Shown: piece by piece, positions 1 to 64,000 of the stretch
Layout of the letters: each line of letters opens with the position of its first letter
Numbering within the stretch: position 1 is the stretch's first letter
Assembly (NCBI GenBank): GCA_025936825.1
Contig: JAICSO010000012.1
Coordinates: forward strand, 62,001-126,000
From: Terriglobales bacterium
GTDB taxonomy: Bacteria > Acidobacteriota > Terriglobia > Terriglobales > Acidobacteriaceae
Length of the DNA stretch: 64,000 bases
Direction of reading: 5' to 3'
Program-made: the position numbers and the translations under genes
Notes under the pieces: model-generated
What the model was told of the DNA's origin: nothing
Databases searched by the model: none
Seen by the model: only the letters and a program-made list of their open reading frames with translations

Positions 1-1
1 G

Positions 2-454
2 CCGGCGTTCTATAACTACAAACCATCGGCGCGTCGAGGATATTTGTTTGACGACGTCTCACCGCTCTTCGCTTTCGGCTATGGCCTGAGCTACACGACC
101 TTCTCGATCAAAAATGTCCGGCTGGAAAAATCAAAGATCAAGCGCAACGGATCGACGCGTGTATTCGCCGACATCACCAACACCGGCAAGCGCGAAGGTT
201 GTGAAGTCGTGCAGATGTACATCCGCGACGTCGTCAGTTCTGTCACTCGGGCGGTGAAGGAATTGAAAGGTTTCGACAAGGTAACGCTGCGTCCGGGTGA
301 GACGAAGAAGGTTGCGTTCGACATAACCCCCGATTCGCTCGCGTTCTATGACATCAACATGAAGTACGTGGTCGAGCCCGGCGAGTTCACGATCATGGTC
401 GGTAACTCTTCGCGCGACGAAGATCTGCAGAAGGTCACGCTGACGGTGAGCTGA
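2..454 (+). CDS. Glycoside hydrolase family 3 beta-glucosidase, C-terminal fragment
   Basis: The reading frame is open from the left edge, so only the last 150 or so residues of the protein are in the window. The ORF-track start (TTG at 44) is not the gene start, because codons upstream continue the same protein. The block FGYGLSYTTF followed by a beta-rich domain (DITNTGKREGCEVVQMYIRD) is the classic end of GH3 enzymes: the tail of the second catalytic domain and then the fibronectin-III-like domain. GH3 enzymes release glucose or xylose from the non-reducing ends of oligosaccharides. The next genes are a sugar symporter and a GH10 xylanase, which suggests beta-glucosidase or beta-xylosidase activity on plant polymers. 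Substrate cannot be decided because the catalytic Asp lies outside the window. Confidence 0.9.
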   Translation, partial: PAFYNYKPSARRGYLFDDVSPLFAFGYGLSYTTFSIKNVRLEKSKIKRNGSTRVFADITNTGKREGCEVVQMYIRDVVSSVTRAVKELKGFDKVTLRPGETKKVAFDITPDSLAFYDINMKYVVEPGEFTIMVGNSSRDEDLQKVTLTVS

Positions 455-483
455 ACTCAACATCAACGAATAAACGAGGCGCC

Positions 484-1989
484 ATGCCTGAAACCCAACA
501 ATACGTCCCGGTAAAAGAAAAAGTCGGCTACGCGATGGGCGACATCGCCACCAACTTCTTCTTTCAGTCCATGATCCTGTATCAGACCCGCTTCTACACC
601 GACACTGCGGGACTTTCCGCCGGCGCGGTCAGTTACATGCTTTTCATTCTGCGGATCGTTGACGCCTTTGTTGACCCGTTCGTTGGCGGCTTGTCCGATC
701 GTACCCAATCTCGCTGGGGGAAATTCCGCCCCTGGATTCTCGGGACTGCCTTGCCATTCGGGCTGATCTTCTGGCTCACCTACGTTACACCCGATTTCGG
801 CCCCAGCTCAAAGCTAGTCTACGCGTACATCACCTACTCATTATTGATGATGATGTATTCCGCGAATAACACTCCGTATTCCGCGTTGATGGCGGTAATG
901 ACGCCCGACTCCAGCGAACGTAGCAGCATTGCCAGCTACCGTTTTGTGGGGGCGTTGATCGGCCAGTTCATCATCCAGGGCCTGCCGCTTCCGCTGGTGG
1001 CGAAGATAGGTCAGGGCAATTCGGCCAAGGGGTGGGCGGTTACTATGTCCATCTTCGCGGCCCTGATTGTGATTCTGAACCTGATCACATTCCTCAGCAC
1101 CAAGGAGAGATTGCAGCCGCCTCCAGGAGACAAACACTCCGTATGGGCCGATGTTAAGGACGTATTTAGTTGCGGCCCCTGGGTCGCCATGTTCGTCCTG
1201 ACTCTACTGGTTTTTACCATGCTGGTGGTTCGCGGGAGTTCGACCAATTATTTGTTTGCTTACTACCTCGATCATGGACAAATTCGAGAATTTCTCAGCA
1301 AGTTTGGGCTAGCTGAGGGAGCCAGCATTTCGGGGATTTGGGCTTCTACACTGAACGCCTTCGGGCTGCTGATCAAGCCCGACGGTTCCAATGCCGCTGA
1401 CGTTGCGTTCAGTTTGTTCTTCGTCGTCGGCAGCATCGTTCAAATCGTCGGCATCATCTTCTCTAAGCCACTCGCCGACCGTTTCGGCAAGAAGCCGGTT
1501 TTCATCGCCGGCGTCGCGGTCACAACAATTGCAACCGTGTGGGTATTCTGGGCCACTCCGTCGTCGATTGAGATGCTCTTCGCATTAAGCATTCTCTGGG
1601 CCGTTGGGTGGGGACCAACAGTTCCACTGCTCTGGGTAATGATCGCCGATGTGGCTGACTATTCCGAGTGGAAGAACTATCGACGCGCGACGGGATTTAT
1701 GTTCGCTGGAATCCTTTTTGCTCTGAAGGCGGGGCTCGGAATTGGCGGCGGACTCAGCGGGCAAGTGCTCAAGTGGTATGGATACGTTCCCAATGTTGCC
1801 CAAAGTGAGCGCTCTCTGCTCGGCATCCGTTTGGGCTCGAGCATTTTTCCGGCAATTCTTTTGGGTCTGGTCATCGTCTGTCTCTTCGCTTATCCGATCA
1901 GCAAATCGTTGAACGCCAAGATTCAGGATGACCTCACCGAGCGCAGAAAGAAATACGCAACCATGAACGCGCAAGCCACTTCTTCATAA
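484..1989 (+). CDS. MFS sugar:cation symporter, GPH family
   Basis: A 501-residue, very hydrophobic protein with about twelve predicted membrane segments. The cytoplasmic loop GGLSDRTQSRWGKFRPW at about residues 61-77 is the signature of the glycoside-pentoside-hexuronide:cation symporter family (MelB, XynP/YicJ-like). A second loop, ADRFGKKPVF, appears midway, as expected for the two-fold symmetry of MFS proteins. It starts 30 bases after the GH3 gene and ends 11 bases before the xylanase gene on the same strand, so the three probably form one carbohydrate-use operon. Uptake of xylo-oligosaccharides or xylosides is the likely role. Loop 6-7 is longer than usual, which is not diagnostic. Confidence 0.88.
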   Translation: MPETQQYVPVKEKVGYAMGDIATNFFFQSMILYQTRFYTDTAGLSAGAVSYMLFILRIVDAFVDPFVGGLSDRTQSRWGKFRPWILGTALPFGLIFWLTYVTPDFGPSSKLVYAYITYSLLMMMYSANNTPYSALMAVMTPDSSERSSIASYRFVGALIGQFIIQGLPLPLVAKIGQGNSAKGWAVTMSIFAALIVILNLITFLSTKERLQPPPGDKHSVWADVKDVFSCGPWVAMFVLTLLVFTMLVVRGSSTNYLFAYYLDHGQIREFLSKFGLAEGASISGIWASTLNAFGLLIKPDGSNAADVAFSLFFVVGSIVQIVGIIFSKPLADRFGKKPVFIAGVAVTTIATVWVFWATPSSIEMLFALSILWAVGWGPTVPLLWVMIADVADYSEWKNYRRATGFMFAGILFALKAGLGIGGGLSGQVLKWYGYVPNVAQSERSLLGIRLGSSIFPAILLGLVIVCLFAYPISKSLNAKIQDDLTERRKKYATMNAQATSS

Positions 1990-2000
1990 TCGGGGGTGAT

Positions 2001-3251
2001 ATGTCGTTCTTTGCCACGAGAGCTTCGAGAGAGATGCGCGCACGCGAAGGGCACGACTTCAGTCGTGCCGATAGATCTCCGAATAATCCGATTCCGAGCG
2101 GGCTTCAGCCCGCGAGGAATCTGCAGTTCACCTGCTCGCAACAAAGGGTCGCGATCTTCATTGCACTCCTCTGCACGTCCATCCTCGCCACTGCCCAACA
2201 GCCCACGCTGAAACAAGCATACGACGGCTGCTTTGTGGTCGGCGCAGCGCTCAATCCGTCTCAATTCACCGAGAAGAATGAGAAGGAATCTGCGCTCGTC
2301 AAAGCGCAATTCAACAGCACTACTCCCGAGAACGTGCTGAAGTGGGAAGCCATTCATCCTCAGCTTGACTCCTATAATTTCGCTCCCGCCGACCAGTACG
2401 TCGACTTCGGTCAAAAGAACCACATGTTCATCATCGGCCACACCCTCGTCTGGCATCACCAAACGCCGAAGTGGGTGTTCGAAGACGAGAAGGGAAATCC
2501 GGTCAGCCGCAAGGTCCTCCTGAAGCGCATGCACGATCACATTACGACCGTTGTCGGCCGCTACAGGGGCCGGGTCAAGGGATGGGATGTTGTCAACGAA
2601 GTTATCGACGAGGACGGCAGCCTCCGCAAGAGTCCCTGGTTCAACATCATCGGCCCCGACTACATCGAGAAGGCCTTCGAGTACGCGCACAAAGCCGATC
2701 CCCAGGCTCAGCTCTACTACAACGACTACAACCTCGAGACTGAAGCCAAGCGCAAAGGTGCATTGGAACTGGTCAAGAAACTCAAAGCCAAGCACGTGCC
2801 CATCACCGGCGTTGGTTTGCAGGACCACGTGAATCTTGACGGCCCTAGCCCCGACGAGATCAACGCAGCCATCGACGACTTCGGAAAACTGAGTATGAAA
2901 GTCATGATCACGGAACTCGACGTTACCGTTCTGCCGTGGCCGACTCCCCAGCAGACGGCGGATCCATCAGTGAGGGTGGCGTCCAATCCTAAACTGAATC
3001 CCTATCCCGACGGGTTGCCCGATTCCGTTCAGCAGCAGCTTGCAAAGCGCTATGGGGATCTATTTCATGCCTATGCCAGTCACTGCGGAGTGGTCACGCG
3101 CGTCACTCTGTGGGGTGTGAGCGACAAGAGTTCATGGCGGAACGGTTGGCCGATCCCAGGCCGTACCGATTATCCACTCCTGTTTGATCGCAATGACGAG
3201 CCCAAGCCCGCTTTCAACGCGGTGATCGAGGCTGCGCCCAAGAAGCCGTAG
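2001..3251 (+). CDS. Endo-1,4-beta-xylanase, GH10, with repeat-derived N-terminus
   Basis: The GH10 barrel is complete. WDVVNE carries the acid/base Glu (about residue 200) and MITELDV carries the nucleophile Glu (about residue 305), with normal spacing. HTLVWHHQTPKW and the Trp in VTLWGVSDKSSW match the glycone-binding strands. The enzyme cleaves internal xylan bonds and is probably secreted. The ATG at 2001 has a strong GGGGGTG ribosome site, but the signal-peptide-like stretch (RVAIFIALLCTSILATAQQ) begins only near residue 49. Residues of about 15-40 are encoded by a palindromic repeat that also occurs near 56.2 kb. No ATG, GTG or TTG lies in frame between residue 12 and the hydrophobic segment, so the long N-terminus seems to be translated as written. 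Confidence 0.93.
   Translation: MSFFATRASREMRAREGHDFSRADRSPNNPIPSGLQPARNLQFTCSQQRVAIFIALLCTSILATAQQPTLKQAYDGCFVVGAALNPSQFTEKNEKESALVKAQFNSTTPENVLKWEAIHPQLDSYNFAPADQYVDFGQKNHMFIIGHTLVWHHQTPKWVFEDEKGNPVSRKVLLKRMHDHITTVVGRYRGRVKGWDVVNEVIDEDGSLRKSPWFNIIGPDYIEKAFEYAHKADPQAQLYYNDYNLETEAKRKGALELVKKLKAKHVPITGVGLQDHVNLDGPSPDEINAAIDDFGKLSMKVMITELDVTVLPWPTPQQTADPSVRVASNPKLNPYPDGLPDSVQQQLAKRYGDLFHAYASHCGVVTRVTLWGVSDKSSWRNGWPIPGRTDYPLLFDRNDEPKPAFNAVIEAAPKKP
2045..2120. repeat. Two-hairpin palindromic repeat (family B) inside the xylanase 5' coding region
   Basis: Two perfect palindromes lie about 30 bases apart: GGCACGACT-TC-AGTCGTGCC (9-bp arms) and GCGGGCT-TC-AGCCCGC (7-bp arms). The same two-palindrome arrangement (GGCACGA..TCGTGCC then CGGCTTTAGCCG) recurs in several copies between 56.19 and 56.62 kb. 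Here the element is read in frame as part of the xylanase N-terminus. Confidence 0.8.
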
Positions 3252-3330
3252 CAACGCGAGACAACAGTCATTCGACCTGATACCCTCCTTTTCAGCAGCG
3301 GGCGGAGCAGGCGCTCTTAGTGAGCGTCAG

Positions 3331-3410
3331 CCGCGAAGCGGCGCCAGAATAGAGCCCGAGGGCGTGAGCCCTGGGTAGTATTAACAAAGAACAGCCCCGA
3401 AGGGGCGAAA
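3331..3410. repeat. Intergenic palindromic repeat, family A copy 1
   Basis: Contains GCGGCGCCAGAATAGAGCCC, then a GGGCGTGAGCCC palindrome, then AGCCCCGAAGGGGCGAAAG. The same order of blocks (GCGGCGC-AATA-AGCCC..GGCGTAAGCC..GGG-spacer-CCCCGAAGGGG) is found near 39.3 and 47.4 kb. It fills the gap between the xylanase and the M20 gene and could act as a transcript hairpin. Confidence 0.75.
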
Positions 3411-3423
3411 GAATGGGTTGCTC

Positions 3424-4767
3424 ATGGTTCCAATCACGCGGATTTTGCCCCTGATTACCCTTGCTGCGGTCACTGTATGTGTGTTCGCCGAGAGCGACGC
3501 GAACGATGTTAACGCCGTCTTTCCTGACGCCCGCGCACTCTACCTCGATCTTCACCAGCACCCGGAACTCTCAAATCACGAGGCCCAAACCGCCGCGACC
3601 ATGGCCGCCAAACTCCGCGCTCTCGGCTATGACGTTACCGAACATGTGGGTGGAACCGGAGTCGTGGCGCTTCTCAAGAATGGCGCTGGCCCAACCGCCA
3701 TGCTGCGCACCGAACTTGACGCGCTTCCCGTCGAAGAAAAAACTGGCCTTTCTTATGCCAGCAAAGTTCGCACCAAGGATGATTCCGGCGCCGATGTTCC
3801 TGTCATGCACGCCTGCGGCCACGATGTCCACATGGCAGCGCTCTACGGCACCGCTGCAATCATGGCTCGCACAAAATCTACCTGGCACGGCACATTGATG
3901 TTGATCGGCCAACCTGCGGAGGAAACCATTGGCGGCGCAATCGGAATGGTGAAGGACGGTCTATTCACGCGTTTTCCGCGGCCCGACGTAGCCATCGCCC
4001 TGCACGTCTTCAACGAGTTGCCAGCGGGAAAGGTTGGTGTTGTGCCGGGGATCTATGACTCCAACGACGACTCTCTCCGCCTCACCATCTACGGAAAGGG
4101 CGGCCACGGGGCCCGCCCGGATACCACAGTCGATCCCATCGTGATCGCCGCTCGAACCATTCTGGCCTTGCAAACCATTCCTTCACGCGAAGTGAAGCCT
4201 GGAGAACTGGCGATCATTACCGTGGGATACGTCCACGCCGGCACCAAGAACAACATCATCCCCGATCAGGCTGAACTCGGATTAACTGTGCGTACCTATA
4301 AGCCGGAAGTCCGGACCCAGGTGTTGTCCGCTATTGCACGTATTGCTAAGGCTGAAGCAGAAGCTGCCGGAGCACCACGCGAGCCCTCGATCGTGAAATA
4401 CGAAACCACCGACGCTGTCTATAACAATCCTGCGCTGGCTGAGAGACTAAGGGTTCCTCTGGAAGCCGCACTGGGTCACGACAATGTCAGTGTCGAGGCG
4501 CCAAAAACGGGTTCCGAGGACTTCTCTGTCTTCGTCGAGCAGGGAATTCCCGGTTTTTACTTCAATCTCGGTGGCGCTTACCCCGATAAATTTGCCGAAG
4601 CCAAGGCCGCAGGTGTGCCGCTGCCGTCCAACCACTCTTCTCTCTTCGCACCTGACCTCGATCCCGCTTTGCGCACCGGCATTACCGCCGAAATCGCCGT
4701 GCTGCAAAACCTCTTCAGTTCCTCGCCGGAAGACCTGAAGAAACTGACCGCGGAAGCGCCGCGCTGA
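3424..4767 (+). CDS. Exported M20-family amidohydrolase (AbgB/hippurate hydrolase-like)
   Basis: Starts with a signal peptide (ITRILPLITLAAVTVCVFAES), then shows the M20D order: LHQHPELSNHE, RTELDALPVEE, HACGHDVHMAALYG, QPAEETIGGA and TGSEDFSVF near the end. The CGHDVH and PAEE blocks hold metal ligands and the catalytic Glu of peptidase family M20; the middle part (about residues 190-305) is the lid/dimerisation domain. Members hydrolyse N-acyl amino acids, p-aminobenzoyl-glutamate or IAA conjugates. The substrate cannot be set from sequence. The ORF track begins at a TTG two codons earlier; ATG at 3424 is the simpler start. Periplasmic or extracellular location follows from the signal peptide. 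Confidence 0.88.
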   Translation: MVPITRILPLITLAAVTVCVFAESDANDVNAVFPDARALYLDLHQHPELSNHEAQTAATMAAKLRALGYDVTEHVGGTGVVALLKNGAGPTAMLRTELDALPVEEKTGLSYASKVRTKDDSGADVPVMHACGHDVHMAALYGTAAIMARTKSTWHGTLMLIGQPAEETIGGAIGMVKDGLFTRFPRPDVAIALHVFNELPAGKVGVVPGIYDSNDDSLRLTIYGKGGHGARPDTTVDPIVIAARTILALQTIPSREVKPGELAIITVGYVHAGTKNNIIPDQAELGLTVRTYKPEVRTQVLSAIARIAKAEAEAAGAPREPSIVKYETTDAVYNNPALAERLRVPLEAALGHDNVSVEAPKTGSEDFSVFVEQGIPGFYFNLGGAYPDKFAEAKAAGVPLPSNHSSLFAPDLDPALRTGITAEIAVLQNLFSSSPEDLKKLTAEAPR

Positions 4768-4834
4768 TGGCGAATAGCTTCCTTACATTCGCGTTGATCG
4801 GTCGCCCAAACTCAGAACAGCTTTCCCATCCGGA

Positions 4835-5388
4835 TCAGCTTCGCCGGAACTCCCGAACAATCCCTCTCCACAACGGAGCGCCTGTAATCCCAACCAGAAG
4901 GAAGGCGGCGAAAAGGACCACAGCATCAAGGCTGGCGCGGCCTTCTCTTGCCCAATAAACATCCCGAAGGTTCAGCCACAGCGCAAATTCATCCAGCGTG
5001 AGCGCCGCTGCCGCACCGTAAAAAACGCAAAGCAGCCGGCGTGCCGCCAGTCTCCACGACTTGGCTTCTCCTCCCGCATCGATCATCACCCGTAGCCAAC
5101 CAAGAGCAGCAGCAAAATGCCCCACACCAGATGATGGATATGCCTTCCGCCCATGTGAATGTCGTGAAAGGGCCCGACATTGTTGTGAATCGACCAGGTC
5201 AAGGCCCGGACTCCGGCAAACGTCAGGAAGAATGCGATGGATGAGAGAAGGATGCGTCGACGTGGTGTGTCGGGAATGTGCCGGTGGAGCAGTTCGCCCG
5301 CGCGCGTCCAATGGAGCAGGCCGACGATTGCCGCCGAGACAGCAGCTACGAATATGAATACGATCCACGCACCGGTCATAACAACCAC
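4835..5388 (-). pseudogene. Integral membrane protein gene with an internal frameshift
   Basis: Two overlapping minus-strand frames make one plausible protein. Frame one (about 100 residues from the GTG at 5388 or ATG at 5379) has two membrane segments and ends ...HHLVWGILLLLLVGYG-stop near 5086. The next frame continues with WLRVMIDAGGEAKSWRLAARR, then two more membrane segments (LLCVFYGAAAALTLDEFALWL and VVLFAAFLLVGITGA). One missing base in GTTGGCTACGGGTGATG explains the break: inserting one base gives ..VGY-x-VMIDAGG.. with no stop. So this is either a recent pseudogene or a sequencing error. I do not recognise a function. It lies downstream of rnhB on the same strand. Confidence 0.7.
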
Positions 5389-5475
5389 GCCGGACTATTT
5401 TGTAGCACGAATCAAGTTAGTAAAAAGTGGGAAGCATGCTCGTTTGCGAGAGCTGATTCGAGATGGGGACTTACT

Positions 5476-6228
5476 TTAAGAGGCTGCCGGAGTAGCTATC
5501 CGTTCCTTTTGCTGCTCTTCCTGCAACATGAACTCCAGCACTTCCTGAGGTACCGGAGCCTGCCAAACGGGTGCGAATGACTGCCGATGCAGGGGAGATG
5601 GCCCATGCTCGCGTAACGCCGCAAGGTGTTTGGGAGTGCTGTATCCCTTGTTCGACTTGAGACCGTACACCGGAAACACCGGATCCCACTCGGCAATCAT
5701 CCGGTCGCGCTCAACCTTGGCCAGGATGGACGCTGCCGCGATCGATGCCGACAGCGCATCCCCATGAATGATTGCGCGCTGAGGAATTTCGAGGTTTAGC
5801 TTCATGGCATCGATCAGAAGGTGATCGGGCGCTGGCTGCAGTTTCTGCACCGCCTCATGCATGGCCAGCTTGGAAGCGTGGTAGATGTTGATCTGATCGA
5901 TGCGAGCCGAGTCCACCGCTGCGATCGACCAGGCAATCGCGTGCTCGCGAATGCGCTCCGCTAGAACTTCGCGGCGTTCCGCGGGAAGCAACTTCGAATC
6001 GCGTAATCCCCGAATTCTGTAACTCGAGTCGAGCACCACGGCTGCGGCCACGACCGGCCCGAAGAGCGATCCGCGTCCAACTTCATCGACTCCTGCCACC
6101 AGCGTCGCGCCCGCGGCCCATGCGAGCTTCTCGTACTTGAGCGTGCAGCGCAGTCGCTTCAGCAGGCGCAGCTTGGCTGCCGACGGCGAAATCTCGTTAT
6201 CTGGGCGAGGTTGAGTACGCGTGGCCAC
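5476..6228 (-). CDS. rnhB: Ribonuclease HII
   Basis: RNase HII removes ribonucleotides and RNA from RNA/DNA hybrids in the cytoplasm. The protein shows GVDEVGRGSLFGPVVAAAVV (catalytic Asp48 and Glu49), DSKLLPAERRE, LLIDAM (Asp140) and the helix SIAAASILAKVERDRMIAEW with the last acidic ligand; the end has GYSTPKHLAALREHGPSPLHR, also family-typical. About 45 residues precede the core, longer than the usual 200-220-residue enzyme, and the N-terminal part is basic, so a somewhat later start is possible. The gene is followed by the frameshifted membrane-protein gene. Confidence 0.96.
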   Translation of the reverse strand: MATRTQPRPDNEISPSAAKLRLLKRLRCTLKYEKLAWAAGATLVAGVDEVGRGSLFGPVVAAAVVLDSSYRIRGLRDSKLLPAERREVLAERIREHAIAWSIAAVDSARIDQINIYHASKLAMHEAVQKLQPAPDHLLIDAMKLNLEIPQRAIIHGDALSASIAAASILAKVERDRMIAEWDPVFPVYGLKSNKGYSTPKHLAALREHGPSPLHRQSFAPVWQAPVPQEVLEFMLQEEQQKERIATPAAS

Positions 6229-6283
6229 TAAAAGGATGTTGGCCCACTTCGCCCTGTGTGTGCAAGAGGAAAAACTCGTGTGG

Positions 6284-6303
6284 GTCGGACATTCTTGTCC
6301 GAC
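6284..6303. terminator. Perfect hairpin between the phosphatase and rnhB genes
   Basis: GTCGGACA-TTCT-TGTCCGAC forms an 8-bp perfect stem with a 4-base loop. Read on the minus strand it lies just after the phosphatase stop and is followed about 10 bases later by GTTTTTCC, so it may work as a weak terminator. It could equally be a small repeat element. Confidence 0.45.
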
Positions 6304-6320
6304 AAATAGCCAAGCAAGGC

Positions 6321-7532
6321 CTAGGCCACTTTAATCAGCATGCACGTAATATCGTCGTGCTGAGGCGTGGATCCAACAAATGCATTCACATCGAAGATCA
6401 TTCGGTCGAGAAGTAGGTCCGGTGTCATTCCTATATTCCCGTTCAGAATAGCTAACATGCGCTGCTCGCCATATTCCTCACCGGCGTGATTCACGGCTTC
6501 AACCAAGCCATCAGTGAAGATGATCAGCCAATCTCCGCTCGCCAGGGTGACTTCCCCGGATGCATAACTGACATCCTGCTGAATCCCGAGGGGCAAACCG
6601 CCGGCATCAAGCCGCTCGACCACCCCAGAACCTCGACGCAGCACCGGATTGTTGTGTCCCGCATTGATGTATTTCAGTCGACGATTGTCAGGCTCATACT
6701 CCCCGATGAATGCGGTCGTAAATCGCAATCCGCCCTGGCTGTTGCAGCAGGCGTAGTTGTTCATGCCTGCGACCAGTTGCGGCAGCGCACATCCCGTAGA
6801 CGACAAAGTCTTGAGGCTTGCTTGAAACGTGGCCATGAGCAACGCTGCCGGAATGCTTTTCCCGGCCACATCCGCGACCGCCAAGAGCAGCGTTTGTTCT
6901 TGCGGTGTGAGCGCTTGCCGCGGAAAAACGTCGTAATAGTCGCCCGCAACAGTGTTCGCCGGGCGAGTGGAGAACGCGATCGTCAGCCCAGGAACCAAGG
7001 GAGGAGTGGCAGGCAACAGCCAGCTCTGGATGTCGCGTGCGATCTCAAGATCCCGCTTCATCACCACGCGATCCGCAATCTCCAGGATGAGCACAATGAA
7101 CAGCGCCACCCCGCCCCAGAACTGAAAATTGGGCGTCACGATCTGGATGTCGTGCTTGCCCTCAAAATGAACACCGCCACTGGGCAGGATGAGCAGCACA
7201 ACCCCGATCAAGAGTAGGATCCTGCGCGCCGGCGTGAGCTTCTCCAGTACAGCCCACATGAACGCCTTCAGCTTTTGAATGAAAGCCCGCCCTTTCGGCT
7301 GGCCCGTAGGTTGTTCAATATCAAAGTCGCGCTGATAGAACTTGTAGCCGCTCTGCGCATCGCGTTTGAACTGCGACCACAGTTCCGTCATTTCCATTCC
7401 TGCGGTCACGCGTTGCCAGAACCGATCAAGATTGTTCAATGCGCGAGGGCGCCCGTTGTGCGGTGGAGGCGCATTGCCTGGCCGTTGCCAATCGCCCCGC
7501 GGGTCGGGCGTAGATGTCTGCTGGTTCGGCAT
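6321..7532 (-). CDS. Membrane-anchored PP2C/SpoIIE-type serine phosphatase (RsbU-like)
   Basis: A 403-residue protein. About 95 soluble residues are followed by two membrane segments (ARRILLLIGVVLLILPSG and FWGGVALFIVLILEIADRVV, about residues 102-155), then a PP2C_SIG/SpoIIE phosphatase domain. Domain marks are EIARDIQSWLLP, AGDYYDVF (metal-binding Asp), LLAVADVAGKSIPAALLMA, INAGHNNPVL, LIIFTDGLVEA and HDDITCMLIK. These enzymes dephosphorylate anti-anti-sigma proteins and so control partner-switching stress responses. No RsbV or RsbW gene is adjacent. The gene lies directly downstream of rpsT on the same strand. Confidence 0.88.
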   Translation of the reverse strand: MPNQQTSTPDPRGDWQRPGNAPPPHNGRPRALNNLDRFWQRVTAGMEMTELWSQFKRDAQSGYKFYQRDFDIEQPTGQPKGRAFIQKLKAFMWAVLEKLTPARRILLLIGVVLLILPSGGVHFEGKHDIQIVTPNFQFWGGVALFIVLILEIADRVVMKRDLEIARDIQSWLLPATPPLVPGLTIAFSTRPANTVAGDYYDVFPRQALTPQEQTLLLAVADVAGKSIPAALLMATFQASLKTLSSTGCALPQLVAGMNNYACCNSQGGLRFTTAFIGEYEPDNRRLKYINAGHNNPVLRRGSGVVERLDAGGLPLGIQQDVSYASGEVTLASGDWLIIFTDGLVEAVNHAGEEYGEQRMLAILNGNIGMTPDLLLDRMIFDVNAFVGSTPQHDDITCMLIKVA

Positions 7533-7613
7533 TTTGAGGGATGCCGAATTATAAAAGGAATGGAGGGTAAGGAGCCACGATGGACGTTGCGATTAAGGCC
7601 GTGCTTCGTTCAA

Positions 7614-7877
7614 TTACTTCAGCGCTGCGAGTCGCGCTCCCAGACGCGATTTGTACCGTCCGGCGGTGTTCTCGTGCAACACGCCCTTCTGAATGGCCTT
7701 ATCGAGCGCGGAGACAGTCTTGCGGTAGGTCTGCTCAGCAGCAGCCTTGTCACCCTTAGCCAGAGCTTCTCGCATATCGCGCAGGGCGGTACGCAGCCGC
7801 GAAGTGTTGCCGCGGTTGCGTTCGGTGCGACGTTCGGTCTGGCGGGCGCGCTTAAGCGCAGAGAAATGGTTTGCCAT
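7614..7877 (-). CDS. rpsT: 30S ribosomal protein S20
   Basis: An 87-residue, strongly basic protein starting [22 protein letters not shown], with the family's Lys/Arg-rich helices and the end [20 protein letters not shown]. It binds 16S rRNA early in 30S assembly. An AAAGG ribosome site precedes the ATG, and a near-consensus sigma-70 promoter lies about 67 bases upstream. Length is normal. Confidence 0.97.
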
Positions 7878-8176
7878 TTACGTAAATGCCTTTGTTTTGA
7901 GATGTCCGGGGACTATGCAGGCCTGCCGGAGGATCGAAGTATCATTTTACGAGACTCTGGGTGCTACGTCAAAAACATCCATCCAGCATCTTCTCAGCCG
8001 ATTGACTCCCGCTCTGCCCCAGCAGTACGCTTTTACAGAACTGTTATCTACCTACCTCATGGGGCGAAGTACAATCCGGAACAGGGGCTCGAAAGTAGCG
8101 TCTCCGGCTGCTCTTACGCATCTAATCACTGCCCGAACCGGCGCTTCTGCGCCCAGGAGTTTCCATAAGAAGCTGA
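7878..8176. other. Divergent intergenic region between rpsT and phoH
   Basis: About 300 bases without a convincing gene. It holds the rpsT promoter on the minus strand and a weaker candidate on the plus strand (TTGACT at 8002, 18 bases, TACGCT). ORF-track lines that cross it (7275-8168, 7747-8193) are long open frames antisense to rpsT and the phosphatase, with no protein-family features. Confidence 0.5.
7944..7972 (-). promoter_or_regulatory. Sigma-70 promoter for rpsT
   Basis: On the minus strand, TTGACG and TAAAAT are separated by exactly 17 bases, and the -10 box ends 66 bases before the rpsT ATG. Both boxes match the housekeeping consensus at five of six positions. Confidence 0.7.
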
Positions 8177-9232
8177 ATGAAGAAGAGTATTGAGATTAGC
8201 CCGAATATCGAAACGCTTTTCGGCACCAGGGACGAGAACCTGCACGTCCTCGAAGATGGCCTCAACATCAATATCGACCTCCGCTCCGACTCGCTTGAAC
8301 TCGAAGGCAGCCCTCGCGATGTAGCCCGCGCCGAGCAAGTTTTCTCTGATTACAACGAACTACAGCGCTCGGGTCACGTTTTCAACAATGGCGACCTGAA
8401 CAGCATGCTCCGCGTGCTGGTGGCTGACCCCAAGGTCACTTTGCGGGGTTTGGCGGAAGCTGGACGCCAACGTGCTTTTGGTCGGCGTACGGTTCAGCCA
8501 AAGAGCACGAATCAGCGGAAGTATCTTGACGCGATTGAGTCGCACGACATGGTTTTCGGCATTGGGCCCGCAGGAACAGGGAAGACTTATCTAGCTGTCG
8601 CCATGGCCATTTCTGCGCTGGTGGCGAAGAAGGTGAATCGCATTATTCTCGCTCGGCCCGCAGTCGAAGCCGGCGAGCGGCTGGGGTTCCTGCCAGGAAC
8701 GTTGCAGGAGAAAATCGATCCGTATCTGCGCCCGCTGTACGACGCTTTGTACGACATGTTAGACCCGGAAAAGGTCGATCGTTATCTCGAAAAGAATGTC
8801 ATTGAAATTGCCCCGATCGCTTTTATGCGGGGTCGCACATTGAACGACTCGTTCGTCATTCTTGACGAGGCGCAGAATACGACTTCAGAACAGATGAAGA
8901 TGTTCGTTACGCGCCTGGGCTTCAACTCCAAGGCAGTGATTACTGGCGATATAACCCAGATCGACCTCCCGAATGCGCGCCGCAGCGGATTGCTCGAGGC
9001 CATCGACGTACTCAAGAATGTGCAGGGTCTCTCGTTCGTGTACTTCGATGAATCGGATGTAGTGCGCCATCATCTGGTGCAACGGATCATCCGAGCGTAC
9101 GACGAACACAAGACCAAGGTCGAAGAACAACAGCAGTTAGAACTGCTCGACGCAAAGGCGGCCGGGAACGGCAGTTCGGTGAAGAGCGTTCCCACACCGG
9201 AAGCAGGGATTTCCACTGAAACAGCGCAATAG
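8177..9232 (+). CDS. phoH: PhoH-like P-loop ATPase (YbeZ)
   Basis: A 351-residue protein with an N-terminal KH-like region (about residues 10-65), then the PhoH ATPase core: Walker [40 protein letters not shown], and Walker [22 protein letters not shown]-like (here MKMFVTR), then [11 protein letters not shown]. In many bacteria it works with YbeY in rRNA and RNA metabolism. The next three genes on the same strand are ybeY, a CBS/CorC protein and era, the common order. The C-terminal 30 residues are low-complexity and not conserved in the family. Confidence 0.96.
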
Positions 9233-9277
9233 AGTCGAGTCAGTCCAGATGGCTGCGCCCTCTTTTCTTTTCGTCGA

Positions 9278-9760
9278 ATGAAGATGTCACCAACGGTGGT
9301 GCTGAATCGGCGCGTTCCGGGATTGAGTGAGCGCGGATTGTCGAATTTTGTCAGCAGCGCTTGCCGCGCAGCCGGACTGAAAGGCACTCCGACGCTCCTG
9401 GTTACGAACAGCCGTCGCATGCGCCAGTTGAACGCGCAGTTTCGCGGCAAGGACCGCGCGACCGACGTGCTTTCGTTTCCATCCCCGATCTTTGTTGAGG
9501 GTTACGGCGGCGACATTGCCGTTTCGGCTGACATCGCGGCCCGCAATGCCCGGGTGCTCGGCCACTCCACAGCCGCCGAGGTGAAGATCCTGGTTCTGCA
9601 TGGAGTTTTGCACCTCGCGGGGTATGATCATGAAAGTGATAACGGCCAAATGGCAGAGAAGGAGCTGCGGTTGCGGCGAAAGCTTGGGCTCCCGGCCGCG
9701 CTTATCGAACGTGCCGCGGTGAAGCGCCGCACTGCAGCGAACCTCCGATCACGCACATGA
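9278..9760 (+). CDS. ybeY: Endoribonuclease YbeY
   Basis: A single-strand-specific metallo-endoribonuclease needed for 16S rRNA 3'-end maturation and ribosome quality control. The zinc site HGVLHLAGYDHE (three His) is intact at about residues 108-119, and FRGKDRATDVLSFP is the second family block. Length (160) is normal. It starts 45 bases after phoH and overlaps the next gene by four bases (ATGA), which indicates translational coupling. Confidence 0.96.
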   Translation: MKMSPTVVLNRRVPGLSERGLSNFVSSACRAAGLKGTPTLLVTNSRRMRQLNAQFRGKDRATDVLSFPSPIFVEGYGGDIAVSADIAARNARVLGHSTAAEVKILVLHGVLHLAGYDHESDNGQMAEKELRLRRKLGLPAALIERAAVKRRTAANLRSRT

Positions 9761-11022
9761 ACCTGGCTATCGCCATTTCGCTGCTGGTTCTGCTCGCTTT
9801 ACTCACCCTCTCTTCATACGTGGAGCGGGTTTACACCGAGATCGGCAAGTTTCTTTCCCGCGAATTCCAGGACAACATAGACAACTTCGAGCAACTAGTC
9901 GAGCCAAAGTTGAAGGTGAGCCGCTCGCGAGCTGCGCTTTCGTTTGCTGTATTGACTCCATTACTGATGGCGGCGATTGCATTGCTGGTCGGCTTTAGTA
10001 TCTTCCGCCACGGCGACTGGTCGATTGACGAAGTGTTGGAAGCCGCGTTGTCGTTGCTGCTGATTGTCATCATCTTCAATCGATTTCTGCCGTTCGTCTT
10101 CTTCTCGCGAACCGACGGCAAGTTTTTGGTGCCTTGGACCCCGCTGTTGCGCGCGCTCATCTACTTGATCTTGCCTATTACGCTTGTGCTCGGCTTCCTG
10201 CAATCGGTGACATCCCTAACCAGGGAGCATGCCGATCAGGAGCCAGAAACCCAGGCCGAGGCTGTCGATGCGCTCATCGAAGCCGGCGCCGAAGAGGGCA
10301 TTCTCGACGAGAGCAATCGCGACCTCATCCAGTCGGTCGTTCAGTTCAGCGAAAAGACCGTTCGCGACGCGATGAAGCCGCGGCCCGAGATGGTGGTGGT
10401 TCCCGCCGATACCAGCGTTGAGAAGTTCATCGAGTTGTTGCGCGTGAGGTCTTTCTCGCGAGTTCCTGTCTTTGAAGGAAGTATCGACAATATCGTGGGT
10501 CTGGCTTACGCCAAGGATGTCCTGCAGGTTGCCGATTCCGAAGCGCACGCACGCCGCGTTGATTCGCTGATGCGCAAGGACCTCTACTTCGTTCCAGAAA
10601 CCAAGCTGGCCGCCGATCTTCTTCGGGAGATGCAGAAGAACAAAATCCGCATGGCAATCGTAATCGACGAATACGGTGAGGTCGCCGGCCTGGTTACTAT
10701 TGAAGACCTCGTCGAGGAGATCGTTGGTGAAATCAGCGACGAACACGAGGCTTCACAGGTGGTTCGCGAAACCGAAACATCCTACGTCGTGCCCGGGAAC
10801 ATGGACGTTGACCGCCTCGAGGAACTGCTTGGCGTTCGGCCGGAGCGTCGAGGCGCGGCCACGGTCGCAGGCTTCGTCAGTGAACTGGCCGGTCGCATTC
10901 CGCAAAAGGGAGAAGTGATCACGCAGGATGGTTTACGCCTCGAAGTGCTGCAGGCCAGTGAGCGCCGTGTCGAGCGGGTGCGGGTGTCGTTATCGCATCC
11001 CGAGGAAGTGAAGTCCGCTTAA
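9757..11022 (+). CDS. CBS-domain/CorC-type membrane protein (hemolysin C family)
   Basis: The N-terminal 150 residues contain three or four membrane segments ([68 protein letters not shown]). A paired CBS module follows (about residues 205-325; [17 protein letters not shown] and [25 protein letters not shown]), then a CorC_HlyC domain (about residues 340-415). The family includes magnesium/cobalt efflux proteins and bacterial CNNM-like transporters; CBS domains usually sense adenine nucleotides. It sits between ybeY and era as in many genomes. Ion specificity is not readable. Confidence 0.9.
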
Positions 11023-11025
11023 ACC

Positions 11026-11964
11026 ATGCCTTTCCGCTCTGGTTTCGTTTGCATCCTTGGCCGCCCCAATGCGGGCAAGTCCACTCTGTTGAATGGGCTT
11101 GCCGGCGAGAAGCTCGCGATTGTCAGTCCGAAGCCGCAAACCACGCGTAATCGCGTGCTTGGCGTTATTCATATTCCCAAGAAAAAAGGGAAGTCTGGCG
11201 CGCAGGTGGTTCTGATTGATACGCCCGGAGTGCACCGACCCGATTCGAGCCTGGGCAAGAAGATGATGTCGGAGGTGCGCGAGGCGCTAAACGGCTGCGA
11301 CCTCGTCCTCCTGATTGTGGATTCAACGCGAAAAGACGAAGACCAGTTCTTATTTAAGTTGCTTGCCAAATCCCACACGCCAATTTTCCTGCTGCTGAAC
11401 AAGATCGACCTCCTTGGCGGTGAGAAGCGCAAGCTACTTCCGCTGATCGAGCAATACGCGAAACTGCATGGCTTTCGCGAGATCCTCCCCATTTCGGCCA
11501 AGAAACGCGAAGGTCTGGAAGTGCTATTAGAAAAGGTGGTGGAGTCGCTTCCAGAAGGGCCGCCATACTTCCCTGAAGACCAGATCACCGACCAGCCGGC
11601 CCGTTTTATGGTTTCAGAACTGATTCGCGAGCAGGTCCTGATGAATACTGCCGAAGAAGTGCCGCACTCGGTGACGGTACTGACTGAATCGTTTGAAGAA
11701 CTGCCGAAGCTGACGCGCATTGCGGCGGCAATCTACTGCGAACGCGAAGGGCAAAAGCGCATTCTTATCGGCCACCAGGGACAGATGTTGAAGAAGATCG
11801 GCACGGCCGCGCGCCTGGAAATCGAAAAGATGCTCGGCACCAAGGTTTTCCTGGAGCTATTCGTGAAGGTCCGCGCCAACTGGCGCGAAGCCCGCGGCTT
11901 TGTCGAAGAACTCGATTGGCGCAAACAGCTGGAGCATCTTGTTTCACCTGACCAAGAAGGCTGA
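11026..11964 (+). CDS. era: GTPase Era
   Basis: The G-domain motifs are all present: GRPNAGKSTLLN (G1), DTPGVH (G3), NKIDLL (G4) and ISAKK (G5). A C-terminal KH domain follows, with GHQGQMLKKIGTAAR and AREDIEK-like LEIEKML. Era binds the 3' end of 16S rRNA during 30S assembly, which fits its place beside ybeY and phoH. It starts three bases after the CBS/CorC stop, so the four genes form one operon. Length (312) is typical. Confidence 0.97.
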   Translation: MPFRSGFVCILGRPNAGKSTLLNGLAGEKLAIVSPKPQTTRNRVLGVIHIPKKKGKSGAQVVLIDTPGVHRPDSSLGKKMMSEVREALNGCDLVLLIVDSTRKDEDQFLFKLLAKSHTPIFLLLNKIDLLGGEKRKLLPLIEQYAKLHGFREILPISAKKREGLEVLLEKVVESLPEGPPYFPEDQITDQPARFMVSELIREQVLMNTAEEVPHSVTVLTESFEELPKLTRIAAAIYCEREGQKRILIGHQGQMLKKIGTAARLEIEKMLGTKVFLELFVKVRANWREARGFVEELDWRKQLEHLVSPDQEG

Positions 11965-11975
11965 AGCCTCAGGTC

Positions 11976-12024
11976 AAGAGCCAACAGCCAACAGCCAGGA
12001 GCCAAGAGCCAAGAGCCAAGAGCC
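11976..12024. repeat. Seven tandem heptamers after era
   Basis: Exactly seven 7-base units: AAGAGCC, AACAGCC, AACAGCC, AGGAGCC, AAGAGCC, AAGAGCC, AAGAGCC. They fill nearly the whole gap between the convergent era and epimerase genes. Such arrays can expand and contract by slippage. Confidence 0.9.
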
Positions 12025-12027
12025 TTT

Positions 12028-12984
12028 CTACGCTCCCGCTGCTTTCTGCTGTCCCCGGTACCAGTCCACCGTCCTCCGCAAGCCTTCTTCGAAGCTCACC
12101 AGAGGTTTGTATCCCAGATCCTTCTCCGTCCGCGATAGATCTGCTAGTGAATGCTTCACATCGCCTGACCGCTCCGGCCCATACTTCAGTTCGCCCTTGT
12201 ATCCGATGATCTTCTTCAGTATCTCAAAGGTCTCGTTCAGATCCACGCGCGTTCCAGTCGCCACATTGAAGACTTTTCCTGCGGCTTCGGCAGCTGGAGC
12301 TTTTGCTGCAAGCAAATTTGCGGACACGACATTGTCGATGTAGGTGAAGTCCCGGCTTTGTTTGCCATCGCCGAAAGCAGTTGGCTGCTCGCCGGCCAGC
12401 ATCTGCGTAATGAATTTCGCTAGCACGCCGGAGTACGGCGAACTTGGGTCCTGCCGCGGCCCGAAAATGTTGAAGTAACGCAGGCAGACCGTCTCCAGGC
12501 CGTAGCAGCGATAAAAAGAAGTCATGTAGTACTCGCTGGCCAGCTTCGCCACGGCGTACGGCGAAATCGGATTCGGCGACATGCCTTCATGCTTCGGCAG
12601 AGTCGGCGTGTCCCCGTACGCGGACGACGAAGCCGCGTAAATCACGCGCTTCACCTTCGCGTCCTTAGCGGCGATCAGAACATGCATGGTGCCGTCCACA
12701 TTGGCGCGATTGCTACCTAGAGGATCAAGGACCGACTTCGGCACCGAAGGTATGGCCGCTTCGTGATAGATGTAGTCCACTCCGCGGCAGACCTGGTGCA
12801 ACCCGTCGAGATCCGCCAAATCCATTTCGCGGAAATCAATCTTGTTCAGGATTTCTGTGATGTTCTCGCGCTTGCCGGTAGAAAAGTTGTCAATGCCGCG
12901 CACCTGGTCGCCCTGCGCCAGCAATCCGCGCGCAATCGATGAACCGATGAAGCCGGCAATTCCCGTGATCAGGTATTGAGCCAT
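12028..12984 (-). CDS. NAD-dependent sugar-nucleotide epimerase/dehydratase (extended SDR)
   Basis: The Rossmann signature GIAGFIGSS directly follows the proposed ATG at 12984, which is why the longer ORF-track start (13068) is rejected. The catalytic set is Ser in AASSSAYGD and YAVAK (Tyr/Lys). RYFNIFGPRQDPSSPYSGV and the DGKQSRDFTYIDNVV block resemble UDP-GlcNAc 4-epimerase (WbpP) and UDP-glucose 4-epimerase relatives. The protein would supply an epimerised nucleotide sugar for surface polysaccharide. No glycosyltransferase is adjacent, so the exact sugar is not known. It is convergent with era. Confidence 0.88.
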   Translation of the reverse strand: MAQYLITGIAGFIGSSIARGLLAQGDQVRGIDNFSTGKRENITEILNKIDFREMDLADLDGLHQVCRGVDYIYHEAAIPSVPKSVLDPLGSNRANVDGTMHVLIAAKDAKVKRVIYAASSSAYGDTPTLPKHEGMSPNPISPYAVAKLASEYYMTSFYRCYGLETVCLRYFNIFGPRQDPSSPYSGVLAKFITQMLAGEQPTAFGDGKQSRDFTYIDNVVSANLLAAKAPAAEAAGKVFNVATGTRVDLNETFEILKKIIGYKGELKYGPERSGDVKHSLADLSRTEKDLGYKPLVSFEEGLRRTVDWYRGQQKAAGA

Positions 12985-13110
12985 GCTTTCAATATACCGA
13001 ATCACCGCGTCCGGCTTGCAATTCCAAAGGTAATGACTGTCGTAATCTCGCTTTGACTCTGTCCGCAATCAAACCTTTGCAATCTGCAATAGGCGAGTAC
13101 AACTCCGTGA

Positions 13111-13139
13111 TTGACACGCGTTGTCCCAGCCCTTAGCAT
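13111..13139 (+). promoter_or_regulatory. Sigma-70 promoter of the SPFH-polyamine operon
   Basis: TTGACA, 17-base spacer, TAGCAT. The -35 box is perfect and the -10 box matches four or five positions. It ends about 50 bases before the SPFH ATG and is the only good promoter I see for the eight-gene operon. Confidence 0.7.
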
Positions 13140-13187
13140 GCCCTCTCATACGCGCAACTCCTTTGATCAGGCGCGACGAGTGTAGAC

Positions 13188-14201
13188 ATGAGCCTTCGTG
13201 ATTTCATTTCCAAACAATTCATTGATGTAATCGAATGGGTTGAGCCCGGTGATGGCATTCTTGCCTACCGTTACCCCATGCAGGACCGCGAGATCCAGAA
13301 CGGTGGCAAGCTGACTGTTCGCGACTCCCAAATGGCAGTGTTCGTGAATGAGGGCAAGGTGGCGGATGTCTTTGGCCCGGGTTTGTACACGCTCAACACG
13401 CAGACTCTGCCCATCCTCACTTACTTACGCAACTGGGACAAGGCATTCAAGTCTCCCTTTAAGTCGGACGTCTATTTTTTTTCGACTCGCCTCCAGACGA
13501 ATCAGCACTGGGGCACGCCCAACCCGATCACGATTCGCGACAAGGAGTTCGGCGCGGTGCGGCTGCGCGGCTTCGGCATTTACACCTATCACATTGCCGA
13601 TCCTAAGGTGTTCTATACGAAAGTTAGCGGCACGCGTGACCTATACTCAGTGCCGGATCTCGAAGGGCAGTTGCGCAACACCATCATCGGTCGCCTCACC
13701 GACACCTTTGCCAACAGCCAGGTGCCGTTTCTCGATATGGCGGCCAATCAGGTTGAGCTCGCCGACAAGATTTCCGGCCAACTCAAGCCCGGCTTCGTGG
13801 AACTCGGGCTTGCCCTCGACAACTTCGTGGTCGAGAACCTCTCGCTACCCGAAGAATTGCAAAAGATCCTTGATCAGCGCATCAGCATGAACATGGTGGG
13901 CGACATGGGGCGCTACACCCAGTTCGAAGTGGCGCAATCCATTCCGACGGCAGCGGCGAATGAAGGCAGCGGCGGGGTTGGCCTTGGCGCAGGACTGGGG
14001 GCCGGTGTGGCCATGGGGCAGGCCATGATGGACGCAATTAAGCAGGCGCGCGCAGGAGCAGGCAGCGAACCATCTGCACCGGCAGGTGCCGCTCCCGGAG
14101 GAGCTGCGCCAGCGGCCGATACCAAGTTCTGCATGAATTGCGGCAAGCCGATTCCGCGGGCGAGCAAGTTCTGCCCCGAGTGCGGACACGCACAGCAATA
14201 G
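13188..14201 (+). CDS. SPFH-domain protein with C-terminal zinc ribbon (YdjI/virion-core-protein-like)
   Basis: A 337-residue protein with no membrane segment. The N-terminal two thirds (about residues 1-245) is an SPFH/Band 7-like fold as found in YdjI-type proteins: ADVFGPGLYTLNTQTLPILT, VRLRGFGIYTYHIADP, and a helical LGLALDNFVVENLSLPEELQ. A Gly/Ala-rich linker with GVGLGAGLGAGVAMGQAM follows, then a zinc ribbon CMNCGKPIPRASKFCPECG. Relatives form membrane-associated assemblies linked to envelope stress. It is the first gene of a tight operon with polyamine genes, so a scaffold for that pathway at the membrane is a reasonable inference. A second copy of the ribbon type occurs in the two DUF4178 proteins downstream. 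Confidence 0.85.
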   Translation: MSLRDFISKQFIDVIEWVEPGDGILAYRYPMQDREIQNGGKLTVRDSQMAVFVNEGKVADVFGPGLYTLNTQTLPILTYLRNWDKAFKSPFKSDVYFFSTRLQTNQHWGTPNPITIRDKEFGAVRLRGFGIYTYHIADPKVFYTKVSGTRDLYSVPDLEGQLRNTIIGRLTDTFANSQVPFLDMAANQVELADKISGQLKPGFVELGLALDNFVVENLSLPEELQKILDQRISMNMVGDMGRYTQFEVAQSIPTAAANEGSGGVGLGAGLGAGVAMGQAMMDAIKQARAGAGSEPSAPAGAAPGGAAPAADTKFCMNCGKPIPRASKFCPECGHAQQ

Positions 14202-14217
14202 TTTTTCGCGTTGAACT

Positions 14218-14604
14218 ATGAGTGGGATTGAGTGGGTTGTCGATGCGCAGGGGTGTAGTGCGGAATCTTTACGGGACCCCGAACTCCTTCGCCGACTTTT
14301 CGACAAGTTGATCGTCGACCTGCGGCTGCGTCCGATCGGCGCCACGCAATGGCACCAGTTTCCGGGCAGCGGCGGTATCACTGGCCTGTGCTTGCTCTCC
14401 GAATCTCACCTTGCCTGCCACACATTCCCTGAGTACGGCTCGCTATGCCTGAACTTATTCTGTTGCGTCCCCCGCGATGCCTGGGATTTCGCGTCACGGC
14501 TTGAGGAGATGTTCTCCGCCACTTCCGTGCAGGTTCGCGTCGTCGAGAGATCGTACAGTGCGGCCGAGGCTCTCGTAGCCGGAATCGGAGGCCGCGCCAG
14601 GTGA
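14218..14604 (+). CDS. speD: S-adenosylmethionine decarboxylase proenzyme (SpeD/SpeH type)
   Basis: Makes decarboxylated AdoMet, the aminopropyl donor for spermidine-like polyamines. The processing site ESHLACHTFPEYG is intact: self-cleavage before the Ser makes the pyruvoyl group, the His five residues later and the Cys of LFCC twenty residues later match the catalytic His and Cys of the Thermotoga enzyme. At 128 residues it has normal length for the small bacterial class. It begins 16 bases after the SPFH gene and overlaps the next gene by four bases. The acceptor synthase is five genes downstream in the same operon. Confidence 0.93.
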   Translation: MSGIEWVVDAQGCSAESLRDPELLRRLFDKLIVDLRLRPIGATQWHQFPGSGGITGLCLLSESHLACHTFPEYGSLCLNLFCCVPRDAWDFASRLEEMFSATSVQVRVVERSYSAAEALVAGIGGRAR

Positions 14605-15230
14605 CACAGCCCACCGCCAATTGCCCCAACTGCGGCGCGAAGATTACCTTTCGCTGGTCGGCTAGCGTGCAGACTGTTTGCGAATACTGCAAATCCATCC
14701 TGGTCCGCACGGATGTCGATCTGCAAAAGGTCGGGCAAGTCGCCGACCTGCCACCGAACAGTTCGCCGATTCAGATTGGCACCGAAGGCATCTATGGCCC
14801 ACACTCCTTCGTTGCGATCGGCCGAATCATCTACGAGTACGACCAGGGCAACTGGAACGAATGGCACTTGATGATGAACGACGGCACCAGCGGCTGGCTG
14901 TCCGACGCACAAGATGAGTACGCGGTGACCTTCGCAGCGCCGGGCCGCAAGTTGCCGAAAGAGTGCGAGGTCGGCCAGCAATTCGCGTGGGACAACAATC
15001 CATACACGGTCAGCACCATCACCAAAGCGCATTATCGCGGTGTCGAGGGCGAACTCCCATTTCAGTATTGGGACAAGGCCGATGTGGTTTTTGCCGACTT
15101 AATGTCGATTACAGGCAAGTTTGCGACGATTGATTACAGCGATGACGAACCGGCGCTTTATCTCGGGGAATACGTCGACTTTGACAGCCTGAAGCTGAAA
15201 AATCTCCGCAGTTTTGAGGGGTGGGCGTGA
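14601..15230 (+). CDS. DUF4178 protein with N-terminal zinc ribbon (short paralogue)
   Basis: A 209-residue soluble protein. It starts at a GTG in a GTGA overlap with speD. The first 40 residues are a zinc ribbon (CPNCGAKITFRWSASVQTVCEYCKS); the rest is a beta-rich DUF4178 domain with IYEYDQGNWNEWHLMMNDG and QFAWDNNPYTVSTITKAHY. The function of DUF4178 is not known; it is usually seen beside polyamine synthesis, DUF350 and SPFH or PspA-type genes. The next gene encodes a longer paralogue with membrane segments. Confidence 0.82.
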   Translation: MTQPTANCPNCGAKITFRWSASVQTVCEYCKSILVRTDVDLQKVGQVADLPPNSSPIQIGTEGIYGPHSFVAIGRIIYEYDQGNWNEWHLMMNDGTSGWLSDAQDEYAVTFAAPGRKLPKECEVGQQFAWDNNPYTVSTITKAHYRGVEGELPFQYWDKADVVFADLMSITGKFATIDYSDDEPALYLGEYVDFDSLKLKNLRSFEGWA

Positions 15231-16585
15231 GTTCCAGCGGCCCAACTCCTGCCGGGAATCCGCAAGTTAAGGCGCTGAACTGTCCTAGTTGCGGCGCCGC
15301 GCTGACCCTGCGCTCGTTCAGTCAGGCAGTAACCATCGTCTGCGACCACTGCCATTCCATTCTTGATGCCCAAGATCCGCGCCTCAAAATCCTGCAGAAG
15401 TTCAACGTCGAGACCGGTGAGGACCCGCCACTCATCCCGCTTGGCAACCGCGGTACCATCCGTGGCGCGCAATACGAGGTCATCGGATTTCAACGCCGCA
15501 CGATTATTGTCGACGGCACTCCCTACAGTTGGCACGAGTACCTCCTCTTTAATCCATTCAAAGGATTTCGTTATCTCACCGAGTACCAGGGCCACTGGAA
15601 TGACGTGAGTGTGTTGCGCGCGCTCCCGATCACCAGTCCCGGTGCCAGCACGCTGAACTACTTGGGAGAAACCTACCGTCATTTCCAGACTGCCACGGCT
15701 GAGACCAGCTATGTGCTGGGCGAGTTCCCCTGGCAAGTACGAGTGGGTGAATCGGCTGAGGTTTCGGATTACGTCGCGCCGCCCCGCGTTATTTCCAGCG
15801 AGAAAACTGGCAAGGAAGTTACCTGGTCAATGGGCGAGTACATGACCGGGAGCGATGTTTGGAAGTCATTCAAGCTGCCAGGCAGTCCGCCAGAAGCGAT
15901 CGGAGTGTATGAAAACCAGCCCTCGCCGCTAAGTGCGGACGTCACTTCCGTCTGGCGCATGGTTGGCATTTTCCTGGCGCTTCTGGTCGTGCTGATCATT
16001 GCGTTTTTTGCGATGGCACAAGATCAGCAGGTCTTTTCACAGTCATACACGTTCAACACCAACAATCCGAAGGGAGAAGCGTCGTTCGTTACAGACGTAT
16101 TCGAGTTGAAGGGGCACACCTCCGATGTGGAACTCGAGTCCTCCGCCGATGTCAACAACAACTGGATTTACTTCAACTACGCTCTAATCAACGAGGACAC
16201 TGGACACGCCTACGACTTCGGCCGCGAGGTCAGCTATTACCACGGCTACGATTCCGACGGATCGTGGTCGGAAGGTGGGCAAAAGGATTCCGTCACCATT
16301 CCCAGTGTTCCGCCCGGGCGTTACTACCTGCGGGTTGAGCCCGAGACTGACTATTACCACGGCACGATCTATTACTCCGTCACACTCCGGCGCGATGTTC
16401 CGCAGTTGAGCTTCTTCGGGCTGGCCGCACTCGCGTTGTTGATTCCAGCAGGATTCATTACTTGGAGATCGATGAACTTCGAGCACCTCCGCTGGGCCGA
16501 GAGCGACTCCGGAGATCCGTCCTTGTTGGGCGCGGTAGAAAAAATCAGAGACTCGATGCAAGGGGACGACGACGATGATTCGTAG
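15227..16585 (+). CDS. DUF4178 membrane protein with N-terminal zinc ribbon (long paralogue)
   Basis: About 452 residues. Zinc ribbon LNCPSCGAALTLRSFSQAVT...CDHCHS at residues of about 18-48, then a DUF4178 domain (RGAQYEVIGFQRRTIIVDG, WHEYLLFNPFKGFRYLTEYQ, GEFPWQVRVGE). A membrane segment (VGIFLALLVVLIIAFFAMA, near residue 250), a beta-rich region of about 110 residues and a second membrane segment (LSFFGLAALALLIPAGFITW) follow. The topology suggests a cytoplasmic DUF4178 head and an extracytoplasmic beta domain that may sense something outside. GTG at 15227 gives the same GTGA overlap as the gene before; the ORF track uses a GTG two codons earlier. Confidence 0.82.
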   Translation: MSSSGPTPAGNPQVKALNCPSCGAALTLRSFSQAVTIVCDHCHSILDAQDPRLKILQKFNVETGEDPPLIPLGNRGTIRGAQYEVIGFQRRTIIVDGTPYSWHEYLLFNPFKGFRYLTEYQGHWNDVSVLRALPITSPGASTLNYLGETYRHFQTATAETSYVLGEFPWQVRVGESAEVSDYVAPPRVISSEKTGKEVTWSMGEYMTGSDVWKSFKLPGSPPEAIGVYENQPSPLSADVTSVWRMVGIFLALLVVLIIAFFAMAQDQQVFSQSYTFNTNNPKGEASFVTDVFELKGHTSDVELESSADVNNNWIYFNYALINEDTGHAYDFGREVSYYHGYDSDGSWSEGGQKDSVTIPSVPPGRYYLRVEPETDYYHGTIYYSVTLRRDVPQLSFFGLAALALLIPAGFITWRSMNFEHLRWAESDSGDPSLLGAVEKIRDSMQGDDDDDS

Positions 16586-16760
16586 CGCGCTGTTGATCTA
16601 TGGAATTGCGGTTCTCTCGGCCTTTTCCTTGGCCGAGTACCGGGGCTGGAGCCTGAACCGCGTCAGTGAGATTCCAAACGTACCCCGGTCCGTGCGCGAC
16701 AACCCAGGCTCGTATCGTTCCGTTTATGGCTACTACCACCATTACACAGGAGGGAAGTGA
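16575..16760 (+). CDS. Small membrane protein in the DUF4178-polyamine operon
   Basis: A 61-residue protein with one N-terminal hydrophobic segment (SALLIYGIAVLSAFSLAEY), which may be a signal anchor, and a short polar tail ending SVYGYYHHYTGG. It overlaps both neighbours by a few bases, which is the main reason to believe it is a gene. No family is recognised. Confidence 0.65.
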   Translation: MIRSALLIYGIAVLSAFSLAEYRGWSLNRVSEIPNVPRSVRDNPGSYRSVYGYYHHYTGGK

Positions 16761-16969
16761 TGGGCATTCAATTGACGAACGTGGTGAATGCGATTGTGTA
16801 CGCGGGCATTGGCATTGTGATCTTTGGCCTCGCGTTCCTCATCATCGACAAGTTCACTCCGTACAACCTCTGGAAAGAAATCGTCCAGGAACACAACACG
16901 GCGCTGGCCATTTTGCTTGGGGCCATGTCGCTCGGCCTCTGCGTAATCATTGCGGCGGCGGTCCATTAG
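16760..16969 (+). CDS. DUF350 small membrane protein
   Basis: About 69 residues with two membrane helices (VNAIVYAGIGIVIFGLAFLIIDKF and TALAILLGAMSLGLCVIIAAAV) linked by PYNLWKEIVQEHNTA, the typical short single-repeat form of DUF350 (YjfL-like). DUF350 proteins recur beside spermidine synthase genes; their biochemical role is unknown. It begins in a TGATG overlap with the gene before it and ends three bases before the spermidine synthase. Confidence 0.85.
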   Translation: MGIQLTNVVNAIVYAGIGIVIFGLAFLIIDKFTPYNLWKEIVQEHNTALAILLGAMSLGLCVIIAAAVH

Positions 16970-16972
16970 ACT

Positions 16973-18469
16973 TTGGGAATCCTGCTTTTCATTACCGTTT
17001 TGCTGATCGCCGCCTGTGGGCTCATTTATGAGCTCATCGCCGGCACGCTCGCCAGCTATCTGCTCGGGGACAGCGTTCTTCAGTTCTCTACGATCATTGG
17101 CTGCTACCTGTTTGCCATGGGGGTCGGCAGCGCGATCTCTCGCTACATCGATCGGGGCCTTGCCTATCGGTTTGTCTGGATCGAACTGTTACTTGGCGTG
17201 ATCGGAGGTTTTTCTTCGGCCCTGCTATTTCTCGCCTTCGCCTACACCCAAGGATTCCAGCTTCTGATGTACGCATTGGTTGTGGTCATCGGAATTCTCG
17301 TAGGTCTCGAAATCCCGCTGCTGATGCGGATTATCCGCGGACGCTATCACTTCCGCGACGTGATCGCACACGTTCTGACCTTCGACTATCTGGGCGCCCT
17401 CGGCGCTTCGCTGCTGTTTCCCATCTTGCTGGTGCCATACCTCGGGCTTGTACGCTCGGCGATACTTTTCGGGATCTTGAATGTAGCCGTCGCCTTGTGG
17501 AGCACTTTTCTCTTTGCAAATCAATTGCCCCGGGCACAGGTTCTGCGTGGCATTTCCTTCGTCGTACTGTGTGGCTTGGGCTTGGGTTTTGCCGAGGCGA
17601 AGAAGATCACAATCGCCGCCGAAGACAATATTTATGCCGACGAGATTATTCTGGCTCGTGATACCCGCTACCAGCACATCGTTCTCACTCGCTTCAAAGA
17701 CGACATCCGGCTCTTCCTGAACAGTCATCTGCAATTCAGTTCTCGCGACGAGTACCGCTATCACGAAGCGCTCATCCATCCAGGATTGTCCGCAGTGCCT
17801 GTACCGCGCCACGTTTTGGTGTTGGGCGGAGGTGACGGGCTGGCGGTCCGCGAAATTCTCAAATATCCGCAAGTGGAGACGATCACTCTCGTCGATCTCG
17901 ATCCCGAGATGACGCACCTGTTCTCCACGCACCCCATGCTGACTGCGCTCAATCAAAAGTCATTCCTCTCGCCCAAGGTTCACATCATCAATGCCGACGC
18001 ATTCCCCTGGGTGGACTCGAACACCGACAGCTTCGATTTCATTGTGATCGACTTCCCCGATCCCACGAACTACTCGCTGGGCAAGCTCTATACGACGACT
18101 TTTTACAAGGCAGTAGCCCGTCACCTGAGCGCGCAAGGATTCATGGTGGTCCAGAGCACGTCTCCCATGTTCGCGCGCGACTCGTACTGGTGCATCGCGA
18201 ACACGATTCACGATGCCGGCTTGCAGACCTATCCTTACCACGTTTATGTGCCCTCATTCGGAGAGTGGGGATTCGTGCTCGCTGGAACCCACAGTTACTC
18301 GCCGCCAACGACGCTTCCGTCTGGACTGCGCTTCGTCGATGCTCAAGGTTTACCTGCACTGTTTCAGTTTCCGCCCGACATGTCTCCCATGCAGGTCCCC
18401 TCGAATCACCTGAACGATCAGGTTCTGGTCCGCCTCTACGACAAAGACTGGAAGGACATCAGCCATTGA
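16973..18469 (+). CDS. speE: Membrane-anchored spermidine synthase (polyamine aminopropyltransferase)
   Basis: A 498-residue fusion. Residues 1-205 hold six or seven membrane segments (GILLFITVLLIAACGLIYELIAG and others); residues of about 210-498 are a spermidine-synthase methyltransferase fold. Motifs: VLVLGGGDGLAVREILKYP (dcAdoMet-binding), TLVDLDPEM, and IVIDFPDPTNYSLGKLYTTTFY, where the Asp of the DxPDP segment would activate the amine. It transfers an aminopropyl group from decarboxylated AdoMet. The start is a TTG, three bases after DUF350. With speD in the same operon, polyamine is probably made at the inner membrane. Which amine accepts the group is not known; no ornithine or arginine decarboxylase is nearby. 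Confidence 0.9.
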   Translation: MGILLFITVLLIAACGLIYELIAGTLASYLLGDSVLQFSTIIGCYLFAMGVGSAISRYIDRGLAYRFVWIELLLGVIGGFSSALLFLAFAYTQGFQLLMYALVVVIGILVGLEIPLLMRIIRGRYHFRDVIAHVLTFDYLGALGASLLFPILLVPYLGLVRSAILFGILNVAVALWSTFLFANQLPRAQVLRGISFVVLCGLGLGFAEAKKITIAAEDNIYADEIILARDTRYQHIVLTRFKDDIRLFLNSHLQFSSRDEYRYHEALIHPGLSAVPVPRHVLVLGGGDGLAVREILKYPQVETITLVDLDPEMTHLFSTHPMLTALNQKSFLSPKVHIINADAFPWVDSNTDSFDFIVIDFPDPTNYSLGKLYTTTFYKAVARHLSAQGFMVVQSTSPMFARDSYWCIANTIHDAGLQTYPYHVYVPSFGEWGFVLAGTHSYSPPTTLPSGLRFVDAQGLPALFQFPPDMSPMQVPSNHLNDQVLVRLYDKDWKDISH

Positions 18470-19980
18470 GCCTCTCGCGGCGGAAGTTCCTGCAATCCTC
18501 CAGCGCCGCACTGGTCGGGTTATCGCTCAAGAGTGATCGGCCAATAGCCGGCTCCTTCGTAAACGACTCCTTCCAGCAGGGCCATCTGCTGCGCGATCGC
18601 GCCAGCTTTCCTGCGCCCAAGCAAAAGCTGAAAATTCCTGTCGTTATCGTTGGCGGAGGCATCGCCGGACTCAGCGCAGCGTGGCGCCTGAACAAACGAG
18701 GATTCAAGGATTTCGTTCTTCTCGAAATGAACGATCAGGCCGGGGGCAATTCCCGTTGGGGGGAGAACGAGATCACCGCGTATCCGTGGGCTGCGCACTA
18801 TGTTCCAGTTCCCGGACCGAAGGCAATTTACGTCCGCGAACTGTTCGAGGAACTCGGAGTCTTCAAGAACGGCAAGTGGGAAGATCGCTATCTGTGCTTC
18901 GCGCCCCAAGAGCGCCTGTTTATGTACGGCCGTTGGCAGGACGGTATTGAGCCAGCAGTTGCGCTCACCGCGAAAGATCGTGAGCAATTCCAGCGTCTCG
19001 AAGATCAGATCCACCAATTCCGCGCGACCGGCAAATTTACCGTCCCTATGGAAGTTGGGTTTTCCGACTCGACCGCTGCCCACGATCAAATGTCGTTTGC
19101 CGACTGGCTCCGCCAACATCACATGGATTCCAAGATCCTCAACTGGTACATGAACTATTGTTGCCGCGACGACTACGGCGCGACCACCGATCAGACTTCC
19201 GCGTGGGCGGGAATCCAGTACTTCGCCTCGCGCGAGTCGGAAGAGAAAGGCCCACTTACCTGGCCGGAAGGCAATGGCTGGATCGTGCGTCGACTGCTGG
19301 AGAGAATCGGCCAGTTCGTCCGCACCGGACAGATGGTCCGCCAAATTGTGCCCGAGAAAGCTGGCGCAAGCGTGTTCGCAGGTGATACGCAATATCAGGC
19401 CGAGTTCGTCATCTTTGCCGCTCCTACGTTCCTCGGCCCATACCTGATCGAAGGCATGCCTCGATTGCACGACTTCGAGTACTCACCCTGGCTCACGGCG
19501 AATCTCACGCTGGACCGAATCCCGGCTTCCTACGGTGGCGATCCCACCTGGGACAACGTCTTCATGGAATCCCCAACCTTGGGCTACGTGGACGCCACGC
19601 ACCAGAGCCTGCGCACGCACATCGATCGCACGGTCTGGACGTTTTATTGGGCGCTAGCGGAAGGAAGTCCCGCGCAGAATCGGCAATTCCTGCTCGACCA
19701 CGATTGGAAATACTGGAAGGACGCTATCCTTCACGACCTGGAGCGCGTGCACACCGACATTCGCCAATGCGTTTCGCGCATCGACATCATGCGTTGGGGA
19801 CATGCCATGGCGAGGCCAAAGCCTGGTGCGATATATTCCGCCGAGCGCATGAAACTCCGAAAACCGCAAGGTCCACTTCTGTTCGCCAACTCCGACCTCA
19901 GCGGCTTCTCCATCTTCGAAGAGGCGCAGTACCGCGGCGTGGCGGCCGCAGAAGCGGTTTTGCGCAGGCTGAGTTCGTAA
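18466..19980 (+). CDS. Tat-exported FAD-dependent amine oxidase-like protein
   Basis: About 504 residues. The TTG at 18466 gives a TTGA overlap with speE and the N-terminus MSLSRRKFLQSSSAALVG, a twin-arginine signal; the much longer ORF-track start reads through speE and is rejected. The FAD-binding signature VVIVGGGIAGLSAAWRLNKRG is at about residues 57-77 and LLEMNDQAGGNSRWG follows. The C-terminal block LFANSDLSGFSIFEEAQYRG resembles the amine oxidase FAD-closing motif. As the last gene of the operon it may oxidise a polyamine or polyamine-modified substrate outside the cytoplasm. This is inference; the enzyme could act on another amine or alkene. Confidence 0.83.
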   Translation: MSLSRRKFLQSSSAALVGLSLKSDRPIAGSFVNDSFQQGHLLRDRASFPAPKQKLKIPVVIVGGGIAGLSAAWRLNKRGFKDFVLLEMNDQAGGNSRWGENEITAYPWAAHYVPVPGPKAIYVRELFEELGVFKNGKWEDRYLCFAPQERLFMYGRWQDGIEPAVALTAKDREQFQRLEDQIHQFRATGKFTVPMEVGFSDSTAAHDQMSFADWLRQHHMDSKILNWYMNYCCRDDYGATTDQTSAWAGIQYFASRESEEKGPLTWPEGNGWIVRRLLERIGQFVRTGQMVRQIVPEKAGASVFAGDTQYQAEFVIFAAPTFLGPYLIEGMPRLHDFEYSPWLTANLTLDRIPASYGGDPTWDNVFMESPTLGYVDATHQSLRTHIDRTVWTFYWALAEGSPAQNRQFLLDHDWKYWKDAILHDLERVHTDIRQCVSRIDIMRWGHAMARPKPGAIYSAERMKLRKPQGPLLFANSDLSGFSIFEEAQYRGVAAAEAVLRRLSS

Positions 19981-20023
19981 CCATTCAGCAGGTTTTAACC
20001 CACCGCTGTACCTGCGCAGGAAG

Positions 20024-20051
20024 TTGACGAGACCCCGACCCCCAGTACAAT
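20024..20051 (+). promoter_or_regulatory. Sigma-70 promoter for tRNA-Arg
   Basis: TTGACG, 16-base spacer, TACAAT. The -10 box ends 11 bases before the first base of the tRNA, the usual geometry for a stable RNA promoter. Confidence 0.75.
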
Positions 20052-20062
20052 GAAAGCAGCAC

Positions 20063-20139
20063 GGGCGCGTAGCTCAGGTGGATAGAGCATCTGCCTTCTA
20101 AGCAGAGGGTCGCAGGTTCGAGTCCTGCCGCGCCTACCA
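20063..20139 (+). tRNA. tRNA-Arg (anticodon UCU)
   Basis: The 77-base sequence folds as a cloverleaf. The acceptor arms are GGGCGCG and CGCGCCT (one G-U at the end), D-arm GCTC-AGGTGGATA-GAGC, anticodon arm TCTGC-CTTCTAA-GCAGA with anticodon TCT, T-arm GCAGG-TTCGAGT-CCTGC, then ACCA with the CCA encoded. It reads AGA codons. No integrase or attachment-site duplication is seen next to it. Confidence 0.96.
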
Positions 20140-20335
20140 TTGCTGCGCCCTTAGACGTTCCCTACTGCATAATTCCTATAACCAATCTACAGGTTCTCCC
20201 TTGCAACTCACACCCGCCTAAATTCGTCTATCCAGCGCACGTGCCTTTTCGCCGCGAACACAGCGCACGTCACTCCCACATGCTTGAACGCTTGTAGGCG
20301 CGCCGCCTTCGTGACACCTTCAAGGACGAATCAGC

Positions 20336-20521
20336 ATGGAACTCACTGTGCGTCATCACATTGAAAATCTTGAACGCAGGATCCAGCAACTTGGGACAGA
20401 GTTGATGAATGCCCGCGATCACTCCCGTTTGAACGATCTCGAAACTGAAATTCGTGTTGCCAATCTCGCCCTCGAGCACTATCGAGAGGCTTTGCGCCTT
20501 GAGTCGACACTCGGGAAGTAA
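20336..20521 (+). CDS. Small coiled-coil protein
   Basis: A 61-residue, fully helical, charged peptide (HHIENLERRIQQLGTELMNAR, LNDLETEIRVANLALEHYREAL) with heptad-like hydrophobic spacing. An AAGGA motif lies about 8 bases before the ATG. No family is recognised. It precedes the MEDS histidine kinase but the gap has no sign of coupling. Confidence 0.6.
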   Translation: MELTVRHHIENLERRIQQLGTELMNARDHSRLNDLETEIRVANLALEHYREALRLESTLGK

Positions 20522-20620
20522 AATTGCCGTCCATCTGGGTTCTGAGGGAAACGTTCTCCCATTACATTGCATCTCAGAGCACTTGCACCGCTAAAGTTTA
20601 TCTGCTGCATCCACAGTTGT

Positions 20621-22003
20621 ATGCCATTGAGCGAAGTCACTTCGGTTGCCGGATTCGGCGAAGGCGCTAATACCCACTCCGCCCACCGGGTCCAGTTCTA
20701 TAACCACGACGGATACCTGATTTCGTCCGTTGTCGAACACCTATCCAGCACATTGCTACGCGGCGGAGTAGGACTGGCATTTGTTACCGAGCCTCATCGA
20801 GAGCAGATTTGTGAGCGACTGCACCTTTCCGGTGTTCCGTCCGAAGTAGTGGAAGCTCATTGCATCCTGGTGGACGCAGCCTATGGGCTGTCCTGCTTCA
20901 TGCGTGGCACAGCGCCGGATCGGCGGCTCTTTAATTCCACGCTAGGCGATTTCCTGGCGCCGCATTCCACGGCTGCTGCACAAGGGGTCGCGGCTTTCGG
21001 CGAAATGGTGGCTCTGCTTTGGGCGGAAGGTAAATACGACGCCGCCATCCAACTTGAGCAGCTCTGGACGGATTTCACCGACCAGCATGCCGTGCAATTA
21101 CTTTGCGCCTATCCTCTTTCTTACTTTTCTCGTGCGGATGACGGCAAACGTTTCGCTCAGGTCTGTGCGCACCATTCCTCTGTAATCCCGGCAGAAAGCT
21201 TCATCTCGGGAATTGTCGAAGAGGACCAGGCTCGTGAAGTCGCCGAACTTCAGCAGCGGGCCGCGGCCCTTGCCAAGGAAGTCGAGGCCAGAAAGCACGC
21301 CGAAGCGCGCCTGCGCGCAAATCAGGTCGAACTCGAATCCATTGTCCAGCAGCGCACCGCTGCTTTGCGCAAACTCTCCCTTCAACTTCTGAAGTTGCAG
21401 GACATCGAGCGCCGCCGGGTGGCACGCGAACTCCATGAGTCCGTCGGCCAAGACTTTGCTGGTCTGAAAATGAACTTGGATCTGGCAAGGCATTTTCCGC
21501 ACAACACCGAGCTCTGGGACAAGTGCGACCAACTGCTCGAGCATTGTATTCACGAGGTGCGCACTCTTTCGAACTTGCTGCACCCACCCATCATTGAAGA
21601 CGCCGGCCTGCCGTCTGCCGCTGAATGGTATGTACAAGACTTTGCAAAGCGCAGCGGTATCCGGGTGAGCTTCCATGGCCTGGACGCTTTAAGTGTTCTG
21701 TCGGATCAATCTCGGCTTGTGGTCTTCCGGGCGCTGCAAGAGAGTCTGATCAACATCTACCGTCACGCCCGGGCAACGCACGCTGAGGTCTCATCCAGCA
21801 GCGAAGAGAACTCGATCACTTTGACAGTTGCCGACAACGGCGTCGGCATGGATCTCAAGAAAGTTGAGCAATTCAATAGCTCCGGAGCAAGTACGGGTGT
21901 CGGACTCACCAGCATTCGAGAGCGCGTTCGCGAACTGGGAGGACACTGCCACATCACCTCGAGCCCCCAGGGCACAAGCCTTACCATTTCTCTGCCCAAA
22001 TAG
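20621..22003 (+). CDS. MEDS-domain sensor histidine kinase (NarL-type, HisKA_3)
   Basis: About 460 residues and no membrane segment. The N-terminal half (about residues 15-195; HRVQFYNHDGYLISSVVEHLS, GVGLAFVTEPHREQICERL) resembles the MEDS/DcmR sensory domain. A coiled linker follows (VAELQQRAAALAKEVEARKHAEARL). The HisKA_3 H-box is DIERRRVARELHESVGQDF with the phospho-accepting His, and the ATPase has ALQESLINIYRHARATHA (N), DNGVGMD (G1) and GVGLTSIRERVRELGG (G2). Kinases of this class pair with LuxR-type regulators; none is in the window. ATG at 20621 is preferred over the TTG used by the ORF track. Confidence 0.87.
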   Translation: MPLSEVTSVAGFGEGANTHSAHRVQFYNHDGYLISSVVEHLSSTLLRGGVGLAFVTEPHREQICERLHLSGVPSEVVEAHCILVDAAYGLSCFMRGTAPDRRLFNSTLGDFLAPHSTAAAQGVAAFGEMVALLWAEGKYDAAIQLEQLWTDFTDQHAVQLLCAYPLSYFSRADDGKRFAQVCAHHSSVIPAESFISGIVEEDQAREVAELQQRAAALAKEVEARKHAEARLRANQVELESIVQQRTAALRKLSLQLLKLQDIERRRVARELHESVGQDFAGLKMNLDLARHFPHNTELWDKCDQLLEHCIHEVRTLSNLLHPPIIEDAGLPSAAEWYVQDFAKRSGIRVSFHGLDALSVLSDQSRLVVFRALQESLINIYRHARATHAEVSSSSEENSITLTVADNGVGMDLKKVEQFNSSGASTGVGLTSIRERVRELGGHCHITSSPQGTSLTISLPK

Positions 22004-22051
22004 TAGAACTCTCTCTGGACCCCGATGATGCAGAAAGAAGATGTCTAACGA

Positions 22052-22510
22052 GTGTTGAGCGATCCGCTTGCGCAAGAGCTAATCCAGTCAGGTATTCCGG
22101 CGCGATTGGCATATGTCGGCCCCGACGGGTTTCCGCGGGCGATTCCCATTGGCTTCCATTGGAATGGCTCAGAGTTTGTGGTCTGCACCGTTCCTCACGC
22201 GCCCAAAGTGCCGGCTCTGCAGGCAAACCCGAAAGTCGCGTTTACGGTTGATACAAACGCGTTTCCACCCCACGTCTTGCTGGTACGAGGGACAGCTTCG
22301 ATCGAGGTCGTCGATGGCGTACCGCCCGAATATTTTGCTGCCGCCAGAAAAAGCATCGCACCGGACCAGTGGGAAACTTTTGAAGCGCAGGTACGTGGGA
22401 TGTACAAGCAGATGGCGCGCATCAAAATCAACCCACTTTGGACGAAGTTGCTGGATTTCGAGACCCGGTTTCCAACTCCAATCGAGAAATTGATGCGCGG
22501 ACAGAAGTAA
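22052..22510 (+). CDS. Pyridoxamine 5'-phosphate oxidase-family (split-barrel flavin) protein
   Basis: A 152-residue protein beginning at GTG. RLAYVGPDGFPRAIPIGFHWNGSEFVVCT and KVPALQANPKVAFTVDT are the usual first barrel blocks of PNPOx-like proteins, which bind FMN or F420/heme cofactors. The end (RIKINPLWTKLLDFETRFP) is also typical of this general-stress subgroup. It is not the true PdxH. The exact cofactor and substrate cannot be told. Confidence 0.75.
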   Translation: MLSDPLAQELIQSGIPARLAYVGPDGFPRAIPIGFHWNGSEFVVCTVPHAPKVPALQANPKVAFTVDTNAFPPHVLLVRGTASIEVVDGVPPEYFAAARKSIAPDQWETFEAQVRGMYKQMARIKINPLWTKLLDFETRFPTPIEKLMRGQK

Positions 22511-22552
22511 GAAGATTCGCGTGTGAGAAGATGTTTCCGGAGCACGGAAAGC

Positions 22553-23065
22553 TTGGTCCTCGTCATCATGGGAGTGGTCGGTTCCGGCAAGACCACGGTC
22601 GGGACGTTGTTGGCTGAAAAACTCGGTTGGGAATTCTCCGACGCCGACGACTTTCATCCGGCTGAAAACATCCGCAAAATTAGCGAGGGAATTCCCCTGA
22701 TCGACGCCGATCGTGCGCCTTGGCTCGCGGCGATGCGCCAGGCCATCCAGAGATGGCAAAAAGAAGGGAAGAGCGTTGTCCTCGCCTGCTCAGCGCTTAA
22801 GCATTCCTACCGTGAGGAACTGCGTGCAGGTCATGTCCGGTTCGTCTACTTGAAAGGGGACGCCCAGCTAATTGGGCAACGTCTCCACGCGCGGCGGGGC
22901 CATTTTGCCAACGATTCTATCCTTGAAAGTCAGTTTGCCGATCTTCAAGAGCCACATGACGCGATCGCCGTCAGCATTGCTCAAACTCCCGAGGCGATCG
23001 TCGCCGAAATAATTGACAAGCTGAAAAGGGCGCCGGTGTCGTATCCTGATGCGGCGCAAAAATGA
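22553..23065 (+). CDS. gntK: Gluconokinase
   Basis: Phosphorylates gluconate to 6-phosphogluconate. Walker A is MGVVGSGKTTVGTLLAEKL, followed by FSDADDFHPAENIRKISEGIPLIDADRAPWLAAM and CSALKHSYREELRAG, all gluconokinase-specific blocks. The ORF track starts at a GTG ten codons earlier; the TTG at 22553 fits the usual N-terminus (LVLVIMGVVGSGKTT) better. It overlaps the transporter downstream by four bases (ATGA), so uptake and phosphorylation are coupled. Confidence 0.92.
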   Translation: MVLVIMGVVGSGKTTVGTLLAEKLGWEFSDADDFHPAENIRKISEGIPLIDADRAPWLAAMRQAIQRWQKEGKSVVLACSALKHSYREELRAGHVRFVYLKGDAQLIGQRLHARRGHFANDSILESQFADLQEPHDAIAVSIAQTPEAIVAEIIDKLKRAPVSYPDAAQK

Positions 23066-24369
23066 GCTCCCCAATCCCCAATACTGCTGTTGCCTCCGGT
23101 GATCTCGAATCCGTAGTAGTCCGCAAGCTGCTCTGGCGACTGCTGCCCTTCCTGTTCCTGCTCTATATCGTCAATTACCTCGACCGCATCAACGTCGGCT
23201 TTGCCGCGCTGCAGATGCGCACGCAACTTGGCTTCAGCGACGAGGTATTCGGCACTGGATTCGGTATTTTCTTCTGGGGCTACATGCTTCTCCAGGTGCC
23301 TAGCAATCTTGCCCTGGCGCGTGTAGGAGCACGGCGCTGGATGTCGGGAATCATGGTTGTGTGGGGGATTGTCTCCTGCCTAATGATTACGGTGCGCTCG
23401 CCCCACAGTTTTTACGCGATGCGTTTCATCTTGGGAGCTGCCGAGGCAGGATTTTTCCCTGGGATCATCCTTTACTTGAAGAACTGGTTTCCAGCGACCG
23501 CCCGCGGACGAGCTGTGGCCCTATTTATGACTGCCAACCCTCTCGCGGGTGTCATCGGTGGACCGATTTCCGGGGCACTGCTCAATCTGCATCATTTCGG
23601 CCTCTCCGGTTGGCAATGGATGTTCATCCTGGAGGGATTTCCCGCCGTGTTGCTGGCCGCAACTGTGCTCTTCACTCTGAAAGATCACCCACGCGATGCG
23701 ACGTGGCTCGAGGAACACGAGAGGTTGTGGCTCACTGTCGTCCTGGAAAACGAGCATCGGGAAACGGTAAAGGTCAGTCGCTCGGATTTCTGGGGCGCTG
23801 TTGTCAACTGGCGCATCTGGCTGCTGATGATTGTCTACTTTGGCCTGACCGCCTCCGCATATGGTCTGATTCTCTGGCTGCCCAGCTACATCAAAAGCCT
23901 CTCCCATCTGGGAAATTTTGGGATCGGCATTGTTTCGGTAATCCCGTACGTTGTTACCGCGCTCGCAATGGTAGCCGTCGGCGCAAGGTCCGACAAATCG
24001 CGCAAGCACCGCATGTACCTGGCAGGCTCAGCGTTCTCGGCTGCCGTGTTTCTTTTCATTGCAGCACAGACTGGCTCGATCGTCTCCGGATTGGCATTCG
24101 TCACCCTGGCGCTGGCCGCTACCTTCTGCATGCAAGGGCCTTTCTGGGCTACAGCTACCTCCCTCATGAGCGGAACCGCGGCTGCAGTGGCGATTGCGCT
24201 GATTAACTCCTTTGGCAATCTCGGAGGATATTTCGGGCCGTACATCATTGGTGCCAAACGCAGTTCGGGTGCTGGGTTCCGCGGTGGCATGCTGGTAATT
24301 ACCGCGAGTCTTGTTCTGGCGGGCATTTTGTCTCTCGTGGTTCGCCAGCGCGGCCAACGCCCTTCGTAG
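23062..24369 (+). CDS. MFS transporter, anion:cation symporter (ACS) family
   Basis: 435 residues with twelve membrane segments. LLYIVNYLDRINVGFAALQM at the start, GFGIFFWGYMLLQVPSNLALARVGARRW and RFILGAAEAGFFPGIILYLKNWF are ACS-family blocks shared by hexuronate, glucarate, galactonate and phthalate carriers. The coupling with gntK suggests gluconate or a related sugar acid, although true GntP-type gluconate permeases are unrelated. Confidence 0.87.
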   Translation: MSSPIPNTAVASGDLESVVVRKLLWRLLPFLFLLYIVNYLDRINVGFAALQMRTQLGFSDEVFGTGFGIFFWGYMLLQVPSNLALARVGARRWMSGIMVVWGIVSCLMITVRSPHSFYAMRFILGAAEAGFFPGIILYLKNWFPATARGRAVALFMTANPLAGVIGGPISGALLNLHHFGLSGWQWMFILEGFPAVLLAATVLFTLKDHPRDATWLEEHERLWLTVVLENEHRETVKVSRSDFWGAVVNWRIWLLMIVYFGLTASAYGLILWLPSYIKSLSHLGNFGIGIVSVIPYVVTALAMVAVGARSDKSRKHRMYLAGSAFSAAVFLFIAAQTGSIVSGLAFVTLALAATFCMQGPFWATATSLMSGTAAAVAIALINSFGNLGGYFGPYIIGAKRSSGAGFRGGMLVITASLVLAGILSLVVRQRGQRPS

Positions 24370-24452
24370 CTGGCCCAACTTCCTTTACAATAAAGTGCTC
24401 CTGTACCATTCCGGTCGCGGGTGTGCGAGGCTACCCTGGTCGGAACTAGAAT

Positions 24453-26834
24453 GTGGAACTCAGTCCCGCTAGGGACATTGCGCTTTCTCGAACTACCAGG
24501 TCGAAATTGGTCCAACAGAATCCCAATTCCAAGTACGTCTTCTGGCGCGCCGAAGGCAGCCTGCTGGAGTTGACCGCTGTCCGGACCGTGGCGTTCTTTA
24601 CTTGGAATGCTCAGACTTTCAATGAGCGCGGTTGGCGCCGCGGTTCGGTTCTGCTAACTGCTTTTGCGCGGCCCTTCCTATATGCCATCAATCGCCGGTT
24701 CGCCACACGGGTGCTCTACGCCGTATTGCGTGGGATCAGCCGCGACCGTCTCGACCTTCTCGGAGAAGAGTTTTTCCAGTACAAGTTAAAGCCTCACTTG
24801 AAGGAAGAAGGCGTGCGGAGAGTGAAGGAGTTGGTGGCCTCAGGAACCGAGGTCATCCTGCTGAGCCATGGTCTGGACCACGTGATCCGTCACTTGGCCC
24901 AACACCTTGGCGTGAAGCACATTGTCGCGAACCGTCTCGAGTTCCGCGATGGCATTGCTACCGGCCGCCTGATCGATCCCGTCGTTCGACCTCGAGGAGT
25001 ATTTGCACGGCTCGCTTCAAAGGCCGACGGCACTCGCACCATGGCGCAGGTCGCCGCCGACCTCGGCTTCCACAATGCCCGGAGCGTCTCCACGGTTACG
25101 CAACCTGCCGAGCGAGTGACCCCGTCGCTGGAACGCCCGCTGGTCGACTTCGACGGCACGCGCCAGACCTCACCCCTTTCGGTGCGCTCCGCTCTTCGCG
25201 GCAGGCACGTAATGCTGATCGGCGTGACCGGTTTCATCGGCAAGGTATGGCTGGCCAATACCCTGATGGATCTCCCCGACATCGGGAAGATCTATCTACT
25301 GATCCGCCGCCAGAAGTCCAACCCCGCGCAGAAGCGCTTTCAGAAATTGGTTGAAGATTCGCCTGTATTCGATCCGCTTTACGAGAAATATGGATCGAAG
25401 CTGTTGCAGTTCATCAACGACAAGGTCGAGGTGGTCGAAGGCGACGTCACTCAACCAGGACTCGGGATCGATGCTGAGGTTTCCGCCGGGCTGCGTTCCA
25501 AACTTGATCTGATCATCAACAGTTCTGGACTCACCGATTTCAATCCTGACCTTCGAGACGCGCTGGCGACCAATGTGGACGCCGCGGTCTACGTCACTGA
25601 ATTCATTCGCCAGTGCGATCATGCGGGCTTGCTGCATCTCTCGACCTGCTACGTCGCGGGCGCTCGCGATGGCCGTGTGTTCGAGAACGTTCGGCCGGAC
25701 TACACCCCTGCGGGCGTGACCAACTTCGATGCTGAACTCGAGTGGCAGTCGCTCCACAAGTTAGTTGACGACACAGAGCGCCGCGCCGAAGGACCTGAGG
25801 TAACGGAAGAATTGCGCCGTCAGGCCGTGGGCAAGGAGCACGCGGCCAAGGATCTCCAGGGCGCTGCGCTGGAGAATCAGATTAGGAAGAACCGCGTTCG
25901 CTGGCTGCGCAATGAGTTGACCGAAGCGGGGAAGCGCCGCGCCAACGAGCTTGGCTGGCCGAATACTTATACCTTGAGCAAGAGCTTGGCGGAGTCGCTG
26001 CTGGTAAAACACGGCTCGGGACTTCCGATTGCCATCGTCCGTCCCGCGATTGTCGAAAGCTCCACCGCGCAGCCGTTCCGCGGATGGAATGAAGGGATCA
26101 ATACCTCGGCTTCGCTGTCATATCTGCTCGGAACGACTTTCCGGCAACTCCCCAGCAATGAGCGCAAGCGCCTCGACATTATCCCAGTCGATGATGTCTG
26201 CCGCGGCATGACTCTGATTGCCGCAGCGGTAATCGAACGACGCCATGATCAGGTGTACCAGCTGGCCACTTCCGTCACCAACCCGTGCGACATGCGGCGC
26301 TCCATCGAGCTTACGTCTCTTGCGCACCGCAAGCACTATCGCGCGCAGGAAGGGATTGAATACTGGTTGCGTCTGCGTCTCGATGCGATTCCGGTTTCCA
26401 AGGAGCGCTACAACCGCATGTCGGCTCCCGCGCAGCGGGCGGTCGTGAAGGCAATTCAGACGATTGCATCGCCGCTTCCACTCAGGAAGGCGCCGCTTGC
26501 GAAGGCGGAACGCAGTTTGGAAAGAGTCGAGAAGCTGATTGAGCTGTTCGAGCCTTTCATCCTGCTCAACGAGCACGACTTTGTCGCCGAGAACGTGGAG
26601 AAGCTGTCGCACGCGCTGGTTCCCGAGGAACGCGCGCAGTTCGGTTACACCACCTCTTCGCTCGACTGGTACGAGTACTGGATCAACATCCACATCCCGG
26701 CGCTGCGCAAATGGACTTATCCGCTGATCGAGGGCCGTCCGCTGGAGCCGCGGCCGCCGCGCAACCTGCAGACACCCAACGAAGCTGAAACCGTTAAAAC
26801 CGGAGCGAACGGAGCAACGTGGCGATATTCCTGA
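24453..26834 (+). CDS. Degenerate HAD domain fused to fatty acyl-CoA/ACP reductase
   Basis: A 793-residue, two-part protein. Residues of about 28-200 resemble HAD-IB hydrolases ([16 protein letters not shown]), but motif I, normally DxDGT, reads FWRAEGSL, so the nucleophile Asp is missing. From about residue 250 there is a fatty-acyl-reductase (NAD_binding_4) domain: [19 protein letters not shown] (NADPH), [31 protein letters not shown] and [10 protein letters not shown] (Tyr/Lys). A helical C-terminal domain follows. Such enzymes reduce acyl thioesters to fatty aldehyde or alcohol. The protein opens a cluster with two acyl-activating enzymes and an ACP. The GTG start is uncertain; N-terminal codons overlap a small AGTCCCGCTAGGGAC palindrome. 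Confidence 0.82.
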
Positions 26835-27952
26835 CCGGCTCGACCGGATACATTGGCGCGCACATCGCCGCCAACCTGCTGCAGAATTTCGGCGCCCCCA
26901 TCAATGTGCTGGTGCGCGCGAAGGATCCACACGAAGCCGAAGAGCGGCTCTGGCACTCGATGCAGCTGCATTTCGATTTCAAGACTTTCTACGAGTACCT
27001 GCAGACTGGCATCCGCATTTATCGAGGCGATCTGACCACCGAGAAGTTTGGTCTCTCGCAAGAAGATTACGAGCGCCTGGTTCACACGACGGATTCAGTC
27101 ATCCATTGCGCGGCATCGCTGAACCGCAAGTCGGAGAAGAGTTGTTTAAACGTTAACCTTCGTGGAACGCTTGAAGTCATCAAGCTTGGCCAGCAGGTGG
27201 ACTACTACCACGGATTGCGGCGCTTCAGCCACGTGAGTACGGTGGCGGTTTGCGGAAGGCGCCAGGATGAGTTGGTCACCGAGGACAACTCGGTCGACTG
27301 GAACCGCTCGGATTACGATCCTTACGCCCGCACCAAGAAGTTCTGCGAGCACATGATCCGCCAGCTTCTGCCGGAAGTGCCCAAGACGATTTTTCGCCCC
27401 AGCATTGTTCTCGGCGACAGCCGCCGCGCCGAAACCACGCAGTTCGACATGGTTCGTGCCTTCGTCTTCCTTGCGGGACTGCCCGCGCTGCCGCTGCGCT
27501 CGAAAGATCGCGTGGACATTGTCAACGTCGACTTCGTGGCGGACGCCGTCGCGACCCTGCACATGAAGGAAAAGACGAACTACGACACCTACCATCTTTC
27601 GTCCGGCCGCGACTCGCAGACATTCAAGCAGATCACGGCTTCGCTGGCTGCTGCCCAAGGCAAGCGCGGCCCAGTTTATCTCCCCTTCGCGCAGAAGCCG
27701 TTTTCCGGAACCGTCGACATGCTCGCCAATCGCAAAAGCACGGTTGGACACATCGCAGCGCTGATGAAAGTCTTCCTGCCGTATCTGACCTTTAACACCG
27801 TTTTCGACAACACGCGCGTGACCACGGAACTGGGCCGCAAGCCGGTGCCGTTTTCGCAATATAGTTTTCCCTTGTTGAAATTTAGCCGCGAAACCAATTT
27901 CACCTATCCGTATCAGGCCTGGCCGGCCCAGGTCGGAGGCTCCGCCGCATGA
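26819..27952 (+). CDS. SDR protein, thioester-reductase-like (NAD_binding_4)
   Basis: 377 residues starting at GTG and overlapping the gene before it by 16 bases. N-terminal [19 protein letters not shown] is the NAD(P)-binding turn; [31 protein letters not shown] and [12 protein letters not shown] (Tyr/Lys) complete the catalytic set. [18 protein letters not shown] is typical of the carboxyl-thioester-reductase branch. It could reduce an acyl-ACP or epimerise/dehydrogenate a lipid intermediate made by the larger reductase upstream. It is coupled by ATGA-type overlap to the next gene. Confidence 0.82.
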
Positions 27953-29358
27953 TGGACTTCATGTTGCAGGCCTGGGTCAGCTCAATCATTGAACGAAAAA
28001 AAGCCGCGTGGGTGCTGGGCAAAGGCGAGCGTTGGGCGCCGGGCAAGAAACTGAAGCTGCTCTTCGCTGGATACAACGGCGCGCGCAACATGGGCTCGGA
28101 CGCTCGCGTCGAAGAGATGATTCGACAGTTACGCCATGTGCTCGGCCCGGAGAACGTCGAGTTCAGCGTCATGAGCCAGAATTTCAAGCTCACTGAGGGA
28201 TACTTCAAAGACACACGCCAAGTTCATCTTCCCGACATCTTCCCGCCGTTCCTTGCCAATGAGGTTCCTCAGAATCATGGCGTCGTGGCTTGTGAAGGCT
28301 CGATGTTCAAAAGCAAATTCGCCAACGCCCTTGCCACCATGATGATCGGTTCTCTGGGGATTGCGGCAGCAGAGAACAAGCTTTCTGTGGGCTACGGCGC
28401 GGAAGCCGGGCACATGGACACACCGATTCGGAAGATGTGCGCGCGCTTCTGCAAAGACTCTCTCGTCATTACGCGCAACGAAGAATCCCGCACGATCTTG
28501 CGCGAACTCGGGGTTCCGACCGAACTTGGAACCGACACCGCCTGGACCTTCGAGCCGCGCGCGCCCGAGTATGGACGGAAAGTTCTCAGCGATCACGGCT
28601 GGGACGGCCGCAAGCCTGTCCTGGTCATTTGCCCGATCAATCCGTTCGAGTGGCCGGTGCGCGCTGCGGTTGGCAAGTTGATCGCGATGAAGACGACGGG
28701 AGCGCACAAATCGAGCCACTACCGCGGCCCCTACTTCCACAACTCTGGTCCGGAGGCAGATCGCAAGTATGCGCACTACCTCACCGCAATCGGAAACGCA
28801 GTCGACGCTTTCCGCAAGCGCCACGATGTTTTCGTAATCATGGTTGCAACCGAGCGCTTGGACGCGCGCCCCGCAAGAAAAATTTCAGAGCGGTTGGGCG
28901 GAGTTCCTATCCTGACCTCCGATGACTACAACATGTACGAGATCGTCAGCATTTTGCGCGCATGCCACCTGATGGCGTCATCGCGTTTTCACGGGATCGT
29001 GACGTCCATGCCAGGCTTGGTGCCGTCGTGTGGCATCACTATGGACGAGCGCATCCGCAACCTGATGAAGGATCGTGGGCATGAACATTTGCTGATGGAA
29101 GTGGATGATCCGGACCTGGAGCCCAAGTTGCTCGCGGCGTTGGAACACCTGGCGGCCAATGGCGAGAAGATTGCCGACGGGATTGGTCGTACGGTTGTAA
29201 AGAATTTGAAGTTGATGGCGCGCATGGGCGTTTACTTCGAAGAAGAGGTGCACAGCCGCTATCCCGAATTCACGACGCGCAAGGGCCAGTGGGGCTGGGA
29301 AGATTACCTCCCGCCCATGGACGCCGGCCTGCATCGCCTGGTCGGGATGTATAGCTGA
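27949..29358 (+). CDS. Polysaccharide pyruvyl transferase-family protein
   Basis: 469 residues. [22 protein letters not shown] near residue 40, [38 protein letters not shown] and [14 protein letters not shown] are the typical blocks of the PS_pyruv_trans/CsaB family, which add ketal pyruvate to sugars. It lies inside a lipid-synthesis operon, overlapping the SDR gene by four bases. A glycosyl- or pyruvyl-type modification of a lipid head group is the easiest reading; true pyruvylation is not shown. Confidence 0.82.
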
Positions 29359-29362
29359 GCGA

Positions 29363-29440
29363 ATTTCAGATTGTAAATTTCAGATTGCAGATTGAAGTCC
29401 AAGCATTCTGAAATCTTCAATCTGAAATCTTCAATCTGAA
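29363..29440. repeat. AT-rich inverted repeat between two lipid-cluster genes
   Basis: Direct and inverted copies of TTCAGATTG / CAATCTGAA: TTTCAGATTG twice on the left, CTTCAATCTGAA twice on the right. The arms can pair (CTTCAATCTG with CAGATTGAAG). It is much more AT-rich than the genes around it and may be a terminator-like hairpin or a small repeat. Confidence 0.7.
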
Positions 29441-29447
29441 CTGAATC

Positions 29448-31106
29448 GTGTCCTTTCTCGATCAAATCTTTGCGCGGCTCGAAGCGTCTGCTGATCAGGC
29501 GCTCCTGACCGAACTGCACGATTCTGGCACGATCGCATTTACCGGCAGCGACCTGCTTGCGAAAATTTCCCAAGCCCGCGCATTCCTGGCGGCGCGCGGC
29601 CTCAATAAGGGTGATCGCGTTGCACTCCTCGCCGCCAATGGCGTCCATTGGATTGTGATGGACCTCGCGATTATTGCGGAGGGCCTGGTCGTGGTGCCGC
29701 TCTACTCGAGGCAAGCGCCGTCCGAACTCGTCACCATGATGAAGGACGGCTCGCCCGCGCTAATCTGCTGCGGGGATGCGGCACTACGGGACTCAATCCT
29801 CCAGGTCTGGTCGCAGGCGCCGGCGCAAGCGCTGTTTGACGAGATTTTCGCCAACGAAAGCACGACGGCGGCCGAGGCGCCCGCTCCGTACCAGCACGCC
29901 GATTCTGACCTCGTTGCGATCATCTACACCTCAGGCACCTCCGGCGAAGCCAAAGGCGCAATGATCAATGCCGGCAACGTGGGCCACATTCTGCAGTGCA
30001 CGTCTGAGCGCCTCGACCTCCTGATGAACCGTCGCCCAGGGCAGGATCGTGTGTATCAATGGGCACCGCTGAATTTTGCGGCCGCATGGATCACGACCCT
30101 CACCGGTCTTCTCCGTGGAAGCACCACATTCATGAACACCGACCTGAACCGTCTGGCGAGAGAAATTCGCGAGGTTCAGCCCGACTACTTCGTCAATGTC
30201 CCCGCCCTCCTCGAACGCGTCCGCCGCGCGGTGGACGAGCAAATCTGGAAGACCGGTGGCATCGTCAGCACGATTTACACCAAGGCCAAAGCCGCTTACA
30301 TGCGCAAACATGAGGGCAAAGCCAGCGCTGTCGGCTCAGTCTGGCTTGCGATGGCTAATAACCTCGTGTTCCCGACCATCCGCAAAAAGATGATCGGCGG
30401 CAACATCAAGGCGCTCATTTGCGGATCGGCGCCGCTCAACCTCGAAACCCAGCTTTACTTCATGATGCTGGGCATTCCGGTTTTGCAGGTGTACGGCCTC
30501 ACCGAGACCACAGCCATCTGCACCATGGACGACCCGCGCAGCTTCGAACCGGGCCGCGTCGGCAGCGCCGTGCCGGGAGTCGAAATGAAGCTGGGTGAGA
30601 ACGACGAGATTCTTGTGCACGGACCCAACGTGTTTCCCGGGTACTGGAATCGTCCCGAAGAAACTGCCAAAGTTCTGCGCGACGGCTGGTTCCATACCGG
30701 CGATCAGGGCGAAGTCAGCGCGGCAGGGAACTGGAAGATTTCCGGTCGCATCAAGAACCTGATCATCCTCAACTCCGGCCACAACATCGCTCCCGAGCCG
30801 ATTGAAGACGAGTTGCTCAACCTGCTTCCCACCGCGCAGCACGTCGTGCTCGTCGGCAATGGCCGCAGCTATCTTTCTGCTATGGTTACGGGAAGCGTGA
30901 ACGCCGAGCAGGTGCAGGCAGGAATCGACGCTGTGAATCCGTCTCTGCCGCATTACAAACAGATACGCGCATTTCGGATCACGGACGAGGCGTTTACGCC
31001 GGAGAACGGCCTGCTGACGGCCAATGGCAAGCTTAAACGCGACGCGATCGCACTGCGCTTCAAACAAGATATCGAGGAGATGTACGCAGTAAAGAAAGCT
31101 GTTTAG
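29448..31106 (+). CDS. AMP-dependent acyl-CoA/ACP synthetase
   Basis: 552 residues, GTG start. The adenylate-forming motifs are intact: IIYTSGTSGEAKGAM (P-loop A3), VYGLTETTAICT (A5), WFHTGDQGEV (A7), SGRIKNLIILNSGHNIAPEPIED (A8) and the Lys of NGKLKRDAI (A10). FAAWITTLTGLLRGSTT matches long-chain acyl-CoA synthetases. It activates a fatty acid via acyl-AMP and probably loads CoA or the ACP encoded two genes downstream. Confidence 0.88.
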   Translation: MSFLDQIFARLEASADQALLTELHDSGTIAFTGSDLLAKISQARAFLAARGLNKGDRVALLAANGVHWIVMDLAIIAEGLVVVPLYSRQAPSELVTMMKDGSPALICCGDAALRDSILQVWSQAPAQALFDEIFANESTTAAEAPAPYQHADSDLVAIIYTSGTSGEAKGAMINAGNVGHILQCTSERLDLLMNRRPGQDRVYQWAPLNFAAAWITTLTGLLRGSTTFMNTDLNRLAREIREVQPDYFVNVPALLERVRRAVDEQIWKTGGIVSTIYTKAKAAYMRKHEGKASAVGSVWLAMANNLVFPTIRKKMIGGNIKALICGSAPLNLETQLYFMMLGIPVLQVYGLTETTAICTMDDPRSFEPGRVGSAVPGVEMKLGENDEILVHGPNVFPGYWNRPEETAKVLRDGWFHTGDQGEVSAAGNWKISGRIKNLIILNSGHNIAPEPIEDELLNLLPTAQHVVLVGNGRSYLSAMVTGSVNAEQVQAGIDAVNPSLPHYKQIRAFRITDEAFTPENGLLTANGKLKRDAIALRFKQDIEEMYAVKKAV

Positions 31107-31109
31107 ATT

Positions 31110-31172
31110 CCTTCGTGTACCATCGTGCCCTTTGTGGTTGGTAACTTCTCTCACCACGCAGGACACGAAGGT
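31110..31172. repeat. Inverted repeat, family C copy 1
   Basis: CCTTCGTGT near the left end pairs with ACACGAAGG near the right end (9 bp), and CACCACG.AGGACAC matches the C family copies near 32.3 and 40.75 kb. Lies between the acyl-CoA synthetase and enoyl-CoA hydratase genes. Confidence 0.65.
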
Positions 31173-31194
31173 GCACTAAGGAAAACCGAGCAGA

Positions 31195-31998
31195 ATGCAC
31201 AGTTACAAAGGCAACGCGATTTCGTGGGAACTGGCCAACGGCGTCATTGAACTGGCGTTGCACCGTGAGCCTTGCAACGAACTCGGAACGAAATCGCTGG
31301 ACGAATTCGAAAAGTTCCTCGCCGCTCTGCCTGACATGGAAGAGCATGCCCATGCGCTCATCATTCATAGCGAGTTGAGTTCCGGATTCTCCGCAGGCGC
31401 CGATCTCCGTGAAATTTACTTTTCCACTCAGGGCATGGAAAAACAGGCGGCTGCGGCGCACGTACGGCAGCTGCTGGAGCGCGTTCACCATGTCATGAAC
31501 ACGCTCGATGCCTGCCCGCTCACCACGATCGCTGCAGTTCATAGCGTGACCTTTGGCGGCGGGCTTGAGCTCGCCCTCACCTGCGACATGATCATCGCGG
31601 ACAAGACAGCGCGTTTTTGCTTCCCCGAACTGCGTCTCGGGCTGATCCCCGGTTTCGGTGGAATCCCTCGGCTGAAGCGGGATCTCGGCAATGCCGTAGT
31701 CCGCGACCTGTTACTTACGGGGCGCAGTTTCAATGTCACCAAAGCGCAGCAGATTGGGTTGGTCAGCCAAGTGGTAGCGGAAGGGCACGCGCTGAGAGTC
31801 GCGCGAGGCACAGCGGCGCAGCTTACTAAGTTTGACCGCGGCGCCGCCGCCGAGGCCAAGAAGTTCATCAAGCCGATTCCATACGACGAGCTTCGCCGCG
31901 AGATTGACATTTTCTGCGAGCTGTTCGCGCTGCCTGCGACCGAGCGCGGCCTGAAGAAATTCGTTGAAAGCAACGACGCCCAGCCGTATTTGCCATAA
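31195..31998 (+). CDS. Enoyl-CoA hydratase/isomerase-family protein
   Basis: 267 residues of the crotonase fold. SSGFSAGADLREIYF (first oxyanion-hole strand) and HSVTFGGGLELALTCDMIIAD (second) are intact, and ARFCFPELRLGLIPGFGGIPRL is the usual next block. The substrate is an acyl-CoA (or acyl-ACP). It lies between an acyl-activating enzyme and an ACP, so it probably acts on the chain they carry rather than in general beta-oxidation. Confidence 0.85.
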   Translation: MHSYKGNAISWELANGVIELALHREPCNELGTKSLDEFEKFLAALPDMEEHAHALIIHSELSSGFSAGADLREIYFSTQGMEKQAAAAHVRQLLERVHHVMNTLDACPLTTIAAVHSVTFGGGLELALTCDMIIADKTARFCFPELRLGLIPGFGGIPRLKRDLGNAVVRDLLLTGRSFNVTKAQQIGLVSQVVAEGHALRVARGTAAQLTKFDRGAAAEAKKFIKPIPYDELRREIDIFCELFALPATERGLKKFVESNDAQPYLP

Positions 31999-32000
31999 TA

Positions 32001-32249
32001 ATGACCATGCGAACTCCGCAACAGACCACCGAAGAAATCCTTGACCTCGCCGCCGCGCAGTTCAAGGTGCCGCGCGAGAGCCTTTCGCCTGACGACGACT
32101 TCTTCAAGAAACTCGGCATCGACAGCCTGCAAGCGCTGAGCCTTCTTACGCGCCTCGAACAGCATTTCAACGTGGAACTGCCGGACTACGAACTGCAGGG
32201 CGTGACCGATTTCCGCACTCTCGCCGAACGGATCCAAAGTAGGCTGTAA
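32001..32249 (+). CDS. Acyl carrier protein (cluster-specific)
   Basis: 82 residues. The phosphopantetheine site is GIDSLQALSLL with Ser at about residue 42. The usual short acidic helix before it (DDDFFKKL) and EQHFNVELPDYELQGVTDFRTLAE after it match ACP/PCP-like carriers. It starts two bases after the enoyl-CoA hydratase stop. It is separate from the general fatty-acid ACP gene, which would be with fab genes, so it most likely carries a special acyl chain. Confidence 0.92.
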   Translation: MTMRTPQQTTEEILDLAAAQFKVPRESLSPDDDFFKKLGIDSLQALSLLTRLEQHFNVELPDYELQGVTDFRTLAERIQSRL

Positions 32250-32259
32250 AATCAATATT

Positions 32260-32377
32260 CACCACGGAGACACGGAGCCACAGAGGAAGAGAATCGTGTC
32301 TTTGTCGTGGACGCTGGGGCATCCGGGAACCCACTCAATCACGTAGTAGTTCTCCGTGTCTCTGTGTCTCCGTGGTG
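32260..32377. repeat. Large inverted repeat, family C copy 2
   Basis: CACCACGGAGACAC at the left end and GTGTCTCCGTGGTG at the right end are perfect 14-base inverted arms, with more pairing inside (CGGAGCCACAGAG / CTCTGTG). This type of imperfect palindrome recurs at 40.7 kb with CACCACAGAGGACACAGAG. It separates the ACP from the second acyl-activating enzyme. Confidence 0.85.
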
Positions 32378-32420
32378 AAATAGGTGTGAGAGGCTCCAGA
32401 CCACCCGATCACCCGATAAG

Positions 32421-34130
32421 ATGATCGATCTCGACCAACACTCATCGCTCGGCTCGGCGCTTCGCGAAGCGCTCGACACCTTCGCCAATGAAACTTGCCT
32501 GATCGAAGCCGATCGCGACCGTGAGCGCACGCGCCTCACATATTCCGACTTCAACCACATGGCGCTGCCGCTAGCTCGCGCCTTGCAGGACGCCGAGTTT
32601 CGCCCCAACGACCGCTGCGCCATCATCATGACCAATCAGTCCAAGTGGCTGATTTCGGCGTATGCGCTGCTCTATACGGGTGGCGTGCTGGTCCCGCTGG
32701 ATTACAAGCTCACAGCCGGCGAGCATCTGGAACTGTTGGCCCATTCCAAAGCGAAGTTCCTGATTATCGAGTACCACTTGTGGCGCGCCATTACCCAGCA
32801 TCCAGAATTCGCCAATCACAAGGTGAAGATTGTTCTGGTGACAGAAGCGCCGCCAACCGCGGATCTCAAAGGTGGTTTTCGTTGGGAGGAATTTCGCCGC
32901 AAAGGTGATCCCAACTTCATCAACCGCAAGCGCGACGATTGGGCCTGCATCGTCTATTCCTCCGGCACCGGGGGCCGTCCAAAGGGCTGTGTTCTCACTC
33001 ACAACAATTACCTGGAGCAGTGCAAGTCGCTTACCGCCTGGTATCCCTTCTGGCCGGGCGTGCGCTACCTCAGCATTCTTCCGACGAACCACGCGATCGA
33101 TTTCATGGTCGGGTTTATTGGTCCGTTTGTTTGCGGAGCCTGTGTGGTGCACCTCCGCACGCTGCGCCCAGAGTTCGTGCGCGACGCATTCGTTCGCTAC
33201 AAGATCACGTACGTCAGCCTGGTCCCGCTGGTGCTGAAGAACCTCGAGCGAGGAATTCGAGGTAATTTCGAGAACCTTTCCCCGTCGAAGCGCTTCATCC
33301 TCGACCGCCTGATTTCGTTGAACAAACTGCTCACGCGCAAGCGCCCTAACGTTCCGCTGAGCCGCAACCTACTGCCGCAAGTTCACAAAGCGTTCGGCTG
33401 CGAACTCCTGGCCCTCATCACCGGGGGTGCGTTCATTGAGCCTTCGACCATGCAGTTTTTCTACGACCTAGGGATTCCGGTCGCGAATGGCTACGGCCTC
33501 ACCGAAGGCGGCACCGCGCTGACTCTGAATGACTTGAAACCATTTCGTGCTGACACAGTGGGCAAGCCGCTTCCGGGCGTTGAACTTCGTATTCTCAATC
33601 CTGATGCGGATGGCATCGGAGAAGTCGCTGCCAAGAGCGCAACCGTGATGTCGCATTATCTCGATGACCCCGAACTCACCGCCGAAACCATCGTCGACGG
33701 TTGGCTTCTCACCGGCGATCTCGGCCGCTTTGAAGGTACGGGGCACCTCCAGTTGTTCGGTCGCAAGAAGAACATGATCGTCACCGAAGGCGGCAAGAAC
33801 ATTTATCCCGAGGACATTGAATCCGCCTTCGAAGGAATTGAGATCAAGGAGCACTGCATCTTTGCGGCCAACTTCATCTGGCCGCAGAAAGAGCTTGGCA
33901 AGGAAATGCTTGTGCTGGTGCTGCACCCCGACCTGAACCAGGAAGTCACGACCACGATCCTCGATGACATCTCCGCGCGCAATCGCCGCCTGCCGGATTT
34001 CAAGCGCGTCGGCGGCTACTTGGTCTGGGACAAAGACTTTCCTCGCACCGCGTCCATGAAAATCAAGCGCAACGAACTGGCGGAGCAGATTCGAACATCA
34101 GTGGAAAGTAGCGCAGTGAAGGCACTCTAG
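32421..34130 (+). CDS. AMP-dependent acyl-CoA/ACP synthetase (second paralogue)
   Basis: 569 residues. Motifs: [21 protein letters not shown] (A3), [14 protein letters not shown] (A5), [40 protein letters not shown] (A7-A8) and the Lys of SMKIKRNEL (A10). It differs clearly from the first synthetase of the cluster, so each may activate a different acid or feed a different carrier. The family C palindrome lies just upstream. Confidence 0.87.
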
Positions 34131-34249
34131 TTTCCTTCGTGGGGTTCGATGATTCGTGGGAGCGAAGCTTTCATAAGCGGACTGCGGTTCCAGATCTGTG
34201 GGTTGAGCGGAACTTCCACGCAGACGCTCAAATCCGAAGGATCGGCCCA

Positions 34250-34320
34250 GCTTAGCCCAGGACGGAGGCCCTGGGTTGCCGAACAAATATGTAGTAGTCC
34301 CGGGGGGACGGCACACCGAA
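34250..34320. repeat. Degenerate family A repeat before the lipid kinase gene
   Basis: AGCCCAGGACGGAGGCCCTGGGTTG, a spacer, then AGTCCCGGGGGGACGGCAC. Same order as family A near 39.3 kb but with several mismatches in the hairpin loops. Confidence 0.5.
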
Positions 34321-34321
34321 C

Positions 34322-35236
34322 GTGGAGTTGCGACTCACATCCCGCTATCTCGCCATCGTCAATCCCGCTGCTGGAGGCGGAAAGACGCGTAGCCTCCTTG
34401 GCCCAGCGCTCGAAAAACTCAAAGCCTCCGGAATCGAAGTTGATGTTCGAGAGACCTCCGCTTCCGGCCACGCGAACGAAATTGCTCGCGATGCCTGGCG
34501 CGAAGGCTACCGTAAATTTATTTCCGTCGGTGGAGACGGCACCTCGTACGAGATCGTGAATGGGCTTTTTCCGCTCAGCGATCGCAGCGAGAAGCCCACT
34601 CTCGCCTTTCTTCCGCTCGGCACCGGCAACTCATTTCTGCGTGATTTCAGCGACCGCGGCGTTGAGTACGCGATGGAATCCCTCATCGCCGGCCGCTCGC
34701 GCTACTGCGACGTGCTCCGCCTAACGCACAAAGACGGCGTGCTGCACTACATCAACATCCTGAGCATTGGCTTTTCCGCAGATGTCGCCACGCTGCGCGC
34801 CCGCCGCTTCAGCCATTGGGGCGAACTCGGTTATCAGATCGCAATTTTCCTGACGCTCGCCCGATTCCGCCGCCGGGCCTTTCCGCTGAAGGCCGACGCC
34901 GATCACCAAATCGATAACCGTCGCTGCCTGTTTCTGACCTTCAACAACAGCAAATTCACCGGCGGCACCATGATGATCGCGCCCACCGCGGAGACCAACG
35001 ACGGCTTGATCGAATTTGTTCGATGGGGCCCGATTGGCCGCGTCGGATTGATTCGCAACCTGCCCGGCCTCTATGACGGCACCCACATCCAGCATCCGCT
35101 GGCAGAAGTCCGCAAAGTCCATCGGGTTGACTTCCAACTCGATGGACCAGTTGATGTGATGATCGACGGCGAAGTCGTCACTCTGCATTGTCAAACTTTA
35201 GACGTGCTGCCATGCGCGCTCACGGTCGTGGTATAA
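34322..35236 (+). CDS. Diacylglycerol/sphingosine kinase-family protein (YegS-like)
   Basis: 304 residues starting at GTG. YLAIVNPAAGGGKTRSLLGPAL is the first nucleotide-binding block and ISVGGDGTSYEIVNGLFPL holds the family GGDGT; FLPLGTGNSFLRDFS follows. The C-terminal beta sandwich ends with VDVMIDGEVVTLHCQTLDV. The family phosphorylates diacylglycerol, sphingosine or similar long-chain alcohols. At the end of the lipid cluster it would add phosphate to the alcohol or glyceride product. Confidence 0.87.
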   Translation: MELRLTSRYLAIVNPAAGGGKTRSLLGPALEKLKASGIEVDVRETSASGHANEIARDAWREGYRKFISVGGDGTSYEIVNGLFPLSDRSEKPTLAFLPLGTGNSFLRDFSDRGVEYAMESLIAGRSRYCDVLRLTHKDGVLHYINILSIGFSADVATLRARRFSHWGELGYQIAIFLTLARFRRRAFPLKADADHQIDNRRCLFLTFNNSKFTGGTMMIAPTAETNDGLIEFVRWGPIGRVGLIRNLPGLYDGTHIQHPLAEVRKVHRVDFQLDGPVDVMIDGEVVTLHCQTLDVLPCALTVVV

Positions 35237-35251
35237 GAACGGAATCTGCCC

Positions 35252-35680
35252 ATGTCCAAACTGAGCGAACAACGCGAGCAAGAAGCCTCAACTCCCGAGA
35301 AGAAAGGTCCGCGCTGGCTCTGGATCCTGATTGCGATTGGTGTTCTTCTCGGCGCCTGGGCGGCCTACGATTACCACTCCTACAGCAAGGTCAGCACGTT
35401 AGATAACTTCGCAAAATGTCTCAGTTCCAAGGGATTCCACATGTACGGCGCGTGGTGGTGTCCGCACTGCACCGAACAGAAGGAATCATTCGGCTTCGCG
35501 TTTCAATACGTGGCTTACACCGAGTGTGGCATTGAAGGTCAGACGCACAGCATGAATGAGCAGTGCAAGAGCGCCGGCATCCAGCATTTTCCGACTTGGC
35601 AGTTCCCGGACGGGCACCGCGAGGAAGGTGTCTTGCCGCTTCCAACTCTGGCAGAGAAGAGCGGATGCAAACTGCCGTGA
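35252..35680 (+). CDS. Membrane-anchored thioredoxin-like protein with CPHC motif
   Basis: 142 residues. One membrane segment (LWILIAIGVLLGAWAAY, residues of about 22-40) and an exported thioredoxin-like domain with AWWCPHCTEQKESF. FPTWQFPDGHREEGVLPLPTL near the end is the cis-Pro part. The same domain is fused to VKOR in many bacteria; here the VKOR gene follows and overlaps by 16 bases. The pair would oxidise Cys pairs in exported proteins. Confidence 0.85.
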   Translation: MSKLSEQREQEASTPEKKGPRWLWILIAIGVLLGAWAAYDYHSYSKVSTLDNFAKCLSSKGFHMYGAWWCPHCTEQKESFGFAFQYVAYTECGIEGQTHSMNEQCKSAGIQHFPTWQFPDGHREEGVLPLPTLAEKSGCKLP

Positions 35681-36126
35681 CTGCACCGTCGGCAGGTAGA
35701 ACAAGCAGAATCTATCCGGCGATCGCGCTGCTCGCTTTTGCCGGAATACTTGTTTCGTCGATCTCTCTCTACCACCACTTCAGCAAATCCAAAACGTCGT
35801 TCTGTGATATCGGGCAATCGTTCAACTGCGATCTGGTGAACCGCAGCGAATACTCCATGTTTCACGGGATTCCAGTAGCCCTGCTCGGAATCCTCGGCTA
35901 CTTGCTCATCCTCGCGCTTGCGACCGTGTATCGCGAGAAGGCCGAAACTCCGTTCATCCTCGCCGGCACTACACTTGCCGGCCTCGGATTTGCGCTCTAT
36001 CTCACATACATCGAGGCGTTCGTGCTCCACGCCTGGTGTATTCTGTGCCTCAGTTCGCTGGCACTCGTTGCCATTGCGTCCATGCTCAGCGTTTGGAACG
36101 CAGCCAAAGCTCTCAAAGCTCAGTAA
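35665..36126 (+). CDS. Vitamin K epoxide reductase-family membrane protein (DsbB analogue)
   Basis: About 153 residues with four membrane segments. Loop Cys residues are in FCDIGQSFNCDLVNRSEYS and the CxxC site is WCILCLSSL, the usual VKOR arrangement. It passes electrons from a thioredoxin-like partner to quinone. The ATG at 35665 with GAGAAGAGCGG upstream is preferred to the longer ORF-track start. VKOR instead of DsbB is common in Acidobacteria, Actinobacteria and cyanobacteria. Confidence 0.9.
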   Translation: MQTAVTAPSAGRTSRIYPAIALLAFAGILVSSISLYHHFSKSKTSFCDIGQSFNCDLVNRSEYSMFHGIPVALLGILGYLLILALATVYREKAETPFILAGTTLAGLGFALYLTYIEAFVLHAWCILCLSSLALVAIASMLSVWNAAKALKAQ

Positions 36127-36524
36127 ATCCAGGCTGGTTTGCCGTCCTTGTCACGAAACGTATAAGTCTCGTCGCCGTGCTTTACCGCCCGCGCAAAGAT
36201 CGTCTGCACGCCTTCGAACTCGGTCTTCCAGCCGGTAACCTCGATGGTGTCGCCCTTTTGCAGGTGCATGTCCACGAGCTTGACGAAGTCGGTGGTGGCC
36301 AGGTGGACTTCAATCACCTCTCCACTTTCCAACTTGAACATGATGTGCGAGCCCATTCCCCCGCTCACTGGACACTGCCGATCCTTCAAATCATCGACGG
36401 TGCCCTTGTAAACCGCTTCGGCGGCCGCATTGTATTTTGGGGCCTTGGGCGATGGATTCGGCTTGGGGGCAGTCTGCGCAACCGCAAGCGACGCCAGCAC
36501 GAAGATTGCAATCAGGAGTCTCAT
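36120..36524 (-). CDS. Exported OB-fold-like hypothetical protein
   Basis: 134 residues. A signal peptide (LLIAIFVLASLAVAQTA), a Pro/Lys linker and a beta-rich domain (YKGTVDDLKDRQC, SHIMFKLESGEVIEVHLA, KGDTIEVTGWKTEF, QTIFARAVKHGDETYTFRD) that looks like the small OB-fold proteins exported by many acidobacteria. No function is known. It converges on the VKOR gene with a 7-base overlap. Confidence 0.65.
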   Translation of the reverse strand: MRLLIAIFVLASLAVAQTAPKPNPSPKAPKYNAAAEAVYKGTVDDLKDRQCPVSGGMGSHIMFKLESGEVIEVHLATTDFVKLVDMHLQKGDTIEVTGWKTEFEGVQTIFARAVKHGDETYTFRDKDGKPAWIY

Positions 36525-36886
36525 AAGTTCCTCCTACAGCGCCTTCCTGACTCTCTGCGTCTATCATCGGCCCACCCGCCAACACCCGCTGTGATGGCGG
36601 TCACAATGCGCTGTGCTCGCAACCCTGACTATCGAGGCCTTGCGCTGCGAGTCGAAGGTGGGTGGCCCACCCCCGCCTGAGGAGCGAAGTTCTAGTTTCC
36701 GGTGCTGACAAGTCATTTGGAATTGAGAATTGGCAACCGGCCACACCTCCACCCAAATCGATTTGCTACTGCGGAATTTTGAATGTTAAAAAAGGCGCTC
36801 ACATTTGCCCGCGCCCTCTGCCGCTGATAACATTATTTGTTTCCCTTCAATTGCAATTCGCAGTCATACATTCATACGGAGGCCAC
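36525..36886. other. Intergenic region upstream of gap
   Basis: About 360 bases without a supported gene. It contains a GGTGGGTGGCCCACCCC palindrome near 36660, a TTGCCC-17-TAACAT promoter candidate and a strong ribosome site (GGAGG) before the gap ATG. The ORF-track extension of gap into this region (start at 36662) has no conserved sequence. Confidence 0.55.
36805..36833 (+). promoter_or_regulatory. Possible sigma-70 promoter for gap
   Basis: TTGCCC, 17-base spacer, TAACAT, ending 53 bases before the gap ATG. Spacing is ideal, and the boxes are moderate. Confidence 0.4.
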
Positions 36887-37894
<1,008 letters not shown>

Positions 37895-37898
37895 AAAT

Positions 37899-37987
37899 CA
37901 GTGGCTAGTGGCTAGTGACTAGTTGTCAGTCTCAGCGGTAGCGCGAAAAACTGACTGCTAATCATTAGCCACTAGTCACTAGCCACT
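37899..37987. repeat. Long inverted repeat between gap and pgk, family D
   Basis: Left arm AGTGGCTAGTGGCTAGTGAC and right arm TTAGCCACTAGTCACTAGCC make a long imperfect hairpin, with CAGTC..GACTG pairing inside. The same CTAGTGACTAGTGGCTAG words recur after tpiA and before asd. It may reduce or end transcription between gap and pgk. Confidence 0.8.
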
Positions 37988-38005
37988 TCCTCAAAGAGGC
38001 CCATC

Positions 38006-39217
38006 ATGTCGAAATTATCTATTCGCGATCTTCCGCTTAATGATCATAGGATTTTCATGCGGGTCGATTTCAACGTCCCGCTTGACGACAACGGCCGCGT
38101 AACTGACGACACCCGCATCAAAGAAACACTTCCCACAATTGAGTATGCGCTGCGCCACGGCGCGCGCCTGATTCTTGCTTCCCACCTTGGACGTCCAAAG
38201 GGCAAGCCCAATCCGAAAATGAGCCTGAAGCCGGTGGCCGAGCGGCTGCGCATGCTGCTCGACAGGAACCTGGCTTCGAGCGAAAACGTTGGCTTCTGTC
38301 CTGACTGCGTAGGGGTTGAAGCCGAGGAAATGGCAGGCAAGCTCGAAAAAGGTCAGACGCTGCTGCTCGAGAACTTGCGTTTCCACGCCGAAGAAGAAGC
38401 CAACGACGAGAAGTTCTCGAAACAATTGGCTAATCTTTGCGACTACTACGTGAACGACGCTTTTGGCACCGCGCACCGCGCGCACGGGTCGACAGTGGGC
38501 ATCACCAAGTTCACGCAGAAGTCTGCGGCGGGCTTGCTGATGGAAAAGGAACTCGATTACCTCGGCAAGGCCATGCAGCATCCGGAGAAACCGTTTGTGG
38601 CGATTCTTGGCGGTGCTAAAGTCAGCGACAAAATTGCCGTGATCGAGAACCTGCTGAAAAAAGTCGATACCCTGATCATCGGCGGCGCCATGGCCTACAC
38701 CTTCCTGAAAGCCCAGGGCGTGCAGGTAGGGAAGTCGCGCGTGGAGGAGGACAAACTCGATCTCGCCCGCCAGATCCTGGCTGATGCTAAGGCGAAGAAC
38801 GTGAAGTTTCTGTTGCCAGTCGATCACGTTGTCGCCGACAAGCTCGACGCGAGTGCAAAGGCCCAGAGCATAGGCAAGGGACAGCCAATTCCTGATGGCC
38901 TGATGGGACTCGACATCGGTCCGGAGTCGGTCGAGATCTTCTCTGAAGAGATTGGCCGCGCCGCGACGATTGTTTGGAATGGACCGATGGGCGTGTTCGA
39001 GATTCCTCAGTTCGCCAAAGGCACGTTCAAGGTGGCGCGGGCTGTGGCGGAGAATGCCGGAGCAACGTCGATTATCGGCGGCGGAGATTCCGTTTCTGCT
39101 GTAAAGGCAGCGGGAGTAGCGGACAAGATCTCGCACATCTCGACCGGAGGCGGCGCTTCACTCGAGTTCCTCGAAGGCAAAGTGCTGCCCGGGGTGGAAG
39201 CGCTGACAGACAAGTAG
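38006..39217 (+). CDS. pgk: Phosphoglycerate kinase
   Basis: 403 residues. [91 protein letters not shown] and [13 protein letters not shown] are the classical blocks of the two-domain enzyme. It transfers phosphate from 1,3-bisphosphoglycerate to ADP. The long ORF on the opposite strand (373 codons) is a shadow of this codon-biased gene. Confidence 0.98.
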
Positions 39218-39263
39218 GCTGGTTGGGGCTCTGGCGTCGTTCTCGAAGACGGACTGCTTTCGT

Positions 39264-39363
39264 AGGAGGCGCACCAGCTCCGCAGGAGCGGAATATAAAT
39301 AGCCCGGGGGCGTAAGCCCCGGGTAGGTTGTTTGTACACGCGAGTCCCGAAGGGACGGCACAA
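39264..39363. repeat. Intergenic palindromic repeat, family A copy 2
   Basis: GCACCAGCTCCGCAGGAGCGGAATATAAATAGCCCGGGGGCGTAAGCCCCGGGTAGG, a spacer, then AGTCCCGAAGGGACGGCAC. The block order matches the copies at 3.35 and 47.4 kb. Three hairpins are possible (CTCCGCAGGAG, GGGGCGTAAGCCCC, GTCCCGAAGGGAC). Confidence 0.8.
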
Positions 39364-39374
39364 GAAGAAGCACG

Positions 39375-39998
39375 GTGCGAGAAATCAGAATTCATCTCAT
39401 TTCCGCCCCAAAAAAGGCCCTTGAAATTTGCGGCCCTGCGGACATTACAACGGAGCAAACAGAAGCCATTGTGAACGCCGCAAACTCCCATCTCATAGGC
39501 GGTGGCGGCGTGGACGGCGCCATCCACGATGCGGGCGGACCCTCGATTCTGGCCGAATGCCGGGCGTATGTTTCGAGGCACGGCAATTTGCCTCCCGGAA
39601 AGGCGATGCTTACCTCCGGCGGCGATCTCCCGGCGAAGTTTGTAATTCACACCGTGGGCCCGGTTTATCGTGGTGGTGAGCACGGCGAAAAGGAACTACT
39701 GGCAAGCTGCTATTGCGAATCGATTCGGCTCGCCGACGTGCACGGGATCAGTTCGCTGGCATTTCCCGCAATCTCGACCGGAGCTTACGGATACCCGCTG
39801 CACGAGGCTGCGGCCGTGGCGGTGAAAGCGGTCTTGGACACACTCCGAGCCGCGAAGTCTGTCGAGCGAGTTCGGTTCGTGCTGTTCGACCACGGCGCGA
39901 CCAAGGCATATACGCGTGCGGCTGAGAAGTTGCTGCATGAGCGAGGTCGGGGCGACTACGCAATCGACAAGGTTGTTGCACCAGAATCTGACGCATGA
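39375..39998 (+). CDS. Macro-domain protein (ADP-ribose/O-acetyl-ADP-ribose hydrolase-like)
   Basis: 207 residues from GTG. ADITTEQTEAIVNAANSHLIGGGGVDGAIHDAGG has the Asn and Gly-rich loops that bind ADP-ribose; KAMLTSGGDLPAKFVIHTVGPVY and FPAISTGAYGYPLHEAA follow in the MacroD/YmdB pattern. Members remove ADP-ribose from proteins or hydrolyse O-acetyl-ADP-ribose. It overlaps the HAD gene downstream by four bases. The start lies directly after the family A repeat. Confidence 0.92.
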   Translation: MREIRIHLISAPKKALEICGPADITTEQTEAIVNAANSHLIGGGGVDGAIHDAGGPSILAECRAYVSRHGNLPPGKAMLTSGGDLPAKFVIHTVGPVYRGGEHGEKELLASCYCESIRLADVHGISSLAFPAISTGAYGYPLHEAAAVAVKAVLDTLRAAKSVERVRFVLFDHGATKAYTRAAEKLLHERGRGDYAIDKVVAPESDA

Positions 39999-40759
39999 TC
40001 TTCTTCGACATCGACGGTACCCTGATCGACCATCTCAGCGCCTCCGCCGCTGCAAGCCTGGCGCTTTACGATGAATATCCCGGCCAGATTCCGTTCTCGC
40101 GTGCCGAGTTCCCTGTGGTCTGGGAATCGATCATGGACGTTCACTACAACCGCTTTACACGCGGCGAAATCTCTCTGTGGGAACAGCGGCGCGCGCGCAT
40201 CCGCGATTCCTTTGGCTCCCCGGAAATGACCGACGCCGAAGCCCACGAGAGATACTACGTCTTTATCCGCGAGTACGAGAACCTCACCCGTGCCTACGAC
40301 GACGTCGCCCCTTGTCTGGAAAAGTTAGCCGGCCATAAGCTCGGCATCATTTCAAACGGTGTCGGCGATCAGCAACTAGGCAAGCTCCGCCGCGCCGGGA
40401 TTGTCGACCATTTCACGGTCATGGCCTTTCCTGAAGACACAGGCTTCGGCAAGCCGCATCCCAGTATTTTTCAGGAAGCCTGTCGTCGCGCCGGCGAAGA
40501 TCCTCGCCACTGTATTTATGTCGGCGACGATCTGATCAACGACATTCACGCTAGTCACGCGCTTGGCATTCGTCCCATCTGGGTCGATCGCGTGGGAAGC
40601 ACAACCAGCAGCGTTCCAGCTCAAAGGATTACGTCGTTAATCCAACTCGCCGAAGTGCTGGAAGGATTAACTGATACAAGCTGCTTGAAAGAAACCGCCT
40701 CACCACAGAGGACACAGAGTCCCACAGAGGAACTGCCACAGAGGTCTGTTCCACAATGA
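39995..40759 (+). CDS. HAD-family hydrolase (YjjG-like) with repeat-encoded tail
   Basis: 254 residues. FFDIDGTLIDH (motif I with both Asp), GIISNGVGDQQLGKLRRAGI (motif II), FGKPHPSIFQEA (motif III Lys) and YVGDDLINDIHASHALGIRPIWVDR (motif IV) are intact, so it should be an active phosphatase, probably of nucleotides or sugar phosphates. The last 25 or so residues (SPQRTQSPTEELPQ) are encoded by the family C palindrome, so the original stop was probably lost or never there. Translation is coupled to the macro-domain gene by ATGA. Confidence 0.88.
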   Translation: MIFFDIDGTLIDHLSASAAASLALYDEYPGQIPFSRAEFPVVWESIMDVHYNRFTRGEISLWEQRRARIRDSFGSPEMTDAEAHERYYVFIREYENLTRAYDDVAPCLEKLAGHKLGIISNGVGDQQLGKLRRAGIVDHFTVMAFPEDTGFGKPHPSIFQEACRRAGEDPRHCIYVGDDLINDIHASHALGIRPIWVDRVGSTTSSVPAQRITSLIQLAEVLEGLTDTSCLKETASPQRTQSPTEELPQRSVPQ

Positions 40760-40806
40760 AATTCCTCTGTGGCGTTCCTTCGTGTACCTCTGTGCTCTCT
40801 GTGGTA
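40701..40806. repeat. Inverted repeat, family C copy 3, overlapping the end of the HAD gene
   Basis: CACCACAGAGGACACAGAG on the left and CCTCTGTGCTCTCTGTGGT on the right form long imperfect arms; CACAGAGGAA / TTCCTCTGTG pairs inside. The left half is translated as the tail of the HAD hydrolase. Confidence 0.8.
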
Positions 40807-40853
40807 AAGGTTTTGTGCTTCTGTGTTGAAAAATCTTAATAAAGGACTCGTTC

Positions 40854-41606
40854 ATGGCTCGTAAGAAGCTAATCGCCGCAAATTGGAAGATGTACAAGAA
40901 CCCGGAGCAATCGAAGCAGTTCTTCACCGATTTCCTGCCGATGGTGCAAGGCCACGATCGCGACGAGATCGTCGTCTGCCCACCATATGTAAACCTGCAC
41001 GCCGCTCTCGAAGCTGCAAAGGGATCGCAGGTCGCCATCGGCGCACAGGATGTCTACTGGAAGGAAGAAGGCGCCTTCACTGGGGAAATTTCCTCGACCA
41101 TGCTTGTTGCGGTTGGCTGCACCCACGTGATCATCGGACACTCCGAGCGCCGCCAGTACTTTGGCGAGACTGACGACAGCGTCAACCTGAAGCTGAAGGC
41201 CGCCCTGGAGCACGGACTCACTCCCATCGTTTGCGTCGGGGAAGTGCTTGAAGAGCGCGAAGCGGGACTCACCGAAGATGTTCTTCGCCGCCAATGCGTG
41301 CGGGCGTTCAATGCCCTCTCCGCAAGGAAGGCGGCGAAGTTGGTCATCGCTTACGAACCAGTCTGGGCCATCGGCACCGGAAAGACTGCCACGCCGCAAA
41401 TGGCTTCCGACGCGCACGTGATCATTCGAGCCGAGGCCGCGAAGGCGTTTGGCGACGATTTTGCCGCGGCGCTGCGCATTCTCTACGGCGGCTCGGTGAA
41501 GCCCGACAACGCACACGCACTCATGGCTGAAGACGAAATTGACGGCGCCCTGGTCGGCGGCGCCAGTCTGGATCCAAAGTCGTTTACCGCGATTGTGAAG
41601 TACTGA
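40854..41606 (+). CDS. tpiA: Triosephosphate isomerase
   Basis: 250 residues. AANWKMYKN (catalytic Lys), IIGHSERRQYFGETD (catalytic His), VIAYEPVWAIGTGKTATPQ (catalytic Glu and flexible loop) and ILYGGSVKPDNAHALM (phosphate loop) are all intact. It interconverts dihydroxyacetone phosphate and glyceraldehyde 3-phosphate. Together with gap and pgk it gives a split glycolysis cluster interrupted by the macro-domain and HAD genes. Confidence 0.98.
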   Translation: MARKKLIAANWKMYKNPEQSKQFFTDFLPMVQGHDRDEIVVCPPYVNLHAALEAAKGSQVAIGAQDVYWKEEGAFTGEISSTMLVAVGCTHVIIGHSERRQYFGETDDSVNLKLKAALEHGLTPIVCVGEVLEEREAGLTEDVLRRQCVRAFNALSARKAAKLVIAYEPVWAIGTGKTATPQMASDAHVIIRAEAAKAFGDDFAAALRILYGGSVKPDNAHALMAEDEIDGALVGGASLDPKSFTAIVKY

Positions 41607-41611
41607 AGGCA

Positions 41612-41684
41612 AGTTGCTAGTGACTAGTGGCTAGCATCCCTGGTTCTGCGTCATCCCGAAATCCCGCGCTTTCACCAGCGGGAT
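41612..41684. repeat. Family D words and a short hairpin after tpiA
   Basis: TTGCTAGTGACTAGTGGCTAG (family D) is followed by ATCCCGC-gctttcacca-GCGGGAT, a 7-bp hairpin. The rest of the 200-base gap to the GNAT gene shows nothing else. Confidence 0.6.
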
Positions 41685-41812
41685 GAGGGATCTCGTGTGC
41701 ACCCCGTTGCTCCTTGTGGACTTACCCTCTACTACGTCATCGCGAACACCACGACGAGAGAAATCCTGCGTGCAGCACCGCTGAACGCCTTGTCACCACC
41801 CAAGAGGTACTG

Positions 41813-42322
41813 CTAGCTGATCTCTTTCGCATACTCAATTAGCGTCATGCCGAAGAAATCGGAAATCTTGCCCGTGCGCCGGAAACCGTTCCGCTCATAA
41901 AACCGCATTGCTGGGATCAACGGTTCCGTCGTATCCAGCGTGACGCGCTTGCAGCCGCGTTGTTTCAACTCAGATTCCGCACGCTCCAACAACTCCTTGG
42001 CGATACCGCGCCCTTGCCATTCCGGCAACACACTCATGCCCCGCAAGTGACCTTCTGCGTCGCCAATCACGCCGCACGCGATGGTTCCGACGATCTCTGA
42101 TGAGCCTGTTTCGGCGACGAAGACGACCATATCCCTCAACCTCTGATCCAGCAACTCAGGGTTGAGCACGGTGTCTTCGAAAGCTGCGGGCGTGTAGAGG
42201 GTCTGATACGGTGCAAAAGCGCTTCGAAGGCACACAAGAACGCCATCTCGATCTTGCGCCACGGCCCGTCGGACGCGAACGACCAACGACGAACGGCCAA
42301 CGACGGCGTTCACCTCAGCCAC
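41813..42322 (-). CDS. GNAT-family N-acetyltransferase
   Basis: About 169 residues. [25 protein letters not shown] is the acetyl-CoA pyrophosphate loop (Q/RxxGxG/A), and [11 protein letters not shown] the usual C-terminal block. The GTG start overlaps the dapD stop by 13 bases, so it is coupled to it. The first 17 codons are built from GTTGGCCGTTCGTCGTTGGTCGTT repeats; later GTG/TTG starts are possible. The substrate is unknown. Confidence 0.82.
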
Positions 42323-43143
42323 TCTTCCAACTCCACACCCTTATCCGTCTTCTCGTCGCGATATTTCACGATCACAGGCGTGTAAAGCGAAATGCCCCAT
42401 TCGGCAGCCTGACCCTTTTTGACGGTACGAGAGCCGGGAACCACGACAGCCCCTTCCGGGACCTCAAGCGTGCCGTTCTCTCCTGCGCGGACCACCTGGC
42501 CGTGAACTAAGTCATAGAGCGGCGTCGATCTGGTGAGGATTGTTCCTGCCCCAAGTACAGCGCGTGTGCGCACCAGAGTTCCTTCGTATACACCGCAGTT
42601 TCCACCGATCAGAACGTCGTCTTCAATGATCACCGGGGCAGCATTTACAGGCTCGAGAACACCGCCAATCTGGGCGGCGGCGCTTACGTGCACGCGCTTG
42701 CCGATCTGGGCGCAGGATCCCACCAAGGCGTGAGAATCGATCATCGTGCCTTCATCTACATAGGCGCCCACGTTGATGTACATAGGCGGCATGCAAATTA
42801 CCGAAGGAGCTACATACGCTCCGGTCCGAACCGAAGACCCGCCGGGAACCACTCTCACCCGATCTGCAGCAGAGAACTTCCGGGCAGGGAAGGTGTCCTT
42901 GTCCACAAAGGAGAGACATTCCCCACTGCTCATCTGTGCCAACTCGCCTAGTCGAAACCCAAGCAGGATCCCCTGTTTGACCCAGACATTCACCTGCCAG
43001 TGCCCGTCCTTCTTCTCTGCTGCCCTGATCTCGCCCCGGGTCAGGGCCTCCCGAAATTGCTCGAAGATGGGCCGAGCGCTCCGGTCTCCGGATGCCGTGG
43101 GAAGACTAGCAAGTCTTTCAATTTCTGCGCGTATTGTGCTCAT
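42310..43143 (-). CDS. dapD: Tetrahydrodipicolinate N-succinyltransferase
   Basis: 277 residues. N-terminal helical part, then left-handed beta-helix hexapeptides ([51 protein letters not shown]). It succinylates tetrahydrodipicolinate in the succinylase branch of the DAP/lysine pathway. It is on the same strand as dapA, dapB, lysC and asd but separated from dapA by an uncertain ORF on the other strand. Confidence 0.95.
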
Positions 43144-43327
43144 GGAAAACGAAAAGTATATCGAATGATCCTGGTTCGGGTATCAAACCGGCCCAAAGTA
43201 CTTACCTTAAGCCCCACAACAACTTACCTTGAGAAAAATTGCTGGCCATCAGTTTTTCTCGGCATCTTAACAGTCCTTTAACAGCATCATACTCCCGCTC
43301 GGATTGTGCTCAGGGGGAACACAAGGT

Positions 43328-43690
43328 ATGAAGGAAAAGTCCGGTGTTGGACAGGTAAATCCAACCGCAGTAGCCGCTACCGTTAGAACAGTCATTGACC
43401 ATCATCAAACGAAATTGAATGCTGCCGAGGCGCAGTCCCCGGCATTGCCTTCTCTTCAACCCAGAAATGTTAACTATGCTGTGGCGGACCTATTCGGCCG
43501 GTGTTTCCTGAGGGTCTGCTATTGGGTGGACGTATTCTCTTCCATGAGAAGGCGTGGCGAGCCGTTGCCCTATGTCCCGTTCACACATCAGCCAATACGC
43601 TCTTTGGCGGCAATGCAGCCCACCCAAGGGCTAATAGAAGCTGAGTCAGCGGGGAAGGCGATTGGAACCCCACCGGTAGCAAGCGCCTAA
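43328..43690 (+). CDS. Uncertain ORF between dapD and dapA
   Basis: About 120 codons on the plus strand from ATG after ACAAGGT. It lies in the gap between dapD and dapA, which are both on the minus strand, and converges with the dapA stop (4-base overlap). Codon use is less GC-rich at third positions than in the genes around it. VNYAVADLFGRCFLRVCYWVDVF is the only hydrophobic stretch. No family recognised, and it may not be a gene. Confidence 0.35.
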   Translation: MKEKSGVGQVNPTAVAATVRTVIDHHQTKLNAAEAQSPALPSLQPRNVNYAVADLFGRCFLRVCYWVDVFSSMRRRGEPLPYVPFTHQPIRSLAAMQPTQGLIEAESAGKAIGTPPVASA

Positions 43691-44820
43691 ATGCACTTGC
43701 ACTCGCTGCGAATCAGGACATTCGGCAGCGTCTGCGTGACATTCCGCGCCTCACCTAGCGACGAGTAAGGGCCATGCCACCGCGCATGATTGGCGGAATG
43801 CCCCGAGGGCCGGGCTTTGCCGCCGTTGCATTGTCCACAGTTGGCGCGGTGAAGGACGGCCTTGTGCGGACCGGCCGCCCAATTCTCATAGACGAAGAAG
43901 CTTGGCGTATTCGGAGTGGCAGCCGCGGCAGTCGCTTTGGCAACCAGTCCTAGGTCGCCCGCAATCCTTTGTAGCTTTGACCGCGTATCGCGTCTAACCG
44001 GGATCATCGGCAAGCGATACACCTCTTCGATCCTGCCCATCATCGCCAGCACCGCTTTCACCGGCATGGGGCTGGACTCGATGAAATTCGCCTGCATCAG
44101 CGGCAAATATTTACGGAATACCTGTCGCGCTGTACCCCAATCATTATTCAGCGCGGAGCGAATGATGGCAGTCATTTCCGCCGGGATTTCATTGGCAGCA
44201 ACAGAAATCAAGCCTACCCCACCGACCGATATCACCGGCAGCACGGTGGCATCATCGCCCGAGAGCACCGCGAAGTCAGGACGCACTGCCGCGCAGATTT
44301 CCGCCACTTGGGTTAGATTGCCGCTCGCTTCCTTCACGCCGGCGATATTCGGAATCTCAGCCAGGCGCGCGACAGTACTCGGCTCCAGGTTCGCTCCGGT
44401 CCGTCCAGGAATGTTGTAAAGCATAACCGGCTTGCTTACCGCTTCGGCGATCGCTTTAAAGTGCTGGTACTGTCCTTCCTGAGTTGGCTTGTTGTAATAC
44501 GGAGACGCAGTAAGAATTCCATTCACGCCTTCTCGCGAACTCAGTTCCTGCGCTTTGGCGACAGCGTCTTTCGTATTGTTCGATGTTGCGCCCGCGACGA
44601 TCGGCACTCGTCCGGCTGCGACTTCAATCGTGACATCGATGACGCGCAGCCACTCTTCGTGCGTGAGGGTGGGCGTCTCGCCAGTCGTGCCACAGGGCAC
44701 AAGGAAGTCAATCCCCGACTCGATCTGCCACGAAACAAGATTCCTTAACGCTTGCTCATCAATCGAGCCATCTTGATGAAACGGAGTAACTAGTGCTGTG
44801 CCGCATCCGCGAAATTGCAT
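43687..44820 (-). CDS. dapA: 4-hydroxy-tetrahydrodipicolinate synthase with Cys-rich C-terminal extension
   Basis: The first 295 or so residues are an ordinary DapA: CGTTGETPTLTHEEW, YYNKPTQEGQYQHF, YNIPGRTG and GVKEASGNLTQ with the Schiff-base Lys. It condenses pyruvate with aspartate semialdehyde. After an Ala/Thr linker comes a 70-residue extension (FFVYENWAAGPHKAVLHRAN, CGQCNGGK, HARWHGPYSSLGEA, ending SECKCI). Its CxxC and CKC groups could bind a metal. Usual DapA length is 290-300. The frame is continuous and no error is apparent. Confidence 0.93.
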   Translation of the reverse strand: MQFRGCGTALVTPFHQDGSIDEQALRNLVSWQIESGIDFLVPCGTTGETPTLTHEEWLRVIDVTIEVAAGRVPIVAGATSNNTKDAVAKAQELSSREGVNGILTASPYYNKPTQEGQYQHFKAIAEAVSKPVMLYNIPGRTGANLEPSTVARLAEIPNIAGVKEASGNLTQVAEICAAVRPDFAVLSGDDATVLPVISVGGVGLISVAANEIPAEMTAIIRSALNNDWGTARQVFRKYLPLMQANFIESSPMPVKAVLAMMGRIEEVYRLPMIPVRRDTRSKLQRIAGDLGLVAKATAAAATPNTPSFFVYENWAAGPHKAVLHRANCGQCNGGKARPSGHSANHARWHGPYSSLGEARNVTQTLPNVLIRSECKCI

Positions 44821-44871
44821 GTAGAAAGGATAACGCGGAAAGCGGGCAGACGGAAACTGCCCGGAGACGAC

Positions 44872-45552
44872 TTATACCTCGCGCCAGATGTCCTTGAACT
44901 CGTAGAAGCCCTTCTTGCCCATCAGCCATTCCGCTGCGCGAACCGCTCCTTCGGCGAAGCCCCGACGGGATTTAGCGTCGTGGCAAAGGTAAATCGTGTC
45001 AGCCGCCGACTCCAGCGTGAGCTCGTGCATTCCGACAACGTCGCCTTCGCGGAATGAAGTGATCTCCACTTCTGCGTCGGAGGCATTTTGCAGAATCTGC
45101 TGCATCGTCGCGGCAGTACCCGACGGCGCATCCTTCTTAGTCACGTGGTGGCGTTCGTAGATGTGGCCGGCATAGCCCTGCTTCAGCGCCGGAGCAACGG
45201 TTTTCACCAGCTCGAAAAACATGTTCACGCCAACCGAGAAGTTGGAACCAAATACAAACCCTGTGCCCCGCCGCTCCACCTCGGCCTTGATGTTGGGGAT
45301 TTGATCGTACCAGCCGGTGGTCCCCACAACCATGTTTTTGCCGTTCTCAATGCAGGCGGAAATGTTGTCGAGCACGCAATGCGGCGCGGTGAAGTCTACG
45401 ACCACGTCAAATCCAGCAAGCCGATCCTTCGTCAGTCCTGCCGCATTTGCGTTGTCATTCTCAAGCACCACATCAACTGTGTGACCGCGTTCCATCGCGA
45501 CGTCGCGCACCAGCGATCCAGTTTTGCCGATTCCAAGGAGAAGGATTTTCAT
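44872..45552 (-). CDS. dapB: 4-hydroxy-tetrahydrodipicolinate reductase
   Basis: 226 residues, shorter than the usual 240-270. LLGIGKTGSLVRDVAMERG (NAD(P)-binding), VVDFTAPHCVLDNI, VVGTTGWYDQI, GSNFSVGVNMFFELV and IYERHHVTKKDAPSGTA (the catalytic His/Lys block) are present. This short form is known in several phyla. It lies 51 bases upstream of dapA on the minus strand. Confidence 0.95.
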   Translation of the reverse strand: MKILLLGIGKTGSLVRDVAMERGHTVDVVLENDNANAAGLTKDRLAGFDVVVDFTAPHCVLDNISACIENGKNMVVGTTGWYDQIPNIKAEVERRGTGFVFGSNFSVGVNMFFELVKTVAPALKQGYAGHIYERHHVTKKDAPSGTAATMQQILQNASDAEVEITSFREGDVVGMHELTLESAADTIYLCHDAKSRRGFAEGAVRAAEWLMGKKGFYEFKDIWREV

Positions 45553-45652
45553 GGATGGGAATAGTGTAATCGGGATTGCTCCTGTTCTATTTCTTCTCCT
45601 GTGGAGATCGCCTGGCTGTGACTAGTAGGTATTGAAGCCACCCCATAAACCA

Positions 45653-45766
45653 TGTCATTCCGAGAAGCGCAGCGACGAGGAACCTGCTTTTCGCCGGCAG
45701 CGGTGGAGGAGCATCGGAACAGCAGGTTCCTCGTCCTTCCGCTGCGCGTCACTCCTCGGAATGACA
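45653..45766. repeat. Large palindrome (family E) between dapB and lysC
   Basis: TGTCATTCCGAG at the left and CTCGGAATGACA at the right, with inner pairs GACGAGGAACCTGCT / AGCAGGTTCCTCGTC. Over 40 bases of each arm can pair. It is of the GTCATTCCGAGG.. type found in many intergenic regions of related genomes. Confidence 0.85.
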
Positions 45767-45798
45767 TCCATTTGCGAATGTTATTCGTGAATAAAACC

Positions 45799-47184
45799 CT
45801 AGGCGAATATTTCCGGATCCAGCTCCGCGAAGAACCGCTTGTGCAGCCGCTGAATCACGCTCGGAACCTGGTCTTCGTCGATCACGAACGTCAGGTTGAT
45901 CTCCGACGCGCCTTGCGAAATCATGCGTATCTTCACATCAGAAAGTTCGCCGAAAACGTGCGCGGCGATGCCGGGGATTTCCCGCAGGCTTTGCCCCACC
46001 AGGCAAACAATTGCCTTGCGTCCTTCGTATTTCACGTCTGCGAGCTTCGCCAAGTCCGCGGCCAGCGCGGGAATCGACTCGTTCGAATCCACAGTCAGCG
46101 AAACGCTCACCTCTGAAGTCGAAACCACATCCACCGGAATACGGTGCCGATCGAATGCCTCGAAGATTGATTTAAGAAATCCGTGAGCCAAAAGCATGCG
46201 CGGCGCGGCCACGTCCACAATCGTGATCCGCTTCTTGGCCGCAATTGCCTTGAAGAAATTCTTGCAGTGCGGCGCGCGCGCCGTGATGCGAGTTCCTTCA
46301 CAGGAGGGATTGCGCGAGTTCAGGATGTAGACCGGAATGTTTTTCTGAATGGCGGGCAGCACAGTCGCGGGATGCAAAACCTTCGCCCCGAAATATGCAA
46401 GCTCCGCGGCTTCCTCGAAGCTGATGGTCTTGATCCGGCGCGCATCGGGGCAGATGTTGGGATCGGTGGTCATCATGCCGTCGACGTCGGTCCAGATTTC
46501 GATTTTGTCAGCGCTGAGCCCGGCGCCCACGATTGCCGCCGAGAAATCCGATCCGCCGCGGCCGATCGTCGTCGTCACGCCTGCTCGCGTTGCGCCGATG
46601 AAGCCGCCCATCACCGGCACTTCCCCGCGATCGACCACGGGGGCAACAAACTCCCTCAGCCTGGCATTGGTGTCGTCGAACAGCGGGGAGGCGCGCATGA
46701 AAGTCTCGTCTGTCACGATGCAGTCACGAGAGTCCACGTGTGCCGCCGGAAGATTATGAGCAGAGAGCGCTGCTGTCACGAGTTTGCTGGACAACACCTC
46801 GCCGAACGCAGCCACATGATCGGTGGTTCGCGGCGTGAGTTCGCCGACGGCGGCAATTCCTCGAAGCAATTCTTCTAACTCTTCGAACTCCGAGCCCAGA
46901 TCGCTGTGAAATTGCGTGAAAAGAGCGGTGCCGAGCAGTTCGCCGGCGGTGTTGTAATGCCGTTCGCGGCACTCGCGAGCTAGGATAAGCGCCCTCTGAC
47001 GATCTCCATCACCTGCTGCGCGCGCCATCTGCAGCAATTGGTCGGTGACCTTCGCCATAGCGCTGACAACCACGATTGGCCGGTGCGGCAAGCGGCCACG
47101 GACGATCTCCGCGACTCGGGCGATCGCCTTCGAGTCGCCGACTGACGTCCCGCCGAATTTCATGACGACGCAGTGAGCAGCCAT
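45799..47184 (-). CDS. lysC: Aspartokinase (LysC type)
   Basis: 461 residues. VMKFGGTSVGD and GRGGSDFSAAIVGAGL bind ATP and aspartate; two C-terminal ACT domains (MLLAHGFLKSIFEAFDRHRIPVDVVSTSEVSVSLT; AIVCLVGQSLREIPGIAAHVFGEL) probably bind lysine for feedback control. It makes aspartyl phosphate, first step of the aspartate family. Its product goes to asd, encoded just upstream. Confidence 0.95.
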   Translation of the reverse strand: MAAHCVVMKFGGTSVGDSKAIARVAEIVRGRLPHRPIVVVSAMAKVTDQLLQMARAAGDGDRQRALILARECRERHYNTAGELLGTALFTQFHSDLGSEFEELEELLRGIAAVGELTPRTTDHVAAFGEVLSSKLVTAALSAHNLPAAHVDSRDCIVTDETFMRASPLFDDTNARLREFVAPVVDRGEVPVMGGFIGATRAGVTTTIGRGGSDFSAAIVGAGLSADKIEIWTDVDGMMTTDPNICPDARRIKTISFEEAAELAYFGAKVLHPATVLPAIQKNIPVYILNSRNPSCEGTRITARAPHCKNFFKAIAAKKRITIVDVAAPRMLLAHGFLKSIFEAFDRHRIPVDVVSTSEVSVSLTVDSNESIPALAADLAKLADVKYEGRKAIVCLVGQSLREIPGIAAHVFGELSDVKIRMISQGASEINLTFVIDEDQVPSVIQRLHKRFFAELDPEIFA

Positions 47185-47340
47185 TAGCGTTTAGCTGTTA
47201 GCTTGACCCGCAATTTTAGCAGGCGCTCTCGACAGAGTTGCTTGTGGGAGCAGGCGTTGTCGAACTCTAACCTCGAGACACTATCTGAAATTTAGGCGGA
47301 ATAGGAGTTAGCTCCCATGCGTGAGCGCGATTCGACATAG

Positions 47341-47430
47341 AAGCCGCCAAGCGGCGCAAGAATAAAGCCCCGGCGTAAGCCCGGGGTTAGGAGATTAGAG
47401 GAACCAGCCCCGAAGGGGCGAAAGAGCCCA
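47341..47430. repeat. Intergenic palindromic repeat, family A copy 3
   Basis: AAGCCGCCAAGCGGCGCAAGAATAAAGCCCCGGCGTAAGCCCGGGGTTAGG, a spacer, then AGCCCCGAAGGGGCGAAAG. Same order as the copies near 3.35 and 39.3 kb. Lies between lysC and asd. Confidence 0.8.
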
Positions 47431-47443
47431 AGCGGTGATATAC

Positions 47444-48496
47444 CTAGTCCAGGTATCCCTCTTCTTTCAACAGCTCCGCATTCAGCAGCGCCGCTCCCGC
47501 CGCGCCGCGGATGGTGTTATGCGAGAGCACGGTGAACTTCCAGTCGAGCACGTTGCACGGACGCAGGCGTCCCACTGTCGTCGTCATCCCGTGGCCGAAG
47601 TCCACGTCAAAGCGCGGCTGTGGGCGATCGCTGGCATTCACATAGCGGACCGGAATCTCCGGCGCCGTGGGCAACTTCTTCTCCTGCGGAATCGCGCGGA
47701 ACGAGGACCACGCCTCCAGAATTTCCTCCGCGCTCGCCTTCTTCTTCAACTTGATCGAAATGGACTCGGTGTGTCCGTCTTCCACCGCAACCCGGTTGCA
47801 CTGTGCGCTCATCTTGAAAGGAGCGGGAATAATGCCAGCACCATTCAACTTGCCGAGAAGCTTCTGCGTCTCCTCCTCCATCTTCTCTTCTTCTTTCGAG
47901 ATGTAGGGAATGACGTTGCCAAGAATGTCGAGCGAAGCCACGCCCGGATATCCGGCGCCGCTCACAGCCTGCATGGTCACCGCCATAACAGTTTCCAATT
48001 CGAACTTCTCATGCAACGGCTTGAGCGCGAGCACCAGCCCGATCGCCGAGCAATTGGGATTGGTCACGACGAACCCGCCGTTCTTCCGCCGGTACGACTG
48101 GCATTCGATTAGCTTCACGTGATCGGGATTGACCTCGGGAATCACCAACGGCACATCCTTCACCATGCGCAGCGCGCTGGAGTTGGTGATCACGGCGTGA
48201 CCCGCCTCGGCAAAGCGAGGCTCAAGTTCAGCGGCGATGCCGGAGTCCAAAGCGGCAAAAATAATCTTGGGGGCGCCGTCCGGCTTGGCCGGAGCGACAA
48301 CCATCTTGGCGACATTCTTCGGAATAGACGTCTTCAGACGCCACCGTGCCGCCTCCGCGTAGGGCTTACCTTCGGAGCGGTCCGAGGCCGCCATCCACGC
48401 TACTTCAAACCACCGGTGATGCTCCAGCAACTGGATAAACCGCTGCCCGACGATGCCGGTGGCACCGAGAATACCTACAGGAATTTTGTTTGGCAT
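47444..48496 (-). CDS. asd: Aspartate-semialdehyde dehydrogenase (archaeal/fungal-type branch)
   Basis: 350 residues. IPVGILGATGIVGQRFIQLLEHH is the NADP site; VTNPNCSAIGLVLALKPLHEKF holds the catalytic Cys. Blocks such as SAQCNRVAVEDGHTESISIKLKKKAS and FTVLSHNTIRGAAGAALLNAELL fit the archaeal/fungal subgroup rather than E. coli Asd. It reduces aspartyl phosphate to the semialdehyde. It is the first gene of the aspartate-to-DAP cluster. Confidence 0.94.
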   Translation of the reverse strand: MPNKIPVGILGATGIVGQRFIQLLEHHRWFEVAWMAASDRSEGKPYAEAARWRLKTSIPKNVAKMVVAPAKPDGAPKIIFAALDSGIAAELEPRFAEAGHAVITNSSALRMVKDVPLVIPEVNPDHVKLIECQSYRRKNGGFVVTNPNCSAIGLVLALKPLHEKFELETVMAVTMQAVSGAGYPGVASLDILGNVIPYISKEEEKMEEETQKLLGKLNGAGIIPAPFKMSAQCNRVAVEDGHTESISIKLKKKASAEEILEAWSSFRAIPQEKKLPTAPEIPVRYVNASDRPQPRFDVDFGHGMTTTVGRLRPCNVLDWKFTVLSHNTIRGAAGAALLNAELLKEEGYLD

Positions 48497-48510
48497 AAAT
48501 CTAGAGGATC

Positions 48511-48573
48511 AGTGGCTAGTGGTTAGCGGCTAGGAAAACTCGATGTCACTAGCCACACGTCACTAGTCACTAA
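48511..48573. repeat. Family D repeat before asd
   Basis: AGTGGCTAGTGGTTAGCGGCTAG, a 15-base spacer, then GTCACTAGCCACACGTCACTAGTCACTAAC. The words are those of the gap-pgk palindrome; arms pair imperfectly. Confidence 0.7.
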
Positions 48574-48607
48574 CAACTACACAGGGATAATTTTACAACA
48601 CCGCCAT

Positions 48608-49699
48608 TCATGGCCGTGGCGTGGTTTCGGTTAAGAAGGAGTATTCATTGAGCGGCCCGAAACGCTTTTTCTCTGCGTACATGCGCCATCTGCGCCAAAC
48701 GATGCGGAGGCTCGCCATCACCGGAATCGACAGGTAGACGCCCAGCACGCCCGCGATTTCTCCGCCGGCGAGAACTCCAAAAATCGCAGCCAGCGGGTGT
48801 AACTCCATGGTCTTGCCCATCACGCGCGGCGAAACCACATAGTCCTGAATCAAGCGCCATGCCAGCAGGAAGATGAGCACGACCACCCAGTGCGGATACC
48901 CCGTGAGCAGCGCGACGCCTGTGATTAGCACCGTCGCGACCAGGGGACCAACGACCGGGATGAATTCCAAAATGCCACCTGCGCTGGCCAGCATCAGCGC
49001 ATACGGAACCTTCATCAGGCCGAGAAAAGAGCCATAGGCCACCCAGGACAGCGCCGCCAGCGTCAGTTGCGCGCGAATGAACTGCGCCAACATCAAGTTC
49101 ATATCGCTGATCACGCCCTGGAGGAACTCGCGCTGCGCTTTGCTGTGCATGAACGAGAGCGCCACCCCGCTGAAATTGCGTGCGTCCTTCAGGAAGAAAG
49201 CAGCCAGGATTGGAATCAGGATCAGCAGCCATGATTCCTGCGCCACTTCAGCCAATCGAATTCCAGCGTGCTGGGCAACCTTCAGCAGGTCTCCCGTATG
49301 CGCTTTGAGGAATAGCTCGAGTTGATCTCGCGTCGTCTTGTTCAGGCCATGCTCGACGCCAATGTCTTGCACGATTTGGCCGCTATTTATTCGTTCGACA
49401 AGAGAAGGCAGCGAGTCTGTGAGCTTTTGCGCCTCATGGCCGATGCGTGGCCCAATGAAGAAGAAAAGCGTCCCCAGACCAAGCACGATCAGAAGATAGA
49501 TGATCGCGATAGCACCGCCGCGGCTTTTGGTCCAGCGCTCAATGCGCGACACACCAGGGTCGACAAGGTAGGCGAAGAAGACCGCGAACAGGAAGGCGAT
49601 CAGGGTACGGCGGGCAAAGTACAAGAATGCCAGCCCCATGGCAAATAACAGGACCGTGAAGATGATCCGAGTCGCGCGTGAGTCAATGAGCGCCGTCAT
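48608..49699 (-). CDS. AI-2E-type membrane permease (PerM family)
   Basis: 363 residues, about eight membrane segments. FAVFFAYLVDPGVSRIERW near the start, YALMLASAGGILEFIPVVGPLVATVLITGV and MGKTMELHPLAAIFGVLAGGEIAGVLGVYLSIPVMA near the end are the usual PF01594 blocks. Members include AI-2 exporters and Na+/H+ antiporters; the real substrate is unknown. It ends the ECF sigma-factor gene run on the minus strand. Confidence 0.87.
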   Translation of the reverse strand: MTALIDSRATRIIFTVLLFAMGLAFLYFARRTLIAFLFAVFFAYLVDPGVSRIERWTKSRGGAIAIIYLLIVLGLGTLFFFIGPRIGHEAQKLTDSLPSLVERINSGQIVQDIGVEHGLNKTTRDQLELFLKAHTGDLLKVAQHAGIRLAEVAQESWLLILIPILAAFFLKDARNFSGVALSFMHSKAQREFLQGVISDMNLMLAQFIRAQLTLAALSWVAYGSFLGLMKVPYALMLASAGGILEFIPVVGPLVATVLITGVALLTGYPHWVVVLIFLLAWRLIQDYVVSPRVMGKTMELHPLAAIFGVLAGGEIAGVLGVYLSIPVMASLRIVWRRWRMYAEKKRFGPLNEYSFLTETTPRP

Positions 49700-49732
49700 G
49701 GGGCTGGTTCACAGGCGGGAACGGTTCGCAAA

Positions 49733-50485
49733 TCAGTCGCGGACCACCTCGGTCCCGCCGTCATTCAGTAATCGTACAAGCTTGAAGTGATCGTCAAGCC
49801 AAAACGCCCAGTCGCCCATGTCGGAGCTCAGAATAAACTTGCTGAGCTCAACCTGGGATCCGCGAATCGAAACTTTGTCCCGCCCTGCGAACTCGATCGC
49901 CACCGACATGGAGGTCCGGGCATGCGGATTCAGAGCCCCGAACTGCACCTTTTGATGCAATGGGCAGTTCGGCGCACCAGCATTTTGTTTGCATGCAGAG
50001 GCCAGGTATTTCCACGCCAGGATTTCGCGGTGCACGAAGAAGTAATCGTCCAGAATCGTGGTCGAGGCGGGAAGCAGGAAATTCTGGTCATGCGTCTTAT
50101 TGTCGGAGCCATTGGTAAACGTCTCGACCAGAAAGGCGTCATTCGGCGCGACCGACGCCGTCATCTTCTCGGGAGCAGTTTCTTTCCATTCGTAACTACG
50201 GAGTTCTGTGGATGGCGTGAGCACGATTTCCGAAGTCTGGTCTGCAACCTGTTCGCCTTGGCTCGACTTGAATTGCGAAGAAATCCTGCTTCCGGTGGCA
50301 CTCTGTTCGATGGAGAAGGTTTCTGTGGCTACGCGGGTTCCTGACGAAAACACGCCAAAGGAGCCGGAGTCTACCACTTGCCCTCCTGGTTGCTTCTTTT
50401 CTTTATCCTTCGCAGCAGCAATGCTGCCGACGAAGGCGCACACGCAAATCAGCGACAGGACTTTTTTGAACAAACCAGATTTCAC
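49733..50485 (-). CDS. Exported hypothetical protein
   Basis: 250 residues from a GTG. Signal peptide (VLSLICVCAFVGSIAAA), a Lys-rich stretch and a beta-rich domain (FGVFSSGTRVATETFSIEQ, TEIVLTPSTELRSYEWKET, VSIRGSQVELSKFILSSDMG) of the type seen beside outer-envelope genes in acidobacteria. There are two Cys (ACKQNAGAPNC) that may pair. No function is known. Its start overlaps the aroK stop (GTGA). Confidence 0.7.
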   Translation of the reverse strand: MKSGLFKKVLSLICVCAFVGSIAAAKDKEKKQPGGQVVDSGSFGVFSSGTRVATETFSIEQSATGSRISSQFKSSQGEQVADQTSEIVLTPSTELRSYEWKETAPEKMTASVAPNDAFLVETFTNGSDNKTHDQNFLLPASTTILDDYFFVHREILAWKYLASACKQNAGAPNCPLHQKVQFGALNPHARTSMSVAIEFAGRDKVSIRGSQVELSKFILSSDMGDWAFWLDDHFKLVRLLNDGGTEVVRD

Positions 50486-51057
50486 TCGGCACTCCTGGGT
50501 TCTAAAGCCAGCCTCAAGGTAATTTCTTCGGCAATGGCAGAGATTTCCTTACCTTTTGTTATCACATGGAGGTCGGCTTGGCGATATGACGAAAGCCGCT
50601 GTTCATATAGTTTCGTGAACTGTTCGGGGTCTCTGCGGAGAGGACGAACCACCTCCGGCTGATCACAGCGGCGAAACAATTCTTCCGCAGGAGCATCCAG
50701 CCAGACCGCTGCTACATACCTCTCGCGCAGAAGCGCGCGAATTCTTTCGACAACGAAAGCTCCGCCGCCGAGAGCGAGAACCAAAAATCTCGAATCGGAA
50801 GCGGCGAGAGTCTCCCCTAGAACACTTAACTCAAGGTCGCGGAAATGCTGTTCTCCGTCCTGCTGGAAAATCTGCGGAATGGCACGCCCTTCGCGGGATT
50901 CGATGAGGTGATCGAGATCGGCGAATCGCCAGCTTAGGCGACGGGCCAATTCCTGGCCCACGCTGGTTTTGCCTGCGCCCATGAATCCAACCAGCGCGAC
51001 GGTGTACACACAGGCCTGCTCGCGCCGCGACCGCGGCAAAACGGTCTCGTCTGTCAT
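50482..51057 (-). CDS. aroK: Shikimate kinase
   Basis: About 191 residues. VALVGFMGAGKTSVGQELARRL is Walker A, FADLDHLIESREGRAIPQIFQQDGEQHFRDLE contains the shikimate-binding Asp/Arg, and LALGGGAFV is the GGG loop. It phosphorylates shikimate in aromatic amino-acid synthesis. It is in an ECF sigma/anti-sigma/DUF4097 gene run, an unusual place. The ORF track uses a TTG three codons earlier; the ATG is chosen. Confidence 0.92.
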   Translation of the reverse strand: MTDETVLPRSRREQACVYTVALVGFMGAGKTSVGQELARRLSWRFADLDHLIESREGRAIPQIFQQDGEQHFRDLELSVLGETLAASDSRFLVLALGGGAFVVERIRALLRERYVAAVWLDAPAEELFRRCDQPEVVRPLRRDPEQFTKLYEQRLSSYRQADLHVITKGKEISAIAEEITLRLALEPRSAE

Positions 51058-51090
51058 GTGCAGCAATGCTTGTCCAGGAAAACGCCAGCG

Positions 51091-51942
51091 TTACTGGCGT
51101 TTCTTGAGGTGGATTTTACCACTGAAGGACATCAGCTTTACCGAAGAAGCCGCCTTCCCCAGGGTGCCTGAGAAGTAACTCCCAGCCTTGGCGTAGAACG
51201 GCGTGTGCTTCGGTTCGAGGGAGAAATCGCTGTCCACGCGGCCTTGGCTTGAGCGCGCGGTGACATCAATGGAAGCGTAAGCAGGCGCGACCGCCTCGAT
51301 GTTTCCGGCGTAGCTGGTGAAGCTGTACTCGCCTTCTCCGCCGAAGTCCCCAGCGTATTCAATCTTGCCAGTATTCGAGTTCACCGCCACATACGGTCCG
51401 GAGACGGAGGTCAAAGATACGTCCCCCGACATCGACACCACTTCCACGTGGCCATTGCGAACGTTGCTGATGGTCACCGGCCCGTTGAGGGTCCTCACAT
51501 GCACATGACCGTCTCCGCAATTCAGGACTTCCATTGCGCCATTGCCGCCCTCGAGAGCGAGATCGCCGTGCAGGTTCTCCGCGTGTACAGGACCATTTTC
51601 GGAGTGAATGCTCAAACTGGCATCCGCGGGAACTAGCACCTGGTATTCCACCACCCCGCTGTATTGGTCCGCGCCCTGCAGAAGATGAGAGATGATGTCG
51701 ATTCGGTTATGGCTCTGGCTCTGATCGATCTCGACTTTATCGGAATGCAGAATCGCGTTGATGATGACTTCGTGCGGAGCCCCAGCTTTTACCACCACAG
51801 GACCGTAGGGATTGTTAATCGAGATGGCGGGGTGCTTGCCCACCTTGAAGTGCAGGTCTTTGCGACTTTCGCCGGCGGCAAAGGCCACCCCGGCTAGCGC
51901 TAGTACAGTGACGAATTTTGCGGCGCACTTCGCGGTACTCAT
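51091..51942 (-). CDS. DUF4097-family exported beta-strand repeat protein
   Basis: 283 residues. Signal peptide (FVTVLALAGVAFAAGESR), then about ten short repeats typical of the beta-solenoid DUF4097: ISINNPYGPVVVKAG, LSIHSENGPVHAENLHGDLALEGG, VHVRTLNGPVTISNVRNGHVEVVSMSGDVSLTSVSG. Such proteins are often encoded with ECF sigma/anti-sigma pairs, as here, and are thought to be exported, possibly surface-bound. It starts 11 bases after the anti-sigma gene. Confidence 0.85.
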   Translation of the reverse strand: MSTAKCAAKFVTVLALAGVAFAAGESRKDLHFKVGKHPAISINNPYGPVVVKAGAPHEVIINAILHSDKVEIDQSQSHNRIDIISHLLQGADQYSGVVEYQVLVPADASLSIHSENGPVHAENLHGDLALEGGNGAMEVLNCGDGHVHVRTLNGPVTISNVRNGHVEVVSMSGDVSLTSVSGPYVAVNSNTGKIEYAGDFGGEGEYSFTSYAGNIEAVAPAYASIDVTARSSQGRVDSDFSLEPKHTPFYAKAGSYFSGTLGKAASSVKLMSFSGKIHLKKRQ

Positions 51943-51953
51943 GCTCCCCCCGA

Positions 51954-52619
51954 TCAGTGACTGCTGTCATCCACTACCAACTCGTACAGCATCTGCTTCT
52001 GCTCGTACGCATTCATCAACATTTGCTGCATGTAAACATCATTGGGATCCTGTTGCAATGATTCCTGCGCATCTTCGATGAATGCGTTTGCCTGGTCGAG
52101 ATCGGACCGGAACTTCGCCAGCTGTGCCGGCGGCCGCGCTGCCACTGTACTCAACCACTGCTGATCCTCATGCGACAAGGCAGGTTTGCGTTTCGCGCTA
52201 GCGTTCTTAACCGGAGCAGTTGAGGCGATGGGCTGCTGCACCTGCTTCGCGTCGTCATTGTTCAATCGCGTCGGATGGTACAGTTTCACGACCGCAACCA
52301 CCGCGAGCGCTGCCGCTACGGGCACGAGCCACGCTGCGCGCCAGCGCTGCATGAAACTTGGCTTCGCTTCAACCGGGAGATAAATGGGTTCGGAGCGGCG
52401 GATCAAACCCTCGCTCCGAAGCCGCTCCTCAATTGCATTCCATACCGCAGCGCTGGGTTCCTCTGCTGCGGAAAGCATCTTGGCTTGTGAGGCGATCGAA
52501 TTCAGATCCAGCAGGAGTCCTGAACACGTGGGACACGAGTTCAAATGCGCCTGCTGCTCGGGGGAAGGCTGTCCCTCGACGCATTCCGGCAGATCGCGCT
52601 CAAACTCTAAACAAGTCAT
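51954..52619 (-). CDS. Zinc-finger anti-sigma factor
   Basis: About 221 residues. MTCLEFERDLPECVEGQPSPEQQAHLNSCPTCSGLL is the ZAS zinc finger (His-x3-Cys-x2-Cys) at the very start, so the ATG at 52619 (GAGAGAGG upstream) is used rather than the ORF-track start, which overlaps the sigma gene. A membrane segment (AWLVPVAAALAVVAVVKLY, about residue 115) separates it from an exported helical domain. It should hold the adjacent sigma factor inactive. Confidence 0.88.
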   Translation of the reverse strand: MTCLEFERDLPECVEGQPSPEQQAHLNSCPTCSGLLLDLNSIASQAKMLSAAEEPSAAVWNAIEERLRSEGLIRRSEPIYLPVEAKPSFMQRWRAAWLVPVAAALAVVAVVKLYHPTRLNNDDAKQVQQPIASTAPVKNASAKRKPALSHEDQQWLSTVAARPPAQLAKFRSDLDQANAFIEDAQESLQQDPNDVYMQQMLMNAYEQKQMLYELVVDDSSH

Positions 52620-52653
52620 TCCGACCTCTCTCCCCGATACCGCGTCTGGCTCC

Positions 52654-53256
52654 TCATTTTCTGGCCTTTTCAGCTCTATCAACTCTGAGGAGCTCACGTA
52701 ATTTCAGACGAGCCTTGTGCAGCTGCGACTTACTGTTGCCGATGGAGCAGCCGACCATTTCCGCAATTTCGTTGTGCTCGTAGCCCTCGACGTCGTGCAG
52801 TACAAAGATCGTACGATAACCCGGAGGTAGTTCGTCAACCGCTCTTTGCAGCCGTAACCGATCAATCGAACCTGCCAGCCGCTCGTCAGGAGCCCCTGGC
52901 TCCTTCTTGATCGTCCCTTCCTCGTCGCCCTCAAGCGTATCGTCGATAGGAACGATGGGCAGGTTCTTCTTCCGCAGCTGCATCAGGACGACGTTCACCG
53001 ACATCCGATGCAACCACGTGGAAAAGGCCGACTCGCCGCGAAACGTTCCAATCTTTCGGAATAGCTGGAGGAAAGCTTCCTGCGTGAGGTCTTCTGCGGA
53101 CGCCGTGTTTTGCGTCATCCGCAGGCAGAGCGAGTAAACACGCCGTTTGTGCAGGTCGTAGAGGACTTTGAATGCCGCTGCGTCGCCCTGCTTGGCCCGC
53201 TCGATGGCCTCAGCTTCAGTTAACTTTTCGCCTTGTTGTTTTCGCGCGTCGGTCAA
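52654..53256 (-). CDS. ECF-type RNA polymerase sigma factor
   Basis: 200 residues from TTG after AAAAGGCAAC. Region 2 is [60 protein letters not shown]; region 4 is [48 protein letters not shown]. RpoE/SigW-like. With the anti-sigma and DUF4097 genes it forms an envelope-stress-type unit. A possible autoregulated promoter lies about 80 bases upstream. Confidence 0.93.
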
Positions 53257-53304
53257 GTTGCCTTTTCCGGCCGCAATCGGTGTGATGCGGCGTAAACACC
53301 TTTT

Positions 53305-53336
53305 CGTTGTACTGCTTGCAAGGACTGGAAGGGTTC
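53305..53336 (-). promoter_or_regulatory. Weak ECF-type promoter candidate upstream of the sigma gene
   Basis: On the minus strand TGAACCC is followed about 18 bases later by GTACAACG. This has the GAAC core of many ECF -35 boxes, but the -10 region is not a known consensus. Autoregulation is an inference. Confidence 0.25.
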
Positions 53337-53519
53337 AGAAGTTACCCTGGTTTGCTTCCAAAAAACGTAAGAACCTGCTGATTTCTGTATCCTCGGTCGA
53401 AGCCTAATGGGTACGGCGGTTGGCGTCAATGGCCGGACAGTGCTCTCAGTCCCGCCACCAGCCCTAAGTGTTTGATGTCACGACGACTGCTGGAGTTCCA
53501 CACTTCCAAGCCCACCAGC

Positions 53520-55010
53520 TCACGACACTCCCGCCATCAGCTTCTTGGTCGGCCGGATCAGCAGCGCCAGCAGGATCGCTGCAATAAATGGAATCACTGC
53601 GCTGATGCCAAACAGCTTCGGCAGCGGCATCGAGCTGAAATAGGACCCCGCCTTCCCCGCCAGCCATTCGCCAATGCTGGTCGACAGGAACCAGATTCCC
53701 ATCGCAAACCCGGCCGCGCGCGCCGGCGCCAGCTTAGTGAAGGCGCTCAGCCCTACCGGGCTCAGGCACATCTCGCCCACGACCCCGAGGAAGTAGCAGG
53801 TGTTCAACCAATTCGGCGACACTCCCATCCGATGCGACGGCGGCACCAGGATCAGAAAGCTCAAGCCTATAAATACCAGCGCGACCGAAAACTTCGCCGG
53901 GCTCGACGGCTCCCGCTTGCCCAGCTTGATCCACAGCCACGCAAAGAACGGTGCCAGGATCAGCACAAACAGCGGCTGCACCCACTGAAACCACCCGGCC
54001 GGGAACTCATAGCCAAACACGTGCCGGTTGGTATTGATATCCGCAAACAGATTCAACGACGACCCCGCCTGCTCGTACGCCCCCCAAAAGATCGCGGAGC
54101 CGATCGCCAGCACCAACATCGCGCCCGCGCGCTTCCTCTCGATCGCCGACCAGCCTTTACCGAAAATCATCCACCCAAAAACGGCGATGAAAATCACCGC
54201 CAAGGCGACTCCCAGTCCGTTCGAGATCGACTCCGCAGTTGGCTGAATCCAGCCCTTCGAGCTCGCAAAGATCATCGCCGCCACGCCTACCGCCACCAGC
54301 AACGCAATCCCTCCCGCAATGCGCTTCTGCCGCCGATCTTTTGCCGGATCGTCCAGCGGAGTCACGTGCAGCCCCGCCTCGCCCAGGTATTTGCCGGTCA
54401 CCAGGTATTGCACGATGCCAAGAATCATCCCGACGCCCGAAGTGGCAAACGCCAGGTGCCAGTTCACTTTCTCTCCGACCCAGCTCACCAGCAGCGGCGA
54501 AAACGCGCCAATATTGATCCCGATGTAGAAAATGGAGAATCCCGAATCGCGCCGCCGATCTCCCTGCGGATAGAGCTGTCCCACCATGGTGCTGACGTTG
54601 GGTTTCAGCAGGCCGGTGCCGAACATCAGCAAGCCCAGCCCGGCGAAGTACAGCGGTATTCCTGGACTGGCGAGGCAGAAGTCACCGCAGGCAATCAGGA
54701 TCCCGCCAATCAGCACCGCCTTGCGCTGGCCGACAATGCGGTCGGCAAACCATCCGCCGGGCAGGGACATTAAATAAACTGCCGCGGTATAAAACGCATA
54801 GATGTTGCCTGCCTTGGCGTCGGTCATGCCCAGCGCCCCGGTCGCCACCGCGTGCGTCATGTAGAGCATGAGCAGCGCGCGCGTTCCGTAAAAGCTGTAG
54901 CGCTCCCACATCTCGGTGAAGAAGAGCGTGGCCAGCCCGCGCGGATGCCCGAAAAACCGCGTGTCGTATTGTGCGATGGAGTTGGTGGTGGTGGTTGCGC
55001 CGTCTGCCAT
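53520..55010 (-). CDS. Proton-dependent oligopeptide transporter (POT/PTR family)
   Basis: 496 residues with about fourteen membrane segments. TLFFTEMWERYSFYGTRALLMLYM holds the ExxERxxYYG-type proton-coupling motif; GLLKPNVSTMVGQLYPQGDRRRDSGFSIFYIGINIGAFSPLL is the PTR2 signature. It takes up di- and tripeptides. The 433-codon ORF on the opposite strand is a shadow. Confidence 0.93.
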   Translation of the reverse strand: MADGATTTTNSIAQYDTRFFGHPRGLATLFFTEMWERYSFYGTRALLMLYMTHAVATGALGMTDAKAGNIYAFYTAAVYLMSLPGGWFADRIVGQRKAVLIGGILIACGDFCLASPGIPLYFAGLGLLMFGTGLLKPNVSTMVGQLYPQGDRRRDSGFSIFYIGINIGAFSPLLVSWVGEKVNWHLAFATSGVGMILGIVQYLVTGKYLGEAGLHVTPLDDPAKDRRQKRIAGGIALLVAVGVAAMIFASSKGWIQPTAESISNGLGVALAVIFIAVFGWMIFGKGWSAIERKRAGAMLVLAIGSAIFWGAYEQAGSSLNLFADINTNRHVFGYEFPAGWFQWVQPLFVLILAPFFAWLWIKLGKREPSSPAKFSVALVFIGLSFLILVPPSHRMGVSPNWLNTCYFLGVVGEMCLSPVGLSAFTKLAPARAAGFAMGIWFLSTSIGEWLAGKAGSYFSSMPLPKLFGISAVIPFIAAILLALLIRPTKKLMAGVS

Positions 55011-55100
55011 GGCGAGGAGTCCCCTTGGTGCCCCCGTGGAAGATAGCAGAAGGAGGGCCTTTTCGCACGTGGGGGATCAGCGTGCGGGAGTTCTCGGCTG

Positions 55101-55445
55101 CTAGTTGGGAGGCAGCGAGTACTTCTCCTCGCGTTTCTTGAACGCTTCTGAGCCTCCCTCTAGAACTTGGCACACGCGTTCGCGAATTCCCCAGCAAGCG
55201 GGGTTAGTCGAGGTGTTTTCGAGTGCTCCGCTCGTGTACACGATTCGTGGTTTCCGCGATCCGTCGAAGTCAGCCTCGATCACCTGTTCAGAGTCGGTGT
55301 TAACAACAAGGTTGGGATTGTGAGTGCCTCCGGACGAAAGTGTTCCCAGGCGAAACTCGATATTTGGAAGGATGAGGGCAATATTCTGCAGTTTCCCTAA
55401 CCTCCGCGCCTTTTTCTTTTTCCACGCAATCTTCCCATCATTCAT
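55101..55445 (-). CDS. Hypothetical protein, uncertain
   Basis: About 114 residues from an ATG that is divergent from the nuclease gene start. It begins MNDGKIAWKKKKARRLG and has LGTLSSGGTHNPNLVVNTDSEQVIEADFDGSRKP and a Cys pair in PACWGIRERVC. Charge and composition look protein-like but no family is recognised. Confidence 0.4.
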   Translation of the reverse strand: MNDGKIAWKKKKARRLGKLQNIALILPNIEFRLGTLSSGGTHNPNLVVNTDSEQVIEADFDGSRKPRIVYTSGALENTSTNPACWGIRERVCQVLEGGSEAFKKREEKYSLPPN

Positions 55446-55459
55446 AAGGGGCCGAACCC

Positions 55460-56077
55460 ATGGCAAAACACAGCCTTGATGTTTTTGAGCACTGCAAACT
55501 CCGAGGAGAACTCGCCGAGCTGGCTTTTATGTATCGCGCCACCAGCGAAGGCATCACCGTCGCCAAACCCTGGGGCGACAGCCACCACTACGACTGCCTC
55601 GTCCAGTACAAATCGCGTCTGCTGCGCGTCCAGGTCAAGTCCACCTTCCGCCCGCCCCAGGGCAAATACAAGCACACTTACAAGGTCATTGTTGCCAGGT
55701 ATGTACAAGGCAAATCCTTCTATTACACCTCCGACGAAGTGGACTTCATGGTCGCCTTCCTCGCGCCCTGCGACTGCTGGTACATCATCCCCATACAAGA
55801 TCTCCCCAGGCGCCGCGCCATCTGCCTCTATCCCAACGGCACCCGGATCCATGCCGGCGGATTCTACGAGCAGTACCGCGAAGCCTGGCACCTGCTCAAA
55901 GGCGAACAGCCCCCTACCGATATGTCGTCAACGATTGCCGAAATTTCGGCAGCGGCCAACCGGACGTCGGCATTTAGACATGATGAACTCCTGTCCCTCG
56001 TGGGTCAGGAACTGCAGCCAACGTGTGGCTTGCGGGAGGCTTCGCGAAACTCAATCCCGATTCTCAGCAGCGGGTAG
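55460..56077 (+). CDS. PD-(D/E)XK nuclease, group I intron endonuclease-like
   Basis: 205 residues. GELAELAFMYRATSEGITVAKPWGDSHHYDCLVQYKSRLLRVQVKST matches the PD-(D/E)XK core (Glu of the first helix, Asp in HYDCLV, Gln-x-Lys in VQVKST) of the family that contains I-Ssp6803I. FMVAFLAPCDCWYIIPIQDLP and the Tyr/Trp pair FYEQYREAWHLL follow. In acidobacterial genomes such genes often stand alone; no intron is seen here. A set of palindromic repeats follows immediately. Confidence 0.78.
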   Translation: MAKHSLDVFEHCKLRGELAELAFMYRATSEGITVAKPWGDSHHYDCLVQYKSRLLRVQVKSTFRPPQGKYKHTYKVIVARYVQGKSFYYTSDEVDFMVAFLAPCDCWYIIPIQDLPRRRAICLYPNGTRIHAGGFYEQYREAWHLLKGEQPPTDMSSTIAEISAAANRTSAFRHDELLSLVGQELQPTCGLREASRNSIPILSSG

Positions 56078-56733
56078 TGCAGTTTGACTGAACTACAAGC
56101 ATTTCAATTGCGCGCACTACCAAGCAGCGGGATTATTTCGGATGCGATGTTGACTTCAGGTGCCGAAGCGTTGAACAACTATCCGTCGACCGGGAAGGGC
56201 ACGAGTTCCACTCGTGCCGAAAAGGCCAACTAAACCGCAACGGCTTTAGCCGCTGAGGTCGAAAACACCGTCGATCGGGAAGGGCACGAGTTTCACTCGT
56301 GCCGATCAGAGCCCATAAACCCGACGGCTTTAGCCGCAGAGGGCCAGCGGCATCTTCGACGAGCCCACCTCAGGGGCTAAAGCCCCGATCAGATTCAATC
56401 TTTTTCGGCACGGCTGAAGCCGTGCCCTTACCGGTCGTACTCCCGGAAAGAATCACGAAGGGACACACGAACAAGAAACCCATTTTGGCAAAGGGTGGGA
56501 CTCCGCAATCATCATTCGTGCCGACACTCTCGCCACCATCCGTCACGGGAAGGGCACGAGTTTCACTCGTGCCAACCACGTGCGCATCGCCGAGCGGCTT
56601 TAGCCGCTGAGGGACAACGCGCTCACAAAAATCAAGCCCCGACCCCCGCAAAACCTTGACCATCGTTATGATCGGGACAGGTCACATTAGTTACCTTGCG
56701 CATTACTTTCTCAAGCCCCATACTTCGATTAAG
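56078..56733. repeat. Repeat-rich intergenic region with at least three family B copies
   Basis: About 650 bases without a credible gene. GGGAAGGGCACGAGTTyCACTCGTGCCGA occurs near 56195, 56277 and 56549; each is followed 25-50 bases later by CGGCTTTAGCCGC(T/A)GAGG. Between them, GGGGCTAAAGCCCC and TTCGGCACGGCTGAAGCCGTGCC (inverted orientation) lie near 56375-56430. All can form strong hairpins. ORFs in the track here (56299-56610, 56370-56663) only reflect the repeats. Confidence 0.8.
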
Positions 56734-57231
56734 ATGTTGGAAACTGAACAACTTGTGAGCATCGAGCCCCAGGACAGCAGCCCCGAAGCGATTTGTGCCA
56801 CCGTCGCCGCCGTTTTCAAGGTAAGGAAAACAGAAGTGGCCCTGCTGGAAGTGTCTGGCAACGTTCTGAAGTTCCTTTACCCGGCGGAACTCACCAAGGT
56901 GGGGGCGATCCCGCTCTCCAGTTCCGCGGTGGCTGCCCGGACAGCGCGCACCCGCAAGTCCGACCTGTTCAACACCTTTACCCGCGTCAAGCACTCCAGC
57001 GTATTTGAAGTCGTGAAACTGGGCGCCACCAGCGAAGACACTGAGGTCATTCAGAAGCTCATGACGGTGCCTATCCTGAATAGCGACAACCGGGTCATCG
57101 GGGTCATTCAGGTCTCGCGCAAAGCGTACTCGCCCGCGAACGTGGGCGCCGACTTCACCACAGAAGATCTTCGCAAGCTGGAAGCCGTGGCGGTCGACAT
57201 CGCTAAACTGCTGAAGAAAAGCGATCAGTAA
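56734..57231 (+). CDS. GAF-like domain protein
   Basis: About 165 residues from the ATG MLETEQLVSIEPQD. A GAF-type sensor fold is suggested by VFKVRKTEVALLEVSGNVLKFLYP, VMTVPILN-like KLMTVPILNSDNRVIGVIQVSRK and FTTEDLRKLEAVAVDIAKLL. No effector domain is attached. It may bind a small ligand and act with a partner. The 26-codon ORF-track extension upstream reads into the repeat region and is rejected. Confidence 0.7.
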   Translation: MLETEQLVSIEPQDSSPEAICATVAAVFKVRKTEVALLEVSGNVLKFLYPAELTKVGAIPLSSSAVAARTARTRKSDLFNTFTRVKHSSVFEVVKLGATSEDTEVIQKLMTVPILNSDNRVIGVIQVSRKAYSPANVGADFTTEDLRKLEAVAVDIAKLLKKSDQ

Positions 57232-57237
57232 GCCGAC

Positions 57238-57951
57238 CTATTTGCGCGCTCCGAATACTTCCTGCAGCAAGGCTGTGGTTCTCGCCGCCGGATTGCTGCG
57301 AATCTCTTTTTCCTGCTGACCCAGAACATAGAACAATCCGTCCAGCGTCTTGCCCAGGACGTAATCGTCCATGTCGAGCCCTCTCGATTTGAGGATTGGT
57401 CCGGCGAGCGAATTCTTGGCAAGCTGGTCATACTGCTTGATGACGCCGACTTTCAACATGCTGTCGTGCACGATCAGCTGATCGGAACTGGTGCGCCGGA
57501 AATATTCGGTGGCCGCGTTGTCACCGCCGGTGAGGATGCCACGCGCGTCGTTGATCGACATCTTGTAGAGCGCGTCGAGAAATATCTGCTTGGCAAGCGG
57601 CGTGGCCTGCTCGGCAGCGCGGTTCATTCCAACTTCCAGTTGGTCCAGCTGCGGGCCCATTCCCACCAGGCGCAAGCCGCGGCTGGCAGTGCGCAGCTTG
57701 TCAGGAAGGAGAATTTTGATGGCCTCATTCTTTAGGAAGCCGTCAGGCCGGCCGGTCGAAGCGACCGCTTTTCCGGTGCTGACTTTCAGCGCCTCCTTCA
57801 GTCCCGCTGTGATCTTGTCGTTGCTGAGCGAGGAGATGCTGGTGTTGCCTTTGGATTTGGTGATGCTGCGCCAGATCTGATCGAGCGGCGACTGCGCTGC
57901 GGCGGTGCTGACGAGAATTCCTAGTATAAGGAAGGTAGAAAGTCGATGCAT
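57238..57951 (-). CDS. DUF4197 exported protein
   Basis: 237 residues. Signal peptide (LSTFLILGILVSTAAAQS), then a helical domain with ITAGLKEALKVSTGKAVAS, GFLKNEAIKILLPDKLRTASRGLRLVG, MNRAAEQATPLAKQIFLDALYKMSINDARGILTGGDNAATEYFRRTS and VLGKTLDGLFYVLGQQEKEIRSNPAARTTALLQEVF, the DUF4197 pattern. Function unknown. It converges with the GAF gene. Confidence 0.9.
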   Translation of the reverse strand: MHRLSTFLILGILVSTAAAQSPLDQIWRSITKSKGNTSISSLSNDKITAGLKEALKVSTGKAVASTGRPDGFLKNEAIKILLPDKLRTASRGLRLVGMGPQLDQLEVGMNRAAEQATPLAKQIFLDALYKMSINDARGILTGGDNAATEYFRRTSSDQLIVHDSMLKVGVIKQYDQLAKNSLAGPILKSRGLDMDDYVLGKTLDGLFYVLGQQEKEIRSNPAARTTALLQEVFGARK

Positions 57952-58053
57952 TACATATCCCCTGCGCGTGAAAAGCGTGTGCCCAGAATTGTACTCGCCA
58001 GGATTTCGGACTCAGTGCAAATTTGAAGTGAGGAATTAGGAGAGGAAACTCGA

Positions 58054-58263
58054 TTAAGCGCGGCCTATTCGGCGGAGATTGCGGAGTGCGGCGTCCATTG
58101 CGCAATGATCGCCCAGCGCCGGGTTTCGGATGCTCTGCTCGATGCGGTTCAGAATCGCATTCTTAGCGATGGCGATCCGCTCAGGCAACTTCTTCCGATC
58201 GGTCTCGCGAATCGCGACTTCATAGAGCGATTTCCAGTCGGAACTCGAGTGGCTGGGCTGCAT
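58054..58263 (-). CDS. Small conserved-type hypothetical protein
   Basis: 69 residues, mostly helical: SDWKSLYEVAIRETDRKKLPERIAIAKNAILNRIEQ. This kind of short protein is common in acidobacteria, as far as I recall, with no known function. It has an ATG start and lies in a region of otherwise small genes. Confidence 0.65.
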   Translation of the reverse strand: MQPSHSSSDWKSLYEVAIRETDRKKLPERIAIAKNAILNRIEQSIRNPALGDHCAMDAALRNLRRIGRA

Positions 58264-58367
58264 TTGAAGAATCCGTTGAACGAATCGTTACATGTTGCGC
58301 TCTAGGCGGCAATTCCACGAAAGTTGTAAGGGTCAAGAATTTTAGACACGAAAGTACATGTGATTCT

Positions 58368-58399
58368 CGGTGAATAAGCAAAATCGGTGAATAAGCAAA
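58368..58399. repeat. 16-base tandem duplication at a start codon
   Basis: TCGGTGAATAAGCAAA occurs twice in a row. The second copy carries the GTG used by the following small gene; the same GTG in the first copy is out of frame and reaches a stop after seven codons. Confidence 0.8.
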
Positions 58400-58593
58400 A
58401 TAATCAGGACGCTCTCGATTCGGTGGGCCTATGCGCCTCCTGTGAGCACATGCGCCTCATCCAGTCGGACAGAGGGACGAAGTTCTACTTGTGCCGCCTG
58501 TCCGCCACGGATCCGAGCTTTCCGAAGTATCCGCGTCTCCCGGTGCTGCAATGCTCCGGCTACACCCGCGAGAGCGGTGTGCGTGGGTCCTGA
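58387..58593 (+). CDS. Small Cys-rich conserved protein
   Basis: 68 residues. GLCASCEHMRLIQSDRGTKFYLCRLSATDPSFPKYPRLPVLQCSGYT has four or more conserved-looking Cys (CxxC, then C and C), so a small zinc ribbon is likely. This CxxC-RGT-FYLC-FPKYPRLPV-C pattern is known to me from many uncharacterised bacterial proteins. The start is uncertain because of the tandem duplication. Confidence 0.72.
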   Translation: MNKQNNQDALDSVGLCASCEHMRLIQSDRGTKFYLCRLSATDPSFPKYPRLPVLQCSGYTRESGVRGS

Positions 58594-58612
58594 TCACCCG
58601 TGTCGTTTAGGT

Positions 58613-58682
58613 TGTTTCAGGAACGCGCTGGTACACAAGATTTGGGCTGTTTCAGGCACCTGCTGGTGCACAAGATCGGGGA
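58613..58682. repeat. Two 35-base tandem units
   Basis: TGTTTCAGGAACGCGCTGGTACACAAGAT... is repeated 35 bases later as TGTTTCAGGCACCTGCTGGTGCACAAGAT.... The remaining gap up to the next gene shows no other feature. Confidence 0.75.
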
Positions 58683-58830
58683 CAAGAGCGCGGGAAAAAA
58701 TATAGGGGAATTCCCGATTACTACTGGCATTCACTAAAGGAATCTTCACCTTACGCCCGCAACTCACGAAAATGTCAGCATTGCAAGCATTTCGGGGCAG
58801 TTCGGATGCCTCGAGGGGGTTGAACTCACA

Positions 58831-59271
58831 ATGAAAGTCCAACAGATTCTTACACTTGCGCTCTTGACGGCAGTAGCCCTGAGCCCAGCCGCACAAGCTA
58901 AAGAGAAGCATTACCAGTCCGGAAAGCTGCTGCGCATGGATTCAGCGCCTTGCGGGATGGACCAGAAGAACGGCAAGAGCCTCGCCGGCGAAATGCTCGG
59001 AACTGACTCCGCCCACATGAAGACCAAAGAACTCCTCTGCCCTGAGTATGTTTTGGAGACGGAGAAGGTTGTTTACCACATCCGTCCCAAGGACGATAAG
59101 CACCCCGCGCTGCTACCCATTGGCGAGAAGGCGCAGTTCCGTCTCGACAAGGACAAGATGGTGTTGCGCGTTGAAGACATGGACGACAAGGACCGCGATT
59201 ACATCGTCGTGTCCATGACGCCGAATACGTCCTCTGATCGCGACGACTTGAGCCTGGTTAATAGTCGGTAA
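58831..59271 (+). CDS. Exported hypothetical protein
   Basis: 146 residues. Signal peptide (ILTLALLTAVALSPAAQA), then a charged, beta-rich domain with two Cys (APCGMDQKNG, ELLCPEYVLETEKVVYHIRPKDD) and AQFRLDKDKMVLRVEDMDDKDRDYIVVSM. No family recognised. A clear Rho-independent terminator follows. Confidence 0.7.
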   Translation: MKVQQILTLALLTAVALSPAAQAKEKHYQSGKLLRMDSAPCGMDQKNGKSLAGEMLGTDSAHMKTKELLCPEYVLETEKVVYHIRPKDDKHPALLPIGEKAQFRLDKDKMVLRVEDMDDKDRDYIVVSMTPNTSSDRDDLSLVNSR

Positions 59272-59292
59272 ATTGCTAGTTGGTTGTCCGAG

Positions 59293-59330
59293 GCGCAGAG
59301 CGAATTGCCAGGCTCTGCGCTTTGTTCTTT
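59293..59330 (+). terminator. Rho-independent terminator after the exported hypothetical
   Basis: GCGCAGAGC-gaattgccag-GCTCTGCGC forms a 9-bp perfect stem and is followed by TTTGTTCTTT. Confidence 0.8.
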
Positions 59331-59513
59331 CATCCCTTCTAATGCATTCCCCTCAGCCAATACATTGAAAAACCTAAGGGTTAACAGCCGTGCAGGTGTA
59401 CCCAACCAGCGCCGAAAGCGTCGCATCCAACTTTTCGCCTGCTCCCTGACGGGTGCTGCTTCCAGGGTTTGCGCAGGTGGCATCACATTCTGAGGAGGAA
59501 GGAAGAGGTACCC

Positions 59514-60116
59514 ATGAAACGCACATTTTGGTTCGCGATCTTGAGCGTTTTGCTAGCCGCGCCGTCGTGGCTGGCCGCGCAGGAAAGCCACGGAGATTAT
59601 GATCACGGGAGCGTCGGAATCTTTGCGGATTACTTCCGCTTTGCTCCGACCTCGAATTCGCACACGAATTTTATTGGTTTCGGCGCGCGCGCCGGTTTCA
59701 ACGCCAATCGTTTCGTCGCAATCGAAGGGGAAATGAACTACGACTTCGAGCGCAACTTCACGAATTTCACGAATAACGGCGGCAGCACGTCATTCACAAC
59801 GACCCGGCTGCGTCCGCTGACCGGCTTGTTTGGCCCGAAATTCCAGACCCCGGGTCCGTTCAAGTTCTTTGTGACCGGCAAGGTCGGATTCGTGAACTTC
59901 ACAGAAAGCAACTCCGCGGTGACTCCAGGCAACGTCGGCAATGCGATTTCCAGCGTTGGCGGCCCTGGTACGCACTTTGCGGTATATCCGGGAGCAGGAC
60001 TCGAAGGCTTTTGGGGGCCGTTCGGCTTGCGAGCTGAAGTGGGCGACTCCATTTACTTCGCCAATGGATCACACAACAACCTGCGGATAACGTTTGGGCC
60101 GCAGTTACGGTTCTAG
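59514..60116 (+). CDS. Outer-membrane beta-barrel protein
   Basis: 200 residues from the ATG after GAGGAGGAAGGAAGAGG. Signal peptide (FAILSVLLAAPSWLAAQ), then alternating beta strands with aromatic girdles (VGIFADYFRF, NFIGFGARAGFNAN, FVAIEGEMNYDFERNFTN, FKFFVTGKVGFVNF, FGLRAEVGDSIYF) and the terminal Phe typical of outer-membrane barrels (ITFGPQLRF). OmpA/OmpW-like size. No substrate is suggested. Confidence 0.87.
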   Translation: MKRTFWFAILSVLLAAPSWLAAQESHGDYDHGSVGIFADYFRFAPTSNSHTNFIGFGARAGFNANRFVAIEGEMNYDFERNFTNFTNNGGSTSFTTTRLRPLTGLFGPKFQTPGPFKFFVTGKVGFVNFTESNSAVTPGNVGNAISSVGGPGTHFAVYPGAGLEGFWGPFGLRAEVGDSIYFANGSHNNLRITFGPQLRF

Positions 60117-60137
60117 CGTAACTCTTGAACCCTGAGA

Positions 60138-60175
60138 GTCGGCAACAGGCCAGCCCTGTTGCCGGCTTTTCGTTT
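60138..60175 (+). terminator. Rho-independent terminator after the beta-barrel gene
   Basis: GTCGGCAACAGG-ccagc-CCTGTTGCCGGC is a 12-bp stem with one G-T pair, followed by TTTTCGTTT. Confidence 0.85.
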
Positions 60176-60313
60176 GTGTCCGGCTTTTGAACCAAAATTG
60201 ATTCTGGCCCGCTGTTTGCTAGCGCCTCCCCCCTCAACACTACTCTTTCAGGCAACCCCAAAGCAGAACTGTTCCTCTTTAATGAGTCTCGATTTCACGA
60301 GCTCTCGACGGCC

Positions 60314-62170
60314 ATGCGCACACGACAAACCTTCGTCTCCATCACTTTTGCCCTCAGTTTCCTGGCACTATGCTCAACCGGCTCTGCACAAGCCGCATCG
60401 CCATGTCCGCTGAGCACCACCAATCCGTCCGTAACTGTTTGTACGCCTACGCCGAATGCGCTGGTGCAGAGCGCAGTCAACGTCGTTGCCGGTACGACCG
60501 ATACAAACACCGTCACAGCAGTGCAGATCTATCTCGATAACAAGCTGTACACGACGGTTCATGCGAACTCCATTAACACGTTCGTGACTGTTCCTATTGG
60601 GTACCACCTGATCACCGTGCAGGGGTGGGACTCGACAGGGGCAACATTCAAGACCAACGTTCCGGTGGCCATGCAGCCGCCATGTGCATTGAACCAGGCA
60701 AACCAGAGCATGACGATCTGTTCACTGGTGCCAGGATCAGTCGTGAGCCAGCCATTTCATGTCGTCGCGGCTGCGAACGACACCAACCCTGTGAAGTCAA
60801 TGACGCTGTTCATTGACGGGGTGGGTAAAGGCGGAATTTCCAATTCTGCGATTCTCGACATGTATGTGAGTAATCTAACCGTCGGTTCTCATTCGATTGC
60901 CGTGCAGGCTCAGGACAGCACCGGAGTGCTGTTCAAGCAGCGCTTCGACATCAAAGTGACCGCTGCCTCGCAAGGGCTAGCGAATCTGAAGCACATCATT
61001 TTCTTCGCGCAGGAGAACCGCGGATTCGACGACTACTTCGGCATGCTGGGGCAGTACAAGGCCTCTCTCGGATTGGCAAATGATGTCGATGGACTGAACC
61101 TCAATGCCGCCATTCCCAATACACAAGGGCAGCTTGTTCATCCGTTTCATTACCAAACCGTCTGCACCGAGAATCTCAGTCCCTCGTGGAACGAAAGCCA
61201 CGCGGATGTGGATGGTGGCCTGATGGATGGCTTTATGAGGAGTTCGACTTCGGTGCCCTCTACGATTGATCCCACCGGCACCCGCGCCATGGGCTACTAC
61301 ACTCAGGCGGACTTGCCTTACTACTACGAGTTGGCGGCGCGGTTTGCCACCAGTGATCGATGGTTCTCGCCGGTTTTGACCAACACAATTCCCAACCGGT
61401 TTTATCTGTTTACGGCGACGTCATGGGGCAATGCGTTTCCGGTAAATCCGCCGTCGGGTGGATTCACGCAGCCGACGATCTTCGACCACCTGGATCAGGC
61501 AGGGGTGAGCTGGCGTTACTACTACCAGGATGGGCCTTCGTCTGCGCTGATCCAGCAGTTCTCGACTTATCGGCGCGACGCGGCCAAGGTGGTGCCGATC
61601 AGCAACTGGGCGACAGACCTTCAGAATCCTTCAACGTTGCCGTCGGTGATCTTTATCGAGCGCGCGGGAGTTTCCGGGCTGGATGAGCATCCGGGCGCCA
61701 ATATTCAAAAGGGAGCGGCGGACGCGGCGAACATCATCAACACCTTCATCAACAGTCCGTCGTGGCCGACATCGGCGTTCATCCTCACTTATGACGAGGG
61801 CGGTGGCTTGTACGAGCATGTCCTCCCCGGACGCGAGATCAAGCCGGACAATTTAGCCCCGATACTGCGATCAACTGACAAGCCGGGCGATTTCAACCAG
61901 ACGGGATTCCGCGTACCGCTGGTGGTCGTCTCGCCATGGGTGAAACCGAGTTTCGTCTCGCATACGACGAGAGATTACACGTCGATCCTGCGTCTGATCG
62001 AAGATACGTTCAATGTCGCGCCGCTGACGCTTCGCGACAAGAACGCGGACAACATGATGGAATTCTTCGATTTCTCAGCAGGGCCTCGTTTGCTGACGCC
62101 TCCACCGCTTCCTGCGCAGCCGACGAACGGGACCTGCAATAACAATCTAGAGAAGGCGCCTGGGTTCTAA
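60314..62170 (+). CDS. Exported Ig-like/phosphoesterase (phospholipase C-type) protein
   Basis: 618 residues. Signal peptide (FALSFLALCSTGSAQA), two Ig-like repeats of about 90 residues (VQSAVNVVAGTTDTNTVTAVQIYLD; VSQPFHVVAAANDTNPVKSMTLFID), then a phosphoesterase/alkaline-phosphatase-fold domain. HIIFFAQENRGFDDYFGML, FMRSSTS, NTIPNRFYLFTATSWG, HPGANIQKGAA, ILTYDEGGGLYEHV and VPLVVVSPWVKPSFVSHTTRDYTSILRLIE are the usual blocks of the PF04185 family, which includes phospholipases C and acid phosphatases. The Ig-like part may bind surfaces. It stands alone between a terminator and the RiPP region. Confidence 0.87.
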   Translation: MRTRQTFVSITFALSFLALCSTGSAQAASPCPLSTTNPSVTVCTPTPNALVQSAVNVVAGTTDTNTVTAVQIYLDNKLYTTVHANSINTFVTVPIGYHLITVQGWDSTGATFKTNVPVAMQPPCALNQANQSMTICSLVPGSVVSQPFHVVAAANDTNPVKSMTLFIDGVGKGGISNSAILDMYVSNLTVGSHSIAVQAQDSTGVLFKQRFDIKVTAASQGLANLKHIIFFAQENRGFDDYFGMLGQYKASLGLANDVDGLNLNAAIPNTQGQLVHPFHYQTVCTENLSPSWNESHADVDGGLMDGFMRSSTSVPSTIDPTGTRAMGYYTQADLPYYYELAARFATSDRWFSPVLTNTIPNRFYLFTATSWGNAFPVNPPSGGFTQPTIFDHLDQAGVSWRYYYQDGPSSALIQQFSTYRRDAAKVVPISNWATDLQNPSTLPSVIFIERAGVSGLDEHPGANIQKGAADAANIINTFINSPSWPTSAFILTYDEGGGLYEHVLPGREIKPDNLAPILRSTDKPGDFNQTGFRVPLVVVSPWVKPSFVSHTTRDYTSILRLIEDTFNVAPLTLRDKNADNMMEFFDFSAGPRLLTPPPLPAQPTNGTCNNNLEKAPGF

Positions 62171-62213
62171 CGGCGCGATTTTTTTTGCCTTTGTCCAAAG
62201 GTGAAGCCATCTT

Positions 62214-62232
62214 GGCATGGGGGGCCCATGCC
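62214..62232. other. Hairpin GGCATGGG-ggg-CCCATGCC
   Basis: A perfect 8-bp stem with a three-base loop. It contains the ATG of a 24-codon Cys-rich reading frame (see findings). Confidence 0.7.
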
Positions 62233-62340
62233 GGGCCTCCGCTTGTGGAAAACCTGCTTGTCTTCCTGCACTTACGGCTGTTTGCCGAACCTATGTAGCT
62301 AATACAAACCGTAGTGGTCCCTGCTAAGGTGAACGCAAGC

Positions 62341-62360
62341 GTCTCAAATCAGATTGAGAC
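62341..62360. promoter_or_regulatory. Small inverted repeat upstream of the pqqD-like gene
   Basis: GTCTCA-aatcagat-TGAGAC, 6-bp arms, 31 bases before the proposed ATG. It could be an operator or a leader hairpin; there is no further support. Confidence 0.35.
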
Positions 62361-62390
62361 AGGTTGTGGGCACTCTGGAGGGCTTGCCGG

Positions 62391-62687
62391 ATGTTGCGTT
62401 ATGTCCGATCGAGTTCCGTTGTCTCGCGGGTGATTGCTGAAGAAACCCTGATCGTGCCGGTCCGGCGCGGCGTAGGCGACCTCGCTTCTATCTACAGCCT
62501 TAATCCTGCCGCGAGTTCCATCTGGAATGCCATCTCAGAGCCTCGTACCCAAAATGAAATCATTGAATTGCTGCAGCAGGAATTCGATGCGCCAACAAAA
62601 GCGGTGGTCTCCGACGTGGACGCATTTCTGTCAGAGATGAGTGCGGCTGGCCTGGTTGAAACGACCGAGGTCGAGGTCGCTGCATGA
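62391..62687 (+). CDS. PqqD-like peptide chaperone
   Basis: About 98 residues from the ATG. VIAEETLIVPVRRGVGDLASIYSLNPAASSIWNAISEPRTQNEIIELLQQEFDA matches the RiPP recognition element (PqqD) family, with the beta-strand pair and three helices; LNPAASSIWNAI is the best part. PqqD proteins bind precursor leader peptides and pass them to radical SAM enzymes. It overlaps the radical SAM gene by four bases. The longer ORF-track start (GTG, 9 codons) is not needed. Confidence 0.87.
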   Translation: MLRYVRSSSVVSRVIAEETLIVPVRRGVGDLASIYSLNPAASSIWNAISEPRTQNEIIELLQQEFDAPTKAVVSDVDAFLSEMSAAGLVETTEVEVAA

Positions 62688-63946
62688 CGCTGACGAAGTC
62701 ATCGTACGGCGAGTTTAGCCTCGATCTGCACCAGCGCGTAGGAGAGAAACGTATCCCGATAGAGGTTTCTCTCGAAGTGACGCGACGCTGCCCGCTCGAG
62801 TGCCAGCACTGCTACAACAACCTGCCCATGAGTGATCTTGGCGCGCGTAATCGCGAGTTGAGCAAGCAAGAGTATTTCGCATTGCTGGATGAACTCGCGG
62901 ATATGGGCGTGTTGTGGGTGCTTTTCACGGGCGGCGAGATCTTCGCACGCAAAGATTTCCTTGAGATATACACCCATGCCAAGAGCAAAGGATTTCTGAT
63001 TACGCTGTTTACGAACGGCATCCTGATCAACGAGAAGATTGCCGATTATCTGCGCGAATACCCGCCGTTTGGAATCGAGATCACCCTCTACGGTCGAACC
63101 AAAGAAACCTACGAGACCCTCACCGCCATGCCCGGCAGCTACGACCGTTGCATGCGCGGCATACGACTGCTGTTGGATCGTGGGCTGCCGCTGAAACTGA
63201 AGACTGTAGGTACGAGCATTAACAAACACGAAGTTCGCGAGATGAGAAGATTCGCCGAGGAGGAACTCGGCGTGGAATTCAAGTTTGATGCTCTTCTCAA
63301 TCCCCGTATTGACTGTTCGCGTGCTCCGCTGGGTATCAGGCTTTCGCCGGATGAGGTGGTTTCTCTGGATCTGCAGTGGCAGAAACTGGCGGATGCCCAC
63401 CGACAATCCTTGGATCGAGAATTGGCCTCTCCCAATTACGGCAGCGATGCCGTTTACGGCTGTGGAGGCGGTATAAAAAGCTTCGCCATCGATCCGTATG
63501 GAATGATGAGTATCTGCGTACTCTCTCATCGTGACACCTATGACATTCGCCAGGGCAGTGTTCGCGCCGGGTGGGAGAAATTCTTATTCGAGGTGCGTGA
63601 GAAGAAGCGTACTCGACCTTCGAAATGCATAACCTGTCGGCTTCATTCGGTCTGCAGTATGTGCCCGGCGAACGGTGAACTCGAAAACGGCGATCCGGAG
63701 TCCCCGGTGGAATTCCTATGCGAAGTAGCGCATTTGCGGGCGGCGGCTTTGGGATTCACCGTGCCCGAACACGGGGAGTGTGAATTGTGTAGCGCTGCCG
63801 GGCGTGTCCTTCTGCGGGAGCGTGCCGATCGAGTTTTGGCCGGCAGCGATCTTCCCGCCTGGAATCGGAATTCGACCTTGCTGCCAATATTGAGTAATTC
63901 GGCGGGCATTTCCGCGGGCTGTGGGGGATGCGCGGCGAGTGCGTAG
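62684..63946 (+). CDS. Radical SAM/SPASM peptide maturase
   Basis: 420 residues. The [4Fe-4S]-SAM motif is RRCPLECQHCYNN (Cys36, 40, 43), then VLFTGGEIFARKDFLEIY and EITLYGRTKETYETLTAMPG. The SPASM region has YGCGGGIKSFAIDPYGMMSICVLS, KCITCRLHSVCSMCPANGE and FLCEVAHLRA, giving ligands for two more clusters. A tail of about 55 residues follows with ECELCSAAG and the end ISAGCGGCAASA, not usual for the family. Coupled to the pqqD gene by overlap. It probably modifies a RiPP precursor encoded near here or beyond the edge. Confidence 0.92.
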   Translation: MTLTKSSYGEFSLDLHQRVGEKRIPIEVSLEVTRRCPLECQHCYNNLPMSDLGARNRELSKQEYFALLDELADMGVLWVLFTGGEIFARKDFLEIYTHAKSKGFLITLFTNGILINEKIADYLREYPPFGIEITLYGRTKETYETLTAMPGSYDRCMRGIRLLLDRGLPLKLKTVGTSINKHEVREMRRFAEEELGVEFKFDALLNPRIDCSRAPLGIRLSPDEVVSLDLQWQKLADAHRQSLDRELASPNYGSDAVYGCGGGIKSFAIDPYGMMSICVLSHRDTYDIRQGSVRAGWEKFLFEVREKKRTRPSKCITCRLHSVCSMCPANGELENGDPESPVEFLCEVAHLRAAALGFTVPEHGECELCSAAGRVLLRERADRVLAGSDLPAWNRNSTLLPILSNSAGISAGCGGCAASA

Positions 63947-63963
63947 ATGTCGAGGGGGCAATC

Positions 63964-64000
63964 ATGAGTGACAACTCGGAGCAGCGGCTCAAGAAAAAGT
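63964..64000 (+). CDS. Start of a gene cut by the window edge
   Basis: ATG after GAGGGGGCAATC, reading MSDNSEQRLKKK to the edge. It follows the radical SAM gene by 17 bases and is probably in the same operon. A precursor, kinase-like or transport component is possible. Nothing can be said about the family. Confidence 0.5.
   Translation, partial: MSDNSEQRLKKK

Follow-up and report, generated by a model that had tools for sequence, protein, structure and literature searches.

An operon at the edge of the window

Near the right edge of the window, the whole stretch of 64,000 nucleotides that was analysed, a gene for a PqqD-like protein is followed by one for a radical SAM/SPASM maturase. The question that this locus raises is which peptide the pair acts on and what becomes of it. 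A sequence-only reading had taken it for the beginning of a probable RiPP locus, with another gene after the maturase, no clear precursor and the remaining genes beyond the window. The source of the window is a 6.54-Mb genome in which the contig continues past the right edge; it was read on as locus L002, where window position = L002 position + 61000. Reading the contig rightward gave the gene order PqqD, maturase, precursor, kinase and S24/S26::C25 fusion, with the following features:

62391..62687, + strand: PqqD-family RiPP recognition protein, 98 aa (PF05402), kept upstream of the maturase in relatives
62684..63946, + strand: radical SAM/SPASM peptide maturase, 420 aa (PF04055), fold nearest SkfB (6efn) and PqqE (6c8v)
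62789..62812, + strand: radical SAM CxxxCxxC motif, maturase C36, C40 and C43, invariant in 14 orthologues
63461..63721, + strand: SPASM auxiliary cluster region of the maturase, C260 to C346, seven Cys, all invariant in 14 orthologues
63920..63931, + strand: Cys-rich C-terminal tail of the maturase, C413 and C416, both invariant in 14 Acidobacteriales maturases
63952..63958, + strand: GAGGGGG, a ribosome-binding-site-like run in the sequence ahead of the precursor
63964..64137 (in the window 63964..64000; L002 2964-3137), + strand: precursor peptide gene, 57 aa, MSDNSEQRLKKKYEQPKITVISLRPEEAVLGHCKNSGMAGPVGTNCTAVGSCRTPGS
64158-65078 (L002 3158-4078), wholly beyond the window: HprK/PEPCK-fold kinase-like protein, 306 aa
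65071-68883 (L002 4071-7883), wholly beyond the window: S24/S26 peptidase::membrane segment::C25 peptidase, 1270 aa

The reported overlap of a PqqD-like protein and a SPASM maturase was borne out: the maturase ATG overlaps the PqqD stop by 4 bases, and the two proteins match PF05402 (E=5e-15; 55.9 bits, cut-off 23.4) and PF04055 (E=1e-20), respectively. The gene noticed after the maturase also exists and starts at 63964 on the + strand, but it is itself the 57-aa precursor that seemed to be missing. It starts 37 bases before the window edge, with 12 codons inside the window, and because the edge cuts the gene no precursor was visible to the earlier reader. A search of short ORFs for a leader-like peptide, suggested at that time, brings it up, with a leader motif YxxPx[I/L]. 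Unrelated downstream genes had been named as the outcome that would speak against a RiPP locus; extension to the right brought up genes of peptide modification and processing instead. As anticipated, the remaining genes, for the kinase and the fusion protein, lie past the right edge. The conserved precursor directly after the maturase, followed by the kinase and a leader-peptidase-like protein, agrees with the proposed start of a RiPP locus.

The 1270-aa fusion gene overlaps the 306-aa kinase gene (L002 4071 vs 4078) and is followed by a GH78 rhamnosidase-like gene (L002 7937-10312), which was absent from the set of module genes found in relatives. Just upstream of the operon lies a gene for a phospholipase-C-like phosphoesterase with two Ig-like Big_7 stretches (window 60314-62170). 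Such a gene also precedes the operon in L025, there in two copies, and in L041, and is thus a neighbour common to close relatives only.

The conservation survey covered Acidobacteriota genomes (phylum sample n=396). Loci retrieved with the maturase (L024-L040) show the order PqqD-rSAM-precursor-HprK-S26, as do loci of other families, and because this five-gene order is kept in many loci across Acidobacteriota, the grouping is more than chance. In the GC-rich loci L077, L078 and L081 genes were placed by tblastn and HMM, as greedy ORF calling chose antisense ORFs. With a PqqD-type recognition element adjoining a modifying enzyme, and a short precursor ORF whose leader is conserved and whose core varies (59 homologues), the biosynthetic assignment as a RiPP operon is strong.

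As the preferred explanation of the operon, to which we give a probability of about 0.6, we propose the following pathway. The stand-alone PqqD protein would bind the 57-aa precursor via its leader motif, and the radical SAM/SPASM enzyme would modify the Cys-containing core, most likely introducing one or two Cys thioether cross-links. The HprK-like kinase would then phosphorylate the invariant C-terminal Ser of the precursor, and the cytosolic S24/S26 Ser/His peptidase would cut the leader after [VIT]-L-[G/A/S], leaving a product of ~26 residues that starts with xCK and ends with -GS. The modified peptide would work together with the exported C25 (gingipain/PorU-like) peptidase of the same operon. 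Genes, conservation, catalytic residues, folds, linkage and co-occurrence were seen directly, and from these we infer the reactions, the step order and the role of C25, the C25 step being the least certain. The pathway offers testable predictions: terminal Ser phosphorylation, a cut after V-L-G and a C25-dependent step. In open PMC papers no description of C25, HPr kinase, PqqD and radical SAM combined was found, and we rate the operon as a new form of radical-SAM RiPP biosynthesis, with predicted chemistry, phosphorylation and C25 role.

A precursor family with conserved leader and variable core

The precursor is present in one copy in its own genome. Homologues at E 2.5e-11 or better were found in 9 of 99 other genomes (relatives), and profile matches at 0.001 or better in 46 of the 396 phylum genomes, own genome counted. 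The phylum-wide set holds 59 distinct sequences, 58 complete and one ended by a contig end. Neither the precursor, searched against NCBIfam and Pfam models, nor 12 precursors spanning the phylum, searched against NCBIfam, gave a match. This precursor family, which has no NCBIfam or Pfam model, occurs in numerous families of a soil phylum that has been little studied. Weak precursor matches (E 0.009-0.1) in the relatives L004 and L016-L022 had no adjoining module genes and were treated as chance.

In the 24 Acidobacteriales precursors, Y13, P16, L23, P25-G31, C33, K34, C46, C52, G56 and S57 are invariant and the core between invariant positions varies; phylum-wide, the leader Y..P and CK hardly vary, and Lys follows the leader Cys in almost all precursors. 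The leader motif is followed by [VIT]-L-small before xCK, which forms a signal-peptidase-like cut site. Residue -3 before the proposed cut is V in 55, I in 2 and T in 2 sequences (59/59), and residue -1 is G in 44, A in 10, S in 3, T in 1 and Q in 1 (G/A/S/T in 58/59). Two core Cys are present in 56 of the 58 complete precursors. The last residue is Ser in 57 and Thr in one (58/58), mostly as -GS, and is the sole hydroxyl residue conserved throughout the core. In the 22-codon leader block about half of the codon differences (10263/21519) are synonymous; judged by this share, the leader codon pattern would be as expected of a selected coding sequence.

The leader resembles that of lasso peptides, in which PqqD-like B1 proteins recognise the residues Y(-17), P(-14) and L(-12) (PMC10368454). 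Here the leader Tyr stands 19 residues ahead of the proposed cut.

A precursor-like ORF near 4055-4213 of L090 (G440:C96) has no maturase, kinase or S26 match adjoining it. The same genome carries two further precursors with modules on other contigs (L089 and L097), which may serve the L090 ORF in trans.

The radical SAM/SPASM maturase

The maturase has the full SPASM set (C260-x12-G-x4-C278, C315, C318, C324, C327 and C346). Its predicted model (pLDDT 71, moderate) has as nearest folds the sactisynthase SkfB, which is the best match, and PqqE. The combination of a SPASM enzyme with two conserved Cys suggests thioethers in the precursor core. In this the operon resembles sactipeptide and ranthipeptide systems, with their SPASM radical SAM enzymes and core Cys, the Cys thioether here being a prediction. 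It differs from them in that PqqD is a protein of its own and in having a kinase, an S24/S26 leader peptidase and a C25 protein, and among the matches listed its maturase scores under all NCBIfam equivalog cut-offs. Weak matches to the PqqD protein, maturase and kinase came from the NCBIfam cassettes GeoRSP, SynChlorMet and HprK-related systems A/B, but all scores are far under the curated cut-offs and these cassettes have no model for the precursor found here.

PqqD and a SPASM enzyme also occur together in PQQ and mycofactocin systems, and PqqE is among the best sequence and fold matches of the maturase. The operon could on this ground be a redox-cofactor pathway of that kind, in which the peptide is consumed to a small molecule, but we consider this highly improbable. 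The maturase reaches 87.5 bits against the PqqE equivalog (cut-off 381) and 87.1 bits against that of mycofactocin (cut-off 265), and the core has no conserved aromatic residue or Glu-Tyr/Val-Tyr pair, with conserved Cys and a terminal Ser instead. Because of these scores and the core composition PQQ/mycofactocin identity was rejected. The precursor is also a different one, and there are no cofactor-pathway enzymes among the operon genes.

After the SPASM domain the maturase ends in a tail of the form LPILNN...GCGxCG with two invariant Cys (window 63902-63943, and orthologues in L024-L046). This Acidobacteriales tail is similar to a Cys-rich peptide on a tether or to a metal site. In L032 (9286-11292), ~2 kb with two ORFs of 326 and 264 aa are inserted between maturase and precursor. 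The genome-contig scan built on the patterns of one maturase finds close relatives only. A Bacteroidales locus (L042) was rejected as a maturase relative, since only part of the radical SAM core matched.

A probable kinase of the HprK/PEPCK fold

Profiles barely detect the kinase, which matches HprK-related kinase B at E=3e-4. For an orthologue a structural model was predicted with pLDDT 89; its matches include PEPCK and HPr kinases at E 1e-6 to 1e-4, and TM-scores of up to about 0.47 place it at superfamily level only. The P-loop, LSDDR and GTPWHG motifs are invariant in the alignment. An HprK/PEPCK fold with Walker A is thus present, and the 306-aa protein is a probable peptide kinase.

It has been shown that HPr kinase homologues of lasso peptide clusters phosphorylate the C-terminal Ser (PMC8498205). 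Since the precursor ends in Ser or Thr in 58 of 58 complete sequences, as expected for a paeninodin-type C-terminal-Ser kinase, we propose that the kinase would act on the terminal Ser. Phosphorylated lasso peptides of the paeninodin type further share with our operon the stand-alone PqqD-like protein, the YxxPxL leader motif, the HprK-like kinase and the invariant C-terminal Ser (PMC8498205, PMC10368454). However, the operon has a radical SAM/SPASM enzyme, an S24/S26 peptidase and two conserved core Cys. When the operon genes were compared to Pfam and NCBIfam, neither a lasso B2 protease nor the asparagine-synthetase-like C protein was among them, and lasso peptide identity was rejected. Two RiPP modifications, radical SAM chemistry and HprK-type C-terminal phosphorylation, would be joined here, a pairing not described in the literature searched (open PMC papers).

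A proposed leader peptidase and a C25 peptidase in one protein

The N-terminal domain of the fusion protein matches PF00717 (26.7 bits, cut-off 23.3), and the Ser, His and Asp of ER-type signal peptidases, including the catalytic Ser and general base of an S24/S26 peptidase, are found in 38 of 38 homologues. There is no membrane segment N-terminal to this domain, and the protein has one hydrophobic segment, at 144-162, with a positive N-side. Because of this single segment the S24/S26 domain should be cytosolic and the remainder, with C25, exported. The residues at -3 and -1 of the precursor fit the known specificity of signal peptidases; as a soluble S24/S26 domain is also at hand, we propose the latter as leader peptidase.

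The C-terminal domain matches C25 (PF01364, E=9e-82), and all 25 homologues compared have the catalytic His and Cys. It resembles gingipains and PorU in this C25 domain and in a signal-peptide-like segment, and its relatives have exported adhesin-like repeats. What sets it apart from gingipains and PorU is its fusion to a cytosolic S24/S26 peptidase and its place in a RiPP operon, and with 251.7 bits it stays under the cut-off of 420 of the model for PorU, the type IX secretion sortase. In Acidobacteriales the C25 domain, joined via the membrane segment to the leader peptidase, would most likely perform the last extracytoplasmic step on the peptide, either trimming or surface attachment. Gingipains include Lys- and Arg-specific proteases. 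As a Lys follows the leader Cys, a cleavage by C25 after CK is conceivable, possibly as an alternative or second cut.

In f1, the window's own family, S26 is fused to C25 in most loci; in other f1 genomes several DUF11 repeats belong to the exported part, and the fusion protein is as long as 2100-3000 aa. Outside f1, S26 and C25 are often separate genes and C25 has its own signal-peptide-like N-terminus. In family f27 (L084 6822-8222) a Poly_export/SLBB (Wza-like) polysaccharide export protein takes the place of C25 as fusion partner of the S24/S26 domain, which indicates that the partner can change. The L084 fusion gene adjoins genes for a response regulator and a T2SSE/HD protein. In L085, near 7091 in operon orientation, the S26 match lies inside a longer frame.

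The precursor module is linked to C25

We then compared the distribution of C25 with that of the precursor. Among 57 precursors there are 26 pairs of a precursor and a C25 gene within 15 kb of each other (25/26 on the same strand), in 24 genomes. C25 lies downstream in most families and directly upstream of pqqD in f36 and f26. In one genome (G191) precursor and C25 lie at opposite ends of a 1.0-Mb contig and would be neighbours if the contig is circular. The phylum background is C25 in 137 of 396 genomes. In f1, C25 is present in 9 of 10 precursor-positive and in 2 of 50 nominally negative genomes (Fisher P=3.6e-8), counts that do not represent independent events, as the sampled relatives share ancestry. 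In one f1 exception (G002) a contig begins with the kinase and the S26::C25 fusion; this genome is therefore module-positive, with the precursor lost to assembly. The other (G057) has only a partial C25 profile match in a 519-aa frame. Gene fusion, the placement of C25 on either side of the module and shared presence and absence agree in direction and support a dedicated association of C25. As an association, function aside, the link is well supported: a common operon, a gene fusion and a matching pattern of presence and absence tie a RiPP to a gingipain-like protease.

Co-occurrence and fusion would be equally expected if the RiPP regulated, inhibited or were bound by the C25 surface protease and were not its substrate, the operon then encoding a protease together with a modified-peptide controller. 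As C25 has kept its two catalytic residues, there would be good reason for a dedicated controller. We nevertheless regard this as unlikely: the core is hypervariable, which one would not usually see in a peptide that tightly inhibits a conserved active site, and binding of the peptide by C25 is conjecture.

It is quite unlikely that PqqD, rSAM, kinase and S26 make a secreted bioactive peptide, antimicrobial or signal, and that C25 is an ordinary surface protease with no tie to it beyond co-regulation. The variable core would fit such a peptide, as would the f43 locus L082 with its pair of NHLP bacteriocin exporters and the loci without linked C25, namely L025 (G004), with a full operon and stand-alone S26, and those of f27, where no C25 was found nearby. 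On the other hand, f1 genomes without the module are almost without C25, and S26 is joined to C25 in most f1 loci.

A wider form of the preferred pathway, in which C25 partners the peptide, is possible but doubtful. It would define a RiPP class of the phylum Acidobacteriota whose peptide, modified by radical SAM chemistry and phosphorylated at its C-terminus, is reserved for a giant C25 protease of the surface, either as cofactor-like controller or as a group that the protease attaches to the cell surface, with leader peptidase and surface protease in one membrane-spanning protein. The loci without linked C25, the Wza-like fusion partner in L084 and the second C25 protein of the window's own genome (below) speak against the proposed pathway, and a further point against it is export. 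When a constant exporter was sought among the flanking ORFs, ABC transporters appeared in few loci and at varying places and none was a constant operon member, so that the route of the peptide to the exported C25 domain is unexplained.

The exporter pair of L082 (12770-17919, operon orientation) lies ~9 kb after the precursor, and its ABC proteins match TIGR03796 and TIGR03797, each over the cut-off. The window's own genome encodes a second C25 protein (L092; G000:C91, 34441-35454), a 1900-aa frame with a signal-peptide-like start and about 63% identity in the C25 part. Neither S26 nor RiPP genes were found in the 14 kb read around it, which indicates that C25 can act without the RiPP operon.
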